DNA of 64,000 nucleotides. Source: Bacillus sp. F19. GTDB taxonomy: Bacteria > Bacillota > Bacilli > Bacillales > Bacillaceae. Positions within the stretch are counted from its first letter, which is position 1, and each line of letters starts with the position of its first letter. The DNA lies in assembly GCA_023823795.1 (NCBI GenBank), contig CP085710.1, positions 2,630,001-2,694,000 on the forward strand. Reading direction: 5' to 3'. The position numbers were made by a program, and so were the translations under genes. Under the pieces are notes generated by a model that did no database searches, had not been told where the DNA came from, and was given only the letters and a program-made list of their open reading frames with translations. This document shows, one piece after another, positions 1 to 64,000 of this stretch.

Positions 1-472
1 CAATCGGACCAATAAGCCTTCTTAGAATTTTCGTCTTCAATTCCTCATGAACATATTTTCTATTGTCAGCTTCTTCGAAAATCTTCTCTTTTGAATGTGT
101 TCCAAATTCACGAATGTACGAACACATAACGATGTCAGCTTGTTCTAGTTCCGCAGTTAGATAAAGGATTTCGTACATTCTTTCGTCAATCCAATCATCT
201 GGATCAACAAATCCTATATATGTTCCCTTTGCCTTTTGCAATCCATCATTCCGTGCTGATGATACTCCATTGTTTTTTTTGTGAATTGCAATAATCTTAT
301 TATGCTTTTTAGCATATTCATCTAAAATACTTCCGCTTGAATCAGTTGAACCATCATTAATGGCTATAATCTCAAAATCTTTAAATGTTTGTAAAAGGAG
401 ACTGTCCAAGCATCTGGATAAATATTTTTCTACATTAAATATAGGCACGATTATACTGATCTTTGGTTTCAT
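1..472 (-). CDS. Family 2 glycosyltransferase, 3' end beyond window
   Basis: This is the N-terminal part (about 157 residues) of a GT-A fold glycosyltransferase that probably adds a sugar to the lipid-linked exopolysaccharide repeat unit at the inner membrane face. The protein starts MKPKISIIVPIFNVEKYL, followed by INDGSTDSS and the metal/nucleotide-binding DPDDW motif near residue 97. A GAGGG ribosome binding site sits 6 bases before the ATG at 472. It overlaps the end of epsD by 38 bases, so the two are translationally close. By order it takes the epsE place, but the sequence reads more like EpsH/EpsJ-type transferases than the EpsE flagellar clutch; that comparison is from memory. The gene runs off the left edge. 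Confidence 0.85.
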   Translation of the reverse strand, partial: MKPKISIIVPIFNVEKYLSRCLDSLLLQTFKDFEIIAINDGSTDSSGSILDEYAKKHNKIIAIHKKNNGVSSARNDGLQKAKGTYIGFVDPDDWIDERMYEILYLTAELEQADIVMCSYIREFGTHSKEKIFEEADNRKYVHEELKTKILRRLIGPI

Positions 473-1601
473 CTGTATCCCTCAACATGTATCTGGAGTA
501 GATTTCTGAAAGTTCGTAACTGACGCTTGATAATTCATAATTTTTCACTCTTTTAATACTCATTGATCCTAAATTTTCGAGTAATATTTTTGATAGGGCG
601 ATGTCATTGATTTTTCTTGAAAACAGCTTAACATCCTGATTTTTAATCAAATAGCCATTCACCCCATTCTCCACCAGCTCCCCATGCCCTCGATTCTCCG
701 TAGCAACAACAGGCAGCCCGCAAGCCATAGCCTCCATAATATTGACTGGAAGTCCCTCACGTAAACTGGATCCTACTGCTAAATCGCACATTGGCAAGAT
801 GGTATCGATATCTTTTCTGAATCCAAGGAAATGAACCATTTGCTCGATTCTGAGCGTTTTAGCAAGCTGTTTATATTCTTCCATAAGAGTTCCTTCGCCA
901 GCTAGGAGAAGCTTAGAGTTTGGAAGGTTATCTTTTAATCGTGCCATGGCATTCAGCAAGAGCTGCTGATTCTTATTCTTGTTAAACTCTGCCGCGTAGA
1001 AAAGAACGAAATCATCATATGCAATTCCGAAAGATTTTCTTCTTTTCGTTTTCTCCGCTTCCGTTATAGGCTTGAACTTTTCAGTGTCTATACCCACGCC
1101 ATGAACGTGTTCAACTGTCCCTGCAGCAAATCTGCGTTCTATTGCCAGAAGATAATCTTCCTCATTTATAGTAATCAGACAATCTGTATAGGAAGATAGC
1201 CATTTTTCAATTGGATAATATGTTAGCCAATTTTGAAGCGGCGCTCCTTTACAAAAGTGAAAACCGTGTGCCGTATAGATGACTTTTGTCCCTTTTTTTC
1301 TTGCTTCTCTCGCAGCCAGTCTAGTGAGAACACCTCCAACAGGTGTATGGCAGTGAATGATGCTGTAGTTATTTTCATTAATAATTTCCTTTAATCGACT
1401 GTATGCAACCGAGTTTCTTCTATTAAAAGGTGACCGTTGAATGGGAAGATTGAATTTCTGGTCAACATATGGAAGTTCAATATTTCCAAGTGCAGCCACA
1501 TGAACTTCCCATCCCTGTTCTTTGAACCATTTTAGGATTGGAAGATGAAAGCTTTTAAAGTGGTAATCGACCGTTGCCGTAAAAAGCACTTTGTCAGGCA
1601 T
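435..1601 (-). CDS. epsD: Family 4 glycosyltransferase, EpsD-like
   Basis: A GT-B fold, retaining glycosyltransferase of 388 residues for exopolysaccharide assembly. The N-terminal acceptor half has FTATVDYHFKSFHLP and IIHCHTPVGGVLTRLAAR, and the YTAHGFHFCKGAPL segment closely matches B. subtilis EpsD as I recall it. The C-terminal donor half carries the E-x7-E type signature REGLPVNIMEAMACGLPVVAT. The frame is open to 1727, but that extension would overlap the end of epsC and passes through a strong inverted repeat. I therefore place the start at the ATG at 1601 (MPDKVLF), preceded by a weak AGGGTGAT binding site. It is the fourth gene of an eps operon with the B. subtilis order epsA-B-C-D. 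Confidence 0.86.
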   Translation of the reverse strand: MPDKVLFTATVDYHFKSFHLPILKWFKEQGWEVHVAALGNIELPYVDQKFNLPIQRSPFNRRNSVAYSRLKEIINENNYSIIHCHTPVGGVLTRLAAREARKKGTKVIYTAHGFHFCKGAPLQNWLTYYPIEKWLSSYTDCLITINEEDYLLAIERRFAAGTVEHVHGVGIDTEKFKPITEAEKTKRRKSFGIAYDDFVLFYAAEFNKNKNQQLLLNAMARLKDNLPNSKLLLAGEGTLMEEYKQLAKTLRIEQMVHFLGFRKDIDTILPMCDLAVGSSLREGLPVNIMEAMACGLPVVATENRGHGELVENGVNGYLIKNQDVKLFSRKINDIALSKILLENLGSMSIKRVKNYELSSVSYELSEIYSRYMLRDTDETKDQYNRAYI

Positions 1602-1624
1602 TTTTTTATCACCCTGTTCAATAC

Positions 1625-1660
1625 GAAAAACACTCATGTTCATGAGTGTTTTCTTTTTTT
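1625..1660. terminator. Inverted repeat between epsC and epsD, terminator-like
   Basis: Arms at 1625-1638 and 1641-1653 form a near-perfect AAAACACTCATG/CATGAGTGTTTT hairpin. A run of T follows on the plus strand (1654-1660), so it looks like an intrinsic terminator for plus-strand transcripts. Read in the eps direction (minus), only the four U of the 3' arm are present, which would give at most weak termination. It lies inside the eps operon downstream of the EAR RNA, whose known role is to let polymerase read through such internal sites. Confidence 0.5.
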
Positions 1661-1677
1661 TATTTTTTTCAACGCCC

Positions 1678-3504
1678 TTAACTCGGTATCGACAATAGTT
1701 CTTTAATAGGAACACGGTGATTAGCAAGATCTAACAGCTGTTCACGCAATTCGTTTTTCTCCATTTCCGAAAAAGTATCAATGATATGATGTATTTCTTC
1801 TATATAGAGAGTAGTTGTTTTTCCTACGTAGATTTTAGGATACACTTGCTGTTCATGAACTTCATCATCTTTAAGCAATTCTTCAAACAGCTTTTCGCCA
1901 GGCCTCATGCCGGTGACTTCAATATCAATGTCATCAAGTGAATGACCTGACATTTTTATTAGGTTTTTAGCTAGATCAATAATTTTGACAGGTTCGCCCA
2001 TATCAAGTACAAAGATTTCTCCGCCACGTGCAAGTGAGCCTGCCTGAAGGACAAGCCTTGATGCTTCCGGAATAGTCATGAAATAACGGACCATTTCAGG
2101 ATGGGTGATAGTTACAGGGCCGCCTTCTTCAATTTGCTTCTTAAAAAGCGGTATCACGCTGCCTCTGCTTCCTAAAACATTTCCAAAGCGGACGGCTACA
2201 AATTTTGTCTTGCTGATCTGGTCAAAGTGCTGGACCAGCATTTCAGCGAGTTTTTTAGTTGCACCCATGACGCTAGTGGGATTTACAGCTTTATCTGTTG
2301 AAACCATGACAAAGATCTCAACGTTGGCCCATCTCGCAGCACTTGCAGCATTACGTGTACCTATAACGTTGTTTTTGACAGCTTCTTCTGGATTTCGTTC
2401 CATTAGCGGCACATGTTTATGGGCGGCTGCATGGTACACTATATAGGGCAGATGCCTGCCCATGACATCAAACATTTTTTTCTCATCCTGAAGATCCGCA
2501 ATTTCGGTGACAAGTTCAATCTGATGTTTTTCTGCTTCTGCTCTCAGCTCCATTTCGATGGAGTAAATGCTATTTTCTCCGTGACCCAAAAGGATCAGCT
2601 TCTTTGGTTTAAACTTTGTAATCTGTCTGCATATTTCTGAGCCGATTGATCCTCCAGCCCCAGTAACGAGAACGACTTTTCCTGAAATATTGTCAGAAAT
2701 GCTTTCAATATCAAGTTCAACAGGCTTGCGTCCTAAAAGATCTTCTACACGGACTTCTCGGATTTGATTGACAGAAACTTTTCCGGTTATTAAATCTTCA
2801 AGCATGGGAATGATTTGTGTTTTTGCTTTTGTTTTTAGGCATTCGTTGAAAATATTCTGGAGTCCTTTTTTGCTTAAAGAAGGTATAGCTATGATAATAT
2901 TTTCAATTTCAAGCTCATGGACTTTTTCTTCTATTGTACTTACACCGCCAATAACCGGAATGCCAAGAATATCAAGTTTCTGTTTGTGAACATTATCATC
3001 AATAAAAGCAACTGGATACATATCAGTATCGGCATTCTTTTTCAGCTGCCTTGCAACCATGGTTCCTGCTGAACCTGCACCGATTATTAACGTTCTTTTC
3101 TTGCTGATTGATTTGCTTATATATGTATCACGGACCATTCTCCAGCAAAAACGAGATCCGCCTATTAAAAGCATATGAATCATCCAAGTCACAGCCAGCA
3201 GTCTAAAATGCACTTCAGTTTCAATCAGCTGCTGCATAACAGCAGTAGCTGCGATTGAGTATGTTATAGCTTTAAAAATAATAAGCAGTTCCCCGATGCT
3301 CGCATATTCCCAGGCCTTGTTATATAGCTTATATATGAATGAAAAAATATGATGACTGATTAATAAGGTCATTGAGCTGATGACTAATGGGATTGTAAGG
3401 ACATGCAGGTCTGCCTCTAGAAGGAATCGGCTGAAGAAGATGGCAGAAAGAACGATAAATGAATCAACTAAAATTAATAATGACAGCCTTCGATGGTAGG
3501 TCAT
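1678..3504 (-). CDS. epsC: Membrane-bound nucleotide-sugar 4,6-dehydratase, EpsC-like
   Basis: Polysaccharide biosynthesis protein of the CapD/FlaA1 family (608 residues), expected to convert UDP-GlcNAc to a UDP-4-keto-6-deoxy sugar. It begins with a hydrophobic membrane domain of about four helices (roughly residues 5-115). A first Rossmann domain (GAGSAGTMVARQL) follows, then the catalytic SDR domain with VTGAGGSIGSE near residue 280. In the active site the usual YxxxK tyrosine is replaced by methionine (STDKA...MGATKK), which is normal for this subfamily. The frame is open upstream to 3582, but the ATG at 3504 has an AGGAGG site 8 bases upstream and follows the stop of the small ORF by 4 bases. 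Length agrees with B. subtilis EpsC (about 600 residues). Confidence 0.9.
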   Translation of the reverse strand: MTYHRRLSLLILVDSFIVLSAIFFSRFLLEADLHVLTIPLVISSMTLLISHHIFSFIYKLYNKAWEYASIGELLIIFKAITYSIAATAVMQQLIETEVHFRLLAVTWMIHMLLIGGSRFCWRMVRDTYISKSISKKRTLIIGAGSAGTMVARQLKKNADTDMYPVAFIDDNVHKQKLDILGIPVIGGVSTIEEKVHELEIENIIIAIPSLSKKGLQNIFNECLKTKAKTQIIPMLEDLITGKVSVNQIREVRVEDLLGRKPVELDIESISDNISGKVVLVTGAGGSIGSEICRQITKFKPKKLILLGHGENSIYSIEMELRAEAEKHQIELVTEIADLQDEKKMFDVMGRHLPYIVYHAAAHKHVPLMERNPEEAVKNNVIGTRNAASAARWANVEIFVMVSTDKAVNPTSVMGATKKLAEMLVQHFDQISKTKFVAVRFGNVLGSRGSVIPLFKKQIEEGGPVTITHPEMVRYFMTIPEASRLVLQAGSLARGGEIFVLDMGEPVKIIDLAKNLIKMSGHSLDDIDIEVTGMRPGEKLFEELLKDDEVHEQQVYPKIYVGKTTTLYIEEIHHIIDTFSEMEKNELREQLLDLANHRVPIKELLSIPS

Positions 3505-3508
3505 CAGC

Positions 3509-3685
3509 TCATCCTCCTGCGCATTCTTTTTTTCTTTCGGTCCCTTTTGAAAGAAGCAGCGATCTTTTATAAATGGAAACATCGATGAGTTTTTTTATTT
3601 CATTCAGCTGCTCTAAGCTTGCATCCTGCTTAATAAAGCGGACCATTTTTTTCAACGATTTCGGGTACTGATCAAATGGATTCAA
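3509..3685 (-). CDS. Small ORF of 58 codons in the eps operon, unknown function
   Basis: An open frame of 58 codons starts at TTG 3685 with a GGGAG site 8 bases upstream and stops 4 bases before the epsC ATG, so its last codons carry the epsC ribosome binding site. The peptide begins MNPFDQYPKSLKKM and is rich in lysine, with a predicted amphipathic helix (VRFIKQDASLEQLNEIKKLI, residues 16-35). There is no signal peptide or cysteine motif. I do not recognise it, and B. subtilis has no counterpart between epsB and epsC that I can recall. Good start context and tight spacing suggest it is translated, perhaps as a leader that couples ribosomes to epsC or as a small partner protein; both are inferences. 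Confidence 0.55.
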   Translation of the reverse strand: MNPFDQYPKSLKKMVRFIKQDASLEQLNEIKKLIDVSIYKRSLLLSKGTERKKECAGG

Positions 3686-3718
3686 AATAAGTACTCCCTT
3701 CTCTTTAATATAAATCTT

Positions 3719-3750
3719 AACTTTATGCTCTTTTGAAAAAACATAAAGTT
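3719..3750. repeat. 9-bp inverted repeat downstream of EAR
   Basis: AACTTTATG at 3719-3727 and CATAAAGTT at 3742-3750 form a perfect inverted repeat around a 14-base loop. It lies between the EAR RNA and the 58-codon ORF in the eps transcript. No T-run follows on either strand, so it is not a standard terminator. It may be an RNA stem at the 3' side of the EAR element. Confidence 0.5.
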
Positions 3751-3759
3751 AAAATTTAT

Positions 3760-3856
3760 ATGAATTGGGGCATTTAACCCCTCCTCACACCACACTACCG
3801 ACGACTCGCGTCTAAGGCTTTCAGGCCCACAGCATGATCGAGTGCCCCCATTGATA
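3760..3856 (-). ncRNA. EAR / epsC RNA element (processive antitermination)
   Basis: The 170-base gap between epsB and epsC holds a GC-rich block unlike the AT-rich spacers nearby. On the minus strand it starts AATGGGGGCAC (near 3850) and ends TGCCCCAATT (near 3765), so the ends close into a helix (TGGGGGCA with TGCCCCA). Inner segments such as GACGCGAGTC can form hairpins. The EAR (eps-associated RNA, called the epsC RNA motif in comparative surveys) sits exactly here in B. subtilis and promotes read-through of distal terminators in the eps operon. Position, size and closing helix fit; I could not run the covariance model. Confidence 0.78.
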
Positions 3857-3912
3857 GTGGATAGGAGACATCACCAGATATTCTTAATCAAGAACGAATT
3901 TTGCAAATTTTT

Positions 3913-4572
3913 TTATTTGTATTCGTTGAGCACGATTCCGAGCAGTGTTGCTCTTACAGCTGACAGGATTTTGTTTGCTTCTAACGCTTCTTCTTTATCT
4001 GTTTTGCCGTTGTTAACGACCAGTACTACTCCATCACATTCATTGGCTAAGATTTTCGTATCAACCACATCAAGAACAGGCGGACAGTCAAACAAAATCA
4101 AATCGTATTGATCAAACAGTTGGGCCATCAAGTCTTTCATTGCCTGAGATGCAATGATTTCGGAAGGATTATGCGGTATCGATCCGCTTGTTAAAATAGC
4201 CAGCCTTCCAATCTCTGTTTGGTGAATCGCTTCACCTAAAACGGCATTTCCTATTAAAACATTTGTTAGTCCAACGTTATTTTCAAGTTTAAAAGCATTA
4301 TGTATGGCAGGCTTTCTTAAATCACCGTCAATGAGCAGTACTTTTTCTCCCTGAAGAGCAAATGAAACCGCAAGATTTGTGACAGTGGTAGACTTCCCTT
4401 CTCCATACCCTGGAGAGGTAATAAGAAGTGAGCGATACTTCTGATCAATAGATGCAAATTGCAGATTTGTAAGGATCGTGCGATACTGATCTGATATCCT
4501 GCTGTTGGGATTAAAATAAGAAATTAAGCTTTTTTTTCTCGGAGGAACGGTGTTAAATGGATTTTGAACCAA
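3913..4572 (-). CDS. epsB: Bacterial tyrosine kinase, EpsB/CpsD-like
   Basis: Cytoplasmic BY-kinase half of a split PCP/kinase pair that controls polysaccharide chain assembly. It shows Walker A (GYGEGKST, about residue 55-62), Walker A' (LLIDGDLRKP) and Walker B (LILFDCPPV). The C-terminal tyrosine cluster is short: the protein ends NEYK with a single terminal-region tyrosine. Its partner is the membrane protein encoded just upstream (EpsA), whose end overlaps this gene. The frame can start at GTG 4581, but that codon touches the AAGGAG site. TTG at 4572 lies 8 bases from it and is preferred, giving 219 residues. The EAR RNA follows directly. Confidence 0.88.
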   Translation of the reverse strand: MVQNPFNTVPPRKKSLISYFNPNSRISDQYRTILTNLQFASIDQKYRSLLITSPGYGEGKSTTVTNLAVSFALQGEKVLLIDGDLRKPAIHNAFKLENNVGLTNVLIGNAVLGEAIHQTEIGRLAILTSGSIPHNPSEIIASQAMKDLMAQLFDQYDLILFDCPPVLDVVDTKILANECDGVVLVVNNGKTDKEEALEANKILSAVRATLLGIVLNEYK

Positions 4573-5293
4573 AGGTTTCACTCCTTAATGGCTGTTTTTT
4601 TTTTACATTTCCTTTTGTTGTATTCCGCTTTGACATTTTTGAAACAGCACCCAGAATTGGTGCATCAAATATCTCTTCTACCTCTCTCTTGGTGCGGATA
4701 CTGTCATCCAGTGAATCCAGCAGGAAGACCAGGCCGACTCCAATGATGATTCCTGCAATAACTCCCATCATAATATATCGGGAATGATTTTCATTGATAG
4801 GATAATAGTTTGGCTTGGCTATAGCTAATATCTTCATGCCGTCAATGACAATAAACCTTGGAATTTCATCTTTAAAGATTTCAGCTGTCGTATTAGCGAT
4901 TTTAGCTGCTAGTACTGGATTTGAGTCTATCACTGAAATATTGATAATTTGTGAGCTTCCTATCGTTTCTGCATTAATCTGGCCGCTGAGAGCTTCTCCT
5001 GAACGGGGCAATTTCAGCTTTGCAGCTACTTTCTCAAGAACAGCTGGATCCTTAATAATGACGTTCAGTGTGTTTATTGTTTCTGCAGTCGTATTAATCA
5101 TGATACGGGTAGATGTGGCATACAAAGGGCTAGTATAAAAGTAACTGTAAAATCCGGCTAAAAAAGTTGTAAACAGCGTAATCACCGCAATCATCCAAAA
5201 ACGCCTTTTAATAACTGTGAAAATTTCTTTAAGGTCGATTTCCTTTTCTTTTCCGGAAATCAGAGGTTCGTCATGAAAATTTGGATTTTTCAT
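4553..5293 (-). CDS. epsA: Polysaccharide co-polymerase / kinase modulator, EpsA-like
   Basis: A Wzz-family chain-length determinant of 246 residues. Two membrane helices (about residues 32-54, FWMIAVITLFTTFLAGFYSY, and 172-194, MMGVIAGIIIGVGLVFLLD) frame an extracellular domain with the typical YATSTRIMIN start. A short basic cytoplasmic tail, where such proteins activate the tyrosine kinase, follows. A GTG at 5302 is in frame, but the ATG at 5293 has AAAGGTGG at proper distance. It is the first gene of the eps operon and faces a 410-bp control region with SinR-type operators. Confidence 0.87.
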   Translation of the reverse strand: MKNPNFHDEPLISGKEKEIDLKEIFTVIKRRFWMIAVITLFTTFLAGFYSYFYTSPLYATSTRIMINTTAETINTLNVIIKDPAVLEKVAAKLKLPRSGEALSGQINAETIGSSQIINISVIDSNPVLAAKIANTTAEIFKDEIPRFIVIDGMKILAIAKPNYYPINENHSRYIMMGVIAGIIIGVGLVFLLDSLDDSIRTKREVEEIFDAPILGAVSKMSKRNTTKGNVKKKQPLRSETFGSKSI

Positions 5294-5315
5294 AGGATCC
5301 ACCTTTCAAGTGAGA

Positions 5316-5331
5316 GTTCTTCATAAAGAAC
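5316..5331. promoter_or_regulatory. SinR-type operator, near-perfect palindrome
   Basis: GTTCTTCATAAAGAAC differs from a perfect 16-bp palindrome by one position pair and lies 23 bases upstream of the epsA ATG, where bound repressor could block transcription. Confidence 0.72.
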
Positions 5332-5382
5332 ATTAACGGTAAAAAAAGAGAGATTTGATTTCCTGATATGTGTTTTATTTTA

Positions 5383-5398
5383 GTTCTTTATAAAGAAC
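5383..5398. promoter_or_regulatory. SinR-type operator, perfect palindrome
   Basis: GTTCTTTATAAAGAAC is a perfect 16-bp palindrome made of two inverted GTTCTTT heptamers, the strongest site in the eps control region. Confidence 0.78.
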
Positions 5399-5637
5399 GT
5401 GTCAAGCAGATAGTTCTATATTATTATGAATTTTTCAAATATAAATTCTATCATTCTATTTTTGTTTTCTTCTTATAGTGACAATTATCTTGTTTTCGAT
5501 AATATGAGCTGTTCTTAATGTATGCTATTTTACCTAATTGTAAAAACTGTCAAAATTCATTGTTTTTTCGTTAAAAAGAACGAATAACTCTTGATTACTC
5601 AGTTATACTCGCTTAATCGTACAATTTTAATATTTTA

Positions 5638-5659
5638 TAAAGAACAATATGTTCCTTAT
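5638..5659. promoter_or_regulatory. SinR-type operator next to the regulator gene
   Basis: TAAAGAAC followed five bases later by GTTCCTTAT forms an imperfect inverted pair about 55 bases before the regulator's ATG, consistent with autoregulation. Confidence 0.55.
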
Positions 5660-5713
5660 AATGAAAGAGCAAGTTACTATTTTATCAGAATTGACTGATT
5701 AAGGAGACAAGAA

Positions 5714-6094
5714 ATGGTTGGTGATCGGTTACGGGAGCTAAGACAGGAAAAGGGGTATTCAATTAGCGAGCTTTCAGAGCTTGCCGGAGTTTCAAAATCT
5801 TATTTAAGTTATATCGAACGCAATATTCAAAAAAACCCGTCGCTGCAGTTTCTTCGTAAAATTGCCATGACTCTCGAGGTAGATTTAGAATATCTTCTAG
5901 GGCATGAAAGGAATCAGTTTAGTGAAAACATTGATGATGAGTGGCGGGAGTTATTGAACAAAGCAATTGAAGATGGACTAAGCAAAAAGGAATTTAAAGA
6001 CTTTCAGGAATACGCCAAATTCAAAAAGTGGAAGCATGGAAAAAGGCAGATATCTGAATTTATTATTGATGATAAGACGCCTGGTTCTAAATAA
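5714..6094 (+). CDS. sinR: SinR/SlrR-like biofilm regulator
   Basis: A 126-residue DNA-binding protein. Residues 5-60 form a Cro/CI-type helix-turn-helix (GYSISELSELAGVSKSYLSY), nearly superimposable on SinR. After a linker, residues 74-108 (DDEWRELLNKAIEDGLSKKEF) match the SinI-like dimerisation domain at the SinR C-terminus. In B. subtilis SinR represses eps and is inactivated by the small antirepressor SinI. No sinI-like ORF lies next to this gene, unlike the usual sinI-sinR pair, so the antagonist must be elsewhere or absent. An AAGGAGA site precedes the ATG. The divergent placement next to eps suggests a dedicated local repressor. Confidence 0.85.
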   Translation: MVGDRLRELRQEKGYSISELSELAGVSKSYLSYIERNIQKNPSLQFLRKIAMTLEVDLEYLLGHERNQFSENIDDEWRELLNKAIEDGLSKKEFKDFQEYAKFKKWKHGKRQISEFIIDDKTPGSK

Positions 6095-6120
6095 AACATG
6101 TTTTCAGTGTTAATAAAGAA

Positions 6121-6155
6121 GACCTCTCATCCTTGGGATAAGAGGCTTATTTATT
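6121..6155. terminator. Bidirectional terminator
   Basis: CCTCTCATCC (6123-6132) and GGATAAGAGG (6136-6145) form a hairpin flanked by T-rich sequence on the right and A-rich sequence on the left. It separates the convergent SinR-like and MaoC genes. Confidence 0.75.
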
Positions 6156-6552
6156 ATATTCTCCTAAACACAACATCCCCCTTAGCAACTTCTGCCCCAT
6201 CCTGATTAACAGTCCTCACATGAAACTTTGCAGATTCATCATTCATCTCATAAAGATCCGCCTGATGAGTCAGCACATCGCCCAGGAAAACCATTCCTTT
6301 AAACCGGATCGTATAATCTTCTATAAAGCCTTCTTCATAGAACGGAGAGAAGAGTTTGGACAAGCTGCCCATTGTCCACATGCCGTGTGCAATGATGCCC
6401 GGCAGACCTGCTTTTTCTGCTTCTTCGTCAATGGTGTGAATGGGATTGTAGTCGCCTGAAGCTCCAGCATATTTGATGAGGTCAAGCCTTGAGACAGGCG
6501 GAAGTGTGATGTCCTCTAAGGGCTCGCCAAGCCGAAAGTCATGGATTGTCAT
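6154..6552 (-). CDS. MaoC-like (R)-specific hydratase/dehydratase
   Basis: A 132-residue single hot-dog domain protein. The hydratase signature GASGDYNPIH with GIIAHGMWTMG contains the Asp and His that activate water in (R)-enoyl-CoA hydratases and HadB-type dehydratases. It probably adds water to, or removes it from, acyl-thioesters as a partner of the hot-dog protein encoded upstream, whose stop overlaps this ATG by 4 bases (ATGA). The gene is last in a leftward operon with a thioesterase remnant and an iron alcohol dehydrogenase. The substrate chain cannot be told from sequence. Confidence 0.82.
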   Translation of the reverse strand: MTIHDFRLGEPLEDITLPPVSRLDLIKYAGASGDYNPIHTIDEEAEKAGLPGIIAHGMWTMGSLSKLFSPFYEEGFIEDYTIRFKGMVFLGDVLTHQADLYEMNDESAKFHVRTVNQDGAEVAKGDVVFRRI

Positions 6553-6998
6553 ACTCTCATCACCTTTCTGACTGCTTCGGTAATAATAATGACTTGTTTC
6601 ATTGTGAAAATGAGTTCTCCGTTTTTTGTTTCTCCCATTCTCTCAATTGTAAGCACGCCCATGCTTCTCCCGCTCCCTGTTCTCTCCCTGTAGTTTACAA
6701 GTTTTGAGGAGCAATAGACCGTATCGCCTACAAACAGGGGTTTTTCATAATGAAACGACTGTTCACCATGTATCAGTCCTTTTGACGGCAGCTCCAATCC
6801 TTCAATTGTGCCGTAGTTTAAGGTGACGGGAAATGTGGGCGGTGCCAGATTCCGCTTGTATTTTGAACGAGTGCCAGCTTCTTCATCAATAAAAAGGGGG
6901 TTCGCATCTCCGATCGCATCAGCAAATTTTCTGACTGCCCCCCGCTCAATTGAATTCTCCACTTTTTCAGAAGCGCTTCCAATTAAGTGTTTGAACAT
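6549..6998 (-). CDS. MaoC N-terminal-like dehydratase subunit (HadA-like)
   Basis: A 149-residue FAS1-type hot-dog domain protein. It starts with an AVRKFADAIGDANPLFIDEE segment (residues 21-40), then LAPPTFPVTL, and later GEQSFHYEKPLFVGDTV, all typical of the N-terminal MaoC domain. Such proteins usually pair with a catalytic MaoC domain to make a heterodimeric (R)-3-hydroxyacyl dehydratase, and the overlapping downstream gene supplies that partner. An AAAGGAGG site lies 8 bases before the ATG. Confidence 0.8.
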   Translation of the reverse strand: MFKHLIGSASEKVENSIERGAVRKFADAIGDANPLFIDEEAGTRSKYKRNLAPPTFPVTLNYGTIEGLELPSKGLIHGEQSFHYEKPLFVGDTVYCSSKLVNYRERTGSGRSMGVLTIERMGETKNGELIFTMKQVIIITEAVRKVMRV

Positions 6999-7012
6999 AG
7001 GTTTCGCCTCCT

Positions 7013-7416
7013 TTATTTAGATAAATTTGTATAGAGATGATTCTGTAATTCCAGTCTAATAGCGTCTGGAATTCGTTCTGATTGTTTTTCATAAATATTA
7101 TAATGCACATAGATAACTTTCCCTTTTGCGCATAATTCCCCGTCCTGATGAATTTCTTCATAAAGCTCTAAGCTTGAGTTTCCGATTCTTTTCACCCAGG
7201 AATAGACTTCGACTTTTTTTCCGTAATAAATTTGACTGATAAATCGACATTCATGTTTAAAATAATCATTTTCCAGTCTTTAAAAGACCGCTCAGGATTG
7301 AATAAAGCAAAGAGCTGATTTCTTCCTGCTTCAAACCAGACTGGCACTGTTGTATTGTTGATATGGCCGACGGCATCTGTTTCGGAAACTCGCGGTTCAA
7401 TTGTTGTATGGAACAT
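7013..7416 (-). pseudogene. Acyl-CoA thioesterase (4HBT family), frameshifted
   Basis: The first 65 codons read as a FadM/YbgC-type hot-dog thioesterase (PRVSETDAVGHINNTTVPVWFE) with the catalytic Asp in SETDAVGH. Reading then runs into a stop, while the rest of the domain (YGKKVEVYSWVKRIGNSSLE...) continues in another frame to the stop at 7013. The break maps to about 7220-7230, where one extra base in an AT-rich stretch would restore the frame. Both halves are otherwise intact and there are no other stops, so this is either a recent mutation or a base-call error. It overlaps the end of the alcohol dehydrogenase gene and lies 15 bases before the MaoC pair. Confidence 0.75.
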
Positions 7417-8599
7417 GCTTCATCACTCCTTCTGCCTTTAACGTTCCGTATAGGGCTGCATTATAGACTTGTTTCACATCCTGGAGCTGAAAGGCTCTTG
7501 GACTTCTTGCAAGCAGTCTTGTTTGCTTGATGCCGCCCGCCGCTAATTTTTCAATATCCTCTTCAGTAATGCCATATGCTTGAAGAGTATGGGGCAGGCC
7601 AACATCTTCCATCAGATTTCTAATTTCTAAAACGGCTGACTGCGCGAACTCACGATCGTTTTTACCGTTTCTCTTAATACCCAGAGAAGTAGCAAGAATC
7701 GTCATTTTATGTAAGCAGGACGGCAAAATATAGTCAAGGACATATGGAAGCAGTACAGCGTTTGACTCTCCATGTGAAACTTTAAACAAGCCGCCGAGAG
7801 GGTAAGCTAAAGCATGTACACCGGCGACACCCGCATTAAAAAAACTGAGTCCCGCAAGCATACTTCCCCATGACATGCTTCTCCGGGCTTCGCGGTTTTC
7901 ACCCTGCCAGACTGCAGTGCCGATACTCGAAGCAATTTTTTCTACTGCTTCTAAAGCCAGAGTATCTGTAATAACCGTTGCATTAATAGATAAAAAGGAT
8001 TCAATTGCATGTGTCAGCGCATCACCCCCGCTTGCAGCAGTTACTCGCGGCGGCAGAGAATAGGTTAATTCCGGATCTATGATGACGGCATCTGCGAGCA
8101 AATAGTCATGAGTAATGACGTCCTTTGTTTCTTCTAATGAAAAAACGGCTATATCCGTCATTTCTGCACCGGTGCCTGATGTTGTCGGGATCATGATTTT
8201 AGGCAATCCCCGCTCTGACAGTTTTTTTGATCCTGATAAATTCAAAAAATCCGCAATTGTGCCTTCATTTTTTGCAAGAACGGATGCAGCTTTAGCTATA
8301 TCAAGACAGCTTCCTCCTCCTATGCCAATGACAAGATCAGCTCCTGAGTTCCTGAGAGCTTTGACTGCACCATCACCAATAGAAACTTGTGGTTCAGGCT
8401 GAATTTCTGTATAGCATTCGAATTGGATTTTATTTTTTTCAAGCGTCTGTTCTATTGGAAAAAGAACTCCAAATTTGTTTAAAATTGGATCGGCAAAAAT
8501 AAAAACTTTAGAAGCGTGATATTCTTTAATAAGGTGAAGAAGATTTTGAATAGATCCTTCACCAGTTACAATTTTATTAGGTGATCTGAATGTTTTCAC
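7397..8599 (-). CDS. Iron-containing alcohol dehydrogenase (group III)
   Basis: A 400-residue NAD(P)-dependent dehydrogenase. The dinucleotide-binding GGGSCLDIAKA motif lies near residue 90. Metal ligands are visible in DALTHAIESF (Asp and His near 190) and in HALAYPLGG and SHGESNA (His near 250-270). It oxidises an alcohol or reduces an aldehyde of unknown identity. I place the start at GTG 8599, which has GGAGGG 6 bases upstream and overlaps the GNAT stop as GTGA; an upstream in-frame ATG at 8626 would overlap that gene further. Its neighbours (MaoC pair, thioesterase) suggest work on an acyl or hydroxyacyl substrate. Confidence 0.85.
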   Translation of the reverse strand: MKTFRSPNKIVTGEGSIQNLLHLIKEYHASKVFIFADPILNKFGVLFPIEQTLEKNKIQFECYTEIQPEPQVSIGDGAVKALRNSGADLVIGIGGGSCLDIAKAASVLAKNEGTIADFLNLSGSKKLSERGLPKIMIPTTSGTGAEMTDIAVFSLEETKDVITHDYLLADAVIIDPELTYSLPPRVTAASGGDALTHAIESFLSINATVITDTLALEAVEKIASSIGTAVWQGENREARRSMSWGSMLAGLSFFNAGVAGVHALAYPLGGLFKVSHGESNAVLLPYVLDYILPSCLHKMTILATSLGIKRNGKNDREFAQSAVLEIRNLMEDVGLPHTLQAYGITEEDIEKLAAGGIKQTRLLARSPRAFQLQDVKQVYNAALYGTLKAEGVMKHVPYNN

Positions 8600-9087
8600 A
8601 ATGCTCCCTCCTGTTCTTTGGAACAAAAAGTTTGAATAACACGGCCATTTACCGCACGCTCTGCATAATCCCCGGCTGTATATTCTTCAATAACCTTTCT
8701 CCAAAAGCTTTGAGCCGGTTTATTCCTTTCAATTTGCACGACTTCCCATTTTCCGCTATGCAGCTGGAAAACATTGTGGGCAATTTTTTTACCGAGACCC
8801 GATCGCCGACATTTTTTCATGATGAAAAACTCCGCCATCGAAAAATAATTTTCAGATGCATCGTACCTTACCATGACAAAACCTGCATACTCTTCCCTAA
8901 CTTTGATCAGATAAGGATACCGGCCTTTTTCAGTCCAGTAGTTTTCGAAATAGGGATAGTCATTGAATCTTCCTTGATCATTTACACTAGCGCCGTTAAA
9001 TTCAGTGAAATCGTAAAAGTAATATTGCAGGAGATTTTCTACAATGGCCCTATCAGATATTCCTGCGGGAATTAAACTGTACCCCAT
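8596..9087 (-). CDS. GNAT-family acetyltransferase
   Basis: A 163-residue acetyltransferase. The acetyl-CoA pyrophosphate-binding segment is MKKCRRSGLGKKIAHNVF, followed by a typical QIERNKPAQSFWRKV strand-helix near the end. The start is taken at ATG 9087 with an AAGGGTGG site; an ATG at 9144 is in frame but lacks one. It is translationally coupled to the alcohol dehydrogenase (stop and start overlap). The substrate is unknown. Confidence 0.8.
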   Translation of the reverse strand: MGYSLIPAGISDRAIVENLLQYYFYDFTEFNGASVNDQGRFNDYPYFENYWTEKGRYPYLIKVREEYAGFVMVRYDASENYFSMAEFFIMKKCRRSGLGKKIAHNVFQLHSGKWEVVQIERNKPAQSFWRKVIEEYTAGDYAERAVNGRVIQTFCSKEQEGAL

Positions 9088-9154
9088 TCTTTTCCACCCT
9101 TTCCATTCATATATAAAGGGTACTATTTCGAGAAAAAGATCCATGTTCCTTTTT

Positions 9155-11383
9155 TTATGAAAAGGAGATCTTCGTGAGAAAATGCTTAACGGTTTTTTCC
9201 GAATGCAGCCTCGCTGCTACATAGGGAGGCTGCACTCTGTTTGCTCCCGCAAATGGCTGTCCGAGCCATAATATTTGATCATCAATGATAACAAATGGAA
9301 ATGGCAGATTTTCTTGAATCCAAGTACATTTAAGCACTGGCTTACTGTCAGAAATGACCGAAAGAGTGATTGCAGGTCCAGCTTTTTTCAGTACATTGGT
9401 TAAATCCTTTTCGAGACTCATAGATTTCGGCAGTGAAAGAATGATCCGGTGCTTTGCAGAACGGATGTCTTCAAATAGAGGTTCCTGTTTTGGAGCGTGC
9501 ATCCATTTCAATTTTGGATGATGGTGCTGAACCCATTTTCCAATATGCTGATGAGGGACGGACTGATGATTTTTCTCCTGATGGTCAACAAGCTGTCTGA
9601 GCGCTTTGCTGCGGTAAACGTTTTTACGGATAAAGTCTGTATTGCTGACATGTATGAACTTTCCCTTAGTCCTTGTAATGGCAACATTGATAAGTCTTGC
9701 ACTGTCCTTACCGGTAGTCAGCATTCCGGCACGATTCTCCGGAAAACTGTCAACACTGTCAAAAATCATCACATCCCGCTCGCTGCCCTGAAATTTATGA
9801 ACGGTTGCTGCAAGAATATCTGCATTCAATAGTTCTTCTTCATATAAATCCCCTAAAAGCTCTTGCATCAGGGAAGCCTGTGCCCGATATGGTGTCACAT
9901 ATCCGATTGATCTTACTCCAGAGAGATAGGATTCGTGAATGCTTTGAAAGGAAAGCAGCAGATGCCACAAATTAAGCTTGGAATGCGACGTCCTTTCTTT
10001 TATGCAATGCTCGCCAGTATAACTTGCATCAAGCAAAATAGATGCTCTGTTGGGAAAAGGAGCGTTTATTACTAGCTGATTTCTGCTTTTTTTGACACTC
10101 TCATGGTCGCCTACTTGATTTTGATAAACATATTGATTGGTGAATGCAGAGATTTCCGGATGCATTCTTCGCTGTTCTTTCAATAGAAGCATTTGCGGGT
10201 GCAAGTCTTGTTTGATGTCTGAAACTCCTGAGCGGATGAAAATATCTTCTTTCAGCCATTTTTCAACAAGCTCATGACGTGAAGATGCAATAGGCGGCAG
10301 CTGTTTAAAGTCCCCGCACAGAATCACCCGCCTGCCAAGCGATGCAGCAAACGCTGCCTGCGGTACGTACGCCATGCTTGTCTCATCAACAATAACAACG
10401 TCAAATTCATCTTCATATATGTTTGAATCACTTGCTGCTTTAGCAAGGGTTGTTCCAACTATAAATGCTTCTTTTACAAATTCAGATTCCTGCTTGCGTA
10501 TTTTCTCAAGGACTCTGCTTATTCTGGTTTCAAGATCAAGCAGCTGATTGGAATCCCGCTTGCTGAATGTATCCGATAAATCCTTTTTTAAGAGCTTTCT
10601 TTCATCGAGAAGCTGATGTCTGTCCTTTGATAATGCAGGGTCCTTCTGCAGAAGGAGTTCACTTGTTGTAAGGGGTACAGGAAAGGCTGTGTCTGCGCTC
10701 CCAGTACCATAGCGAAGCAGTTCCCCTTCTTTAAATTTCTCCTTTTTGTGAATAAAAGCTGCGATTTCCTTCATTAATACATCCACAGCACTGTTGCTGT
10801 GTGACAGAATCAGCACACGTTTTCCTTTAAAATAGTGATTGGCTGCTGTTCTTGCAAGCGTAAAGGTTTTCCCCGTGCCGGGAGGTCCCCAAACGAAAGT
10901 GACCGGATTGTATTTGGACCTTATAAACAATTCATGGACTGAGCTTTTCCCTTTCTCTGCCGGATGCTTTGGGGGCATCGAGGGATCCATCAGCTTTTTG
11001 ATTCTGGCCCGCTTGATTTTGCTTTTTTTCATGTCCTCAAGCCTTGCAATCAGTTCCTCAAGCAGTTCCCACGGGTCGTGGAAAAGAAAAGCCTCATGGA
11101 TGAGATCTCCAAACGATCTTTCAAAGGATAGAATGATGCTTTGTCCTTCTGAAGAGAGAACTCTTCCTTTGTGCTTCACGCCGTCCCATTCTAATTTGAT
11201 TGAGGATCCAACAGGAATTTTCAGGTAGCCGCTGCTTTCAAAATAGTAAGTAAAGGCATCCCCAGTTGATAATAGATGTCCATTTGCAACACGATATTTC
11301 GTGCTGCCATATTTCTTTAAATAGCCGATTTCAATTTGAAGGGCCTGCTGCCATTCTTTTATATAGGTTTTCGTTGTAATCAA
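9155..11383 (-). CDS. Superfamily 1 helicase with C-terminal PLD-like region
   Basis: A 742-residue Upf1-like helicase. Walker A is GPPGTGKT at residues 166-173; motif II is VIVDETS, motif III CGDFKQLPPI, motif V VHKFQGSERDV and motif VI NVAITRTKGK. About 165 residues precede the motor, and a C-terminal segment of about 120 residues (AKHRIILSLPKSMS ... VIIDDQILWLGQPF) resembles the PLD-like domain often attached to such helicases. It probably acts on nucleic acid in repair or RNA metabolism and has no obvious link to the metabolic genes around it. The start is TTG at 11383 with GGAG 9 bases upstream; there is no nearby ATG. Confidence 0.85.
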   Translation of the reverse strand: MITTKTYIKEWQQALQIEIGYLKKYGSTKYRVANGHLLSTGDAFTYYFESSGYLKIPVGSSIKLEWDGVKHKGRVLSSEGQSIILSFERSFGDLIHEAFLFHDPWELLEELIARLEDMKKSKIKRARIKKLMDPSMPPKHPAEKGKSSVHELFIRSKYNPVTFVWGPPGTGKTFTLARTAANHYFKGKRVLILSHSNSAVDVLMKEIAAFIHKKEKFKEGELLRYGTGSADTAFPVPLTTSELLLQKDPALSKDRHQLLDERKLLKKDLSDTFSKRDSNQLLDLETRISRVLEKIRKQESEFVKEAFIVGTTLAKAASDSNIYEDEFDVVIVDETSMAYVPQAAFAASLGRRVILCGDFKQLPPIASSRHELVEKWLKEDIFIRSGVSDIKQDLHPQMLLLKEQRRMHPEISAFTNQYVYQNQVGDHESVKKSRNQLVINAPFPNRASILLDASYTGEHCIKERTSHSKLNLWHLLLSFQSIHESYLSGVRSIGYVTPYRAQASLMQELLGDLYEEELLNADILAATVHKFQGSERDVMIFDSVDSFPENRAGMLTTGKDSARLINVAITRTKGKFIHVSNTDFIRKNVYRSKALRQLVDHQEKNHQSVPHQHIGKWVQHHHPKLKWMHAPKQEPLFEDIRSAKHRIILSLPKSMSLEKDLTNVLKKAGPAITLSVISDSKPVLKCTWIQENLPFPFVIIDDQILWLGQPFAGANRVQPPYVAARLHSEKTVKHFLTKISFS

Positions 11384-11400
11384 GTTAATCTGCTCCGTTC

Positions 11401-11436
11401 AATGAAAGAGGCAAGCCCGTTTAGCTGAGCCTGCCT
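11401..11436 (-). terminator. Terminator after the semialdehyde dehydrogenase gene
   Basis: On the minus strand AGGCAGGCTC (11427-11436) pairs with GGGCTTGCCT (11409-11418) as a 10-bp stem, then CTTTCATT. It separates the mmsA block from the helicase block. Confidence 0.65.
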
Positions 11437-11479
11437 GTCTGAGCTTTTAACTATACAATATTTTCACCTTGCCGTCATG

Positions 11480-12928
11480 TTAATTGAACCAGCGCTGTGT
11501 GACCACTTTTTTCCTCGTGTAAAATTCAACGCCATCTTTGCCGTTTGCATGAAGGTCTCCATAAAATGAATTTTTCCAGCCTGAAAATGGAAAAAAGGCC
11601 ATTGGTGCAGGGACATTCACGTTGACTCCGAGCATGCCAGCTTCAATTTTTTCACGAAATTCCCGTACTGCTTTACCGCTTGATGTATAAAGAACGGCGC
11701 CATTGGCAAAATCAGATTCATTTGTCAGCTCAATGGCTTCCTGCAGGTTTTTCACACGGACAATACTTAATACCGGTGCGAAAATTTCATCCTTCCAGAT
11801 GGTCATCTCTTTTGTTACGTTATCAAAAATGGTAGCCCCGATATAGTATCCTTTATCATGTTTTTTTGCATCGATTCTGCCGTCTTTAATAAGATTTGCT
11901 TTTTCCTTTTCTCCTAATTCAATGTAATTTAGGACCTTGTCGAGATGGGAACTTCTGATGACAGGACCAAGGAATACACCCTCATCCAGGCCATTGCCCA
12001 TTGAGATGGCATTAGCTGATTGAACGAGTCTTTCAACAAATTCATCCGCAATTTCATCTACAACAGCGACCACAGAGCAGGCCATGCATCTCTCGCCTGC
12101 ACTGCCAAACGCAGCTCCAATAATGCCAGTAACTGCTTTTTCAATCTCACAGTCAGATAAGACGATTGAATGATTTTTTGCACCGGCTAGGGCCTGCACT
12201 CTTTTTCCATGAGATGCTGCTGTCTTGTAAATATATTCAGCTACAGGCTGTGAGCCTACGAATGAAATGGCTTTGATCCCTTTGTGTTCAAGCAGACCGT
12301 TTACGACATCGTGCGCTCCATTGACGACATTTAGCACGCCGGCAGGCAGACCCGCTTCTGAAAAGAGCTCTGCCAATTTAGAAGCTAAAATAGGCGTACG
12401 TTCCGACGGCTTCAGAACAAACGTATTTCCGCACGCAATCGCAAGCGGAAACATCCAGCACGGAACCATCATAGGAAAATTAAACGGAGTGATTCCGCCA
12501 ACGACTCCAACAGGGTAACGGTACATGGCCGACTCAATATCTGTTGCGATATCCGGCAGCACAGATCCCATCATCAATGTAGGGGCACCTGCGGCAAATT
12601 CAACACATTCAATCCCTCTTTGCACCTCACCGCGTGCTTCTTCTAAGCTTTTGCCGTTTTCCGTTGTAATCAGGGCAGCAAGTTCTTCAGCATGCTTGAT
12701 CAGAAGCTGCTGATAGCTGAAAAGAATTCTTGCACGCTTTGGCACAGGTGTTTTGCTCCATGATTCAAATGCGGCTTTGGCTGCAATTACAGCTGCATCT
12801 ACGTCTTCTTTGCCCGATAACGCAACCTTCGCAAGAACTTCTCCTGTAGCAGGATTTGGTACTTCATCAAATTTGCCGGTTTTACCTGCTGTCCATTCAC
12901 CGTTTATATAATTTTCAATTGTTTTCAT
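11480..12928 (-). CDS. mmsA: CoA-acylating methylmalonate-semialdehyde dehydrogenase
   Basis: A 482-residue aldehyde dehydrogenase of the MmsA/IolA class, which converts (methyl)malonate semialdehyde to acetyl- or propionyl-CoA with NAD+ and CoA. Visible are the cofactor region [33 protein letters not shown], and the catalytic cysteine in [11 protein letters not shown] (near residue 285). The GSAGERCMA form is characteristic of this CoA-dependent class. It sits between two oxidative genes (an iron alcohol dehydrogenase overlapping upstream by 14 bases and a hydroxyacyl-CoA dehydrogenase). A pathway from a short hydroxyacid or diol to a CoA ester is plausible but inferred. Confidence 0.9.
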
Positions 12929-14129
12929 CGTTTTTCCCCCCCGCTGTTTGTTTGACAGGCTGAAATGAACACGTATAGGAATAACGGTAAAGCTCAGCTA
13001 TTTCATCCATTGAAGGCACTCTTGGATTATGACCTGGACTGCCGCTTTCCAGTGCGTCAGAAGCCATTTTGGGAATGGCCTGCAGGAACGCTTGCGTATC
13101 TATTCCCCATCCCTTCAAATTTGGGATGTTTAAATCCCGGCAGAGTGCTTTTATTTCATCAATTGCAAGCTGAGCAGCTTCGCTGTCTGACATTTTTTCT
13201 TTTGAAAAAATACGGCCGACATCTCCTAGCCTGCTGGTACAATAATCCTTGCTGAATTCAAGCACAGCAGGCAGAAGCATGGCGTTTGATATGCCGTGCG
13301 GAACGTGAAAAAGCGCGCCGATCGGACGTGACATGCCATGGACAAGACAAACAGAAGCATTGGAAAACGCCATTCCTCCCTGAAGAGACCCAAAGGACAT
13401 CGCTTCTCTTGCTTCACAGTTTGACCCATCTTCATATACAGCCCTAATGTTTGGCAGAATGTGATTCATGGAAGAGAGAGCAAGTATATCTGTCATCGGC
13501 TGGGCTTTTCTTGACAGGTAAGCCTCAAGCGCATGGCTGAGTGCATCTATTCCTGTAGCAGCCGTTATTTCTTTTGGTGAAGAGTAGGATAGAACAGGAT
13601 CAACGATTGCTGCTTCAGGCATGAACGCAGGCTGCTTAATCATCATTTTGACATCATTTTTTGTATTGGTAATGATGGTGACCTCTGTTGCTTCAGAGCC
13701 TGTACCTGCTGTTGTCGGAATCGCGATCAGAGGAACAGGGGGATGCACGGCTATTTTTTTGCCTCCCATATAATCTCCGATATACCCGCCATTTGTCGCA
13801 AGTACAGCAACTGACTTAGCCGTATCAATACAGCTCCCGCCGCCAAGAGCGATGACCACATCGCATTTTTCTGTTTGCAGCTGATGTAGAGCTTCTTGTA
13901 CATAAATATCCGTCGGTTCAGAAGCTACACCAAGATAAATACTGCTTTTGCCGCCGCACTCTGATATCAAATGCTGCGCTTTCTCAATATAGCCAAGGTT
14001 TTTCATCACACGATCACTGATAATGAGAGCATTTTTCCCATATTGAACCGTAATTGAGCCTAACTTCTCAAAAGAATGATTCCCATAAAAACAGGTTTTC
14101 GGACTTCTAAATACAGAAAATGTATTCAA
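12915..14129 (-). CDS. Iron-containing alcohol dehydrogenase
   Basis: A 404-residue group III dehydrogenase with the cofactor motif [16 protein letters not shown] (near residue 98) and metal ligands in [25 protein letters not shown] and [13 protein letters not shown]. It is distinct from the one at 7397-8599. The start is TTG 14129, preceded by GGAGG at 9 bases. It overlaps the semialdehyde dehydrogenase downstream, so both are probably made together. It resembles 1,3-propanediol and methanol-type dehydrogenases, but the substrate is not decided by sequence alone. Confidence 0.86.
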
Positions 14130-14158
14130 TCTGATCTTCCTCCCCTTTTATAAAACGC

Positions 14159-15079
14159 TTACATTTTAAGCAGGTGAATCAGCTGTTTATCCCGGATGTC
14201 TAAGCTCCCGTCTCCTGTCCCGCTATATTCATAAATACCTTTGCCGGTTTTTGAACCCAGATTCCCCTGCTTGACGCTTTCCACAATAAACCGCGGAGCT
14301 TCCTTGCTGCAGTCAAGTTCCGGGAACAAATTTCCAGTTACTTTTTCCCAAATATCAAGTCCACCCATGTCCGCAATCCGGAGCGGTCCGTTCAAGGCCC
14401 ATCTCATGCCGGGTCCTTCTGACATGACCTTATCAATGTCATCTGCATTGGCGATGCCTTCTTCAAGCAGATAAAAAGCTTCCCTGACTACTGCAGCCTG
14501 CAGACGGTTCGCAATAAAACCCGGAATGTCCTTATTGAGCATGACAACTTTTTTGCCGGCAGCTTTTAAGAGATGGATAACCTCTTCTGCAGCCCAGGGA
14601 ACAGTGTGCTCATGTTTAACTACTTCAACCAGTTTGACTAAATGAGCAGGATTGAAGAAATGCGTGATGAGCAAGCGCTCAGAAAAAGCGCACTCTTCAG
14701 CAAGCTTTGAAATTGGAAATGTGGAAGTGTTGGATGCGACGATTGCAGTTGAACGTATCCTCGTTTCAAGCAATTTGAATAACTGCAGCTTAAAATCAAG
14801 CACCTCAGGAATCGCTTCAATAATCAGATCAGCGTCATGAACAGCTTCACCTAGGTCCGTTGAATATGAGAGCATTTCAAGGGTAATGTTTTGTTCCTCG
14901 CTGTTTATGTAAAATTCCTTTTTCATCACCTCTAGATTCTGAATGATCATTCGCCGAGCTTTTGTTAATAGGTCTTCTCTTAAATCATAAATGGTCACCG
15001 GACATTGAGCAGCAGCAAATACTTGGGCAATGCCGTGTCCCATTGTTCCAGATCCAATGACAGCAACCTTCTTAATCAA
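14159..15079 (-). CDS. 3-hydroxyacyl-CoA dehydrogenase (3-hydroxybutyryl-CoA type)
   Basis: A 306-residue NAD-dependent dehydrogenase. VAVIGSGTMGHGIAQVF is the Rossmann motif at the start; catalytic residues lie in ASNTST and THFFNPAH (His); the C-terminal domain holds DIPGFIANRLQAAVVREA. The frame opens upstream to 15124, but a promoter -10 box (15123-15128) lies there. TTG 15079 has GGAGG 9 bases upstream and fits the family's N-terminus. This is the promoter-proximal gene of the block with the alcohol and semialdehyde dehydrogenases. Confidence 0.87.
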   Translation of the reverse strand: MIKKVAVIGSGTMGHGIAQVFAAAQCPVTIYDLREDLLTKARRMIIQNLEVMKKEFYINSEEQNITLEMLSYSTDLGEAVHDADLIIEAIPEVLDFKLQLFKLLETRIRSTAIVASNTSTFPISKLAEECAFSERLLITHFFNPAHLVKLVEVVKHEHTVPWAAEEVIHLLKAAGKKVVMLNKDIPGFIANRLQAAVVREAFYLLEEGIANADDIDKVMSEGPGMRWALNGPLRIADMGGLDIWEKVTGNLFPELDCSKEAPRFIVESVKQGNLGSKTGKGIYEYSGTGDGSLDIRDKQLIHLLKM

Positions 15080-15122
15080 ACTTAGCTTCCTCCCCGTTTC
15101 TGAATTATCGGTATATTCTATC

Positions 15123-15152
15123 ATTATATCGCAGTTCGAAAAAAATTGTCAG
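15123..15152 (-). promoter_or_regulatory. Sigma-A promoter for the hydroxyacyl-CoA dehydrogenase block
   Basis: On the minus strand CTGACA (15152-15147), an 18-base spacer and a perfect TATAAT (15128-15123) lie about 45 bases before the TTG start. This placement also argues for that start. Confidence 0.68.
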
Positions 15153-15284
15153 TTAAGAAGTGATGTCACCATTTGACGGTTAGCTCGAATATTCTTTAAA
15201 TGGGAGTTTTCGATAATAAATACAGGATTTTCGATATGAAAAGTTCTAGTAATAAATAGCCCGCAGAGACATTCAGCTCCAAAT

Positions 15285-15320
15285 CTATAAAAAAAGCACT
15301 GCTTCTAATCTGGCAGTGCT
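15285..15320 (-). terminator. Terminator after aspartokinase
   Basis: On the minus strand AGCACTGCC and GCAGTGCT form a stem followed by seven T. This is a classic intrinsic terminator 13 bases after the aspartokinase stop. Confidence 0.85.
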
Positions 15321-15332
15321 CCCTTTTCAATA

Positions 15333-16694
15333 TTAAGCATAGACTCCGACAAAAAATTCCTCATAAAGTGCCTGAACAGCTTTTTTCTCCTGAGCTTCTT
15401 TTACACCGAACATCATGCTGACTTCTGATGACCCCTGGTTGATCATTTCGATATTGACGCCCGCTTCTGCGAGAGCTTTTGAAGCACGGGCTGCTGTGCC
15501 GATATTATGGCGCATGCCTTCCCCAACCATCATAATGAGAGACAGATTATGTTCCACTTTCACCTCATCCGGCTTCAGGTCTGTGCGGATCCTCTCTAGA
15601 ATAAGCTCTTCAGTCTCAGCATTCATTTGTTTTTGTCTCAGAATAATACTTAGATCATCGATTCCAGATGGACTGTGCTCATAAGGTAACCCGAAATCCT
15701 CTAAAATAGAGAGCAATTTCCGTCCGAATCCAATTTCTTTATTCATTAAATATCTATTTACATATATACTGCAGAAATCATCATCGCTTGCGATGCCGAT
15801 AACGGGTCCATTCGTATTTTTTCGTTCGTTCACAATTCTGGTGCCTGCAGCTTCCGGATTATTCGTATTCTTAATATGAACAGGAATACCGGCCTCAAAA
15901 GCAGGAATCAGCGCTTCATCGTGAAAAACCGAGAATCCGGCATAAGAAAGCTCCCGCATTTCCCGGTAGGTAAGCTCGCGGATTTCTTTTGGATTTGGAA
16001 CCACATTAGGATTAACAGAATAAACCGCATTCACATCAGTGAAATTTTCGTATAGGTCTGCTTTTGTTCCATTTGCAAGGATGGATCCGGTAATATCTGA
16101 GCCGCTTCGCGAAAACGTCACAACTTCGCCTGCTTCGCTGTATCCAAAGAATCCTGGAAAAATAAGAATGCCGGGAAGGTCCCTTAAAGCTTTCAGATTT
16201 TCGTACGATTTTTTCAGAACTTGTGCCGTTCCGCAAGTTTCTTCTACAAGCAGCCCTGCATCTCTTGGATTAATATAAGAAGCTTGAATGCCTCTGCTTT
16301 TAAAATATTCAGCAATAAGCTTTGCATTGCTGTCTTCTCCGCTTGCTTTTATAGCGTCTATGTATCTGACTTGCCGAGTCTTATCTGCATCAAGCAGTTC
16401 AATAAGATCATTTTCGATTTTGGAAACGATCTCAGTCGGCAATTTCAGCTCTTCTGCCACTTGTGAATACCGGGCAATAACAGCAGTCAAATATTCGGTT
16501 GCTGCATCCCCTCGCAAAGACCTTTCGCCGAGTTCAATTAAAAGATCCGTCACCTTGCGATCTTCTGCATACCGTTTGCCGGGTGCTGACACAACGACCA
16601 CTTTTCGATCAGGGTCAGATGTGACGATATCAAATACCTTTTTAACCTGATTTCCAGATGCTAACGAACTTCCTCCAAACTTCACCACTTTCAT
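15333..16694 (-). CDS. thrD: Aspartate kinase (YclM/ThrD class)
   Basis: A 453-residue monofunctional aspartokinase that makes aspartyl phosphate, the first step to lysine, threonine and methionine. KFGGSSLA at the N-terminus binds ATP and aspartate. TFSRSGSDITGSILA and NFTDVNAVYSVNPNVVP complete the kinase core, and two ACT-like regulatory segments follow after about residue 300. Length and motifs match B. subtilis aspartokinase III better than the alpha/beta-encoding lysC. It stands alone between a terminator and a divergent transporter. No lysine riboswitch is visible in the 187-base upstream gap. Confidence 0.88.
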   Translation of the reverse strand: MKVVKFGGSSLASGNQVKKVFDIVTSDPDRKVVVVSAPGKRYAEDRKVTDLLIELGERSLRGDAATEYLTAVIARYSQVAEELKLPTEIVSKIENDLIELLDADKTRQVRYIDAIKASGEDSNAKLIAEYFKSRGIQASYINPRDAGLLVEETCGTAQVLKKSYENLKALRDLPGILIFPGFFGYSEAGEVVTFSRSGSDITGSILANGTKADLYENFTDVNAVYSVNPNVVPNPKEIRELTYREMRELSYAGFSVFHDEALIPAFEAGIPVHIKNTNNPEAAGTRIVNERKNTNGPVIGIASDDDFCSIYVNRYLMNKEIGFGRKLLSILEDFGLPYEHSPSGIDDLSIILRQKQMNAETEELILERIRTDLKPDEVKVEHNLSLIMMVGEGMRHNIGTAARASKALAEAGVNIEMINQGSSEVSMMFGVKEAQEKKAVQALYEEFFVGVYA

Positions 16695-16881
16695 GCGAAC
16701 ATCCCCTAATGTTTAAATTTTCAGGTAAATTTTAAAATCTATTTTACTCTTTTTACATGAACATTCAAGGGTTTCTTCTCCAAAAGCATTTTTTATTTGA
16801 ATTTTTTGATTTCTCACCTCTCATTTTGTGGTAAAATACTTTTCGTCTATCGAAATATTCAGTTGAGAAAGGACTTATAAA

Positions 16882-18108
16882 ATGGAAAAGGCAGCTTCAT
16901 TAAAAAAACCGGTTTCAAAACCGTCTCCGACTATTTACAACATCCTTTTCATCATTGGTTTATGTCATTTATTAAACGATTCGATTCAATCCGTTATCCC
17001 TGCGATGTTTCCGATTCTTGAAAATACGATGGGGCTCACGTTTACACAGCTTGGCCTGATTGCTTTTACGCTCAATATGGTTTCCTCTGTCCTTCAGCCG
17101 GTTGTCGGCTGGTATACAGATAAAAAACCAATGCCATATGCCCTGCCTATGGGCCTTACGAGCAGCTTAATCGGTATTGTCGGCCTATCTTTTGCTCCTT
17201 CTTTTTCAATGATCTTATTAAGTGTCTTTTTCATTGGACTAGGTTCTGCGGTCTTTCATCCTGAAGGATCAAGAGTGGCATATTTAGCAGCTGGAGAAAG
17301 ACGAGGCCTCGCGCAGTCAATCTATCAAGTTGGAGGAAATACCGGATCCTCTTCTGCTCCGCTGATTACAGCGCTTATTCTCGTTCCATTCGGGCAGTTT
17401 GGCGCGATTTGGTTCACTATTGCAGCAGCTCTTGCAGTTATTTTCCTTATTTATATAGCAAACTGGTACACATTGAAACTTTCAGACATTAGAAGAGAAG
17501 AAAAGAAAAATGGCACTAAGAAAAAAGAAGTAAAACTGACGAGAGCCATTTTTTATGCCTTAGCAGTTATCGTATTTCTCGTTTTTGCACGTTCATGGTA
17601 TGGAAGTGCCATTTCAAATTTTTACACGTTCTATGTTATTGAAAAGTATGATTTAAGTATTGCCCAGTCACAGGTTTATATCTTTATCTTTCTTATCATG
17701 GGTGCACTTGGAACCTTTGCAGGGGGACCTTTGGCAGACCGGTTCGGCAAACGTACAATTATCCTTTATTCTCTGCTTGCTACAGCGCCTTTTGCCCTCA
17801 TTTTGCCGTTTGCAGGTCCAATTGCGGCATATCCGCTGATCGCTGCAATTGGTTTTATATTAAGTTCAAGCTTTTCTGTAACAGTTGTTTATGCACAAGA
17901 GCTCATTCCAGGAAAGATTGGCACAATGTCCGGTCTAACAGTTGGACTCGCATTTGGAATGGGAGCAATTGGTTCCGTTGCTTTAGGCTCATTGATTGAC
18001 GCTTTTGGATTAACATCTGTTATGACAGGCATCGCTTGTCTGCCGATTTTAGGAGCACTTGCTTACCTCCTCCCCACAGATCAAACCTTAAAAGAGTGGC
18101 AGCAATAA
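16882..18108 (+). CDS. MFS transporter, fosmidomycin-resistance (Fsr) type
   Basis: A 408-residue, 12-helix major facilitator protein. The N-terminal HLLNDSIQSVIPAMFPIL and the later VFHPEGSRVAYLA are hallmarks of the Fsr subfamily, and GGPLADRFGKR is the MFS loop motif of the second half. Likely a drug or small-molecule exporter in the cytoplasmic membrane. AAAGGA precedes the ATG. It is divergent from the aspartokinase and has no obvious terminator before the next gene. Confidence 0.85.
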   Translation: MEKAASLKKPVSKPSPTIYNILFIIGLCHLLNDSIQSVIPAMFPILENTMGLTFTQLGLIAFTLNMVSSVLQPVVGWYTDKKPMPYALPMGLTSSLIGIVGLSFAPSFSMILLSVFFIGLGSAVFHPEGSRVAYLAAGERRGLAQSIYQVGGNTGSSSAPLITALILVPFGQFGAIWFTIAAALAVIFLIYIANWYTLKLSDIRREEKKNGTKKKEVKLTRAIFYALAVIVFLVFARSWYGSAISNFYTFYVIEKYDLSIAQSQVYIFIFLIMGALGTFAGGPLADRFGKRTIILYSLLATAPFALILPFAGPIAAYPLIAAIGFILSSSFSVTVVYAQELIPGKIGTMSGLTVGLAFGMGAIGSVALGSLIDAFGLTSVMTGIACLPILGALAYLLPTDQTLKEWQQ

Positions 18109-18238
18109 CCGACAGCCTTTGACGATTTGCCATGGATTATTTTCATTAATTTGTCGCATATTGAATGATTTAACAGATTTGTAATCTAAAAGACCCCTTT
18201 TTTGTGGTATAACTAAAATACAAGAAAGGGGTTGTTTT

Positions 18239-19483
18239 ATGAGATTTTCAATGCGTATGATTGCCGCGCTTTCTGTCGGTTTTGTTACTCTATCAAGCTA
18301 TAACACTGCCCTAGCGCAAACGAATCAGGACACCTTGCATAAAGCTGAGAAGCAGCTTGACCAAAATCAGGAAGTGCTGAATCAAAAAGAAAAACAAAAG
18401 CAAGCAGTACATACCGCTGTTCAGAAAATGGAAAACGAACTTCAGAACATGGAAGCTCTTATTGTGAAAAATGAAAAAGAATACGCCTCCATACAAGAAA
18501 AGATTAAAAAGACAAATCAATTAATCGATGAAAAGAAAATAGAAATTGTGGCACTTCAGGACAAGGTATTAAGCCGTGAGGAAATCATGCATGCAAGGCT
18601 TGTTGCCCTTCAGGAGAATGATCACGCTGATATTGTCATTCATACATTAGTAAATGCGGAAAGTGTTTCGAACTTTTTTGAGAGAATTGGAGCTGTTGCC
18701 ACTCTCCTAAATGCTGATAATGACATTCTAGAGCAGCAGCAGGCTGATTTAAAGAAAATCGAAGAAGATAAAAAAGAGATCGACAGACAAGAGGTTCTGC
18801 TGACTGAACAGAAGCAAACATTAGCATCAAGCGGTGCCAAGATTGAAGAAACGATGCAAAACAGACAAAAGAAAATGACTGCCCTTCAAACTGAATATCA
18901 AAAGATTTCAACAGAAGTGACGCTTGCTGAACAGGAAAAATCAGCGCTTCAGACTCAAATGAAATCAATTGAAACAAGCATTAAAAAAGAACAGGAAGCG
19001 GCAATTGCACGGGCCGCAAGTATTGCCGCTGCGAAAAAGAAAGAGCAGGCCGCTCTTCTTGCTGAAGCTAACGCCCGGGCAGAAGCTGCAAAAGCAAAGG
19101 AAGCAGCAAAAGCAAAAGCTGCAGCAGCACCGGCCAAGCCTGTAGCTGCTGATAAACCTGCTGCCAATGAGCCTCCAAAAGAAGAAAATGATGAAAGCAA
19201 AATCTTCTATGTAACCGCTACTGCTTACAGCCACGAAGATACGGCCAGCGACTATACGGCCATTGGCATAAATATTAAAGAAAATCCAAATATGAAACTA
19301 ATTGCTGTTGATCCAAAAATCATTCCTCTGGGCAAGAAAGTCTGGGTTGAAGGTTATGGAGTTGCTATTGCAGGTGATACAGGCGGTGCAATCGTCAATC
19401 ATAAAATTGATGTTTTGATGCCTAATAGTGCAGAAGCCAGAAAATGGGGCCGTAAAACCGTAAAAGTCGAAGTATTAGATTAA
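18239..19483 (+). CDS. Secreted coiled-coil protein with C-terminal 3D domain
   Basis: A 414-residue cell-wall protein. A signal peptide (about residues 1-27, ending ALAQ) is followed by a long charged coiled coil (30-260) like the PcsB/CwlO N-terminal regulatory region. An Ala/Lys-rich linker (260-315) leads to a C-terminal 3D domain (YVTATAYSHEDTASDYTAIG ... AGDTGGAIVNHKIDVLM) with the three aspartates of MltA/YocH-type muralytic domains. It probably trims peptidoglycan during growth, with the coiled coil as membrane or partner contact. AAAGGGG lies 7 bases before the ATG. Domain order is clear; the exact cleavage is not. Confidence 0.82.
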   Translation: MRFSMRMIAALSVGFVTLSSYNTALAQTNQDTLHKAEKQLDQNQEVLNQKEKQKQAVHTAVQKMENELQNMEALIVKNEKEYASIQEKIKKTNQLIDEKKIEIVALQDKVLSREEIMHARLVALQENDHADIVIHTLVNAESVSNFFERIGAVATLLNADNDILEQQQADLKKIEEDKKEIDRQEVLLTEQKQTLASSGAKIEETMQNRQKKMTALQTEYQKISTEVTLAEQEKSALQTQMKSIETSIKKEQEAAIARAASIAAAKKKEQAALLAEANARAEAAKAKEAAKAKAAAAPAKPVAADKPAANEPPKEENDESKIFYVTATAYSHEDTASDYTAIGINIKENPNMKLIAVDPKIIPLGKKVWVEGYGVAIAGDTGGAIVNHKIDVLMPNSAEARKWGRKTVKVEVLD

Positions 19484-19532
19484 TAGAATCAAAAAAAGAG
19501 AACATTATGTTCTCTTTTTTTTGATTCTATAA
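19484..19532. terminator. Strong hairpin terminator
   Basis: AGAATCAAAAAAAGAGAACA and its complement form one long hairpin around 19484-19530 with internal A and T runs. It can terminate the 3D-domain gene and also transcripts from the right. Confidence 0.85.
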
Positions 19533-19592
19533 GATTAGATGGACGAACCATTCCTTAAAATCCAACAGCGTAAAATAATTTCAATATAAAGA

Positions 19593-20201
19593 CTATTTCA
19601 AAAGAACAGGGTCTTTCCTGAACAAATTCTTCATCATAGCTGTAAACTGACAGGTTTGAAACTCATAATCTGATCCGCTGTGGACGCTTCTCATTCTAAA
19701 CCCTGAAGACATCAGGACAAACAGTTCAGCAGTCTGATTTGCATCAATCTCCGCGCTGATCACTCCATTTTTTTGACCGGATACAATCCAGAGCTTTGAA
19801 AACTCAAACATCCATTGATCAAATTCACGGAGAGCTTCCTTTGCATTTTTTTGTTCATTCCTGCCGATAAAGTATAACAGGATTTGATTCACTACATCTT
19901 TTGGATGATTAATTGCTTCGAAACTCTCCGATAAAACATCGATAGGGTCCGTCATATCCTCTTTTCTCTTCCCCATTTTTTCAAAGAATTTTTCATTTGT
20001 TTCATGAATCCTCGCTTCAAGCACTTTAGCGAATAGCTCATCTTTGCTTTTAATATAATGATAGATGGCTCCCTTTGACAGGCCTGTCCTCTCCATGATT
20101 TCTGAAAGGGTGGTTTTGGCGCAGCCCACTTCTTTAATCAATGCAGATGCAGCTTCAAGCAATGCCTTCTCTGAACGCACTCTTCTTTCAAATTGCTTCA
20201 T
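19593..20201 (-). CDS. TetR-family transcriptional regulator
   Basis: A 202-residue repressor. Residues 8-55 form the TetR helix-turn-helix (TTLSEIMERTGLSKGAIYHYIKSKDELF), and the rest is a ligand-binding helical domain of unknown specificity. AAGGAGG precedes the ATG. No transporter or enzyme is directly divergent; the nearest divergent gene is the POT transporter 340 bases away. The target is therefore unknown and may include its own promoter. Confidence 0.85.
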   Translation of the reverse strand: MKQFERRVRSEKALLEAASALIKEVGCAKTTLSEIMERTGLSKGAIYHYIKSKDELFAKVLEARIHETNEKFFEKMGKRKEDMTDPIDVLSESFEAINHPKDVVNQILLYFIGRNEQKNAKEALREFDQWMFEFSKLWIVSGQKNGVISAEIDANQTAELFVLMSSGFRMRSVHSGSDYEFQTCQFTAMMKNLFRKDPVLLK

Positions 20202-20385
20202 GATTCGACGCCTCCTTTCTACATTTTAAAAACAGACCGATGGTTTGTAAAGTAGATTTATGTCACCAATTGTTGATTGAAGACTGAGTAACGCAATTGA
20301 TGTTCTGATGCCGGTTCTGATCATGCGAAACTCACAGACCCAAAGTATGTTGTTTCCTTAATTATAGAACTTAAAGCAATAGGCT

Positions 20386-20420
20386 GAAAAAACAAGGCTG
20401 AAGGCAAGCCCTGTTTTTTC
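20386..20420 (+). terminator. Orphan hairpin with T-run in the 340-bp gap before the POT gene
   Basis: GAAAAAACAAGGCT and AGCCCTGTTTTTTC form a terminator-like stem-loop. No gene ends upstream on this strand, so it may insulate the transporter promoter or end a short unannotated RNA from about 20280. I see nothing else in 20202-20480. Confidence 0.5.
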
Positions 20421-20481
20421 ATGTCATTATTGTAAAATTATACTAAAAAAATAATTTATATGACATTTTTACCGTTTTTTT

Positions 20482-20511
20482 TTGACAATTCAATTTTAAT
20501 AGTAGTATTAT
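20482..20511 (+). promoter_or_regulatory. Sigma-A promoter of the POT transporter
   Basis: TTGACA (20482-20487), an 18-base spacer and TATTAT (20506-20511) predict a start site near 20518 and a leader of only about 25 bases. Confidence 0.72.
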
Positions 20512-20542
20512 TAATCATGGTAAAAAGGAGGCTTCTTGTATC

Positions 20543-22036
20543 ATGTCATCGATTGACAAAGACAAAATTGTACAAAGTGTACCGCAAAAAGGTTTTTTCG
20601 GTCATCCTAAAGGATTGTTCACGCTATTCTTCACAGAATTTTGGGAGCGTTTTTCTTATTATGGGATGAGAGCTATTCTTCTGTACTATATGTATTATTC
20701 CATGAAAGATGGCGGACTTGGTCTTGATCAGACTACTGCTCTTTCCATTATGTCCATCTATGGTTCCCTCGTTTATATGTCCGGAATCATCGGAGGCTGG
20801 ATATCCGACAGATTGCTTGGAAATACACGAACTGTTTTTTATGGCGGAGTTCTTATTATGCTTGGTCATATTATTCTTGCTTTCCCTGGAAGCATTGCAG
20901 CATTTTTCGTGTCGATGTTCTTCATTGTAATCGGTACCGGGTTGCTTAAGCCGAATATTTCGAATATTGTGGGTGATCTATACAGCAAAGATGATAATCG
21001 CCGCGATTCGGGATTCAGCATTTTCTACATGGGAATCAACTTAGGCGGTCTGCTAGCCCCAATTATTGTTGGTACTGTAGGTCAAAAATACAATTTCCAC
21101 TTAGGTTTTGGACTTGCTGCAATCGGTATGGCCATAGGATTAATCGTCTTCTTGCTGACAAAAAAGAAAAATCTTGGATTGGCTGGAAATGCAGTTCCAA
21201 ACCCGCTTACTCCTTCTGAAAGAAAAAGTGTTTTCGGAAGATTGGCTATTGGTATAGCTGTTATCGGAATTTTAGGAGCTATTTCTATTTCAACCGGCTA
21301 TCTGACGATAGAAAGATTTACTTTCTTAATCAGTATTTTGGGTATTTTAATTCCTACGGTTTACTTCATTGTGATGTACCGCAGTCCTAAGTCAACAGAT
21401 GTTGAACGCTCTCGCCTTCTTGCTTATATTCCACTGTTCATCGCAGCAATGGTTTTCTGGGCGATACAGGAACAAGGAGCTACGATACTTGGAGCATACG
21501 CTGATACTCGAACTCAATTAAAATTTGGCGATTTTGAAATCCCATCATCATTGTTTCAATCGTTAAATCCATTATTCGTTGTCTTCTTGGCGCCGGTGTT
21601 TGCATGGCTCTGGATTAAACTCGGCAATCGTCAGCCATCTACATCGAAAAAATTTGCGTTCGGTTTGTTTTTTGCAGGTTTATCATTTTTGATTATGATT
21701 ATTCCTGCTTACGTGAACGGAACAGATTCACTTGCTAACCCGATTTGGCTAATACTTAGCTTCTTCCTGGTTGTACTCGGAGAGCTTTGTCTGTCACCTG
21801 TTGGTTTATCTACAACGACAAAGCTTGCTCCAGCTGCATTCTCAGCACAGACTATGAGTCTATGGTTCCTGACAAGTGCATCTGCTCAAGCCATTAACGC
21901 TCAAATTGTAAAATTCTACAAACCCGAAACTGAAATTCTCTATTTTGGTATCATTGGCGGTATAGCGGTACTTTTAGGAGTTCTGATGCTTCTTCTTTCT
22001 CCTAAAATTCAAAGTTACATGAAAGGTGTCCGCTAA
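20543..22036 (+). CDS. dtpT: Proton-dependent di/tripeptide transporter (POT family)
   Basis: A 497-residue, 14-helix peptide:proton symporter. The family's ExxERFxYYG signature appears as EFWERFSYYGMRAILLYYM near residue 32. The second signature region is GTGLLKPNISNIVGDLY with FSIFYMGINLGGLLAP. The conserved EQGA near residue 310 (WAIQEQGATILG) is also present. It imports di- and tripeptides across the cytoplasmic membrane. The AAAGGAGG site is 11 bases from the ATG, slightly long. It is monocistronic between its own promoter and terminator. Confidence 0.92.
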   Translation: MSSIDKDKIVQSVPQKGFFGHPKGLFTLFFTEFWERFSYYGMRAILLYYMYYSMKDGGLGLDQTTALSIMSIYGSLVYMSGIIGGWISDRLLGNTRTVFYGGVLIMLGHIILAFPGSIAAFFVSMFFIVIGTGLLKPNISNIVGDLYSKDDNRRDSGFSIFYMGINLGGLLAPIIVGTVGQKYNFHLGFGLAAIGMAIGLIVFLLTKKKNLGLAGNAVPNPLTPSERKSVFGRLAIGIAVIGILGAISISTGYLTIERFTFLISILGILIPTVYFIVMYRSPKSTDVERSRLLAYIPLFIAAMVFWAIQEQGATILGAYADTRTQLKFGDFEIPSSLFQSLNPLFVVFLAPVFAWLWIKLGNRQPSTSKKFAFGLFFAGLSFLIMIIPAYVNGTDSLANPIWLILSFFLVVLGELCLSPVGLSTTTKLAPAAFSAQTMSLWFLTSASAQAINAQIVKFYKPETEILYFGIIGGIAVLLGVLMLLLSPKIQSYMKGVR

Positions 22037-22043
22037 GATGCCT

Positions 22044-22082
22044 AACAAGCCTGTTCCTTTTTAGGAACAGGCTTGTTTTTTG
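22044..22082 (+). terminator. Terminator of the POT transporter gene
   Basis: AACAAGCCTGTTCC and GGAACAGGCTTGTT form a 14-bp stem followed by T6, seven bases after the stop codon. Confidence 0.92.
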
Positions 22083-22124
22083 ATTAAACTGGAGAGACTT
22101 ATACATTTGCAGCCTCTCTTGCTT

Positions 22125-22733
22125 TTTCTCTGCAGAATCAGTATCCACCCAGCGCCGGCATCTGCAAGCTCCTGAAGCACCTGAACGTATAAAGGAATCA
22201 ATTTCTGAAGTACTTGGTCTTTATTTTCGCCTTTTGATAAAGTAACTAAGGTAAGCGGACCGACAATAACAGGCTTACCGTAAATGCCGAGCTCTTCTTT
22301 TGCTTAAAGGTAAAGATGCAAAAGCCGGTTTTCGGTCAGGCTTGGCTCTGCCTGACCCAGTTCCGGTACAATATAATGATAATTCGTGTTAAACCATTTT
22401 GTCATTTCAGCCGCCACTTGCTCAACTGCTGCCTCTTGCCATATTAAAGTATGTCTGAAGGGAATTTGCATCCTGATTCCGGAACCTCTCCGGAAGAAGA
22501 CCAAACATAACAGCTGTATCCAGTATATGATCATAATAGGTGAAGTCACCAATAGGAATTAGATCAATTCCTTTATCCATCTGCTTCTGCAAATGAGACA
22601 GACTGATCTCTTTCATCTTCTGTTTAAATTGCTGCTCTGTTAAATCGCCTTTCCAGAATGATTCTAACGTCTTTTTCCACTCTCTTTTTTATTCGATTCT
22701 CGGATAACCTAAGTTTTAATTTTTAATGCTCAT
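22125..22733 (-). pseudogene. metE: Decayed metE (cobalamin-independent methionine synthase) N-terminus
   Basis: Starting at ATG 22733 (GGAG site present), the reading reconstructs the first 200 residues or so of Met[89 protein letters not shown] and LADAGAGWI. It carries stops at codon 6 and after PRIE, a frame change near 22430-22460 and another stop at 22304. It ends in unrelated sequence near 22130, so over 500 residues are missing. It follows an intact cobalamin riboswitch and terminator, the normal control of metE in B12 makers. Confidence 0.85.
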
Positions 22734-22764
22734 TGCTGCTCCATCGTTTCTCAACCTTCGGTGC

Positions 22765-22798
22765 ATGAAAAAAACTCTCTTGCAAGAAGAGAGTTTGA
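22765..22798 (-). terminator. Expression-platform terminator of the metE cobalamin riboswitch
   Basis: On the minus strand AAACTCTCTT and AAGAGAGTTT form a stem directly followed by T7, between the aptamer and the metE remnant. Confidence 0.82.
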
Positions 22799-22879
22799 TG
22801 GACAAAGCTAACTTGAGTTGAGACACAAGACAGGTTTCTACATATCGCATCACCCTCCCTATTCCGCGTAGGCATGAAG

Positions 22880-23070
22880 TGCATACGATAGGCAGGTCTA
22901 CTGACTCAGGTTCATTGTATTCTATTCCCTTCCCATTTTTCATTAGAAAAACAGTGGGCTTTTATTGAATTCTCCCCATTACAGTGGCGCGACCGTGTCG
23001 GATTTTCACCGAGCTTCCCTATTAAGCTAATACAGAAATGTACTCTTGTAATTAGCACCTATCGCTTGTA
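22880..23070 (-). promoter_or_regulatory. Cobalamin riboswitch in front of the metE remnant
   Basis: On the minus strand the aptamer runs from AGGTGCTAATTA through AATAGGGAAGCTCGGTG, CCGACACGGTCGCGCCACTG (B12 box at 22983-22989), TGGGGAG and GAGTCAGTAGACCTGCC. All conserved blocks are present, and only the downstream gene is broken. Confidence 0.9.
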
Positions 23071-23147
23071 AAAATATTAAATTTTTAAAATTCATTAACA
23101 ATTGTTTCTAAGCATAGCTGAAGCTTCGCTATCGTGCAAGCATAATA

Positions 23148-23936
23148 TTAAGAGTCTTCTGAAATTCCAAGGACTTTCCATTTTGCTGCCTCATAAAATC
23201 CAAGCTGTTTATAAAGATTTCCTGATTCTGGATTATTATAAAACAAATAAATGGCCTTTTCTTCATTTGCAATCTCCTTGCAAATGGCACGAATCACTTC
23301 AGAAGCATATCCTTTCCTCCGATGAACCGGTGGTGTAGCTACACCGGCTATAATGGCAGTATGGCAGCTTTCAATAAACACGCCGGCCGTTGAAACCATT
23401 GTTCCTCCTACTGCTTTGTAGAATACTTTCAACTTGCCTGATTCTATGTTTTGATAGTGATCATTTGCAAAGAAGTCTTCATTTGGGCCAATCATTTTAT
23501 ATTCATCGACATCCATGAACAAATCGTATAGTTTTCGGCATTCTTCAAGACTAGTAATCATTTTAACATCCTGGCTTGCCTGAAAATCTGTGTTTCCTTC
23601 ATATCTGAGCATGAACGAATCACTCTCAAGATCCATTTGAAAGTGACATTTAAACTCTTCGATCAATTCTTTTTTCCCGACAATTTTCCTGATGCCGGTT
23701 TCCCGTATGATTAATGCAAATTCTGCTAATGGGAGATTGATAACGGGGCTGTAGTAATAAATTTTTTCAGGATAGATCATTAAAATGGCGTTTAAATGCG
23801 TATTCAAATAACCTCCATAAACCATCATATGTTCTTGTGTCAAGTCTTCTATAATTAAGGCATTCAATTCCATATCAGTCCGCAAAAATTCTGCTGCCAG
23901 ATCGTATTCTATTTTAGCGATTAACTTAATTTGCAT
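23148..23936 (-). CDS. GNAT-family acetyltransferase with N-terminal extension
   Basis: A 262-residue protein. The C-terminal half (residues 125-255) is a GNAT domain with AGVATPPVHRRKGYASEVIRA as acetyl-CoA binding motif and YNNPESGNLYKQLGF as the last strand-helix. The N-terminal 120 residues, with PEKIYYYSPVINLPLAE and an IIRETGIRKIVGKK helix, resemble the cryptic half found in DUF4081-type acetyltransferases. The substrate is unknown. It lies between the cobalamin riboswitch and the divergent sensor kinase. Confidence 0.8.
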   Translation of the reverse strand: MQIKLIAKIEYDLAAEFLRTDMELNALIIEDLTQEHMMVYGGYLNTHLNAILMIYPEKIYYYSPVINLPLAEFALIIRETGIRKIVGKKELIEEFKCHFQMDLESDSFMLRYEGNTDFQASQDVKMITSLEECRKLYDLFMDVDEYKMIGPNEDFFANDHYQNIESGKLKVFYKAVGGTMVSTAGVFIESCHTAIIAGVATPPVHRRKGYASEVIRAICKEIANEEKAIYLFYNNPESGNLYKQLGFYEAAKWKVLGISEDS

Positions 23937-24072
23937 GTGCTGTTTGCTCCATTACATTTCTCCTGACAAAAAATTTAAAGTCTTTTAGAATATTCTAACA
24001 TTCTCTAGTAAATTTGATATATATTTTAATAGAGAAATTTTTTAAAACTTTTGCGGATAAGGTGAGAACTAC

Positions 24073-25329
24073 ATGGGAATGAAGGATGTATTACTGAATT
24101 TTTTACTCGTATTTTCCCCGCTGTTGATTATACAGCTGTTATATATGAGAAAAGAAACGAATAAAAAAATGAATAAATGGCTTTTTGCTTTATTGCCTGC
24201 ACTTGCGATTATCTTAAGCATGCTTTATCCGTTTATGATTGAGGACGATTTTTTCTTTGACTTCAGACGGATACCTTATGTAATGGGACTTTTGTACGGA
24301 GGATATCCGCTTGGATTCTTTTTATTTGCTGTTACCGCTGTTACCCGCCTGCTTCTTGGAGGATTCGGCACCTATCCGACTATTGTGATGGCTGGCATTC
24401 TTGTTCTTTTCGTGCCGATGCTTTCATCCTATTATTTAAAAAGCAGACTCAGAAAGAAATTAATTCTTGTTGTAGCCATCGTGCTGGCATCTCTGCTTTT
24501 TTCAATCCTGCATATTGAAATGATTTATGGTTCTTTTTTTCATCTGGAATCTTATATTGAACTTTTTATCCTCCATATATTTGCAGCTTTCATAGGAACG
24601 ATTCTTTTTGAAACGATTGTCCAAAACTTTAATTTGCTGAAAAGGGTGATTAAAGCAGAAAAACTTGAAGTAGTCAGTCACTTAGCAGCAAGCATATCTC
24701 ATGAAGTCCGAAATCCTCTGACGACGACAAAGGGGTTCCTGCAGCTGCTTCGAGAAGAAGATATCAGTCAGGAAAAAAAGGAAGAATACATAGAAATTTC
24801 ATTAAATGAGTTGGATCGAGCGACTAACATTATCAAAGATTATCTGACATTCGCAAGACCTGAAGCTGAAAATAATGATCCGATTGAGATCCATACTGAG
24901 CTTAGGAACTGCATCAACGTCATGACGCCTCTTGCACAAATGGAAAATGTGCAGTTTAATGAAAACTTCAGTTCTGATGACATTTTAGTTCTTGGAGATC
25001 CTTTAAAACTTAAGCAATCACTGATTAATATTCTCAAAAATGGTATAGAGTCTTATTCTGCAGGCGGTTTAATAGAAGTATCAACTTTAAAAGAAGACTC
25101 TTACATCAAAATCGTGATATCTGACTATGGTAAAGGAATGACAGAAGATCAGGTGCTTAGGCTTGGGGAGCCCTATTTCTCTACTAAATCAAACGGAACC
25201 GGTCTTGGGATGATGGTATCTTTCAGTATTATTAAAGCTATGAACGGACATATATATGTGACAAGCCAGCCTGGTGCCGGCACTTCATTTACAATTTTTC
25301 TGCCAATCTATTTGAAAAATGAGCGGTAG
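24073..25329 (+). CDS. Membrane sensor histidine kinase, KinB/KinC-like
   Basis: A 418-residue orphan histidine kinase. Five to six membrane helices (residues 5-195, with DFRRIPYVMGLLYGGYPLG and LLLGGFGTYPTI) form a 5TM-LYT-like sensor. The kinase core starts with the H box SHLAASISHEVRNPLTTTKGFLQLL (His near 215). The N box is KQSLINILKNGIES, and the G boxes are SDYGKGMTEDQ and TKSNGTGLGMMVS. H-box wording is very close to the sporulation phosphorelay kinases KinB and KinC, so it may feed Spo0F. No response regulator is adjacent, as usual for phosphorelay kinases. AAGGTGAG precedes the ATG. Confidence 0.87.
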   Translation: MGMKDVLLNFLLVFSPLLIIQLLYMRKETNKKMNKWLFALLPALAIILSMLYPFMIEDDFFFDFRRIPYVMGLLYGGYPLGFFLFAVTAVTRLLLGGFGTYPTIVMAGILVLFVPMLSSYYLKSRLRKKLILVVAIVLASLLFSILHIEMIYGSFFHLESYIELFILHIFAAFIGTILFETIVQNFNLLKRVIKAEKLEVVSHLAASISHEVRNPLTTTKGFLQLLREEDISQEKKEEYIEISLNELDRATNIIKDYLTFARPEAENNDPIEIHTELRNCINVMTPLAQMENVQFNENFSSDDILVLGDPLKLKQSLINILKNGIESYSAGGLIEVSTLKEDSYIKIVISDYGKGMTEDQVLRLGEPYFSTKSNGTGLGMMVSFSIIKAMNGHIYVTSQPGAGTSFTIFLPIYLKNER

Positions 25330-25755
25330 TCTGCCGAACCGACTTCCTGCATAGGGAAAGTTCTTTTACTTCATCAACAGCTCATCAATGAAGATAAAGC
25401 ATATGTTTTCGGTGTATTCAGGTTAGCAGATGGAATGCATGTCGGATATGTCGATTTCTCAACTTTGCTCCGTGATGATTTTCAATGGGCCCGCATGGGA
25501 TATACAATTCATAATCAATTCTGGAGAATGGGTTATGGCAAGGAAGCTGTTAAAACGGCTATCAGACTTGCATTTGATCAATTGAACTATCACCGTCTTG
25601 AGGCGCACATCAATCTTGATAACCACCCATCTGTAAAGCTGGCCGAGAGTTTGGGGATGGAGTTTGAGTGCCTGTGCAAAGGGTTTCTTTATGAAAATAA
25701 AGAATGGGCAGATCATCTTGTTTATTATATAAATAATGATCATTTCATGGCATAG
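25330..25755 (+). pseudogene. 5'-truncated GNAT acetyltransferase remnant
   Basis: The frame is open from the kinase stop codon and reads as the C-terminal two thirds of a RimJ-like acetyltransferase: LLLHQQLINEDKAYVFGVFRL, then GYTIHNQFWRMGYGKEAVKTA and HINLDNHPSVKLAESLGM. About 50 N-terminal residues of the family are missing. The only usable start is the ATG at 25435, inside the domain and with no clear binding site. It is in the same frame as the kinase, so a deletion may have joined them. A short functional protein cannot be fully excluded. Confidence 0.65.
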
Positions 25756-25756
25756 A

Positions 25757-25789
25757 AAAGGCCGGTCTCATATTTGAGACCGGCCTTTT
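25757..25789. terminator. Bidirectional terminator between convergent genes
   Basis: AAAAGGCCGGTCTCA and TGAGACCGGCCTTTT form a perfect 15-bp stem with a 3-base loop, serving both the GNAT remnant and the HAD phosphatase gene. Confidence 0.92.
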
Positions 25790-25790
25790 G

Positions 25791-26663
25791 TCACACTTGC
25801 TGCTTCGCATCCATCATCCGTTTTATCGCAAGCTCTACCCCGTCTTGATCATTTGTAAGAGTAATATCCTTGCAGATGGCTTTAATTTCTGGGCGGGCAT
25901 TCCCCATTGCAATGCTTTTTCCCGCTATTTCAAGCATTGATTTGTCATTCATGCTGTCGCCGATGGCTGCAATGTCTATCAATTCAAACCCAAGATGGGC
26001 AGACAGTTTCTGAAGAGCAATCCCTTTAGATGCAAGCTCATGCTCAATTTCAAAGTTGTGTGCGGCAGATGTAACCAAAGTGATATTTTCTGTTTCTTTA
26101 AATTTCTCCCAGCCTGCATCAAGCTTTTCCTGGTGAAAAGAAAAAGCGAGAATATTATAGATCTCCCCAGTTTGATTTAGAATGTCCTTATACGATTCAA
26201 CGAACCTAAAGCCTGTCTGGCTGTATTGTTTTGCAGCAGCCTGCAGAAGCTGAGCGCGGTCCGCATCCGGATTTGCACTTTCGACCCGGTCAATTTCGAT
26301 ATTTAATAGCTCTCTTCCGCTTTCAGGCGTATAGATGGCATCGCGGCCGAACACCTCATAGTAGTAATGATTCTGTTCCAAAAATTGAAGCACTGCAGCT
26401 GCTGTTTCATAATCCATAGGCTGTGAATGAAACAATACCCCCTCTGGATTATGAATCGTAGCTCCATTGGCAGCAATAATCCATGTTTTTACACATGTAT
26501 CCTTAAAAATTTCTACTACATCAAAATGTGCTCTGCCAGTAGCGACAACCACTTCTATGCCCTCTTTTTGAGCAGCTTTTATTGCTTTCAAATTTTCTGC
26601 GCTGATTTTATTGTCACTGTTTAATAACGTTCCATCAAGATCTATTGCGATTAATTTGGTCAT
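25791..26663 (-). CDS. HAD-superfamily sugar-phosphate-type phosphatase (Cof family)
   Basis: A 290-residue Cof/YbjI-type HAD-IIB hydrolase. Motif I is IDLDGTLLNS (nucleophile Asp8), motif II VVVATGR, and motifs III-IV lie in IAAIGDSMNDKSML near residue 230. The type IIB cap domain occupies about 85-190. Such enzymes dephosphorylate sugar phosphates or flavin intermediates; the substrate is not predictable here. Its ATG overlaps the stop of the DeoR-type regulator upstream (ATGA), so the two form an operon and the regulator probably senses a related sugar phosphate. Confidence 0.87.
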   Translation of the reverse strand: MTKLIAIDLDGTLLNSDNKISAENLKAIKAAQKEGIEVVVATGRAHFDVVEIFKDTCVKTWIIAANGATIHNPEGVLFHSQPMDYETAAAVLQFLEQNHYYYEVFGRDAIYTPESGRELLNIEIDRVESANPDADRAQLLQAAAKQYSQTGFRFVESYKDILNQTGEIYNILAFSFHQEKLDAGWEKFKETENITLVTSAAHNFEIEHELASKGIALQKLSAHLGFELIDIAAIGDSMNDKSMLEIAGKSIAMGNARPEIKAICKDITLTNDQDGVELAIKRMMDAKQQV

Positions 26664-27436
26664 TCCATTTCCTCCTTTGCCTCGGCCACAAGCAATTCCA
26701 CATTATGTTTATCAAGCAAGTCTCTGAATCCTTTATCCGGTTCTTTATCTGTTATAAGCAAATCGATTTCGTGAAGTTCTGCAAAAAGGAAAAAATCAGT
26801 AACACCGAGCTTTGAATGATCAGCAAGTGCAATAACTTGATTTGCCTGGCTGATCATTTTCCGTTTAACCATTCCATCTTCTTCATGAGCGATGGACAGC
26901 CCTCTCTCAGATATGCCAACAACCCCGATAAATACTTTATCAACCTGATATTTTGAGAGTTTTTCCACCACTTGGGATCCATATAAAAAACGGTGCTCCT
27001 TCTGAAGCTCTCCTCCGAGAAGATGAATATGAATGCCTGGTTTTGTTGATAAAATATCAGCCTGATTAATGGAATTCGTAATAATCGCTGCATTTTTGAC
27101 ATCTATAAATTCTGCACAAGCCTGAACAGTAGTGGAGGCGTCTAAAATGATTCTGTCTCCTTCCCGGATCAGACTGGCAGCTTTTCTGCCGATTAATTCT
27201 TTTTCATAAGACACCATTTGCAGGCGGTTTTGGTAGTCTTTGATTTCGGTGTGCGAGCTTGGCAAGATGGCGCCGCCTCTTGTTCTGATAATCAATTTCT
27301 GTTCTTCAAGCTTTACGAGATCACGCCTGGCAGTATCTTTGGATACATCATAAATTGAACATATTTGATCAGCGGTGATTCGCTTGTTTTCTTTTAAATA
27401 GTCAAGAATGGAGATTAAGCGTTCTTCTTGGTACAA
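26660..27436 (-). CDS. DeoR-family transcriptional repressor
   Basis: A 258-residue regulator. The N-terminal DeoR helix-turn-helix (YQEERLISILDYLKENKRITADQICSIY...SKDTARRDLVKLEE) is followed by the phosphosugar-binding DeoRC domain (ILDASTTVQACAEF, TNSINQADIL, GVVGISERGLSI, ALADHSKLG). I prefer TTG 27436, which has AGGTGG 5 bases upstream and gives the usual short N-terminus; GTG 27445 overlaps that site. It is coupled to the HAD phosphatase. Confidence 0.85.
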   Translation of the reverse strand: MYQEERLISILDYLKENKRITADQICSIYDVSKDTARRDLVKLEEQKLIIRTRGGAILPSSHTEIKDYQNRLQMVSYEKELIGRKAASLIREGDRIILDASTTVQACAEFIDVKNAAIITNSINQADILSTKPGIHIHLLGGELQKEHRFLYGSQVVEKLSKYQVDKVFIGVVGISERGLSIAHEEDGMVKRKMISQANQVIALADHSKLGVTDFFLFAELHEIDLLITDKEPDKGFRDLLDKHNVELLVAEAKEEME

Positions 27437-27577
27437 AATGCCCACCTAACTTTCAGAAATGTTTCTACAATAACATAGAATTTAAGCTGTTATAAGTGAT
27501 TATAATTGATATCCAATCAATATTCAAGTTTTTATAATGATATGTAAGTATTGTGTGCAGGTTTATAAGGATTATGC

Positions 27578-27609
27578 ACAAAAAAAAGAAGAGGCCGATA
27601 TGGCCACTC
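27578..27609 (-). terminator. Terminator of the siderophore operon
   Basis: On the minus strand GAGTGGCC and GGCCTCTTC form a short stem followed by T8, directly after the last siderophore gene stop. Confidence 0.72.
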
Positions 27610-29397
27610 CTATACAGTAACGCGTTCTTCTATTGCTAACGGGTTTCTCACTTCTCCAAACTCTGAAGCATGCGGCCGGTCATCTCCGTCTCCATACCCA
27701 TACTCAATCATCCGATTGCGGTTGAGACAAAGCTTTTTAAACGTTGGCCGCAAGAGGTCAAAGAGTTCAAAGCGTTCTTTCAGCTCCGGAAATTGAGCTT
27801 GATAGGAGAGAATCGATTCCCTTAGCTTATTCCAAAATACCGTTTCATGAAAGGCTGCTTTTCTGTGAAGGATATCGGCTAAATACCTGAAATGGCAGAC
27901 AAATAATCCAGTGAAAATAAATTGACACAATCCCTCAGGCGCTTCACTTCTCAGCACATTTTTAAGCTCAGCCGAAATGGCATTCAGCTCAGGAAGCGGC
28001 TGATCGCTGATATTTACATCATCTACAAAATCCTTAACAGCCAGTCTGTGAGGTTTGCAGTCTTTTAAAATGACAACCGTATTTTGTCCATGGGGGGAAA
28101 ATACGGTTCCGTATTGATAAAGATAATGAAGCAGCGGCGGCAAGAGGACATCAAACAGCTGCTCCGTCCATTCTTCTACGCTGAGCCCGGACTTTTCTAT
28201 CAATTCCAGGGTATACGATTTCCCGTCTTCCCCTTCATATAAAAGAGCGGCAAGTGTAATAGCCTGTTCGCCTTCGTCTAAGAATGAGTATATGCTTTCG
28301 CGCCAAATGACTCCAAGCATCTCCATAAATTGATACGGTGCTCCTTCTAGTTTAACGTAATCAGGATGATGGTAATTCATGCTCGCCACTTCTCCAGGAA
28401 GAATGACCCGGCATGTATCTTTCAAAAACGAATCATTATCCCGGATTCCTTGAATATGAGCTGTTATTTCCGGCGCAAGCACAACACGCTCAGACGGCAG
28501 TCCCCTATAGACAAGTGTATTCAGAATACTCATTGGCAGCTTTACATGATGCTTCTTCTTATGATCCATATTGACAAATGTCCGGATAGACTGCTGAGGC
28601 AGGTATTGATCTTCTCCTCTGCCAAGGCAGATGATGCGCTGCTCAAAAAGTTCTTCAGAAAACAGCGGAACAATGACGTGATTCCATTGCCACTCGTGGA
28701 CTGGCATAAAGAAAAAGTTTTGAGGCTGCAATCCTTTATTTAGTAGTTTCTCATTAAATTCTCTTATTGCTGATTCCCCGATCTCACTTTCTATTAAACG
28801 TTCATACTCTGCTTCTTTGGTTGCATGGTGGAATGTCCCCCACTCCTTTGAGACCGCAATCCAGTCAAGCGTTGTCTGCTGCTTTTGTTCTGGGGCATAT
28901 TGCAAATAGTCCGAATAGGAGAATCCAATTCGCCCTTTGTTGTAGGTAATCCAGGGATGACCTGTCATCTCCCCTTCAAGCTCTGCATAGTCCAGATCCG
29001 TTAAGTCTGTTGTTGACCTGTGTTGCTGATTGGCGATTATATGGGTATCAGCAAGTAACGTGCGTTTATATTCTTCTATTAAATAAGCAGCGGTGAAAGG
29101 TTTTATTTTAATTTCTTTTTGCAGTTCCAATAAAAACTCAATGGGGTTCACAGTTACTGTCCATGAGCCATGTTTATTTGTTTCAATAGAATGCTCATCA
29201 ACCCAATAACTGTCCATCAGCCTTTCTTCAGCAAGAAAGCGGTAGGATATTCCGCTGTCAAAGCTCAGAATATGTTTGCCATCCTTTTTTTCCGCCTGAA
29301 TCATTTCTTCGTATAAAAACTCAGATATCATTTTAGCAAGCAGCCGTCTGCTCGCTTTCTTCCAATGATCTGCATTCCACTTTTGTTCAACCCTCAT
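27610..29397 (-). CDS. rhbF: NIS siderophore synthetase, IucC/RhbF-like
   Basis: A 595-residue ATP-dependent NIS synthetase that condenses a citrate derivative with the second N-hydroxy-N-acetyl-diaminopropane arm. Family markers are GHPWITYNKGRIGFSYSDYL, PVHEWQWNHVIVPLF, RTFVNMDHKKKHHVKLP, and HGQNTVVILKDCKPHRLAVKDF in the FhuF-like C-terminal domain. The frame is open upstream into the monooxygenase gene. I choose ATG 29397 with TAGGAGAG upstream, 13 bases after that gene's stop. It is last in an rhbABCDEF-type operon. Confidence 0.88.
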   Translation of the reverse strand: MRVEQKWNADHWKKASRRLLAKMISEFLYEEMIQAEKKDGKHILSFDSGISYRFLAEERLMDSYWVDEHSIETNKHGSWTVTVNPIEFLLELQKEIKIKPFTAAYLIEEYKRTLLADTHIIANQQHRSTTDLTDLDYAELEGEMTGHPWITYNKGRIGFSYSDYLQYAPEQKQQTTLDWIAVSKEWGTFHHATKEAEYERLIESEIGESAIREFNEKLLNKGLQPQNFFFMPVHEWQWNHVIVPLFSEELFEQRIICLGRGEDQYLPQQSIRTFVNMDHKKKHHVKLPMSILNTLVYRGLPSERVVLAPEITAHIQGIRDNDSFLKDTCRVILPGEVASMNYHHPDYVKLEGAPYQFMEMLGVIWRESIYSFLDEGEQAITLAALLYEGEDGKSYTLELIEKSGLSVEEWTEQLFDVLLPPLLHYLYQYGTVFSPHGQNTVVILKDCKPHRLAVKDFVDDVNISDQPLPELNAISAELKNVLRSEAPEGLCQFIFTGLFVCHFRYLADILHRKAAFHETVFWNKLRESILSYQAQFPELKERFELFDLLRPTFKKLCLNRNRMIEYGYGDGDDRPHASEFGEVRNPLAIEERVTV

Positions 29398-29410
29398 CTC
29401 ACTCACTCTC

Positions 29411-30721
29411 CTAAACTGTTTGTTTGCTGCGGACAAGATGGCCTGCACCAAAATGCTGAAAGACATTTTTTTCGGGAAGGTCAAACACTTTTCTGCAAGC
29501 AAGCTGATTGATGATCTTTGCATTCCGGTAAGCGCCTAGCCCAAGATCCGGTGCTCCTACCCCATGAGTATGCATTTCTCCGTTTTGAATAAAGATTTTG
29601 TTTTCCCTTTTTTCCTGCAGCTCTATTTCATAGTCTTTTGAAATAACAGGACGATTATTGCTGTCCCATTTCATAAGATTTGATAAGTTTGCAAAAGCGC
29701 TTGGCCAAACTGTCTTATAGCCGGTTGCTGCGATGACGATATCCGAATGCAGGTTAAATGCTTCTCCCTGCTCCCATTGATGGCATTGCAGGTTTAAGTC
29801 TGAACAAATAATCTCTATATCAATAACTGCCGTTTTGGCCAGAAGCTGAACATCCGGCTTTTGTCCCGCAATCGTTCTTTCATATAAAAGATCATAGATT
29901 TCAGCAATTGTATCAGCACTTATTCCTTTATATAAGGAGTCCTGTTTTGGCACGATCGTATCCTTTAATGCCTGTGGAAGCCTGTAAAAGTATTCCGTAT
30001 AGTCAGGCGAAAAATGCTCAAGCCCAAGCTTTGAATACTCCATCGGGAAAAATCCGTCCGTTCGTGTGAGCCAATTTAGTTGATAGCCTTGTTCATTTTG
30101 TTCCTTCAGCAGCTCAAGAAAAATCTCGGCCGCACTTTGACCAGAACCAATGACGGTGACAGCATCAGCATTTAAACTTTCTTTTTTCTTATGCAAAAAT
30201 TGAGCAGAGTGAAAAAGACTTTCAGATTTTCCTTTCGCTGACCATTCTGGAATATTTGGAGCACTTCCCATGCCAAGGACCACATGCCGGGCAGTAAAGT
30301 GTTCCATTTCCCCAGTGCGAACATCTTCTACAAGAACTTCATAACCTTCAGCATGAAGCAAAACATCCGCAACCCGTTTACCGAATCGGCAGCTTTCAAG
30401 TTCTTCAGCCACCCATTGCAGATAGTGATTATACTCTCTGCGCGGAATATGGAACGATTCAAGGAAGTAGAAATGGTAAAGTCTTTTTTGTTGATGAAGA
30501 TAATTCAGAAAGCTGTATTTGCTTATTGGATTGACCATTGAAACCGCGTCTGCCAAAAATGGCACCTGCAAGGTTGTCCCTTCCATTAAAAGTCCTTCGT
30601 GCCAATTAAACTGGGGCTTTTGATCAAAAAAGAGCGCTTCTACATCTTTTACATCCTCAAGCAATGCTGCCATTCCAAGATTAAATGGTCCAAGCCCTAC
30701 TCCTATAACGTCATAAACCAT
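29411..30721 (-). CDS. rhbE: Flavin-dependent diamine/lysine N6-hydroxylase, RhbE/IucD-like
   Basis: A 436-residue N-hydroxylating monooxygenase. FAD binds the GVGLGPFNLGMAALL motif at the N-terminus, NADPH binds VIGSGQSAAEIFLELL near residue 160, and DIVIAATGYKT closes the domain. In a pathway starting from diaminobutyrate decarboxylation the expected substrate is 1,3-diaminopropane. The ATG overlaps the acetyltransferase stop by about 10 bases. Confidence 0.9.
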   Translation of the reverse strand: MVYDVIGVGLGPFNLGMAALLEDVKDVEALFFDQKPQFNWHEGLLMEGTTLQVPFLADAVSMVNPISKYSFLNYLHQQKRLYHFYFLESFHIPRREYNHYLQWVAEELESCRFGKRVADVLLHAEGYEVLVEDVRTGEMEHFTARHVVLGMGSAPNIPEWSAKGKSESLFHSAQFLHKKKESLNADAVTVIGSGQSAAEIFLELLKEQNEQGYQLNWLTRTDGFFPMEYSKLGLEHFSPDYTEYFYRLPQALKDTIVPKQDSLYKGISADTIAEIYDLLYERTIAGQKPDVQLLAKTAVIDIEIICSDLNLQCHQWEQGEAFNLHSDIVIAATGYKTVWPSAFANLSNLMKWDSNNRPVISKDYEIELQEKRENKIFIQNGEMHTHGVGAPDLGLGAYRNAKIINQLACRKVFDLPEKNVFQHFGAGHLVRSKQTV

Positions 30722-31262
30722 TCTTTATCCCCCATTCGAAATCTTCTCTTTCACAAATCATGAAGAGAGCTTTTTTATCAGGCAGCTGAATTTCCTTCTG
30801 CGGAAGGAATCCGCATTTTTTGAAAACATGGATCATTTTCATATTTCGGCTGTCAGGCTCAGCGACTATCCTCTGTGTCCGCTTGTCCGTAAACATCTGC
30901 TTCATGATTTCACAGAGCATTGGCAGAGATAAACCTTTGCCAAGGTAAAAAGGATCACCAATCAGCAAATGAACACCCTGATCATAAGGCTCTGCTTCAT
31001 AATAATCTCCAATGATGTCATCATCCGCCCAGTACGTTTCCCAATAGCTCATTGCCGCACCGTTCAGATGCCCGATCCACAGCGTTTGATGATCATCCGC
31101 CAAAAGTTTTTTCAGATGCTTCGTATATTGGCTGAATGGATAATCTTGATTCCAATAAGGAATAACATGCGGTTCATGGTGCCATTTATGAAGCATGGCA
31201 GCATCCTTTTCAAAGTCGGCTTTTCGAAATGATATGGATAAACCCGTCTCCAGCTGATTCAT
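30711..31262 (-). CDS. rhbD: Siderophore hydroxylamine acetyltransferase, RhbD/IucB-like
   Basis: A 183-residue IucB-family GNAT that acetylates the N-hydroxylated diamine to give the hydroxamate. It shows HKWHHEPHVIPYWNQDYPF, the short ADDDIIGDYYEAEPYDQGVHLLIG block and AEPDSRNMKMIHVFKKCGF. The ATG at 31262 has AAGGAGG upstream and overlaps the stop of the preceding synthetase as ATGA. The only close relative in this window is at 36904-37566. Confidence 0.88.
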   Translation of the reverse strand: MNQLETGLSISFRKADFEKDAAMLHKWHHEPHVIPYWNQDYPFSQYTKHLKKLLADDHQTLWIGHLNGAAMSYWETYWADDDIIGDYYEAEPYDQGVHLLIGDPFYLGKGLSLPMLCEIMKQMFTDKRTQRIVAEPDSRNMKMIHVFKKCGFLPQKEIQLPDKKALFMICEREDFEWGIKNGL

Positions 31263-33043
31263 GTAAAGGCCTCCTTCTTTGTACATAAAGGGTTGTTCAC
31301 TTGGACATAAACAGACTGTGTTTCAAGCGGTCCAACCAGTTCATCTAAATCATGAAATCTCGTTAATAGATTCGCTTTGCAGGGCAAAGTCTCGTCTTCC
31401 AGCAGCGTTTTCAGCAAAAGAGATGGATGAGCTGCCGGAATGGACTGCTCTTCCAATTCCTCCCGAATCAGGTGAAGAAGATTTTTCTCATCTGCCAGGT
31501 TTGACGTTCCAAAGGCATTCACAAGTCCGAATAAATGATTGAAAAAGAAATAATAGCGCAGCCGTTCATCTGCAACCGCATCTGAACAAACCGTTTCACT
31601 TTTCAAACCAATTCCCGGAAGATACGAATTTAATTCATTCTTTTTGGATTCGCAAAAGTAAAATCCCTGATTGTCTCTATAAAAAAATCGCGATGGATAT
31701 CCATTTTCCAGCTGAACGACACTGTTTTGCTGATGGGCTTCAAGCGCAATGCCCTTTACAAAATAAAGCCACAGAATCGGCTTTAATGAAATAGCCAAAT
31801 AGCGTTTCAGCCAGTCTGAGCTTATTTCTTCTGTTGACCGATTTTCCTTTTTTGAAAGGTCACGAACGATGCTTGCAAGTCTTGACGATTGTGGCAGCAT
31901 TCCGTCCTGACAAAGGGCAACTAGAGCAGTTGCTTGTTCCGCACTCCTTTTATAAAAAGGATTTTCCCTCAGAATGACTTCAAAACCAGACTCCTTCTGA
32001 TCGTGCAGCTTTAATGTAATAAATGCAGGATCGTGAATGATTTTAAAACCAGGAAATTGTTCAGATAACTCACTCCCAAGCTGTGTGTCCATCAATTCTT
32101 TCACTTCAACTCCGCGTTCAAGCTCTTTTAATAGGTTCACCCGGACAGAATTTGTTATTTTGATGTTAAGTGAAAACTTCAACATAAAGGTAACATCTGG
32201 ATGATAGACCGTTCGCAAGGATGAAGTTGCATAAAAAGCCTGTCCATGCTGACCTAGATTTTCAAGCATGCCTTCTTGAATGAATTCTTGAACAGCTGAG
32301 TCTTTCAGCAAATACTCTGCCTGCCACGGATGGATTGGAAGAAGTGCGTATTCATCCTTTCCTGAGTACTTCTCTTTAAACTCATCACTGATCTCCGGGT
32401 CATCCTTGACAAGCTGCTTTATAAGTTCAATTGCCGACTGTGGCATTGTTGACTTTGAATAAATGGACGCAGCATGAGCTCTAAAATAATGCAGCGGAAA
32501 TGCTCCTTTTAATTCAGGTGAATACACCTTAATATCTGATTCTGTCATTCCTTGTCTGCTTTTTGGTGTCGGATGAAGCAAGTGCCCAAATAAAAGGGAC
32601 TGCTCTGCTGCAATAAAATCAAATGAGGTTTGATAAAGTTCATCCTCATCATCTGAACGCTTTTCAAGAAATTGAGCCATTGATTCGCAGCTTTGTTTGA
32701 CACGCAAAAGCAATTCTTCATTTTTTTCAGCTGATGAAGCATTTGCACCCAGTTCTTTCAGCGTTTTTTCAATGCATGTTATGTAATCGATTTCCTCACT
32801 TTCACAGTACACTGGGTAGTCTAACAAGTGACGTCCTGTCTCAGATAGATAGCCTGCCGGAATATAAAGACTGGAATTTTGATGTTGTAAAATAACATGA
32901 ATCCATTTGCCACTGTGCTTCTTTCTTAATTCTTCAGGTGCATCTGCACTTAGATTCCCGCTGTTTGTCTCCCGCAGAAAGCAATTTAAATAGCTTTGAA
33001 GAGTTGCTTTTTCAGCAAGAGCCATTGCTTCAAGTTTGTTCAT
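31259..33043 (-). CDS. rhbC: NIS siderophore synthetase, IucA/RhbC-like
   Basis: A 594-residue first NIS synthetase, joining citrate to one hydroxamate arm. Markers are GHLLHPTPKSRQGMTESDIK, LLPIHPWQAEYLLKD, SSLRTVYHPDVTFMLKFSL and ALEAHQQNSVVQLENGYPSR. The start is ATG 33043 with AAGGAGG, inside the end of the decarboxylase gene (overlap 14 bases). It is paralogous to the synthetase at 27610, as expected for a symmetric citrate dihydroxamate. Confidence 0.88.
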   Translation of the reverse strand: MNKLEAMALAEKATLQSYLNCFLRETNSGNLSADAPEELRKKHSGKWIHVILQHQNSSLYIPAGYLSETGRHLLDYPVYCESEEIDYITCIEKTLKELGANASSAEKNEELLLRVKQSCESMAQFLEKRSDDEDELYQTSFDFIAAEQSLLFGHLLHPTPKSRQGMTESDIKVYSPELKGAFPLHYFRAHAASIYSKSTMPQSAIELIKQLVKDDPEISDEFKEKYSGKDEYALLPIHPWQAEYLLKDSAVQEFIQEGMLENLGQHGQAFYATSSLRTVYHPDVTFMLKFSLNIKITNSVRVNLLKELERGVEVKELMDTQLGSELSEQFPGFKIIHDPAFITLKLHDQKESGFEVILRENPFYKRSAEQATALVALCQDGMLPQSSRLASIVRDLSKKENRSTEEISSDWLKRYLAISLKPILWLYFVKGIALEAHQQNSVVQLENGYPSRFFYRDNQGFYFCESKKNELNSYLPGIGLKSETVCSDAVADERLRYYFFFNHLFGLVNAFGTSNLADEKNLLHLIREELEEQSIPAAHPSLLLKTLLEDETLPCKANLLTRFHDLDELVGPLETQSVYVQVNNPLCTKKEAFT

Positions 33044-34556
33044 ACTGCAGCCTCCTTGTTTCATCTTCGCCAATTTCTTTCATTCTTCTTATGATTTTTT
33101 TAACATCAGCCATTTTTGTTAATGGATTCAAAAAGGTAAATTTCAGGCAGGCATCGCCGTCCACCTTTGTCCGGGCCATGATCACTTCTCCATTTTTCAG
33201 TAGAATTTCCCGAATTTGATAGTTTAGCTGATTGAGCTTCTCATGCGTGAGAAAGCCTGCCCCGATGTATCTGAAAACAACCGTGCTCAGTTCGGGCTGA
33301 TGATAGACGCTGAACTCACGCTCTTTTTTCAGGAGCTCATACGTTTTCTGTGCTACAAGCAAAGTGTGATCAATCATTTCTGCCCATTCTTCTTTTCCGA
33401 CTAATTGAAAAGAAAGAAACGGCTTCAGTGCATCAAAGCGTCTGGTTGTCTGAATGGATTTGAAGACTAAATTTGGGATGTCATCTTCCTCGTCTTCAAT
33501 TGGATTCAAATAATCAGCATGATGCCTGATAAACGAAAATGACTCCCGGTTTTTTATCAGAAAAGCTCCGCAGCTGATTGGCTGATAAAACATTTTATGA
33601 AAATCTACTGTAATGGAATCTGCTTTCTCTAAACCTGCGAGTTTATGCTTATGGGTATCTGTTAAGACAAGCCCGCCTCCATAAGCAGCATCTGCATGGA
33701 ACCACAGGTCATGATCTTTAGCCAGGCTGCTCATTTCCTCCAGCGGATCGATGCTGCCAAAGTCTGTTGTACCTGCAGTGCCGATCAGCGCAAAAGGCAA
33801 TTCCCCATTTTCTTTCAGATTGAACAGGCATGCAGCCAAGTCGTCCATACACATGCGGTACTTTTCATCCGCTTTAACTAATACAACAGAATCTTCGCCT
33901 AAGCCTAATATCGAGGCTGCCTGCTGGACAGAAAAATGAGCGGCTTCTGAGCATAGAATTTTCAGACGATGCTGTTCTTTCGGAAGACCCTGCTTTTTAA
34001 TATTCCATCCCCAAAACTTTAAGGCAGCGCGTTCCCTTGCAAGCAGGAGGCCCATTAAATTGGACTGCGTTCCGCCGCTTGTCATCACACCGTCTCCGTC
34101 CGGCAGCTGGAACATCCCGCACAGTCCATTTAATACATACTGCTCAACCATTGTAGCTGCACCGCTTTGATCCCATGAATCCATCGATTGATTTAATCCG
34201 GAAATAACGGCTTCAGCCGCTAACCCCGGAATCATTGGCGGGCAGTGAAGATGAGCAGCAGTTAACGGATGGCTGACATGAATGGTATTTGAAGTGATGG
34301 TATCCGTAAGTTTTTCAAATACTGCTTGCTGATTTTGATTCATTTTAGGATGAAAGACAGGAAAGTGTTGATTTATTTCTTTCTTCACATCAAAAGGAGT
34401 CATCCCGCTGTAGGGATTTTGTGACATCATTATCCTTTTAACGGAGTTCATTGCATGGGTCATTTGGGTTTCATAATTTTTCAAACTTGATTCATAATTT
34501 GATAAAAACAAATGTTCAAAGGCTGTTTTTTCCTGAATGGCTGTCAAATGATCCAC
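33030..34556 (-). CDS. rhbB: L-2,4-diaminobutyrate decarboxylase, RhbB-like
   Basis: A 508-residue PLP-dependent group II decarboxylase that converts L-2,4-diaminobutyrate to 1,3-diaminopropane. GVMTSGGTQSNLMGLLLARE binds PLP phosphate, WFHADAAYGGG contains the cofactor-ring Asp, and the Schiff-base lysine is in DSITVDFHKMFYQP (near residue 304). It starts 3 bases after the aminotransferase stop. Confidence 0.9.
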   Translation of the reverse strand: MDHLTAIQEKTAFEHLFLSNYESSLKNYETQMTHAMNSVKRIMMSQNPYSGMTPFDVKKEINQHFPVFHPKMNQNQQAVFEKLTDTITSNTIHVSHPLTAAHLHCPPMIPGLAAEAVISGLNQSMDSWDQSGAATMVEQYVLNGLCGMFQLPDGDGVMTSGGTQSNLMGLLLARERAALKFWGWNIKKQGLPKEQHRLKILCSEAAHFSVQQAASILGLGEDSVVLVKADEKYRMCMDDLAACLFNLKENGELPFALIGTAGTTDFGSIDPLEEMSSLAKDHDLWFHADAAYGGGLVLTDTHKHKLAGLEKADSITVDFHKMFYQPISCGAFLIKNRESFSFIRHHADYLNPIEDEEDDIPNLVFKSIQTTRRFDALKPFLSFQLVGKEEWAEMIDHTLLVAQKTYELLKKEREFSVYHQPELSTVVFRYIGAGFLTHEKLNQLNYQIREILLKNGEVIMARTKVDGDACLKFTFLNPLTKMADVKKIIRRMKEIGEDETRRLQYEQT

Positions 34557-34559
34557 ATC

Positions 34560-35912
34560 CTAAACTAAACTTGGGCTGAGCGTTCTTTCTGCAGCTTTAA
34601 TAGAATCGAAGAATATATCACATACTGTGTCTAGCTGTTCTCTTGTAATAATCAGCGGCGGCAAGAAACGAACCACGCTGCCGAAGCGCCCCCCAAGCTC
34701 TAGGATAAGGCCCCGTTTGAAGCATTCCTGCTGAATAAGCTTCGCGAGCTTCGGATGAGCAGGATAACTTCCGATGGCATCTGCAGCTGCTGTTTTATCT
34801 ACAATTTCAGCGCCAACCATCAGTCCTAATCCCCGAACATCTCCTATAGATGATACTTCTTGCTTCATCTTTTTCAAACGGAGCATTAAAAACTCTCCAA
34901 GCAGAGCTGCCTGTTCTTCAAGCTTTTCCTGCTTAATATATTTCATTGTTGCTGTTCCGGCAGCAATTGCAATCTGATTTCCGCGGAATGTGCCTGAATG
35001 CGCACCCGGGTCCCATTGATCAAGATCTTTATGATAGACTACAACCGCTAAAGGAAGGGTTCCGCCGATTGCTTTTGAAAGAACAACAACATCAGGATTG
35101 ATGTCAGCATGTTCAAAGGCAAACATTTTTCCGGTGCGTCCAAATCCCGTCTGCACTTCATCGATAATGAGAGGAATTTGCTGTTCTTTAGTAATATTCC
35201 GTACTTGTCTCACCCATTCATCAGGAGCTGGAATGGCGCCTCCCTCCCCTTGCACGATTTCCATGACCATGCCTGCGGGCTTCACAATACCGGATTCAGG
35301 ATCGTTCAGAGTGCGCTCAATAAATGTAGAGCCGATTGCCGCCCCGTCGTCTCCCCCAATGCCAAATGGGCAGCGGTATGAATATGGATAAGGAAGAAAG
35401 TGTACGTCTGACATTAAATTGGGTATTTTGCTTTTAGGACCAAGGTTTCCCATTAGACTAAGAGAGCCATTTGTCATGCCGTGATATCCGCCTTGGAAAG
35501 AAAGCATGCCGCCTCTGCCGGTTGCTGTTTTCACGAGTTTCATAGCGGCCTCAACAGCATCTGATCCTGATGGTCCGCAAAATTGGATTTTTGCATGTTC
35601 AGCAATTTTTTTCGGAAGAGCGTCAAACAGCTCCTCCACAAACTCCTCTTTCATTGGTGTAGTAATATCCAGCGTATGGAGCGGACGCTTGCCTTTTATC
35701 ACATTTTCCATTGCTTCTATAACAACAGGATGATTATGTCCAAGTGCAAGAGTACCTGCTCCTGCCAAGCAATCTATGTAGGTTTTATTCTCAACATCCT
35801 TCACATAAATCCCTTCTGCCTCACTGATCGCGATTGGAATTCTGCGCGGATAAGATCTTGCATTTGATTCTCTCTTGCGCTGGCTGCTTAAAAAAAATTC
35901 ATTTGTTAGCAT
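34560..35912 (-). CDS. rhbA: Diaminobutyrate-2-oxoglutarate aminotransferase, RhbA-like
   Basis: A 450-residue class III aminotransferase that makes L-2,4-diaminobutyrate from aspartate semialdehyde and glutamate. It shows GAGTLALGHNHPVV, GPSGSDAVEAAMKL, IIDEVQTGFGRTG and the PLP lysine in VVLSKAIGGTLPLAVV (near residue 280). As first gene of rhbABCDEF it follows a Fur box by about 20 bases. The aspartate semialdehyde precursor lies downstream of aspartokinase, which is also encoded in this window. Confidence 0.9.
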   Translation of the reverse strand: MLTNEFFLSSQRKRESNARSYPRRIPIAISEAEGIYVKDVENKTYIDCLAGAGTLALGHNHPVVIEAMENVIKGKRPLHTLDITTPMKEEFVEELFDALPKKIAEHAKIQFCGPSGSDAVEAAMKLVKTATGRGGMLSFQGGYHGMTNGSLSLMGNLGPKSKIPNLMSDVHFLPYPYSYRCPFGIGGDDGAAIGSTFIERTLNDPESGIVKPAGMVMEIVQGEGGAIPAPDEWVRQVRNITKEQQIPLIIDEVQTGFGRTGKMFAFEHADINPDVVVLSKAIGGTLPLAVVVYHKDLDQWDPGAHSGTFRGNQIAIAAGTATMKYIKQEKLEEQAALLGEFLMLRLKKMKQEVSSIGDVRGLGLMVGAEIVDKTAAADAIGSYPAHPKLAKLIQQECFKRGLILELGGRFGSVVRFLPPLIITREQLDTVCDIFFDSIKAAERTLSPSLV

Positions 35913-35932
35913 GAATAATCACCTTTCTTATT

Positions 35933-35953
35933 TGAAAATAATTCTCATTCTCA
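35933..35953. promoter_or_regulatory. Fur box upstream of the siderophore operon
   Basis: TGAAAATAATTCTCATTCTCA reads as an inverted repeat resembling the Bacillus 7-1-7 Fur site (minus strand TGAGAATGAGAATTATTTTCA), just upstream of rhbA. Confidence 0.75.
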
Positions 35954-35963
35954 TTTAAAAAAA

Positions 35964-36947
35964 TTAAAAATTTTTTCTCAGCAAAATTTTAAGCTGGTTT
36001 GTCAAATCTATCATCGCAAGATCCGCCCTGTTTACTTGTCCAATCATATTTGGGAAGCTGTGAACTAACTGTTCATAGTACAAATATGTGACAGGAACTC
36101 CTGAATCTTGAAGTTTTTCAGCATATTGCTTCCCTTCATCTCTTAACGGATCGTATTCAACAGTTACAATCATTGCCGGAGGCACATTTACAGAATTTAT
36201 TGCAAGCAGCGGAGATGCATATGGATTCTTCCCCTGCTCTTGATTGCTTAAATAATGATTCCAGAACCATTCCATTTTCTCTTTCGTCAGATTAAACGAA
36301 TAGTCTGATTGATAAGACTCTGTGTAAAAATGGTGATTCAAAACAGGAGTGATTAAAAACTGCATTGTAAATGCTTGCTTTCCTTGATCCTTCAGCCAAA
36401 GTACTGCTGCAGCTGCAAGGTTTGCCCCGGAAGATTCTCCTCCAATTGCAAGTTGGGCTGGATCACCATTCCATTTAGATATGTTTTGAGGCACCCATTC
36501 TGAAACGGCAAGAACATCCATAAGCGCTGCAGGAAACGGGTGCTCTGGCGCAAGCCGGTAACCGACGGATACGATCACACAATTCGCGTGTTTTGCAAGA
36601 TATCGGCACATAGAATCGGCACTGTCGAGATCTCCAAAAACCCACCCGCCGCCATGCATAAATACCAATACTGGCATCATTTTTACCGATGAAGGCTGAT
36701 AAATTCTTACAGGGATTTGATGATCAGCGGATTCAATTTTTTCGTTGTAAATCATAATGTCATTCATTTCAATCTTTTGAAAGAATGTTCGTGCTTCCTT
36801 ATAATAATACCTTGACTGCTCAGCCGATAAGTCGCTTAATGGAGGATGTTTGAGTTCACCCATTCTAGCACCTATTTTATCCAGCAGCTCTTTCATATCA
36901 TCATCAATTGGGAGATGGGTTTTCACATAACGCTCCTGCCTTTTCAT
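35964..36947 (-). CDS. HSL-family alpha/beta hydrolase (esterase)
   Basis: A 327-residue esterase. The oxyanion-hole motif HGGGWVFGD lies near residue 98, the nucleophile elbow is GGESSGANLAA (Ser near 169), and Asp in VEYDPLRDEG and His in QLVHSFPN complete the triad. There is no signal peptide, so it is cytoplasmic. It overlaps the IucB-like gene upstream and lies between two Fur boxes, so it is probably iron-regulated. A role in acyl trimming or hydrolysis of a ferri-siderophore is possible but inferred; known trilactone esterases belong to other families. Confidence 0.82.
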   Translation of the reverse strand: MKRQERYVKTHLPIDDDMKELLDKIGARMGELKHPPLSDLSAEQSRYYYKEARTFFQKIEMNDIMIYNEKIESADHQIPVRIYQPSSVKMMPVLVFMHGGGWVFGDLDSADSMCRYLAKHANCVIVSVGYRLAPEHPFPAALMDVLAVSEWVPQNISKWNGDPAQLAIGGESSGANLAAAAVLWLKDQGKQAFTMQFLITPVLNHHFYTESYQSDYSFNLTKEKMEWFWNHYLSNQEQGKNPYASPLLAINSVNVPPAMIVTVEYDPLRDEGKQYAEKLQDSGVPVTYLYYEQLVHSFPNMIGQVNRADLAMIDLTNQLKILLRKNF

Positions 36948-37566
36948 TTAATAGATCCTTATCTTCACTTGGAAGCATGATAAAGTTTACATTCTTGCTG
37001 GACATATAATTATTAAAACGATTATTTTCACCTATAACGAGGGCAGCTCTTTTATGAGGAAGCTGAATGGTATCCGCAACATATCCGCCAATCTCTTTTA
37101 AGATTGGAATGACGATCCTGTTTCTTATATCAGGTTCGCCAATGATTCTGCTGGATCCGAATTTTTTCATAAGAAATGCAGTCATTGCCCTCACAATCAT
37201 TAAGCCATGCTCTTTATTCAAAAGCTCTCTTGGCCCAATTAATAAATGCATCCCAAGATCACCTGGTTCAGCTTGATAATAGTTCCTTATAGAATCATGC
37301 TGGATAGAATACGCAATCAAATAGCCAGCCGGCCTGTCATCTAAAAAACATAGAAAAACTCGTTTGTGCTCTGCTTTAACGGTGCGTTCTAAATAAGCCT
37401 TAAACTCTTCTTCACTTACATTCAGCTTCCAAAAAGGTGCGATATGCGGCTGATGCATCCAGTTGAATAAAACTTTAAAATCTGTTATTTTGACCTGCCG
37501 AAGAGAAATGGTATGATTTAACTCCCCATCTTCTATGATGGCTTCAAATTCATTTACGTTTTCTAT
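36904..37566 (-). CDS. Second IucB/RhbD-like acyltransferase, unusual start
   Basis: A GNAT of the siderophore acetyltransferase family: VLFNWMHQPHIAPFWKLNVS, DSIRNYYQAEPGDLGMHLLIG and IIGEPDIRNRIVIPILKEIGG. The frame stays in homology upstream of the first ATG (37458) through HTISLRQVKITDFKVLFNW, so that ATG is internal. A good AAGGAG site lies 7 bases before an ATA codon at 37564-37566, with no ATG, GTG or TTG in range. The true start is probably ATA (a mutated ATG) or a weak CTG. It follows a Fur box by 50 bases and overlaps the esterase gene. About 220 residues if ATA is used. Confidence 0.72.
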   Translation of the reverse strand: MENVNEFEAIIEDGELNHTISLRQVKITDFKVLFNWMHQPHIAPFWKLNVSEEEFKAYLERTVKAEHKRVFLCFLDDRPAGYLIAYSIQHDSIRNYYQAEPGDLGMHLLIGPRELLNKEHGLMIVRAMTAFLMKKFGSSRIIGEPDIRNRIVIPILKEIGGYVADTIQLPHKRAALVIGENNRFNNYMSSKNVNFIMLPSEDKDLLNEKAGALCENPSPN

Positions 37567-37614
37567 ATGATTCAGCTCCTTACTGTCTTGTTAGTGAATA
37601 CATATGAATATTAA

Positions 37615-37633
37615 TTGAAAATGATTATCAATG
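37615..37633. promoter_or_regulatory. Fur box upstream of the IucB-like/esterase pair
   Basis: TTGAAAATGATTATCAATG contains TGAAAATGATTATCA, one mismatch from the perfect TGATAATNATTATCA Fur site. Confidence 0.85.
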
Positions 37634-37755
37634 TCAATGAACTCTGAAAAATCAGTCATTCCTGCCTATGCATTTTCTAATAACAAGAATGAATTCTAGC
37701 ACATCATACCTACATATACTTCCTTTCCATTTATTCACAAAAAAAAGAACAGAAT

Positions 37756-38211
37756 TTAATCTGTCCTCCATTTTTCTAGTACAGTGATCCTTACTTCAGG
37801 TGCAACTTCAATCTCTCCTGTTTTCATAAATTTAAATGATTGATAAAGTGTTATGGCCGGGATATTTTTTGTGCCAGTAGACACTTTTACTCTTTTATTC
37901 GTATTCTGTTTTAATAAATAATCTAGCAAAGTTGATGCGATCCCTAATCGAAAGTAATTTGGATGTATGACTAGTCTGCAAATATTCAGGGACTCTGCAT
38001 CCATTTCATAAGATAGAACTCCGCGTATTTCATTATCGATTATGCAGCCTATAAAGGTTTCTTCTGAATCAGCTATGTCTTTTGCTGTTTCTTTAAGCTG
38101 GGGGATATCTCTGAACCCTATCAAATCAGCTTCAATTTGGTAGGCTGGGATTTGAATTCTCAGAATTTTTTCTGCTGTGCAGTATTCTTTGTGGTTTAAG
38201 TGCTTAATCAT
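37756..38211 (-). CDS. GNAT-family acetyltransferase
   Basis: A 151-residue single-domain acetyltransferase. ICRLVIHPNYFRLGIASTLL is the beta4/motif A segment with the RxGIA acetyl-CoA loop, and TGTKNIPAITLYQSFKF gives the C-terminal strand-helix. Likely a small-molecule or protein N-acetyltransferase of unknown substrate. It lies 125 bases upstream of the Fur box and has its own GGAGCGAG site, so it is not clearly part of the siderophore locus. Confidence 0.8.
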   Translation of the reverse strand: MIKHLNHKEYCTAEKILRIQIPAYQIEADLIGFRDIPQLKETAKDIADSEETFIGCIIDNEIRGVLSYEMDAESLNICRLVIHPNYFRLGIASTLLDYLLKQNTNKRVKVSTGTKNIPAITLYQSFKFMKTGEIEVAPEVRITVLEKWRTD

Positions 38212-38427
38212 TTTACTCGCTCCAGTTTACATAATATTATTATAAAAAATTTAGGGGACTTCTTCATCTTTTATTCTATGTATTTTCTCCGAATCCTTCT
38301 GAACCGCCTTAATATTCCAGTAATCCAGTATTCATGAGAAATTTACAGAAGAACCATACTAGATTTAATGTTATCGGAATCGGAAAAGAAATCGAACTGG
38401 ATCGTACGTTAAAAAATCAAAACAATA

Positions 38428-38467
38428 AGAAAACGTGCAAATGATCATCAAGATTTGCACGTTTTCT
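38428..38467. terminator. Terminator after thiE
   Basis: GAAAACGTGCAAAT and ATTTGCACGTTTTC form a 14-bp stem, followed on the minus strand by TTATTGTTTT. It ends the thiMDE operon. The rest of 38212-38427 holds no gene I can support. Confidence 0.8.
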
Positions 38468-38480
38468 ATTACTCTCCTAT

Positions 38481-39125
38481 TCAAGATACAGATTTCTTCA
38501 AAGCAGCCGCGCTTTTATAGACATCTTCAGCAAGACTTATCGATGTAATCACCGAGACCCCGTCAGCACCTGCTTCAATAACTGCACGTGCATTTTCAGC
38601 TGTAATGCCTCCAATTCCTACAATCGGAATCAAAATACCGCAGTTTCTTACTTCTTCTAGAAGAGAAGTCCCCTTAACAGGTTCTGCATCTGTTTTTGTA
38701 AGCGTAGGGTAAATAGGCCCTGCTCCGATATAATCGGCTCCATCATCGATAGCCTTCTCTACTTCTGCAAGGGTATGGGCTGAGACACCAACTATTTTTC
38801 CCTCGCCTAAAATCTTTCTTACTGTTCCGGCATCTTCATCATCCTGCCCGATATGAACTCCATCTGCATTAAGTGCAAGAGCAAGTTCTATGTCATCATT
38901 TATGATAAATGGGATTCCATGGTCCTTACAAAGTTTCTGCAGTTTTCTTGCCAGGTTCTTTTTTTCGGTGCCTGTTAAAGCATCCGTTCCTTTTTCCCGG
39001 AACTGAAACATGGATATGCCTCCATTTATTGCTTGGAACAGGACTTTTTCAGGGTCTTCCGTACAGTTTGTGCTGCCCATAATAAAATAAAGCTGAAGTT
39101 TCGCACGCACTTCCTCATTCCACAT
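38481..39125 (-). CDS. thiE: Thiamine phosphate synthase
   Basis: A 214-residue TIM-barrel enzyme that joins HMP pyrophosphate and thiazole phosphate to thiamine phosphate. Visible are LYFIMGSTNC at the N-terminus, FQFREKGTDALTG, ADGVHIGQDDEDAG, GAGPIYPTLTKTDAEPVKG and VGIGGITAENA, all ThiE signatures. The ATG at 39125 has GAGGGG upstream and overlaps the thiD end by 11 bases; a longer frame to 39176 would lie inside thiD. Confidence 0.93.
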   Translation of the reverse strand: MWNEEVRAKLQLYFIMGSTNCTEDPEKVLFQAINGGISMFQFREKGTDALTGTEKKNLARKLQKLCKDHGIPFIINDDIELALALNADGVHIGQDDEDAGTVRKILGEGKIVGVSAHTLAEVEKAIDDGADYIGAGPIYPTLTKTDAEPVKGTSLLEEVRNCGILIPIVGIGGITAENARAVIEAGADGVSVITSISLAEDVYKSAAALKKSVS

Positions 39126-39936
39126 ACAAAGGTCCCCTCTTTTTCTTTTGATATGCCCAATGATTTGTAGGTCCATGGCCCTGTCCTAATTTAAGATCTT
39201 CTTTTATCGCTTCCCGGATGAATGCAACGGCGGTTTCTGCCGAATGATAAATTGACTTTCCTTTTGCGATCTCGGCTGTGATGGAAGCTGCGAAGGTACA
39301 GCCTGTTCCGTGCGTATTTTTTGTATGAATACGTTCACTTGTAAAATAGCTGAACTCTGTTCCATCAAATAACAAATCTACTAACTGTTCCTCATTTTCA
39401 GCATGCCCCCCCTTAATCACAACATTTTTCACGCCGAAAGAGTGCAGGATTTTGGCTGCAGTCTGACGATCATCGAGATTGTGAATAGTTAAACCCGTCA
39501 GCACTTCAGCTTCTGGAATGTTAGGAGTAATGACCAAAGCAAGCGGCAGCAAATGATTTTTCAATGCTTCCACTGCTTCATCCTGCAATAATGAAGCACC
39601 GCCTTTGGCTATCATGACGGGATCTACAATCACTTTGCTCCAATTGAACCTCTTTATTTGTTCAGAGACTGCTTCTATAATTTCACTATTAAACAGCATT
39701 CCGGTTTTAATGGCATCAGCTCCAAAGTCTGAGCCAATCGCTTCAATCTGCTGCACAACCTCGTCCGAAGTTAATGGAAACACACCATGCACACCTAGTG
39801 AGTTTTGAGCGGTAACCGCTGTAATGGCAGACATTCCATAAACATTCAATTCCTGAAACGTTTTTAGATCCGCTTGTATTCCTGCTCCCCCGCCGCTGTC
39901 AGAGCCTGCAATCGTCAGTGCTTTAGAGATTGACAT
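39115..39936 (-). CDS. thiD: Hydroxymethylpyrimidine (phosphate) kinase
   Basis: A 273-residue ribokinase-fold enzyme that phosphorylates HMP and [26 protein letters not shown] is the substrate/ATP signature, [12 protein letters not shown] lies in the middle, and [19 protein letters not shown] contains the catalytic Asp-equivalent GTGC loop. The start is ATG 39936 with GAGGAGG; it overlaps the thiM end by 14 bases. Confidence 0.93.
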
Positions 39937-40741
39937 GGTTAACCTCCTCAAGTGCAGAAAGTTTTTGAATATCATTTGCTGAAATGTTATAAAGCTTGTT
40001 TAAAAACTCGATTTGAAAGCTTCCGGGACCTTCCATTCCTTCAGCTGCAAGTTCGGCAGCACTCCCGTAAACAGCTAATGCTGCAGCAGAAGCACGAACA
40101 TAGTCTTTTTCAACGGCGCAAAATGCGCCGATAACAGAGGTGAGCAAGCAGCCCGCACCTGTTACTCTTGTTAGAAGAGAATGACCATTTTTGCATATAT
40201 ATGTTGTTTCTCCATCTGAAACAACATCTTGTTTTCCTGTAATGACCGCAATCGTGTTAAACTGCTTTGCAGCCTTTACAGCAAGTGCGATTAAGTCTCC
40301 TTCGCCGTCACCGGAGTCGACTCCTTTTATCGACCAGCTCTCACCAACGACATTTGCCACTTCAGCAGCATTCCCTCTAACTGCAGCGATGTCCAGTTCT
40401 CTTACGATTATTTGCGCTGTTTCTGTACGGTATTTTGTTGCGCCTGCACCAACTGGATCAAAAATGACTGGCACGCCATGCTTATTGGCAGATTTCCCTG
40501 CAAGCAGCATCGCTTCTACATTTTCTTCGTTTAAGGTACCAATATTTAATACAAGTGCCCCTGCAATTTTCGCCATATCCGCCACTTCTTCCTTGGCGTA
40601 AGCCATGACCGGCGATGCTCCGATTGCCAACAGGCCATTTGCTGTAAAATTCGTTACCACAACGTTTGTAATATTGTGCACCAGAGGTTTTTCTTTTCTT
40701 AATTTTTCTAGAATCGCATCAATCGTTTTAGGTTCCAGCAT
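39923..40741 (-). CDS. thiM: Hydroxyethylthiazole kinase
   Basis: A 272-residue thiazole salvage kinase. [26 protein letters not shown] and [17 protein letters not shown] bind substrate, and [15 protein letters not shown] is the anion-hole/catalytic loop (Cys at the ThiM-typical position). The ATG at 40741 follows GGAGGG by 7 bases. It is first in thiMDE and is controlled by the TPP riboswitch just upstream. With ThiM, ThiD and ThiE the operon supports salvage plus coupling; de novo thiC/thiG are not in this window. Confidence 0.93.
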
Positions 40742-40761
40742 TTTTTTCCCTCCCCAAAAAT

Positions 40762-40791
40762 AAAGAGCACTCTGCCGCGGCAAAGTGCTCA
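40762..40791 (-). terminator. Riboswitch-controlled terminator before thiM
   Basis: On the minus strand GAGCACTTTGCC and GGCAGAGTGCTC form a stem followed by TTTATTTTT, directly between the TPP aptamer and the thiM binding site. Confidence 0.85.
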
Positions 40792-40807
40792 TATGTATCC
40801 CTGAATC

Positions 40808-40896
40808 ACATCCCTGCGCTGGCATTATCCAACAGGTTCATTCGGTCTACGGCAGTTAGCCGTACTCTCAGCCTGATTCCACAAGCTCCCGATTTA
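40808..40896 (-). promoter_or_regulatory. TPP riboswitch (THI box)
   Basis: The minus strand reads GGGAGCTTGTGG, CAGGCTGAGAGTACGGC, GACCGAATGAACCTGTTGG and ATAATGCCAGCGCAGGGA, which are the conserved pyrimidine- and pyrophosphate-sensor helices of the TPP aptamer. Confidence 0.95.
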
Positions 40897-40957
40897 TTTG
40901 ATTTTATGATACAAAGTCTACTCTTCTCGAGCTTGAATTGCAACAAATTATCTCTTA

Positions 40958-41257
40958 TTAAACAGCTGCATTCTTATTTTTCTTATTGTTTACCCTTGTC
41001 TTTATCAGTAAAATCACGATGAGAAGTATTGCCATCCACCTCAATAAAAACATCTGATTATTTACAAATGGAAATATCATGAGGAATACAGCCAGCTCTC
41101 CGAATGGAAACGTTATTTTAGTTAGGAAAATCGTGTCAAGTACTGTTTTCCAATCCGGTTTAACAAGAGGCAGGATATTTACCCATTGAAAAGGTACAGC
41201 TAATACACTTATCAATGTTGGAGCAGGGACTAGTTCTCGCTGAGAAACAATACCCAC
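40958..41257 (-). pseudogene. C-terminal fragment of a spore germination permease (GerB type)?
   Basis: A 99-codon frame encodes two hydrophobic segments with PFQWVNILPLVKPDWKTVL, then KITFPFGELAVFLMIFPFVNN, which reads like the loop and last helices of GerAB/GerKB-type germinant receptor permeases (FPFGE...FLMxFPFV). It ends in a basic tail. The other 250 or so residues are absent, the upstream sequence shows no continuation, and no convincing start or binding site is present. Probably a leftover of a deleted gene; the family assignment is tentative. Confidence 0.45.
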
Positions 41258-41344
41258 ACGTAAATTTGTCGGAAGTAGTCCAGGGTGAAAGGGTACCTAT
41301 TGTGCTAAAAGTATTTTCACAGAAGCCAGATGTTCAGCCAAACA

Positions 41345-41376
41345 TAAAAAAGACACCGTAAATGATGTCTTTACTT
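41345..41376 (-). terminator. Terminator after the LysE gene
   Basis: On the minus strand AAAGACATC and GGTGTCTTTTTT form a short stem with a T-run, overlapping the stop codon region. Confidence 0.7.
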
Positions 41377-41991
41377 TCTTTCCATTGCTAATTTAATGCC
41401 AAATCCTATGAGTACTGCTCCGGTTATGCCTTCCATCCACTTTTGTACAGCAGGCTTTTTCATGAAGGCACTCAATTGATGAATCAAATATATATAAATA
41501 ATAAACCAAATAAAAGTAAGAATTGTGTACGTTAATCCCATGATCATAAACTGTGTAAAAGTATTCGATCCCGGCTCCAAAAATTGCGGCAAAAAGGTTA
41601 AAAAGAAAACAGCTACCTTAGGGTTTAGGAGATTAGTCAAAAATCCCTGCCTGTAACAGTTGGCTTGCTTTTCAGGCTTTTGTTCTTCGCTGTCTTGTAT
41701 TCTGCGCGTTTTTTTTAGAGTCCATAGAGATTTAAGTCCTAAATAAATGAGGTAGCAAGCTCCCGCGTACTTCAGGATTGAGAAGAGAAAAGCTGATTTG
41801 ACAATAAGGGCTGATAAACCTAATACTGCTGCAAAAGTATGAATTAAAAGTGCTGTCAAAGTCCCGAACACTGTTTTCATTCCTCCTGCCCTCCCGCCAG
41901 TGATTGTATTCTTAGTAGCGATGGCTGTATCAGGTCCAGGCAATAAAATTAATAAAATAGACATGATTATAAATAATGATAAGTGCTCCAA
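41371..41991 (-). CDS. LysE/RhtB-family exporter
   Basis: A 206-residue, six-helix amino-acid or metabolite exporter. The N-terminal LLILLPGPDTAIATKNTI is the LysE signature, with LKYAGACYLIYLGLKSLW and GFLTNLLNPKVAVFFLTFLPQF typical of the family. The ATG at 42006 has no binding site, but TTG 41991 lies 7 bases after GGAGGG and gives the normal N-terminus. It follows the sodium symporter gene by 68 bases without a terminator, so it may share its T-box-controlled transcript. Confidence 0.85.
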   Translation of the reverse strand: MEHLSLFIIMSILLILLPGPDTAIATKNTITGGRAGGMKTVFGTLTALLIHTFAAVLGLSALIVKSAFLFSILKYAGACYLIYLGLKSLWTLKKTRRIQDSEEQKPEKQANCYRQGFLTNLLNPKVAVFFLTFLPQFLEPGSNTFTQFMIMGLTYTILTFIWFIIYIYLIHQLSAFMKKPAVQKWMEGITGAVLIGFGIKLAMERK

Positions 41992-42059
41992 GCTGATTCC
42001 CTCCATATACTGAATTTTACCAATTTTAACATAAGGAGGGCAAACTTGATAGAGCTGAT

Positions 42060-43418
42060 TTAACGGGAAAGCAGTTTCCAGATTCCCAAAACATCCAGCA
42101 AAACGAGGAAAATAGCGATTGGAACTACATATCTCATTAAAAAGAACCAAGTGTTAAAGAGTCCTTTAGATAAAGACGAACCGTTAGCAAGTTCTGAGTA
42201 AAGCATGGATTTTTTCATTTTCAAAGGAACAAAGATGGAGATCAGCAAAGCGCCAATCGGCATCAGAATGTTGCTGACCAAATAATCGGCTGCATCAAAA
42301 ATTGATTTTCCGAAAATGCTTACTTCACTCCAGATTCCAAAGGATAAAGCAGATGGCACTCCAACTGCGAATATAAGCATTCCAATGATCCACGACCATT
42401 TAATCCGTTTGTCAGCATCACCTTTAGAAATCACAGATACAATAATTTCAAGCATCGAAAAAGCTGATGTTAGAGAAGCAAATAAGAAAAGCAGCAGGAA
42501 GGCAACGAAAAATGCCATTCCAAATGTCATTTGATTAAAAACGGTCGGAAGTACATTAAATAATAAGACAGGACCTGCATCAGGCTTCAGTCCAAATGAA
42601 AAGACTCCCGGGAAAATAGCTAATCCTGCCATAACAACGATAAATATATTCATACCTACAATCGAGATCGCAGATTGCGGCAAATTCGAATCCTTTGGCA
42701 AGTATGAACTATAGGTAAGCATAACTGAGACACCCACACTTAGTGTAAAAAAGGATTGTCCAAGTGCTGCAAGAATGGCTTCAGAAGTTAATTTTGAAAA
42801 ATCAGGATAAAATAAAAATTTTACACCTTCCATTGCACCTTCTAGTGTAATGGAACGGAATATCAGCACTAAAAATAATAGAAATAAGGCCGGCATCATA
42901 ATTTTGCTTGTACGTTCAATCCCATTTTGTACACCCTTTGCAACAACGGCAATGGTTATGATCATAAATACAAGGTGGGCTCCAACGCTAAGCAGCGGAT
43001 TTGAAATCGTAGCACCAAATAACTCCCCATACTGCTGCTGATTAAGTCCATTCAATTCTCCTGATATCGCTTTAACTAAATATAAAATGATCCATCCGCC
43101 AATGACACTATAAAAGGAGAGCAGGACAAAGCAAGTAATCATGCCCAGGTATCCAATAGAATACCATTTTGAATCCGGTGCAATTTTTTTATAAGATTCA
43201 ATCGCATCACTTTGTGTGCTTCGCCCGATTGCAAACTCTGCAAGCAGCAAAGGCAATCCAAGCAGGATCGTGAACAACAGGAAAATGAAAAAGAACGCGC
43301 CCCCGCCGCTTACCCCTGCAATATACGGAAATTTCCAAATTGCTCCAAGTCCGATGGCAGATCCTGCTGCAGATAAAATAAATCCTAGTTTTGAAGACCA
43401 CTGCTGATTTTCTTTCAT
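42060..43418 (-). CDS. Sodium-dependent amino-acid symporter (NSS/SNF family)
   Basis: A 452-residue symporter with about 11-12 helices. The first helix [20 protein letters not shown] carries the Na+/substrate-binding glycines of LeuT-type carriers. Later helices include [20 protein letters not shown] and [20 protein letters not shown]-like segments (the latter near residue 300). It resembles B. subtilis YhdH/YocR. A T-box leader sits directly upstream, so uptake is tied to an uncharged tRNA; the specifier may be phenylalanine (UUC). GAGGTG precedes the ATG. Confidence 0.88.
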
Positions 43419-43457
43419 GTTGCACCTCTTTAAAGTTTCTATATTATTAATGAAAAC

Positions 43458-43705
43458 GCAAAAAAGCCGCCCCTATAAAAATATAGGGGCGACTATTCAT
43501 CGCGGTACCACCCTAGTTGAGAATAAAATCATTCTCCGGCTCTGAAGTCTATATCGGGACAACCCGTTAATCCCTTCCAATAGGTCGAAATTAAAACTCA
43601 GGGACCGAAATTCATCTTTTTTGTATGTACTGATTTCCACCAACCATCAGCTCTCTAAAACAGTGACAATAAGATTACTTTGCTTCCCATCAACGTTACG
43701 TTCCA
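43458..43705 (-). promoter_or_regulatory. T-box leader with terminator
   Basis: The minus strand carries the T-box sequence AGGGTGGTACCGCG (43501-43514), the AGTA S-turn box near 43680, an AGAGAG...GGTTGGTGG stem I head, and a terminator (GTCGCCCCTAT and ATAGGGGCGGC, then T6). AUCUU after AGTA pairs with AAGAU, placing GAAUUUCGG in the specifier loop. The most likely specifier is UUC (Phe), but the register is uncertain by eye. Confidence 0.92.
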
Positions 43706-43718
43706 TTAATTTATAGAT

Positions 43719-43749
43719 AATTTAAACATTTGAGACATGAGCTTGTCAA
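43719..43749 (-). promoter_or_regulatory. Putative promoter of the T-box transcript
   Basis: On the minus strand TTGACA (43749-43744), an 18-base spacer and TTAAAT lie just upstream of the T-box stem I. The -10 match is weak. Confidence 0.45.
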
Positions 43750-43829
43750 CATAAATTGTATTATTAAAAAAGGAAAATAGATTTTTCAGCTGCTGTTTCG
43801 CAAAAAAGAATCCAATCAATGAAGGAAGA

Positions 43830-44096
43830 CTATTCATCAAAAACTTCCGGTTCATTAAAAACGGTAATCACTTTTGAAGCGCTATTTATCTTACAGTCCA
43901 AATTCCAAATGGTTTTCTTAAAGCAAACGACATCCTCATTTTCAAGGTAAAACTTTAAGAGCACATCATCTTCGGCATCAATAATCGCATATTTATCCTT
44001 GCTTCTGAAAAGCTCGTGTTCTTTATGCATCACGACTTTCCAGCCATGTTCCAATGAGAATTCTTTAAAATCTTTGGTGAACTTTTTTAAATTCAT
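43830..44096 (-). CDS. Conserved-looking small protein, unknown function
   Basis: An 88-residue acidic/basic mixed protein starting MNLKKFTKDFKEFSLEHGW. No signal peptide, membrane helix or metal motif is visible. The pattern of alternating strands (KVVMHKEHELF, YAIIDAEDDVLLKFYL, VCFKKTIWNL) suggests a small beta-rich fold. A GGAGG site lies 9 bases before the ATG and codon use matches neighbours, so it is probably real. I do not recognise the family, and its neighbours give no clue. Confidence 0.65.
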   Translation of the reverse strand: MNLKKFTKDFKEFSLEHGWKVVMHKEHELFRSKDKYAIIDAEDDVLLKFYLENEDVVCFKKTIWNLDCKINSASKVITVFNEPEVFDE

Positions 44097-44138
44097 AAAG
44101 CTTTACCTCCAATCAGCATTTATTTTCATAAAAAAAGC

Positions 44139-44167
44139 TTGTGTACAGATGGATTAAATGGTATATT
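44139..44167 (+). promoter_or_regulatory. Sigma-A promoter in front of a candidate small RNA
   Basis: TTGTGT (44139-44144), a 17-base spacer and TATATT (44162-44167) predict a rightward start near 44174. No open reading frame follows. Confidence 0.55.
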
Positions 44168-44173
44168 ACTAGA

Positions 44174-44295
44174 GCGATGAGCTGATTTGTGTAAGTCGAA
44201 GGACATGCGGTTTTCCGCACACATGAATGTGGTCATGTGGTTTTTCGCCTCAAAACGCAAGGAGACGACTGTTTTTACAGCGTCTCCTTTTTTAT
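44174..44295 (+). ncRNA. Candidate intergenic small RNA, about 120 nt
   Basis: The segment between the promoter at 44139-44167 and a strong intrinsic terminator (GGAGACG...CGTCTCC at 44261-44287, then T6) has no start codon with a binding site. It contains a repeated block, CATGCGGTTTTCCGC (about 44204-44218) and CATGTGGTTTTTCGC (about 44234-44248), of which the first is itself a small hairpin. It lies convergent to the esterase gene. I do not recognise an Rfam family; promoter, repeat and terminator together make a transcript likely. Confidence 0.5.
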
Positions 44296-44951
44296 TTACT
44301 TTGCTTCAGAAGCCATGAAAAAAACTCAGGATCATTGTAGGCAGCTGTCCAAGAGTCATGACCTGCTTCAGGGTAAGAAGTAAACGTTACATTCCCTCCC
44401 GCAGTTTTAATAGCATTCACCATATCCAAGCTTTCCCTGATTGGGATAACATCGTCTCTTTCCCCATGAAAGATCCATGTTGGAATTTCTTTTAACCGCT
44501 CTGCTTTTTCAGGGCAGCCTCCCCCGCAAATAGGCGCTAATGCAGCAAATAGATCAGGCATCCTTGATGCAAGCTCAAAAGCCCCATAAGCTCCCATACT
44601 CATCCCTGTTAAATATATTCGCTTGAGGTCGACGCGATGCGTTTTAATAACCTCTTTTAGAAGTGCAGACACACCATCTAATTCCATGATCCAATTTGCT
44701 ATCCTTGCAGTGGAAATTGGACATTGAGGTGCAAGGAGAATAAACGGATAGTCTCCTTTATCAACGACTTCCGGCAGACCTATTTTTTTTACATGCTCTG
44801 GATCTGTTCCCCGTTCCCCGGCTCCGTGAAGGAACAAAACAAGCGGTACCTCTCCAGTTCCTTCTTCATATCCTGCTGGAAGTTTTAAAAGGTAGGACAG
44901 ATTGACATCTATTACTTTTGTGATTGTTTTTTGAAACACATCTGATCTCAT
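44292..44951 (-). CDS. Alpha/beta hydrolase, predicted esterase/peptidase (COG4099-like)
   Basis: A 219-residue cytoplasmic hydrolase. LVLFLHGAGERGTD is the oxyanion loop, LTGMSMGAYGAFELA the nucleophile elbow (Ser near 119), Asp in WIFHGERDDVIP and His in EAGHDSWTAAY complete the triad. The fold resembles phospholipase/carboxylesterase and polyhydroxyalkanoate depolymerase relatives; the substrate is unknown. AAAGGAG precedes the ATG. Confidence 0.82.
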   Translation of the reverse strand: MRSDVFQKTITKVIDVNLSYLLKLPAGYEEGTGEVPLVLFLHGAGERGTDPEHVKKIGLPEVVDKGDYPFILLAPQCPISTARIANWIMELDGVSALLKEVIKTHRVDLKRIYLTGMSMGAYGAFELASRMPDLFAALAPICGGGCPEKAERLKEIPTWIFHGERDDVIPIRESLDMVNAIKTAGGNVTFTSYPEAGHDSWTAAYNDPEFFSWLLKQSK

Positions 44952-45030
44952 TTGGTTACTCCTTTAGTTGTTTTCATTTATGTCATCTATTACATTCTGC
45001 CTGATAAGCAGCAAACCCTTTTTTAAGCAG

Positions 45031-45061
45031 CAAAAAAGGCCAATTCACTTAGAATTGGCCC
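45031..45061 (-). terminator. Terminator after yidC2
   Basis: On the minus strand GGCCAATTC and GAATTGGCC form a perfect stem followed by T6, directly after the YidC gene stop. Confidence 0.92.
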
Positions 45062-45067
45062 TGGGTG

Positions 45068-45889
45068 TTATGATTTCGCTATTGATAATGAGCTTGGTTC
45101 TGCTTGAAATAGCTTCTTTGTAAGCAATGTTTGAAGGATGACAAAGATTCCGCCGATCGTCCAGTATAGAGGCAATGCAGCAGGTGCTGTCAGAGAAAAT
45201 ATGCCAATCATGATTGGCGAGAGATAGCTGAACATCGCCATTTGCTTTCTCTGCGCCTCATCAAGACCGATTAATGTAACTCTTGACTGTAAAAAATAGA
45301 TCCCGGCAGCTAAAAGAGTCAATGTTAAATCAGGACTGCCCAAATTGAACCATAAAAACGAATGCTCAGCGATTTCAGGAGTTCTTTGAATGGCATAATA
45401 AAAGCCTGTCAGAAACGGCAGCTGTATAAGAAGAGGCAAGCACCCTCCCAAAGCAGCCAGCGGATTAATATTATGCTTTTGATAAATCTTCATCGTTTCC
45501 TGCTGAATCTTCTTCTTTGTTTCAGCATCTTTTGCTTTTTTCATTTTTTCCTGCAGTGCTTTTAATTCAGGCTGTGCTTTTTCCATTTTGCTTTTCATAT
45601 GCATCTGATCTTTTGACTGCTTTAAAGCAAATGGCAAAAGCAAGAATCTGATCAACAGCGTGACCAGGATAATTGACAATCCGTAGCTTCCTTGAAACCA
45701 GTCCGCAAATGTTGTAAGCAATACAGAGAAGGGATACACAATATAGTGATTAAAAAAACCAGGTGTCTGGCCTGTAATATCCTGAATGTTTCCATTTGCC
45801 TGCTGGCAGCCGCTCAGTAAAATCAGCAGTGTAATTCCTAACAGTATGAGTGATGTTTTCCGTGAAATGAATGCAGCTTTCTTTTCCAT
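45068..45889 (-). CDS. yidC2: Membrane protein insertase YidC2 (YqjG/MisCB-like)
   Basis: A 273-residue Oxa1/YidC lipoprotein that inserts proteins into the cytoplasmic membrane. A lipobox LLSGC puts the lipidated cysteine at 28. Conserved helices include SYGLSIILVTLLIRFLLLPF (with the functional Arg of the hydrophilic groove), NPLAALGGCLPLLIQLPFL and ALPLYWTIGGIFVILQTLL, with a basic cytoplasmic loop between them. The ATG at 45889 follows CAAGGAGG, but that site is buried in a helix with codons 90-93 of the upstream ORF. This matches the mifM-yqjG arrangement of B. subtilis, in which the second YidC is induced when insertion fails. Confidence 0.9.
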   Translation of the reverse strand: MEKKAAFISRKTSLILLGITLLILLSGCQQANGNIQDITGQTPGFFNHYIVYPFSVLLTTFADWFQGSYGLSIILVTLLIRFLLLPFALKQSKDQMHMKSKMEKAQPELKALQEKMKKAKDAETKKKIQQETMKIYQKHNINPLAALGGCLPLLIQLPFLTGFYYAIQRTPEIAEHSFLWFNLGSPDLTLTLLAAGIYFLQSRVTLIGLDEAQRKQMAMFSYLSPIMIGIFSLTAPAALPLYWTIGGIFVILQTLLTKKLFQAEPSSLSIAKS

Positions 45890-46206
45890 TTAAATCCTCC
45901 TTGGTGTTTTCCATTTTGAGCTAAACTTCCAAGAAGGATATTAGATGGTACATCATCACCTGAATCATACCGCCTCATTTGTCTGGTAATCCATATGGAT
46001 ATGGCATTCGTTTCATTTTGCATCCGCTGCGAGGGAAATTGATTCTCCTGCTCTTTTTTCATGACCGGCTTTAAAAACGGATGCTTCTTTAATGATTGAT
46101 TCAGCAAGTAGCCGAAAGCAAACATGGCTGCTACAGTAAAGAAAAAGCTTAACAGCGATAAATATGTCGCCAAATCATGTGTAAATTCTAAGATCATCTG
46201 CTGCAT
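45838..46206 (-). CDS. mifM: MifM-like arrest peptide / membrane-insertion monitor
   Basis: A 122-residue small protein. One membrane helix (17-36, LSLLSFFFTVAAMFAFGYLL) is followed by a basic linker and then AISIWITRQMRRYDSGDD (68-85). The I-x2-W-I spacing with following basic and acidic residues resembles the MifM arrest region (RI..WI...M then an acidic run) known to stall ribosomes in B. subtilis. The ORF overlaps the start of yidC2 by 52 bases. AAAGGAGG precedes its ATG. Codons 90-93 form the 5' arm of the helix that hides the yidC2 binding site. Exact arrest residues cannot be proven by reading. Confidence 0.78.
   Translation of the reverse strand: MQQMILEFTHDLATYLSLLSFFFTVAAMFAFGYLLNQSLKKHPFLKPVMKKEQENQFPSQRMQNETNAISIWITRQMRRYDSGDDVPSNILLGSLAQNGKHQGGFKWKRKLHSFHGKHHSYC
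45894..45939 (-). promoter_or_regulatory. Hairpin sequestering the yidC2 ribosome binding site
   Basis: On the minus strand ATCCTTCTTGG (45939-45929) pairs with CCAAGGAGGAT (45904-45894) over 11 positions with one G-U pair. The 3' arm is the yidC2 Shine-Dalgarno sequence; the 5' arm lies in the MifM-like ORF just after its putative stall site. Confidence 0.82.
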
Positions 46207-46269
46207 GCATTCACCTCCTTTTCATACCATCAGTATATACTTATAAATAGGAAAAAGAAAGTGGATGAC

Positions 46270-46445
46270 AATACCATGGCACGCCACCTTGAAAAAGTTT
46301 TGAGCAGAAGTAAATGGCTCTTTTTCACCACTATCATAAACAAATACGTTAACTGGGTCCTCGATGTTACCTAATTTCGTTTCGATTCTCGTTCATATCG
46401 GTTTTAATGGCAGTGATTAATTCTTCAGCTCTGTCTTCCACTCGA
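46270..46445 (-). pseudogene. Remnant of a BtuF-like cobalamin-binding protein?
   Basis: Two short adjacent frames read VEDRAEELITAIKTDMNENR and then NIEDPVNVFVYDSGEKEPFT followed by SAQNFFKV and GIVIH. The PVNVFVYDSGEKEPFT segment resembles the second lobe of TroA/BtuF-type ABC substrate-binding proteins, with a frame change between the pieces and the rest deleted. It lies just downstream of a cobalamin riboswitch and its terminator, where a B12-uptake gene is expected. The fragment is too short for a firm family call. Confidence 0.45.
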
Positions 46446-46481
46446 AAGATTCACTGATTCGAAATGCAGAAATTAAGACAA

Positions 46482-46511
46482 ATAAAAAACGCCCACCGAA
46501 ACCATGAGCGA
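46482..46511 (-). terminator. Terminator downstream of the bluB-proximal cobalamin riboswitch
   Basis: On the minus strand CGCTCATGG and GGTGGGCG form a short stem followed by T6, about 75 bases after the aptamer. A second stem (ACGAGAA...TTCTCGT, 46523-46558) lies between them and could be the anti-terminator side. Confidence 0.68.
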
Positions 46512-46584
46512 ACTTAAACTAAAACGAGAAAAAAGGATATACTTAAAAGCACTTCTCGTCCCGCCCTCTCAATTCCCGAAGCAA

Positions 46585-46735
46585 TAAAGGCAGATCTCCT
46601 GATTTATGAATCACCCTGCTTTAAGGCCTTCCCATAAAATAAAATTACAGTGCGTTCGCATTTACAGCTGCGGGGAAAGTTCTGGATTCACACCACATTT
46701 CCCTATTAAGTCCACCTTAGGACACCTTCACTGTT
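46585..46735 (-). promoter_or_regulatory. Cobalamin riboswitch, apparently orphan
   Basis: The minus strand reads AATAGGGAAATGTGGTGTGA, then CCCGCAGCTGTAAATGCGAACG, ACTGTAA, GGGAAGGC and ATCAGGAGATCTGCC, the conserved core of a cobalamin aptamer variant. It lies directly after bluB; the only sequence downstream on this strand before mifM is a gene remnant. Confidence 0.85.
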
Positions 46736-46750
46736 AAATAATTATGTGTT

Positions 46751-47407
46751 TCAATCACCTTGATGTTTGTTTTCTCCCCATTTATTCTCATAGATAAGCT
46801 TTGCTAGAGGCTGCCTTTTTTCCCAATTAGCTAATTCTAAAATAGGTTTCTCCGGATATTCATCCGTATAACCAATAGATAGAAGAGCGATAGGATCAAT
46901 ATGCAGCGGGATATCTAATATGTCACGAATATCATTCTTTTTATAAAAACTTACCCACCCTAAGGCAAGCCCTTCAGCACATGCTGCCAACCACATATTT
47001 TGAATGGCACATGCTGTTGAAAGAATATCTGTTTCAGGAATTGAATTTCGCCCTAATACATGTGAACCTCCTCTTGCAGGGTCGCAAGTTACACATATTG
47101 TGATTGGAGCTTCTTTTAAACCTTCCACTTTTAAACCAAGAAATCTTGTTTCTCTTTCCCCATCATAATGAATAGCTAATGCTCGTCTTTCCTTGTCTGC
47201 TGCCCAAGCTAATTTTTCTTTTATTTCATCAGAAGAAATGATTATGAAATTCCAAGGCTGCATAAATCCAACTGAAGGTGCATGATGAGCAGCGTTTAAT
47301 ATTCTATGTATAATATCTTTAGAAATAGGGGCAGACAGAAAGCTTCTAATATCTCTCCTCCTGTAAATCACTTTATAAACAGATTCTTTTTCTTCTTTAG
47401 AAAACAT
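46751..47407 (-). CDS. bluB: 5,6-dimethylbenzimidazole synthase
   Basis: A 218-residue flavin-destroying enzyme of the nitroreductase fold that uses O2 to convert FMNH2 to the lower ligand of B12. Diagnostic stretches are IYRRRDIRSFLSAPISKDII, HHAPSVGFMQPWNFIII and NMWLAACAEGLALGWVSFY. The SVGFMQPW and acid/Ser positions separate BluB from general nitroreductases. An AGAGGAG site precedes the ATG. Its place beside a corrin operon supports full cobalamin synthesis with an oxygen-dependent lower ligand, although the corrin genes follow the oxygen-independent route. Confidence 0.9.
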   Translation of the reverse strand: MFSKEEKESVYKVIYRRRDIRSFLSAPISKDIIHRILNAAHHAPSVGFMQPWNFIIISSDEIKEKLAWAADKERRALAIHYDGERETRFLGLKVEGLKEAPITICVTCDPARGGSHVLGRNSIPETDILSTACAIQNMWLAACAEGLALGWVSFYKKNDIRDILDIPLHIDPIALLSIGYTDEYPEKPILELANWEKRQPLAKLIYENKWGENKHQGD

Positions 47408-47504
47408 AAAATTTCTCTCCTCTATTTTCTAAAAAATTTTCCCTATCTTAAATTTTCCAGAATCTCGCAAAACTTCATTGAACATTTATTATGTTTAGTC
47501 TACT

Positions 47505-48371
47505 CTAGTCTGATCTATGAAAATAATAGAAAGGTTTCATGTCAGGCTGATTGCTTAACTGGATAATACGTTTAGAAATTGTTTCTGAAATTTCGCCAAT
47601 ATTCTCAAAAGACGGATTCAATAAAACCCCTAGAACAGTGCCGCTGTGAGCGATGATAAGTCCTCCATCGTACTTTGAAGCAAAGCTTTTAAATTCACTA
47701 AAATAACGTTTAGGCAATATTTTTTGGTTTATACCGGCGCTTAGTGTCGCTGCTTGACAAACAAAAGACAAATCCTGAAATTCTATTCCTAATTTAACCA
47801 AATGATATGCCTTTAAGAAAACGGCTTGATCCTCCTTGCTATATTGTTTGGGCTGTCTGTTAAATTCAAGCGTATTAATTGTTCCTCCTAAATCCATTCC
47901 GATCAAAACGAAGGATGGTAAAGGACCAAGCGTCTCTATTAATTGGCCATGAATGTAGTCGTATGCAACCACCTCTTTATACATAACACCATCAGTAGGC
48001 TCAATCTCACTGGAAATCCGTGAGATGATCTCTTCTGACAAGGGTATGGAGTAACTATCCGCAACAGCCTTCATTGCAGCAACAACATCAGCTGAACTAC
48101 TGGCCATCCCTTTACCCCTCGGAATATTCGAGTTAACCTCCAAATGCCCCCCACCTTTTAAATCAAACCATTGAAACACCTTTTTGCATGCTTCTACCGC
48201 TTTTGCATTTAAGAGTGGCCCAGTAATATCACCCTTCTTGTTATGAGGAATAAAAACAGCGTTACTCCTTAGAATTGGTATAGGCAGCGATATTAAAAAT
48301 GGGCGTTCACATAAAACGCCTTGAACAAGTTCGCCAAACGTGCCATTGCACCTTCCTCTTCCCACCTGCAT
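47505..48371 (-). CDS. pduX: GHMP kinase, PduX-like L-threonine kinase
   Basis: A 288-residue GHMP-family kinase. CNGTFGELVQG at the N-terminus and the ATP loop PRGKGMASSSADVVAAM (near residue 85) are like PduX, which phosphorylates L-threonine so that CobD can make the aminopropanol linker of cobalamin. The end AHSGTVLGVL is the third GHMP motif. The ATG at 48371 has AAAAGGGG upstream. Its location between the corrin operon and bluB supports the cobalamin role. cobD is not in the window. Confidence 0.8.
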   Translation of the reverse strand: MQVGRGRCNGTFGELVQGVLCERPFLISLPIPILRSNAVFIPHNKKGDITGPLLNAKAVEACKKVFQWFDLKGGGHLEVNSNIPRGKGMASSSADVVAAMKAVADSYSIPLSEEIISRISSEIEPTDGVMYKEVVAYDYIHGQLIETLGPLPSFVLIGMDLGGTINTLEFNRQPKQYSKEDQAVFLKAYHLVKLGIEFQDLSFVCQAATLSAGINQKILPKRYFSEFKSFASKYDGGLIIAHSGTVLGVLLNPSFENIGEISETISKRIIQLSNQPDMKPFYYFHRSD

Positions 48372-48552
48372 GCCAAAAACCCCTTTTTCCAATCAGCCAA
48401 ACCATTAGAGGATACAAAAAACATAATCAATTAATAGAATCTACTTCGCTTAAATAGATTGAGGTTTTTCAATATTTTCCTCCTACAAGAGGCAGCCGCA
48501 TTGTAGAATGGGGTTCAGCCTGTTGGTTCTTCCTTCATATTGTCTCTTCTTT

Positions 48553-49122
48553 CTATAACCAAACCGTTTTTTCTTCAAAGGATGTTCTTGCGGAAGTCTT
48601 CATCTTCTTTAACGCCTCTTCATCTGGATATCCAATAAAAATATTCCCTATTATCTTCTTATTCTCAGGCGCACCAATGAACTGATACATGCGTTTATCA
48701 TGAACAAGCCCCACGCCTCTTGTCCGCCATACAAATCCTAATCCCAGATCCTTCGCGGCCAGCCACATTGAATGAATCGCACAGCATACTGCATATTCAT
48801 TATCTCGAGACGCTTCTTCATCCTCAGGAACGATATCAGATGTAACAACGATATGTACCGGTGTGTTCTTTAATACTTTCAGGGAACTTTGTACTAAATT
48901 CGGTTTTGTTGGAAAACGTTCTTGCAAAAACTCTTCTGCCAGCTTCTCATACCTTTTTTTAGCTTCACCTCTTATCACATAAAACCCCCATGGCTCTCTC
49001 ATCCGATCGTTTGGCGCCCAAGTTGCTATTTCCAGTAATTTTTTAATCTTTTCGTCTTCTACGGCATGATCACGATAGTCACGTATTGCCCTGCGACTTT
49101 TTAATTCCGTTATGATTGACAC
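48553..49122 (-). CDS. Nitroreductase-family protein in the cob operon (CbiY position)
   Basis: A 189-residue FMN-binding nitroreductase: SRRAIRDYRDHAVEDEKI, ATWAPNDRMREPWGFYVI and YAVCCAIHSMWLAAKDLGLGFVW. Unlike BluB it lacks the SVGFMQPW signature. It overlaps the cobA end by 13 bases and so belongs to the operon; in B. megaterium the gene at this place is called cbiY, of unproven function. It may reduce a cobalt corrinoid or supply flavin chemistry, which is inference. Confidence 0.8.
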   Translation of the reverse strand: MSIITELKSRRAIRDYRDHAVEDEKIKKLLEIATWAPNDRMREPWGFYVIRGEAKKRYEKLAEEFLQERFPTKPNLVQSSLKVLKNTPVHIVVTSDIVPEDEEASRDNEYAVCCAIHSMWLAAKDLGLGFVWRTRGVGLVHDKRMYQFIGAPENKKIIGNIFIGYPDEEALKKMKTSARTSFEEKTVWL

Positions 49123-49913
49123 GCTGCCCCCACCTTTTTTTTATCTTTGTCTTTTAATAATTCCATCTCTTCAAACCACTTTATTTTCTCCCTTAACTTA
49201 ACCACATCACCGACAAGGATAATTGCAGGATGCTTTATTTGTGCAAGCTCCGCCTCTTTTTCAATCGTATTCAGGCTCCCTGTGACTGTTTTCTGTTTTT
49301 CCGTTGTCCCCCATTGGATAACGGCTACTGGGGTTTCCTGACTTTTTCCATTCTCGATTAACTTTTTGCAAATATAAGGTAAGTTTCCTACTCCCATGTA
49401 AAAAGCAATTGTATCTATTCCCTGAGCAAGGGCTGACCAATTCAGATGATCCTCTTCCTTTTCAGCGCGGCCATGACCTGTAACGATTGCAAAGGAAGAG
49501 GCGTGGTCCCGGTGTGTAACCGGAATTCCCGCGTAGGCAGGGGCAGCGATACCTGAGGTAATGCCAGGCACAATTTCATATTTTATACCACTTGCTGCCA
49601 GCACCTCAGCTTCTTCCCCAACACGTCCAAATACACATGGGTCTCCGCCTTTTAATCGTGTCACCGTTTTCCCTTCCAGTGCGTACCGAACTAAGAGTTC
49701 ATGAATTTGTTCTTGAATAAGTTCATGTTTTCCGGGAAGCTTTCCGCAAAAAATAAATTCCGCATCGTTTTTGGCATGGTTTAATAGCTCATTATTTACT
49801 AATCGATCATATAAAATCACGTCAGATTTTTGGATGCACTCCAAACCATAAACTGTAATTAATTTCGGATCTCCCGGTCCTGCCCCGACAAGATAAACGT
49901 ATCCTTTTGTCAT
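49110..49913 (-). CDS. cobA: Uroporphyrinogen-III C-methyltransferase (SUMT)
   Basis: A 267-residue SAM-dependent enzyme that makes precorrin-2 from uroporphyrinogen III. VYLVGAGPGDPKLITVYGL, LVRYALEGKTVTRLKGGDPCVFGRVGEE and PGITSGIAAPAYAGIPVTHRD are the SUMT signatures. It corresponds to cysGA of the B. megaterium cobI operon. ATG 49913 (MTKGY) and ATG 49919 are both possible, with AGTGAG upstream. A 256-base gap separates it from cbiA. Confidence 0.92.
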   Translation of the reverse strand: MTKGYVYLVGAGPGDPKLITVYGLECIQKSDVILYDRLVNNELLNHAKNDAEFIFCGKLPGKHELIQEQIHELLVRYALEGKTVTRLKGGDPCVFGRVGEEAEVLAASGIKYEIVPGITSGIAAPAYAGIPVTHRDHASSFAIVTGHGRAEKEEDHLNWSALAQGIDTIAFYMGVGNLPYICKKLIENGKSQETPVAVIQWGTTEKQKTVTGSLNTIEKEAELAQIKHPAIILVGDVVKLREKIKWFEEMELLKDKDKKKVGAACQS

Positions 49914-49931
49914 GATCATTTCTCACTTCTT

Positions 49932-50156
49932 TCATTTTTCTCTATAGTCATATTCCTTTGTTAGAACTCTTCCTTTTCGACATTCTAATAGGAGTGGAGC
50001 AAGATTGTCATAAAGCTTCGATTCCCCATATGAATCTTGTAACCTTTTACATGGAATGGGTGACGTTGAAACTGGAGCTTCTCTTTCTATATATTTTGGA
50101 TACAGGAAAACAGCGATCCATTTCCTTCTGATGGTTGGGTATTGCCGTAACCTATT
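49932..50156 (-). other. Startless open frame between cbiA and cobA, possible remnant
   Basis: A frame of about 75 codons reads PTIRRKWIAVFLYPKYIERE, then APVSTSPIPCKRLQDSYGES, and ends KGRVLTKEYDYREK. It has no ATG, GTG or TTG near its start and no binding site. The composition looks protein-like, so this may be the tail of a deleted gene. I cannot name a family. The rest of the cbiA-cobA gap shows nothing else. Confidence 0.35.
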
Positions 50157-50175
50157 TTAAAATGATTGAACAGCT

Positions 50176-51552
50176 TTACCCATTGGCTTTAATTTCCTTG
50201 CACCTCTCTATCCAATTCATTACCATTTCAGAACTAGAAGCAAAATGAAAATGAGTATACCCTGCTACCAGGTTATGTTTCAAATAACCTTCTTTCTTCG
50301 TACCGCGCATGCCTTTAGTTTCATATGCATACTCTATTTCATTTTCAGAATGGAAGGTTGAATAATGAAATTCATGACCTTTTGCTTTTTGTTTCTCACC
50401 GATTAAAAAATTATTTTTTCGTCCGCTAATTTCTCTGTAACCTAATGCAGCTCGTTTTGATTGCATTTTTACATCGCCGGAAATGACTCCTGCCATTTGG
50501 TAGCTGATTTTATTGGTTGTTTCGATTGAATCTGTCAGGTACATAAAGCCACCACATTCAGCAAGTGTTGGTAATCCTTGCTCAATTGCCTGTTTTATGG
50601 AGTCTTTTGCAATATGATTATTTGAGAGAGCAGGAGCGAATTCTTCAGGAAAACCTCCGCCTAGATAAAGTCCATTAACACCAGCTGGTAATGCTTCGTC
50701 TGCCAATGGCGAGAAAAAAACAATTTCAGCACCGTAAGACTCCAGGATTTCTAAGTTCTCAGGATAATAAAAATTAAAAGCCGCATCTTTTGCTACCGCA
50801 ATTTTAACCGTTTTTTCTGCTTTTTTTTCAAAAAGCGAAGATGTTCCGGTTTTATTCAGCGGCGAAGCTAAAGATATTTCAAGTAATTTATCAATGTCGA
50901 CAGTTTCAAGAACAAGCTCTCCTAATCTATCAAAAAAAGGATCAAGATTTCCTCTTTCAATAGAAGGAATAAGTCCAAGATGCCTCTCTGGTATTTCAAT
51001 ATCAAGCTCACGTCCTAAATAGCCGATAACAGGAACCTGACATTCTTGTTCTATTGCCGTCTTTACCAGTTTAAAGTGTCCTTCGCTTCCAACTTTGTTT
51101 GCTATAACTCCTTCAATCCTAGGGCCATCTGCGAATATTTGGAATCCTTTGACAATGGCTGCTGCACTTCGAGCCATACTGGCACAATTTACAACCAGCA
51201 AAACAGGCGCTCTCGTTATCATGCTAATCTCTGCAGTACTTCCTTGATTCGTTTTCGGGTTTTTTCCGTCAAAAAAGCCCATAACCCCTTCTATAATTGA
51301 AATGTCCGCTCCACGGCTTCCATGTGTAAAAATATCAACAACTGTATCTTTTGATAACATCCAACTATCCAAATTACGGGCAATCCGTTTTGTCACAGCG
51401 GTATGATAGGATGGATCAATATAATCTGGTCCGCATTTGAATCCTTGTACAGTTAACCCTCTTTTAATTAATGCGGACATTAACCCAATTGTTAATGTTG
51501 TTTTGCCGACACCGCTTCCGGTACCAGCGATCACGATTCTTCGTTCTGCCAC
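50176..51552 (-). CDS. cbiA: Cobyrinate a,c-diamide synthase
   Basis: A 458-residue glutamine-dependent amidotransferase. IAGTGSGVGKTTLTIGLM is the N-terminal P-loop (dethiobiotin-synthetase fold), GFKCGPDYIDPSYH binds substrate, and the C-terminal class I glutaminase domain has the nucleophile in TLAECGGFMYL and the His in AGYTHFHF. It amidates the a and c side chains of cobyrinate. It starts at GTG 51552 with GAGGTGG upstream. Confidence 0.93.
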   Translation of the reverse strand: MAERRIVIAGTGSGVGKTTLTIGLMSALIKRGLTVQGFKCGPDYIDPSYHTAVTKRIARNLDSWMLSKDTVVDIFTHGSRGADISIIEGVMGFFDGKNPKTNQGSTAEISMITRAPVLLVVNCASMARSAAAIVKGFQIFADGPRIEGVIANKVGSEGHFKLVKTAIEQECQVPVIGYLGRELDIEIPERHLGLIPSIERGNLDPFFDRLGELVLETVDIDKLLEISLASPLNKTGTSSLFEKKAEKTVKIAVAKDAAFNFYYPENLEILESYGAEIVFFSPLADEALPAGVNGLYLGGGFPEEFAPALSNNHIAKDSIKQAIEQGLPTLAECGGFMYLTDSIETTNKISYQMAGVISGDVKMQSKRAALGYREISGRKNNFLIGEKQKAKGHEFHYSTFHSENEIEYAYETKGMRGTKKEGYLKHNLVAGYTHFHFASSSEMVMNWIERCKEIKANG

Positions 51553-51568
51553 CTAACATTCCACCTCT

Positions 51569-52693
51569 CTAAAAGGAAATGACTGCAACGGATATTGTTA
51601 CATTGCCTGATTTCTTCTTGCAAATCGACAGAGATTCTGCACCGCTGTACAAACGTGCAGCAGGCTCACTAACTCCATAGGCGCCAGTAAATTTAAACAC
51701 CGTCTCAGAAGGTTCTGCAATTTGAACACGATTTAATTCTTCTGATGAATAACATATAAATTCCCAGTTATTTTTTTGAGATACAGCAATTAACCCTTCT
51801 TCATCTTTTTTAAGATCAATAGAGCAAATAGCTTTAACACTTTTAATCGAAAAATGCAGCTCATTTAGTGTTTCATGAATGACTTGATCGATTTCTTCCA
51901 TTGAAGTACCTCTATTACAGCCAATACCAAGTACTATGACTTTAGGACGGTAAAGAACACCATTATGTAATATTGCTTCTTCATTCTTGTTTAAATTTCT
52001 ATGAGTAACAACGAGTGCTGCATTCGGTTTAGCATGAATTGCTTCTTCAATCGATTGATAGACTTTAATTGTTTCCGGAAGGGGACTATTGTAATTCCAC
52101 CATTCTTTTTCTCCAGATTCCTGAATAATTGCAACATGTTCTTCATTTACGACTGATGCACTGACAGGAGTTAATTTTTCGGCACTTTCCCAAACCCAGC
52201 CAAACTTACTCCCAAATAGATCGACAGGTATTGTTTTTTGAACGTCAGATGCGGTTGTAATTACAGGTGCTGCACCTAGTAAATCAGCGACTTCCTTAGT
52301 TAACTCGTTTGCCCCTCCTAAATGTCCGGATAACACACTAATAGCATGCTTCCCTTTGTCATCAATAACGACAACAGCCGGATCTGTTTTTTTATCTTTT
52401 AAAAGAGGTGCAATCATACGTACGACAGCACCTAATGAGATGATCATGATGATTCCTTTATATGATTGAAAGAGTGATGGAAGAAGAAGCCGCACATTCC
52501 CTTCAAAAAGAAAAATATTTCTTCGTTCTTCATCACCTCTCTCAAATTTACTCATATAAAATAAATCTGTCTGATGAAATTTCGCATGCAAGTTACGAGC
52601 CAGTTCAACACCGTGCTTTGTAATCGCTACAATGGCATATGTTCCTTTTTGTTCAAGCGATACGTTTTTTCCCTCTTCCAGGACGAGTGTCAT
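51569..52693 (-). CDS. cbiG: Cobalt-precorrin-5A hydrolase
   Basis: A 374-residue enzyme that opens the delta-lactone of cobalt-precorrin-5A and releases the C2 unit as acetaldehyde. The N-terminal domain has IISLGAVVRMIAPLLKDKKT and VLSGHLGGANELTKEVADLLG. The C-terminal CobE-like domain has VLGIGCNRGTSMEEI and YGVSEPAA. Its ATG overlaps the cbiF stop (ATGA). Confidence 0.93.
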   Translation of the reverse strand: MTLVLEEGKNVSLEQKGTYAIVAITKHGVELARNLHAKFHQTDLFYMSKFERGDEERRNIFLFEGNVRLLLPSLFQSYKGIIMIISLGAVVRMIAPLLKDKKTDPAVVVIDDKGKHAISVLSGHLGGANELTKEVADLLGAAPVITTASDVQKTIPVDLFGSKFGWVWESAEKLTPVSASVVNEEHVAIIQESGEKEWWNYNSPLPETIKVYQSIEEAIHAKPNAALVVTHRNLNKNEEAILHNGVLYRPKVIVLGIGCNRGTSMEEIDQVIHETLNELHFSIKSVKAICSIDLKKDEEGLIAVSQKNNWEFICYSSEELNRVQIAEPSETVFKFTGAYGVSEPAARLYSGAESLSICKKKSGNVTISVAVISF

Positions 52694-53463
52694 TCTTTCA
52701 CTCCTTTACGAAATCCGTGTGTGAACGCTTTATCATAAAGCTTTGACCTAAAATCTTTTTGATGAATATCCTTATCTAGTGCCCACCCCGCTAAAATCAT
52801 CGCTTGTTTTCGTATTCCGTTGGCACGCATATCTTCATCAAGGTGTTCGAGGGTTGATCTTACTATTTTTTGATCAGGCCATGATGCTTTATAGACCACC
52901 CCGACTGGTGTATCCTTTCTCCAGCCTGCATCGAGAAATTCTTTGACAATCTTTTTTGTAAGCGTAGCACTTAAAAACAAAGCAACTGTACAATGGTGTT
53001 TTGCTAAATCTCTCAGCTTCTCAGCATCAGGTACAGGTGTGCGTCCTTCAGCACGTGTTAGAATCACTGTTTGTGTCAACTCAGGAATCGTCAGCTCTGC
53101 ACCTAGTGCTGCTGCTGAGGCAAAGACTGAGCTAACTCCCGGGATAATTTCAACACTTACGTCTTTCTTGTTTAAAATAGAAATTTGCTCCATGATTGCT
53201 CCGTAAACAGCTGGATCTCCTGTATGGACGCGCACTACCTTTTTTCCTTCATGAACTCGATCCACCATGATCTCAACCATTTCATCAAGATGCATTCCTG
53301 CTGTCTTGATAATCTCTGCTTCAGGTTTTGCCCGTTCTATTAGTTCCGTGCTTACCAATGAATCAGCATACAGTACAACATCGGCTTCTTGAAGTAACTT
53401 TAATCCCTTTACAGTAATTAATTCCGGGTCGCCCGGTCCTGCACCTATGATTGTTATTTGCAT
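52690..53463 (-). CDS. cbiF: Cobalt-precorrin-4 C11-methyltransferase
   Basis: A 257-residue class III SAM methyltransferase: ITIIGAGPGDPELITVKGL at the N-terminus, VVRVHTGDPAVYGAIMEQI and PGVSSVFASAAALGAELTIPE. The frame extends upstream to 53529 inside cbiL, but ATG 53463 gives the family start and shares its A with the cbiL stop (TAATG). Confidence 0.93.
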   Translation of the reverse strand: MQITIIGAGPGDPELITVKGLKLLQEADVVLYADSLVSTELIERAKPEAEIIKTAGMHLDEMVEIMVDRVHEGKKVVRVHTGDPAVYGAIMEQISILNKKDVSVEIIPGVSSVFASAAALGAELTIPELTQTVILTRAEGRTPVPDAEKLRDLAKHHCTVALFLSATLTKKIVKEFLDAGWRKDTPVGVVYKASWPDQKIVRSTLEHLDEDMRANGIRKQAMILAGWALDKDIHQKDFRSKLYDKAFTHGFRKGVKE

Positions 53464-54164
53464 TATTTTCTCACCACCATTAATGTTAAATATTCCAATT
53501 CTGCTCGATCCAGCTCCTGAATGTCCCATATAATCTCCTCATCTGAAGTTACCTTTGTCACAACTGAAGCTTTGTCGAGTAAATCCAGTTCACGAAGAAT
53601 TTCCAGCATTAAATCCATTACTTTCGCGACCTTAATAAAAATAATGCAGTCGTTTTCAATGATTACTTTTTTCATAGCTTCATAGTCATCTCTTGCAGGA
53701 ATGATCGCGACATGGTCATCCCCTTCTGCAAGCGCAATACCAAGTCTTGAAGCTGCACCGTTAATTGATGAAATCCCAGGCACCGTTTTAATTTTCACTT
53801 CGGGATAGCGGACCTTGACAAGGTTCATCATATGAATAAATGTACTGTATAAAAGGGGATCACCCTCTGTAACAAACGCGACATCCTTGCCTGCCTTTAG
53901 CTTTTCCCAAACAAGCTCCACTGTTTTTGACCATTCACGTTCAAGAATGTCAGGGTCCTTTGTCATTGGGAAAACAAGGCCTAACATCTCTTTTTCTCCC
54001 GGCGTTATGTACACATCAATAATTCGCTGGGCATAGCTTTTGCTGCCTTTTCTTTTTTTAGGGTATGCGATCACTGGAGATTCCTTAAGCTTTCGAAAAG
54101 CTTTTACTGTCAGAAGCTCCGGATCACCAGGACCTACGCCTAAACCGTATAATGTTCCTATCAT
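53463..54164 (-). CDS. cbiL: Cobalt-precorrin-2 C20-methyltransferase
   Basis: A 233-residue SAM methyltransferase: [37 protein letters not shown] and [20 protein letters not shown]. The [14 protein letters not shown] segment is typical of the CbiL/CobI branch. It adds the C20 methyl group lost later at ring contraction. The ATG overlaps the cbiET stop by 4 bases. Confidence 0.93.
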
Positions 54165-55375
54165 GGCTGTTCCCCTTCCGTATGCTGTGCGGTAATAATA
54201 TAGATCGGATTCAATGCATCAAATCGTGTGAGGTTTAAAATCGGTTTACTCCTGGAAACCTGAGCGAGTGTAATTTTTGTTTCAAAACCTTTGCTTTTAA
54301 ATCCATTAACAGCTTGCATTAAATTTTCAATTGTTACTGCATTTAACACAATTCGTCCGCCCTTTTTTAAACGCGAACAGCAAACAGTCAGAATATCCTC
54401 CATACTCCCAGCAGTACCGCCAATAAAAATCGCATCAGGATCTGGAAATTCCTCTAAATGATTTGGTGCTTTTCCATGAATCAGTGTAAAGTCCGTTTTG
54501 AATTTCACCATATTCAGCCGGCAATTTTCAAGGTCATGTTCATTTTTTTCAATCGCAAAAACCTGTCCTTCTTTTGCAATCAAACAAGCTTCAATTGCAA
54601 CAGAACCAGTACATGTTCCAATATCCCAAACAATGCTGCTTTCTGTTAGCTTTAATTCACTTAAGCTAATCGTTCGGATTTCTTTTTTTGTCAGTAATCC
54701 CTTTTCTGGCTTTCTTTGATAAAACTCTTTATCATCAATTCCAAAATGGTACGTTTTACTCTCTGATATCTTTTGCAGAATAACAACGTTAAGCGGGGAG
54801 AATTCGAGGCTCTGCAATTCTTCAAGTTCATAAAAAGCAAAGCGTTCATTCTCTCCGCCTAGATTTTCAGCCACAAATGCCCTGTACTGATTCATGCCAA
54901 ATGATTGTAAATACCGGGCTATTTCGGAAGGAGTATTTTTAGCATCAGTAAGCAGCGCTACTTTTTTACGCCCATTTATTCGTTGGGCCAGTCCTTTCAT
55001 GCTTCTCCCATGAACACTAAGTACAAATGCATCCTGCCAGCTCTCATTCATTCTTGCAAATGCTAGCTGGACCGAGCTTATATAAGGATAAATTTCGACA
55101 TCAAGCTTCTTGGCTAAATAACTGCCAATTCCATAAAATAAAGGATCACCAGATGCTAAAACGACAATTCTCTTAGTTTCTTTGCTCAAATATGTAACTA
55201 GCGAAGGTAAACTACCTTTAATGGCTACTTTTTCACCTTGATAATCTTTGAAAAAAGATAATTGCCTTTCGCCTCCTACTAGAATTTCACTCTCATAAAT
55301 CCATTTTTCATAGATAGGAAGAAGACTTTGTTTTCCATCATCACCTATTCCAATTAGCTTAACCTTCTTTGTCAT
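54161..55375 (-). CDS. cbiET: Fused cobalt-precorrin-7 C5- and C15-methyltransferase (CbiE-CbiT)
   Basis: A 404-residue bifunctional enzyme. The N-terminal CbiE half has [34 protein letters not shown] and [17 protein letters not shown]. The C-terminal CbiT half, a class I methyltransferase with decarboxylase activity, has [20 protein letters not shown] and [16 protein letters not shown]. This is the arrangement of CobL and of the B. megaterium operon. ATG 55375 with GGAAAGG upstream is preferred to TTG 55393, which lies inside cbiD. Confidence 0.93.
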
Positions 55376-56477
55376 TTTTCCCAGCCTTTCCAAGTAGCGT
55401 ACCCTTCATGGAGTACAAACTTGTTTCAATCGAAATCCCGCCGCCAACTTCTTTTAACCCAGCTGTACAGCAATATTCACAAAGAATTGTAAAAAAGTCG
55501 TTATAACCAAGCTCAAGCATGAGATCACCTACTTGTGACGCTGTATTGGCTTGCCGAATTGTTTGGATCAGTTGTTGATCTTTAACACCTGCTTCAAAAG
55601 CCACATTTGCTAAAAAGTTAAAATCAACGGGTGCACTTTTGGAATGAACCATCATGACGCCTTGTGCTACTTTTGAAAATTTCCCCATCATTCCAACCAA
55701 AGATACTTTCTTAATCCCCTGACGTTTACATTGTTTTAATGTAAAGCCGACGAAATCCCCCATTTCAACAAATGCCTCTTCTGCAAGGTCAGGATATTGT
55801 TTGATCCCGAATTTTTCACTTCGTCCGCCTGTAGTAATTACAACGTGGTCACAATTACTTGCTCGTGCCACACTTATGGCTTGCACGATACTTGCCATAT
55901 ATGCAGAACTAGAAAATGGGATAACAGTTCCTCTAGTCCCTAAAATTGAAATCCCGCCGATTATTCCAAGTCGCTTATTGAGCGTTTTTTCTGCCATTTT
56001 TTCACCATCAGGGACAGAAATAATGATTTTGATCCCTCTTGTAAGTCCATGAGAGGTTAGAATTTCTTCAGCAGTTTCATAAATCATTTTCCGCGGTACT
56101 GGATTTATTGCAGCTTCACCGACGGGTACTGGGAGTCCTTCCTTTGTAACACGGCCAACTCCAACACCGCCATCAAGGGTGATGCCAGGTTTATCACACC
56201 AAGAAACAGTGGATATAATTAAAGCACCATGTGTGGCATCTGGATCATCACCAGCATCTTTAATTGTTCCAGCTTCAGCCAGACCAGGCTCAACGATGCA
56301 ACTTTCCATTTCAAAGGTGGCAAATTTCCCGACTGGCAAAAAAATCGTTGCTTCAGCCTGGGGCTTTCCTGTTATTAATGCCACTAATGCCGCTTTCGTT
56401 GTTGCCGCTGCACATGCGCCTGTGGTATATCCAGAGCGCATTTCCTTTTTTTCTTTTTTTTTTGCTTTTCCTTCCAT
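55359..56477 (-). CDS. cbiD: Cobalt-precorrin-5B C1-methyltransferase
   Basis: A 372-residue methyltransferase unrelated in fold to the other Cbi methylases. [21 protein letters not shown] is the N-terminal signature, with [40 protein letters not shown] (long conserved loop near 105-130) and [18 protein letters not shown]. It begins with a lysine-rich leader ([12 protein letters not shown]). AAAAGGAA precedes the ATG, and it overlaps cbiET. Confidence 0.93.
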
Positions 56478-56480
56478 CGT

Positions 56481-57128
56481 TTATTCCTTTTCAGCTAGAA
56501 GTGAGATTGCATTCAGTGCCGCAACCGTAATCGTACTACCGCCTTTTCTGCCTGCATTTGTAATAAAAGGTACATCTAATTTTGCTAACTCTTCTTTTGA
56601 TTCCGGAGCTGAAACAAATCCTACTGGAAGCCCGATGACTAAACTTGGTTTTGCTTCCCCTTCTTTAATGAGTCGAATTAATTCCAATAACGCTGTTGGA
56701 GCATTCCCGATTGCGAAAATCCCGCCATCAAATTGCTTAATGGCTTTTCTAACTGAAATGATTGCCCGGGTCGTATTTAAACGTTTTGCTTCTTCCATTA
56801 CATCTGGATCGGAAATATAAACATTCACGCTGCCGCCATGTTTTTCAATTCTCCCTTTACTGACTCCACTTAGAATCATTTGAACATCCGCATAAACCTG
56901 TTCCCCATTTCGAATGGCCTTTATCCCTGCTTGAATGGCGTCGTCATGAAAAAGCATACTATGTCCCAATTCGAAATCAGCAGAAGCATGAACAACCCGC
57001 TGAACAATCTTGTATTGCTGTTCTGTAAAAGCATGTTCACCAAACTCTGAATCTATCATGTTAAAACTCAATCCCTCAATTTCTTGAGGCTGTACAGTTA
57101 AAGGCTTAAATTCTGTACGAAAATCCAT
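56481..57128 (-). CDS. cbiC: Cobalt-precorrin-8 methylmutase
   Basis: A 215-residue mutase that moves the methyl group from C11 to C12 to give cobyrinate. RVVHASADFELGHSMLFHDD contains the catalytic His, and GLPVGFVSAPESKEEL and TNAGRKGGSTITVAALNA are family blocks. GGAGG lies 8 bases before ATG 57128 (another ATG is the preceding codon). It follows cbiJ closely. Confidence 0.93.
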   Translation of the reverse strand: MDFRTEFKPLTVQPQEIEGLSFNMIDSEFGEHAFTEQQYKIVQRVVHASADFELGHSMLFHDDAIQAGIKAIRNGEQVYADVQMILSGVSKGRIEKHGGSVNVYISDPDVMEEAKRLNTTRAIISVRKAIKQFDGGIFAIGNAPTALLELIRLIKEGEAKPSLVIGLPVGFVSAPESKEELAKLDVPFITNAGRKGGSTITVAALNAISLLAEKE

Positions 57129-57152
57129 CATAAATTCCTCCAATTCATCCAT

Positions 57153-57926
57153 TTATTTTTGGTTATTTAGAATTTCATTTATATGTGCCAGGATATCCGA
57201 AAAATCTGAATAAGCATTTCCATAATCAATCTTTGGTCTCTTTATCATGATCGTTTCAATGCCAAGTTCGATTGCAGCTTCTAATTTTTCATCAACAGAC
57301 CCCGCTTTCCCGCTTTCCTTTGTAATCATTGTTGTAACGCCATATTGCTTGTAAAGCGCAAGGTTAAACTCCTTTGTAAAAGGACCTTGTATGGCAACAA
57401 TGTCTTTTTGCGGAAAGCCTAACTTCTCACATTTCTCCATATTATCTTTTCTTGGCAGCATCCGGGCAATTACACGAGTGTCAGGCTGATTAAGGAGTTT
57501 CTGAGTAAATGTCTGCAAGGTCTTGCTTCCTGTAGTCAGCATAATGACGCCTTTTTTTTCAGCCGCTCTTTCTGCTGCTTCCACGTAGCTTTCGACCATC
57601 GTTATTCCGTTATTTTCATATGATTGTGACTCTCGTTCATAGCGGATGTATGGAATTTCAGCTTCTTTCGCTCCTAAAAGAGCATTTTTACTTGCTTCTT
57701 CCGCAAATGGGTGGCTAGCATCGACAACCGCATTAAATCCTTGTTCTCTTATAACTCTCACAAAATCCTCACTTGTCAGCCGGCCAACATACACATCTAG
57801 TCCAGCCTTCCTCATTTCCTTTCCGGCATTTTCAGTAACAACAGTCGTTAGCAGTTTATATCCGGCCTCTTTTATCATGATGGCTAACGATCTTGCATCA
57901 CTCGTTCCAGCTAAAAATAGAATCAT
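57153..57926 (-). CDS. cbiJ: Cobalt-precorrin-6A reductase
   Basis: A 257-residue NAD(P)H reductase: ILFLAGTSDARSLAIMIKEAG, VVDASHPFAEEASKNALLGA, IMLTTGSKTLQTFTQ and IARMLPRKDNMEKCEKLGF. It reduces the corrin macrocycle before the last methylations. The ATG overlaps the cbiX stop as ATGA. Confidence 0.92.
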   Translation of the reverse strand: MILFLAGTSDARSLAIMIKEAGYKLLTTVVTENAGKEMRKAGLDVYVGRLTSEDFVRVIREQGFNAVVDASHPFAEEASKNALLGAKEAEIPYIRYERESQSYENNGITMVESYVEAAERAAEKKGVIMLTTGSKTLQTFTQKLLNQPDTRVIARMLPRKDNMEKCEKLGFPQKDIVAIQGPFTKEFNLALYKQYGVTTMITKESGKAGSVDEKLEAAIELGIETIMIKRPKIDYGNAYSDFSDILAHINEILNNQK

Positions 57927-58795
57927 AGTTTTTGGGCCTCATGATGGTGGTGATGATCATGGTCATGATCGTGATGATGGTGATGATCAATATGCTCCAT
58001 TGCTTCAATACGGTAAAGGCATGTATCACAATTCATTTTCACATCACCTTGCAATGATTCCTCAATTCGGTCTTTGATAATTGTTTTTAATCTTGAGTGA
58101 AACCCGAAATAACCGGCTAGCTTGAATTCAATACTCCGATGCTCGTTTCCGAATTCTTCCATCATATTTTCAAGACGTTTAATTAAAATACCTGTGAATA
58201 AAAAGTATGGTAATATAATGATCTTTTTCGCACCTAATTTAATGCAGCGCTCTACCCCTTCTTTAATTAATGGATCCGTTACACCCATAAATGCTGGTTC
58301 TACTAACCTATAATTTAATTTTTCCCATAATAAGCGAGCAATTTTATATAAATCACTATTCGCATCTGGATCGCTGCCGCCTCGACCCAGCAAAATTACA
58401 GCCGTGTTTTGTTCAGGTTCGGTTATGTTCCCGTCAACTTCTTCTAAACGATCTTTACAAATTTCTACCGTTTCCTCGTGAATTCCGAAAGGTCTTCCGT
58501 ATGTAAAGTGAACCTCTGGATATTTTACTTTTGCTTCATCAATGGCTGCTGGTATATGAATCTTTGAATGTCCAGCTGCTAATAACATCATTGGAATAAT
58601 AAAAACACTTGTTGCCCCTTTTTCAACACACGTTTGGATGCCTTGTTCAATTGTAGGTGTTTCAAACTCTAAGAAGCACGTTTCAATTAAAAGCTCCCGG
58701 TCGAGTTGCGGTTTTAAATCTTCTATTGTTTTTCTTACCTGCTCATTTCCTTCTGAATCCCGGCTTCCGTGTCCAACTAGTAAAACAGCTTTCAT
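57923..58795 (-). CDS. cbiX: Sirohydrochlorin cobaltochelatase, long form with His-rich tail
   Basis: A 290-residue class II chelatase. VLLVGHGSRDSEGNEQVRKT starts the first domain, MLLAAGHSKIHIPAAI holds the metal-binding His, and a second chelatase-like domain (VILLGRGGSDPDANSDLYKI, ILPYFLFTGILIKRL) follows. The tail has 14 His within about 20 residues after IDHH, probably storing cobalt or nickel. This long form with a histidine tail is known from B. megaterium. AGGGGAG precedes the ATG. Confidence 0.93.
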   Translation of the reverse strand: MKAVLLVGHGSRDSEGNEQVRKTIEDLKPQLDRELLIETCFLEFETPTIEQGIQTCVEKGATSVFIIPMMLLAAGHSKIHIPAAIDEAKVKYPEVHFTYGRPFGIHEETVEICKDRLEEVDGNITEPEQNTAVILLGRGGSDPDANSDLYKIARLLWEKLNYRLVEPAFMGVTDPLIKEGVERCIKLGAKKIIILPYFLFTGILIKRLENMMEEFGNEHRSIEFKLAGYFGFHSRLKTIIKDRIEESLQGDVKMNCDTCLYRIEAMEHIDHHHHHDHDHDHHHHHEAQKL

Positions 58796-58818
58796 ATATT
58801 TCTCCCCTACCCTTTAAA

Positions 58819-60441
58819 TTAGTCTCCACATGGAGCTGGTTCGATTTCTACCTTCGGTGTCATGTCCTTATAGGTATAGCCTTGAATATTTCCAACACGT
58901 TTAAAGTACTTAAAAAATCTTTCATTTGGATGACCTTTCTCTTTATATTCGTATATAATATTTTCAATAACCTTCACTATTTTATCCGGCTCAATTCCTT
59001 CCGCCACAGGCTGTCCGGCATGAGCTGTTCTCCCTACCGTTTTCGCTCCCAAAAACAAATCAAACTTTCCTTTTCTAAAAACAATTCCAATGTCTTCGTT
59101 TACTGCACCAAAGCACGCCATACCGCAACCATTGAAGCCAAGCTTCAGCTCTTTAGGCAATTCGAGTCCACTTAGCTTTTGGTGTAACTCTTCAGCATGA
59201 GGAATCGAATCCTTTTTCTCACCTTCGCAGAAATCACAAGCTTTCAGCTGAAAAACATCACCAATAGGTTCTAATAGGAAACCTACACCTCTTAATTTTT
59301 GAGTAATGATCTCAGGACTCGCAGTTGGAATCTTTAAATATATTTGATGGTGAGGCGTGTATTCCATTGTCCCCTCATCACCGACTACCTCAGCGAGAGT
59401 TATCATTTGGTCTGGTGTAAACTTCTTATTTGCGATTCCTGGACTTACGGCTAATTCAAAGATTGATACTACTGGATTATTAACAGTCTTGTTTTCTTGA
59501 ATACTTTTAGGTACATCTTCTACTTTACTAAGAGCTTCTAGAGCTAATTGTAAGGAGGTATGAATATCACGTTTAGAATTTACTTCAATACTATGATCAG
59601 CTTCATTCTTTCCTTTATGGAGTGCCCATGGTTCATTTTCATGTCTCAAGCGTTCATGCGGCTTTAATTTTTGTTCATTTGTATTTAATGTATACTTCCT
59701 TTGATACCCCCTTGGAGTAATCATTTTATTATCGTATAAAAACGTAGACGAATTCCCAATGACTACAGTCGTCAGCATTCCGATATCGTAATCAAGCATA
59801 TGTGCAAGATCGGTTATCACAATCTTTTCGCTATCACGATATGCACTCTTCACTAGCCCAACAGGTGTATCGGGTGATCGATAGTGTAATAATATCCTTT
59901 GTGCCTCTTGAATTTGTCTTGTGCGGCGTCCACTCTTTGGGTTATACAGAGCTACAACAAAATCAGCTTGTGCTGCCGCTTCAATTCTTTTTTCAATTAG
60001 ATCCCATGGAGTTAAATGATCACTTAAACTAATCGTACATGCATCATGCATGATTGGTGCCCCTAGGAGAGAAGCACAGGAATTAATGGCTGATATACCA
60101 GGGATAACCTCAACACTTACACCTGTTTCTTCTTTCCAGCCTTTTTCAATCAATACCTCATAGACCAGGCCTGCCATCCCATAAACACCTGCATCACCAC
60201 TGGAAATGACAGCAACTATGTTTCCTTCTTCAGCAAGACGAACAGCTGCTTGAGCACGACTTACTTCCTCGGACATTCCTGTACTAATAATTTCTTGATC
60301 GGTTAAGAGATTTTCTATTAACTCAACATATGTTTTATAACCAATGATATAGTCGCTCTCTTGTATGGCTTCCTGTGCTCTGTTTGTCATATGTTCAAAA
60401 CTTCCAGGTCCAAACCCAATTACAAGTAACTTCCCTCGCAT
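58819..60441 (-). CDS. cbiH60: Cobalt-factor III methyltransferase with Fe-S extension (CbiH60)
   Basis: A 540-residue ring-contraction enzyme. Residues 1-245 are the CbiH C17-methyltransferase (LLVIGFGPGSFEHMTNRAQ, VISSGDAGVYGMAGLVYEVL, YNPKSGRRTRQIQEAQRILL). After a charged linker, residues about 320-540 resemble half of a nitrite/sulfite reductase with cysteines C402, C405, C439 and C443 (CDFC and NGCGMAC) placed to bind a 4Fe-4S cluster. This matches CbiH60 of B. megaterium. A longer frame runs up to 60723, but ATG 60441 has AAAGGAGG upstream. Confidence 0.93.
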   Translation of the reverse strand: MRGKLLVIGFGPGSFEHMTNRAQEAIQESDYIIGYKTYVELIENLLTDQEIISTGMSEEVSRAQAAVRLAEEGNIVAVISSGDAGVYGMAGLVYEVLIEKGWKEETGVSVEVIPGISAINSCASLLGAPIMHDACTISLSDHLTPWDLIEKRIEAAAQADFVVALYNPKSGRRTRQIQEAQRILLHYRSPDTPVGLVKSAYRDSEKIVITDLAHMLDYDIGMLTTVVIGNSSTFLYDNKMITPRGYQRKYTLNTNEQKLKPHERLRHENEPWALHKGKNEADHSIEVNSKRDIHTSLQLALEALSKVEDVPKSIQENKTVNNPVVSIFELAVSPGIANKKFTPDQMITLAEVVGDEGTMEYTPHHQIYLKIPTASPEIITQKLRGVGFLLEPIGDVFQLKACDFCEGEKKDSIPHAEELHQKLSGLELPKELKLGFNGCGMACFGAVNEDIGIVFRKGKFDLFLGAKTVGRTAHAGQPVAEGIEPDKIVKVIENIIYEYKEKGHPNERFFKYFKRVGNIQGYTYKDMTPKVEIEPAPCGD

Positions 60442-60838
60442 GTATACTCCTCCTTTCAAACTATCAGCCAACATTAAAATAACGAACCCTAACCTAAACG
60501 TTTCCGAGATAATATGCAGAAATAAATGGCATTCCAACCGTCTGCAATACCAGTGAGATTTGTAATACATGGAATTAGTGATTTCATCATGCTCTAATTC
60601 CTTATTCATAAACTCTCTTGCTGATGAAAAATCAAAAATAATAAGTGTGAAACTAACCGTAAGTTTCAGTGTATGTAAAGTTGTTTGAGGAATCCGACAT
60701 TCAACATAAGTCGAAACAGTCAATAAATCCGCATAATGGTGTGATCTCCCAAGGCATACATGATCTCCTATCTATTCCAAATCCCCATCAAATTCATGCT
60801 GCTAAATTAGTAAACTGAAAGATGACGAGTTAACTGCC
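60442..60838 (-). other. 397-bp gap inside the cobalamin operon
   Basis: Between cbiW and cbiH60 there is no supported gene, although all other spacers in the operon except the cbiA-cobA one are short. The cbiH60 frame stays open through it (for example MNKELEHDEITNSMYYKSHW) but has no family resemblance and no binding site. Other frames have scattered stops. It may be a degraded gene or an untranslated spacer; no terminator or repeat is visible. Confidence 0.4.
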
Positions 60839-61213
60839 TTATTTTATTGGTTTAGATATTCCGATTACACACTCTGTTTTTTCAGGAGCAGCAAAACCTT
60901 GTTGATCATATTTGTAAATAACGGCTTCTTCTAATATTTCTTCCCCTGCCAAATGTTTCTGTACGATTTCACTGCCTAGTTCCGGAGTAATCGCCTTGTA
61001 CCATGTTCCTTCAGGATACACAATGACAACACAAGCATCCTTGCATCTTCCGTTACAGCGTGTTCTTGTCGTATGTATGGCGGCATCAAGGTTCATATTT
61101 GCGACTTCCTCCCTAATCGCCTGCGTTACCTCCTCGCCTCCTTTCCTCATACAGCTGCTGCCATTGCAAATCAATACATGATGTTTCGTTTCCCTCAAAT
61201 TCCAAGTTGTCAT
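60839..61213 (-). CDS. cbiW: Thioredoxin-like 2Fe-2S ferredoxin, CbiW
   Basis: A 124-residue small ferredoxin of the thioredoxin-like [2Fe-2S] type. Cysteines appear in LICNGSSCMRKGG (C16, C21) and RTRCNGRCKDACVVIVYPEG (near 53-61), matching the C-x4-C and C-x3-C ligand pairs, with an alpha/beta frame between. It may supply electrons for a reductive step such as that of CbiH60. In B. megaterium cbiW is also the first gene of the operon. GGAAGTG precedes the ATG; the riboswitch terminator lies 40 bases upstream. Confidence 0.88.
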   Translation of the reverse strand: MTTWNLRETKHHVLICNGSSCMRKGGEEVTQAIREEVANMNLDAAIHTTRTRCNGRCKDACVVIVYPEGTWYKAITPELGSEIVQKHLAGEEILEEAVIYKYDQQGFAAPEKTECVIGISKPIK

Positions 61214-61251
61214 TTTAGCACTTCCAGTCTATTATTTTTCAAAAAATTAAA

Positions 61252-61286
61252 AATGCACCCCTATATAGATAGAGGTGCACAAAAAA
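61252..61286 (-). terminator. Riboswitch-controlled terminator before cbiW
   Basis: On the minus strand GTGCACCTCTAT and ATAGGGGTGCA form a stem followed by TTTTTAATTTTTT, between the cobalamin aptamer and cbiW. Confidence 0.88.
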
Positions 61287-61349
61287 TACATAGCAAAAGA
61301 ACATAGCATTTTCTACTACACATCTACCTATAAGCCCGTAGGTATGCGT

Positions 61350-61516
61350 AAAAGATAGGCAGGTCTCCTGACTAAGGTTCATTGCTTTATTGCGTCTTCC
61401 CGAATAATATCAGTGACATTTGCAATATAGCTCCCCATTACAGTGGCGGGTACCGCGACGGCTTTTCACCGTACTTCCCTTTTAATCAAAATCTTGGTAA
61501 GATTTTTGAACCTATC
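61350..61516 (-). promoter_or_regulatory. Cobalamin riboswitch of the cob operon
   Basis: The minus strand shows AAAAGGGAAGTACGGTG, GCGGTACCCGCCACTG (B12 box), TAATGGGGAGC and TTAGTCAGGAGACCTGCC. It controls the whole cbiW-to-bluB direction. Confidence 0.93.
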
Positions 61517-61858
61517 TTTAATTTATTTAATTATTATTCTTAATGTTATTATTTTTTCGTAAATTTGTCTATTTCGAAATATATATTAAACAAGAATGCA
61601 GAAATTAGCAAACTGCTTTTACATCACATATTGAATTTAAACTGTTTTTTTCACAAAAAAACATCCGCTCAGTTCTCTTTGCGGATAAAACGAAAGCACT
61701 AAAAGACATAAAAATAAGCCAATCCCGCTGCTGTTAGTTACACCGTTCATATCCCCTGAAATGTCACAAAAAACCTTTTTGTTCACGCTAAAACATAGAA
61801 AAATAAATAGACAACTGCAAAACCTTGTAGTAAGGTAAAGACAAATTAATCAATCTTA
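61517..61858. other. AT-rich spacer between two divergent cobalamin riboswitches
   Basis: No gene is supported. A terminator-like hairpin reading leftward (ATCCGC 61663-61668 and GCGGAT 61681-61686, then T7 on the minus strand) stands without an upstream gene. It may insulate the cob operon from stray antisense transcription. Promoters for both riboswitch transcripts must lie here, but I cannot assign them securely. Confidence 0.5.
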
Positions 61859-62045
61859 ACAGGTGCTATGCATGTGAGAGTGTGTATAGCTTAATAGGGA
61901 AGCTCGGTGTAAGTCCGACACGGTTCCCGCCACTGTAAATCTGAGCGACCTGCATAATGTCACTGCTTTTTATATTAAAAGCGGGAAGACGCAGGAAGCA
62001 ATGAAGATGAGTCAGGAGACCTGCCTGTATAAAGAACATAATGTG
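61859..62045 (+). promoter_or_regulatory. Cobalamin riboswitch of cbiMNQ
   Basis: The plus strand reads AGGTGCTATGCATG, AATAGGGAAGCTCGGTG, GTCCGACACGGTTCCCGCCACTG (B12 box at about 61950-61956), GCGGGAAGACGC and GAGTCAGGAGACCTGCC, all conserved aptamer blocks. Confidence 0.94.
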
Positions 62046-62119
62046 ACCTACGGGAAATAGGGAGGTGTGTGCGAAGGGGATATTTATGTGTCTGTATGAA
62101 GGCCAGACAATCGTCTTTT

Positions 62120-62160
62120 AAGCATTTAAACTCTAGTGGGTTTAAATGCTTTTTTATTTT
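62120..62160 (+). terminator. Riboswitch-controlled terminator before cbiM
   Basis: AAGCATTTAAAC and GTTTAAATGCTT form a 12-bp stem followed by TTTTATTTT, 30 bases before the cbiM start. Confidence 0.88.
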
Positions 62161-62191
62161 GGCCACAACTAATTATAAGGGGGATGTTAGG

Positions 62192-62950
62192 ATGACAACA
62201 AAATCATGGCCGGTTTCACTTATCATGCTTCTGTGTTTATCAAGCTATTTTTGGCTGAATTCGTACGAAGAAGCTTATGCTATGCATATCATGGAAGGTT
62301 TTTTGCCTTTTGGCTGGGCGATATTTTGGTGGGCTGCAACGCTTCCCTTCATACTTGTCGGCTTGCGTTCTATACGGAAGAAGCTTAAAGAAAACCCTGA
62401 AATGAAAACAATGCTTGGCTTGTCTGGCGCTTTTGCGTTTGTATTATCTGCCTTAAAGATTCCCTCGGTAACAGGCAGCTGCTCTCACCCAACTGGAGCA
62501 GGTTTAGGAGCCATATTGTTTGGACCTACAGCAATGAGTGTTTTGGGTACGATCGTTCTATTATTTCAATCATTGTTATTAGCGCACGGCGGTTTGACAA
62601 CATTAGGTGCAAATGCTTTTTCAATGGCAGTCGCAGGTCCATTGTTAGCATATGCAATCTTTAAGATCAGCCGAAAAATGAAATTATCGTTTGCAGTTTC
62701 TGTTTTTTTGGCAGCTATGCTAGGAGATTTAGGTACATACTTAGTTACTTCAGTTCAATTAGCGCTAGCATTTCCAGCTGAAGCCGGCGGATTTGCAGCA
62801 TCTTTTTCAAAATTTGCAGCCATCTTTGCCTTTACTCAAATTCCGTTAGCAATTAGTGAAGGATTATTAACGGTTATTGTTATGAATTTACTTCAAAAAT
62901 ATAATATGCCTGAATTAAATCAACTGCCTGCTGTTAAGGGGGTTAAGTAA
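62192..62950 (+). CDS. cbiM: Cobalt ECF transporter S component CbiM
   Basis: A 252-residue membrane protein that binds Co2+ for the energy-coupling-factor importer. A signal peptide ends at EEAYA, so the mature protein begins MHIMEGFLP with the His at position 2 that coordinates cobalt in this family. Further family blocks are [24 protein letters not shown] and [22 protein letters not shown]. The frame is open from 62069, but that would cross the terminator. ATG 62192 has AAGGGGG upstream. Confidence 0.94.
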
Positions 62951-62952
62951 TT

Positions 62953-63228
62953 ATGAAAAATTTCATTTTGTTTTTATTCGTTATTGTGTTGGCAATTATC
63001 CCTTTATTTCTTCAAAAAGATGCTGAATTTGGCGGCGCTGACGGTCAAGCAGAAGAGGTTATTGAGGAAATTGCGCCCGCTTATGAGCCTTGGTTCAGTT
63101 CCATTTGGGAGCCGCCAAGCGGCGAAATCGAAAGTTTACTATTTTCATTACAGGCTGCGGCTGGAGCGATTGTCATTGGTTATGTAATCGGATTTGGTCG
63201 TGCCAGGAAAAAATATTCCTCTAAATAA
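62953..63228 (+). CDS. cbiN: Cobalt transport protein CbiN
   Basis: A 91-residue auxiliary subunit with two membrane helices (residues 3-19 and about 65-83) around an extracytoplasmic loop containing FGGADGQAEEVIEEIAPAYE and PWFSSIWEPPSGEIESLLF, the CbiN signature. It helps load cobalt into CbiM. It starts 2 bases after the cbiM stop, with AAGGGGG in the last cbiM codons. Confidence 0.94.
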   Translation: MKNFILFLFVIVLAIIPLFLQKDAEFGGADGQAEEVIEEIAPAYEPWFSSIWEPPSGEIESLLFSLQAAAGAIVIGYVIGFGRARKKYSSK

Positions 63229-63249
63229 TGAGCAGAAACAAGGGATCCT

Positions 63250-64000
63250 ATGTTGAAAATCGATGATTATACTTATACTAATGCATTAAAAGATGTTCAT
63301 CCAATTGAGAAGGTCGGGTTTGCTTTTTCTTATTTACTATTTACGATCATTACTAAGAATATATGTATTGCTTTTCTAACATTTATTTTGATGAGTGCAA
63401 GCATTGTTTTAGGTGCAAAAATACCATTTTATTCTTATGTAAAGCTTCTTCTGTTACCGTCTTTTTTTCTGCTTTCCAGCATAGTTGCCATTATCGTTTC
63501 AATTGCTCCTGCGAAAGGCGAAATCTTAAATGCAATGTGGAGTATTCAAATAGGATCATGGCAACTATATGTTACCCCATATAGTATAAATCAGGCCTAC
63601 CACCTCGCTGCAACTGTCTTAGCAAGCGTGAGCTGTTTGTACTTCCTGATTCTGACTACAACTCTACACCAGTTGATTTGGGTACTACAAAAAGGAAACC
63701 TTCCAACACTTATTATTGAATTAGTGGGATTGACTTATCGCTTTATCTTTGTACTTTTGGATAAGATGCATGAAATCTATCTTGCACAATCTAGTAGACT
63801 GGGTTATCAGAATTATAGAGTTTGGATATCTTCTATCGCACAACTTATCGTTGGTCTTTTTATTAAATCGATACATTCTGCCAGAGAATTGCAAATAGCA
63901 ATAGACAGTCGCGGCGGAGATGAGGGTTTGTATGAAGTGGAATTGAATTTGAAGTATAATCGCTTCCATTGCGCAGGAATTATTCTTTCCATGGCAGCAC
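63250..64000 (+). CDS. cbiQ: Cobalt ECF transporter T component CbiQ, 3' end beyond window
   Basis: The first 250 residues of the transmembrane coupling subunit. It starts MLKIDDYTYTNALKDVHPIEK, has several hydrophobic helices (residues 25-70, 75-95, 118-145), and carries the IDSRGGDEG coupling region near residue 228 that contacts the ATPases. ATG 63250 follows AAGGGATCC. The ATPase CbiO is expected just beyond the window. Confidence 0.92.
   Translation, partial: MLKIDDYTYTNALKDVHPIEKVGFAFSYLLFTIITKNICIAFLTFILMSASIVLGAKIPFYSYVKLLLLPSFFLLSSIVAIIVSIAPAKGEILNAMWSIQIGSWQLYVTPYSINQAYHLAATVLASVSCLYFLILTTTLHQLIWVLQKGNLPTLIIELVGLTYRFIFVLLDKMHEIYLAQSSRLGYQNYRVWISSIAQLIVGLFIKSIHSARELQIAIDSRGGDEGLYEVELNLKYNRFHCAGIILSMAA

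Follow-up and report, generated by a model that had tools for sequence, protein, structure and literature searches.

MifM of B. subtilis, the YidC monitor of Bacillus, is encoded by an upstream ORF (uORF) of yidC2 (yqjG). This ORF has 95 codons, and its stop lies a few codons after the arrest site and before the yidC2 Shine-Dalgarno (SD) sequence. The arrest motif of MifM has been published as RIxxWIxxxxxMNxxxxDEED (PMC7897499), stalling takes place at codons 89–92, which are W+16 to W+19 when counted from the tryptophan codon of the motif (PMC4423224, PMC6037786), and M90 of ribosomal protein L22 has been reported as the residue that permits efficient stalling. A MifM homology group of 572 sequences from Firmicutes was described by Fujiwara et al. 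2024 (PMC10987492). The filters given in the accessible part of that paper are a position upstream of yidC, an N-terminal localization signal, a soluble part of at least 30 aa and, between residues 70 and 100, a 5-residue acidic window with a value below −0.3.

Other systems share parts of this plan. CliM of Clostridia, as described in the accessible part of PMC13183943, is also a YidC-monitoring uORF of yidC2 with a stem-loop covering the yidC2 start. Unlike the ORF studied here, it has the motif KYxIW and stalls near or at its stop, and no read-through into yidC2 is described in that part of the source. SecM, VemP, ApcA, ApdA and ApdP are likewise arrest peptides encoded upstream of localization-machinery genes, and the targets of SecM and VemP are induced by arrest; however, in the sources as far as available, all five have unrelated motifs and arrest near the C-terminus. 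The coat-lysis pair of phage MS2 resembles our locus in that the upstream ORF overlaps the start of its target by about 50 nt at a structured ribosome binding site, but there upstream termination activates the target, and the accessible part of PMC12548453 makes no mention of an arrest peptide in the pair. The main texts of PMC10987492 and PMC7897499 nowhere use a word that begins with "overlap"; the supplements of the former may show the overlap. Among the matches listed for literature on MifM, arrest peptides, leader-peptide overlap and UUG starts, no title or abstract dealt with an overlap layout of mifM.

We analysed a window of 64,000 nucleotides from a Bacillaceae genome (Bacillus sp. 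F19) which lies near Metabacillus and whose relatives include M. idriensis, M. indicus, Bacillus sp. PAMC26568 and one genome labelled Peribacillus frigoritolerans. In this window, an ORF of 122 codons with an ATG start (46206–45838, − strand) lies directly upstream of yidC2 in the same orientation. The initial annotation had proposed that it overlaps yidC2, and its coordinates are as proposed, with an overlap of 52 nt. Unlike B. subtilis MifM (122 versus 95 codons), the ORF runs through the SD and AUG of yidC2 and stops 52 nt inside this gene, 37 codons beyond D85, so the layout with a stop before the yidC2 SD was not found in the window. The parts of the locus are as follows.

46214..46219, − strand: SD sequence AGGAGG of the mifM-type ORF, kept in 8 aligned upstream regions of the genus
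45838..46206, − strand: mifM-type ORF, 122 codons (122 aa), with homologues in 8/8 same-genus genomes (own included), also aligned
46099..46167, − strand: hydrophobic stretch, codons 14–36, presumed N-out/C-in membrane helix with Lys residues just after it (boundaries by eye)
45952..46002, − strand: arrest-like region, codons 69–85, ISIWITRQMRRYDSGDD, within the profile match of residues 66–89 and with conserved W72, D84 and D85
45941..45948, − strand: outer 5′ strand of the predicted hairpin (UAA and CCAU), from folding
45929..45939, − strand: 5′ arm of the predicted switch hairpin (anti-SD), codons 90–93, from folding
45894..45904, − strand: 3′ arm of the predicted switch hairpin, containing the yidC2 SD AAGGAGG (45896–45902), from folding and SD accessibility
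45886..45893, − strand: outer 3′ strand of the predicted hairpin (UUA and AUGG), holding the yidC2 start codon, from folding
45838..45889, − strand: overlap, i.e. the end of the mifM-type ORF inside yidC2 in another frame, with reduced yidC2 third-position change in overlap genera
45068..45889, − strand: yidC2, 273 aa, YidC/Oxa1 insertase (PF02096, 60KD_IMP, E 6.7e-44; TIGR03592)
45036..45062, − strand: intrinsic-terminator-like hairpin 3′ of yidC2, from a sequence scan

Searches of Pfam and NCBIfam (E up to 1) and of PDB sequences (E up to 10) with the ORF were without a hit. A single hhalign profile-profile match to Bacillus-type MifM was found (P 2.8e-5, probability 74%), which is limited to residues 66–89 of the ORF, and one alignment spans both the ORF homologues and Bacillus-type MifM; the rows of the Bacillus-type genus g6 were taken as B. 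subtilis-type MifM on the basis of their motif. When the ORF was aligned with its homologues and MifM of other Bacillaceae, W72, D84 and D85 were among nine invariant columns of the 12 homologues, and the W column of the wider alignment holds W in 116/140 rows. Like B. subtilis MifM, the ORF thus has one N-terminal helix and a W-I ... acidic region; the single membrane helix of the initial annotation agrees with a crude count in which 18/18 residues of an 18-residue stretch are apolar or small.

The likeness of residues 69–85 to the MifM arrest region, also claimed initially, stands as far as the profile match goes, but the published motif is kept only in part. In ungapped alignment with it, I69, W72, I73 and D85 (the first of the four acids) are kept. 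In contrast, A68, R79 and Y80 replace R69, M80 and N81, and V86, P87 and S88 (W+14 to W+16) replace the last three acids, at a part of the motif where acids are reported to be required (PMC13183943). The strict B. subtilis arrest sequence is therefore not present in this ORF, 6/10 critical residues being different. The filters of Fujiwara et al. 2024, as available to us, all admit the ORF: its acidic window DSGDD (residues 81–85) has a value of −0.6, counted by hand, and the localization signal was assessed by a crude residue count. L22 of this genome has both M90, as in B. subtilis, and F85. As judged by its sequence, the ORF is a MifM homologue, of the right homology group though without the strict B. 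subtilis motif. In the ORF of the window and in its next relatives, x-Pro takes the place of the second acidic pair that follows W (DDVPS, DDNPA, DDVPP and DDLPP, in loci such as L001, L009, L010, L011 and L052). Pro at W+15 occurs in 13/64 loci with the overlap layout described below, and it might shift or alter the arrest site.

Homologues of the ORF were found in 8/8 genomes of the genus and in 12/61 genomes overall (own included), while a wider profile (A2) matches 68/81 genomes of the family. A mifM match was present in all 68 family genomes having two YidC matches and in none of the 13 having one. At the level of the order, the profile matched 136/397 genomes and 64/135 genera at E 0.01, and its weakest matches there are doubtful.

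Folding reproduced exactly the 11-pair helix which the initial annotation had described between codons 90–93 and the yidC2 SD (45929–45939 with 45894–45904), and it prolonged this helix outward by seven pairs, UAA/UUA (45941–45943 with 45891–45893) and CCAU/AUGG (45945–45948 with 45886–45889). The AUG of yidC2 is also paired, within the last four outer pairs. The hairpin has an MFE of −22.2 kcal/mol (z −3.94; 0/200 shuffles as stable), and a longer folded stretch gave z −3.00 (1/200). The window has 27 genes with an SD, and that of yidC2 is the least accessible of them (unpaired value 0.0007 with same-size segments); its MFE is the second lowest. For 96 genes from the window and 11 related loci, the median unpaired value was 0.42, and the nine least accessible SDs all belong to yidC2.

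Covariation was tested with one locus from each of 54 genera at 18 positions beside the SD core. Pairing exceeded that with shuffled partners at inner position 2 (42/54 genera; 0/1000 shuffles) and at outer positions 2 and 4 (6 and 1 of 1000), and several types of base pair occur there. No clear excess was seen at the remaining 15/18 positions, inner position 7 pairing less than shuffles, and in the 19 overlap genera alone covariation was weak. According to the folding model, the predicted hairpin sequesters the yidC2 SD, as in the MifM homology group.

The SD-pairing arm is centred 56–65 nt past the W codon in 39/42 overlap loci and 77/98 short loci, the latter being those that stop before yidC2. 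We modelled the ribosome footprint as a simple mask whose edge lies 16 nt beyond the first nucleotide of the codon in the P site. Under this mask, the window SD stays closed (0.001) with residue 85 in the P site and opens from codon 86 (0.46–0.55 at codons 86–91, 0.85 at 92). The earlier proposal that a pause near residue 85 would open yidC2 therefore fails for residue 85 itself in this model but holds from 86 on. That the SD is only about half free (0.46–0.55) with the arm masked counts against the switch. Mean SD exposure in 64 overlap loci was 0.08 at W+13, 0.24 at W+14, 0.47 at W+15 and 0.55 at W+16, and in 101 short loci it was 0.16 at W+14, 0.30 at W+15, 0.49 at W+16 and 0.64 at W+17. 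On average, the SD opens with the P site at W+14 to W+16 in the overlap layout versus W+15 to W+17 in the short one, to be compared with the W+16 to W+19 of the stalls known from B. subtilis.

A MifM-type switch is supported by sequence homology and synteny, by the strict association with a second YidC, by the SD hairpin, by the similar distance of the arm from W in both layouts and by M90 of L22. We put the probability that a MifM-type arrest switch controls yidC2 at roughly 0.8, a figure which does not include any effect of the overlap. As an orthologue of MifM, the ORF product would have its N-terminal helix inserted by YidC. We infer that, when insertion is slow, the region around W72...D84-D85 would stall its own ribosome near codons 86–91; the stalled ribosome would then sit on the 5′ arm (45929–45939), the SD and AUG of yidC2 would be freed, and YidC2 would be made. 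Efficient insertion would release the arrest. In the overlap layout, the released ribosome would read through hairpin, SD and AUG and end 52 nt inside yidC2, instead of stopping before the SD as in the B. subtilis layout. We suggest that termination-reinitiation coupling would thereby be lost and the OFF state made tighter, while AUG would give de novo initiation its strength back in the ON state. Initiation driven by arrest (ON) and run-through of an escaped ribosome (OFF) would in this way be kept apart.

Several RNA elements lie in the neighbourhood of the locus and elsewhere in the window.

46572..46744, − strand: orphan cobalamin riboswitch, 59.6 bits, with a terminator-like hairpin at 46490–46510 (− strand)
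44174..44284, + strand: BsrF sRNA, Rfam RF01411, 85.5 bits
43482..43702: T-box leader
61341..61530, 61846..62042 and 22874..23077: three further cobalamin riboswitches, in the order listed
3767..3876 and 40794..40902: epsC RNA and TPP riboswitch, in the order listed

The orphan cobalamin riboswitch is located between a nitroreductase-family gene (46751–47407; BluB-like by eye) and mifM. In one relative (G002), the order is riboswitch, three ABC-importer genes (Pfam FecCD, ABC_tran and Peripla_BP_2; btuCDF-like by context) and mifM; another (G006) holds remnants of the three importer genes, and the window has lost them. Control of mifM-yidC2 by this riboswitch is not favoured, since the importer genes intervene in the first relative and mifM keeps its own conserved upstream block, found directly upstream of it in 8/8 genomes. 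B12-controlled read-through into mifM-yidC2 after the loss of the importer is conceivable. A promoter scan gave no site above chance (4 found, 4.7 expected). The BsrF sRNA was found near yidC2 also in all seven other genomes of the genus.

The initial annotation regarded the roughly 37 further codons as a variant layout. This variant is real and lineage-wide: among 165 non-redundant mifM-yidC2 loci, the small ORF ends inside yidC2 in 64 and stops before it in 101. The overlap ranges from 7 to 125 nt (46–67 nt in 42/64), and short loci stop 2 to 69 nt before the yidC2 start (24–33 nt in 74/101). These 165 loci are those analysed from our larger set (236/248 loci, four "no mifM" loci and one "no yidC" locus among them, giving 231 rows, 167 of them non-redundant), which left out the L22 locus and 11 long neighbourhood loci whose genomes were already represented. 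A smaller set comprised 191 loci, giving 187 rows and 141 non-redundant rows, 140 of them with a W anchor. In a YidC2 tree from which the first 30 residues were omitted (quick search, midpoint root, long branches flagged), 59/64 overlap loci fall in one clade of 73 rows, and no fewer than 7 changes of layout are required (shuffled mean 51, minimum 43). The overlap is a conserved variant layout of a known switch type in this bacterium and many relatives.

Start codons differ between the two layouts. In the larger set, where yidC2 starts were called by SD match with ATG not favoured, overlap loci have ATG in 53, GTG in 9 and TTG in 2 (n=64), and short loci have TTG in 70, ATG in 24 and GTG in 7 (n=101). 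In the smaller set, 19/140 rows are without exactly one SD-bearing yidC2 start. The yidC2 of the window has AUG, unlike the 29 short-layout g6 rows of Bacillus-type MifM, which have TTG (22) or GTG (7). Short loci nested in the overlap clade have TTG in 13/14, and overlap loci outside the clade have it in 0/5. Over 6 independent pairs, start codon and layout agreed on average in 4.1 and disagreed in 0.1 (median p 0.125), and over 7 independent pairs of the smaller set in 4.7 and 0.0 (median p 0.0625); the 6 pairs are too few for significance of this link. The start of spoIIIJ is TTG in 20/20 genomes examined (loci L249–L268), 16 of which have the overlap layout. Because spoIIIJ there keeps TTG, AUG is specific to yidC2 in these 16 genomes. 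TTG of spoIIIJ, present in all 20 genomes, appears as a conserved weak start of the main insertase.

One account of the long overlap, to which we give slightly less than even odds, is that the MifM switch is real but the overlap is neutral: an ancestor lost its stop, the next stop lay inside yidC2, and the arrangement was kept by descent. The concentration of 59/64 overlap loci in one clade is in favour of this, and so is the test for frame-preserving (3n) indels, where 7/13 changes in overlap rows versus 16/55 in short rows did not differ significantly (Fisher p = 0.11); these indels were dropped as proof of selection on the tail. The longer yidC2 signal region that accompanies the overlap points the same way, needing only 4 changes on the tree, and it was treated as a lineage trait and not as an independent correlate. 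The lipobox Cys of YidC2 lies at median residue 29 in overlap loci versus 21 in short ones, with the motif in 63/64 and 64/101 rows, respectively. The n-region before this Cys is about 8 residues longer in the overlap layout, which is mostly a lineage trait.

Three observations go against neutrality. In the 46-row overlap clade of the smaller set, 39 rows have no stop in the mifM frame between W+17 codons and the start of yidC2 (other frames 13 and 14), versus 3/94 outside (other frames 36 and 47), and both layout states look maintained, though relatedness inflates these counts. Third-position change in yidC2 is reduced inside the overlap relative to the part further on, with a median ratio of 0.46 in 9 overlap genera versus 0.90 in 16 short genera (p = 0.009, or 0.02 when one near-invariant genus is left out). 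The start codons also change along with the layout. The raw distribution of W-to-start distances mod 3 (frames 2, 1 and 0: 47, 17 and 0 in overlap loci; 40, 26 and 35 in short loci) was set aside as proof of selection, being largely due to shared ancestry.

A more far-reaching reading, which we advance tentatively and think rather unlikely, is that the overlap constitutes a second switch architecture, with no stop before the target, escape from arrest as an active OFF signal, a start upgraded from UUG to AUG, and layout and start codon evolving as one module. The released ribosome would clear any initiating 30S from the SD and AUG and could not reinitiate. In the accessible part of PMC12548453, translational coupling falls three- to tenfold yet persists to a spacing of about +40 nt, and one study found no coupling at an overlap of 25 nt. 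Because of these distances, yidC2 would be coupled to the termination of mifM in the short layout but not in the overlap layout, and the weak UUG of the former and AUG of the latter fit coupling in the short layout only. However, the same source ascribes coupling by RNA unfolding to the MS2 coat-lysis pair, whose overlap is 50 nt. Coupling is therefore not excluded by such an overlap alone, and a second architecture becomes less likely.

Coupling of the MS2 kind, in which a ribosome terminating inside yidC2 would hold the start region open without occluding it, would itself give the overlap a function, and the prevalent overlap of 46–67 nt is near the 50 nt reported in the accessible part of PMC12548453. 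We consider this improbable here, but a rival to be taken seriously. From the coordinates, a ribosome that ends at 45838 would have both arms (45886–45948) upstream of it and beyond the expected reach of its footprint, and the hairpin could form again behind it. The upgrade to AUG offers no hint of coupling.

Slightly less probable still is that programmed arrest does not occur, and that the hairpin is unfolded by ordinary translation of the ORF, to which yidC2 is thereby coupled. The loss of 6/10 critical arrest residues would agree with this, and a passing ribosome would open the hairpin briefly under the RNA-unfolding model (accessible part of PMC12548453). But three features argue for arrest: the peptide evolves fast, yet W and the acidic pair belong to its best conserved positions; the association with a second YidC is strict; and the acidic residues are closely followed by the arm. 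The least probable explanation is a function of the tail peptide itself beyond the arrest region (e.g. in turnover or membrane contact), from which the overlap would follow: the third-position suppression in yidC2 is compatible with it, but the common tail letters (GG, W) result from in-frame reading of the SD and start codon, and 17/64 overlap loci use another frame and hence another tail.

A MifM-type arrest switch remains our reading of the locus. The acidic patch near the peptidyl transferase centre is here D-D followed by x-Pro, which widens the set of sequences that would need the ability to arrest. A family thought of as having one plan, i.e. arrest, stop, hairpin and target, becomes a family with two conserved layouts that have different start codons. 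This makes a general question testable, namely how much of the OFF state is due to the hairpin and how much to what the escaped ribosome does next, whether it terminates and reinitiates or runs through.
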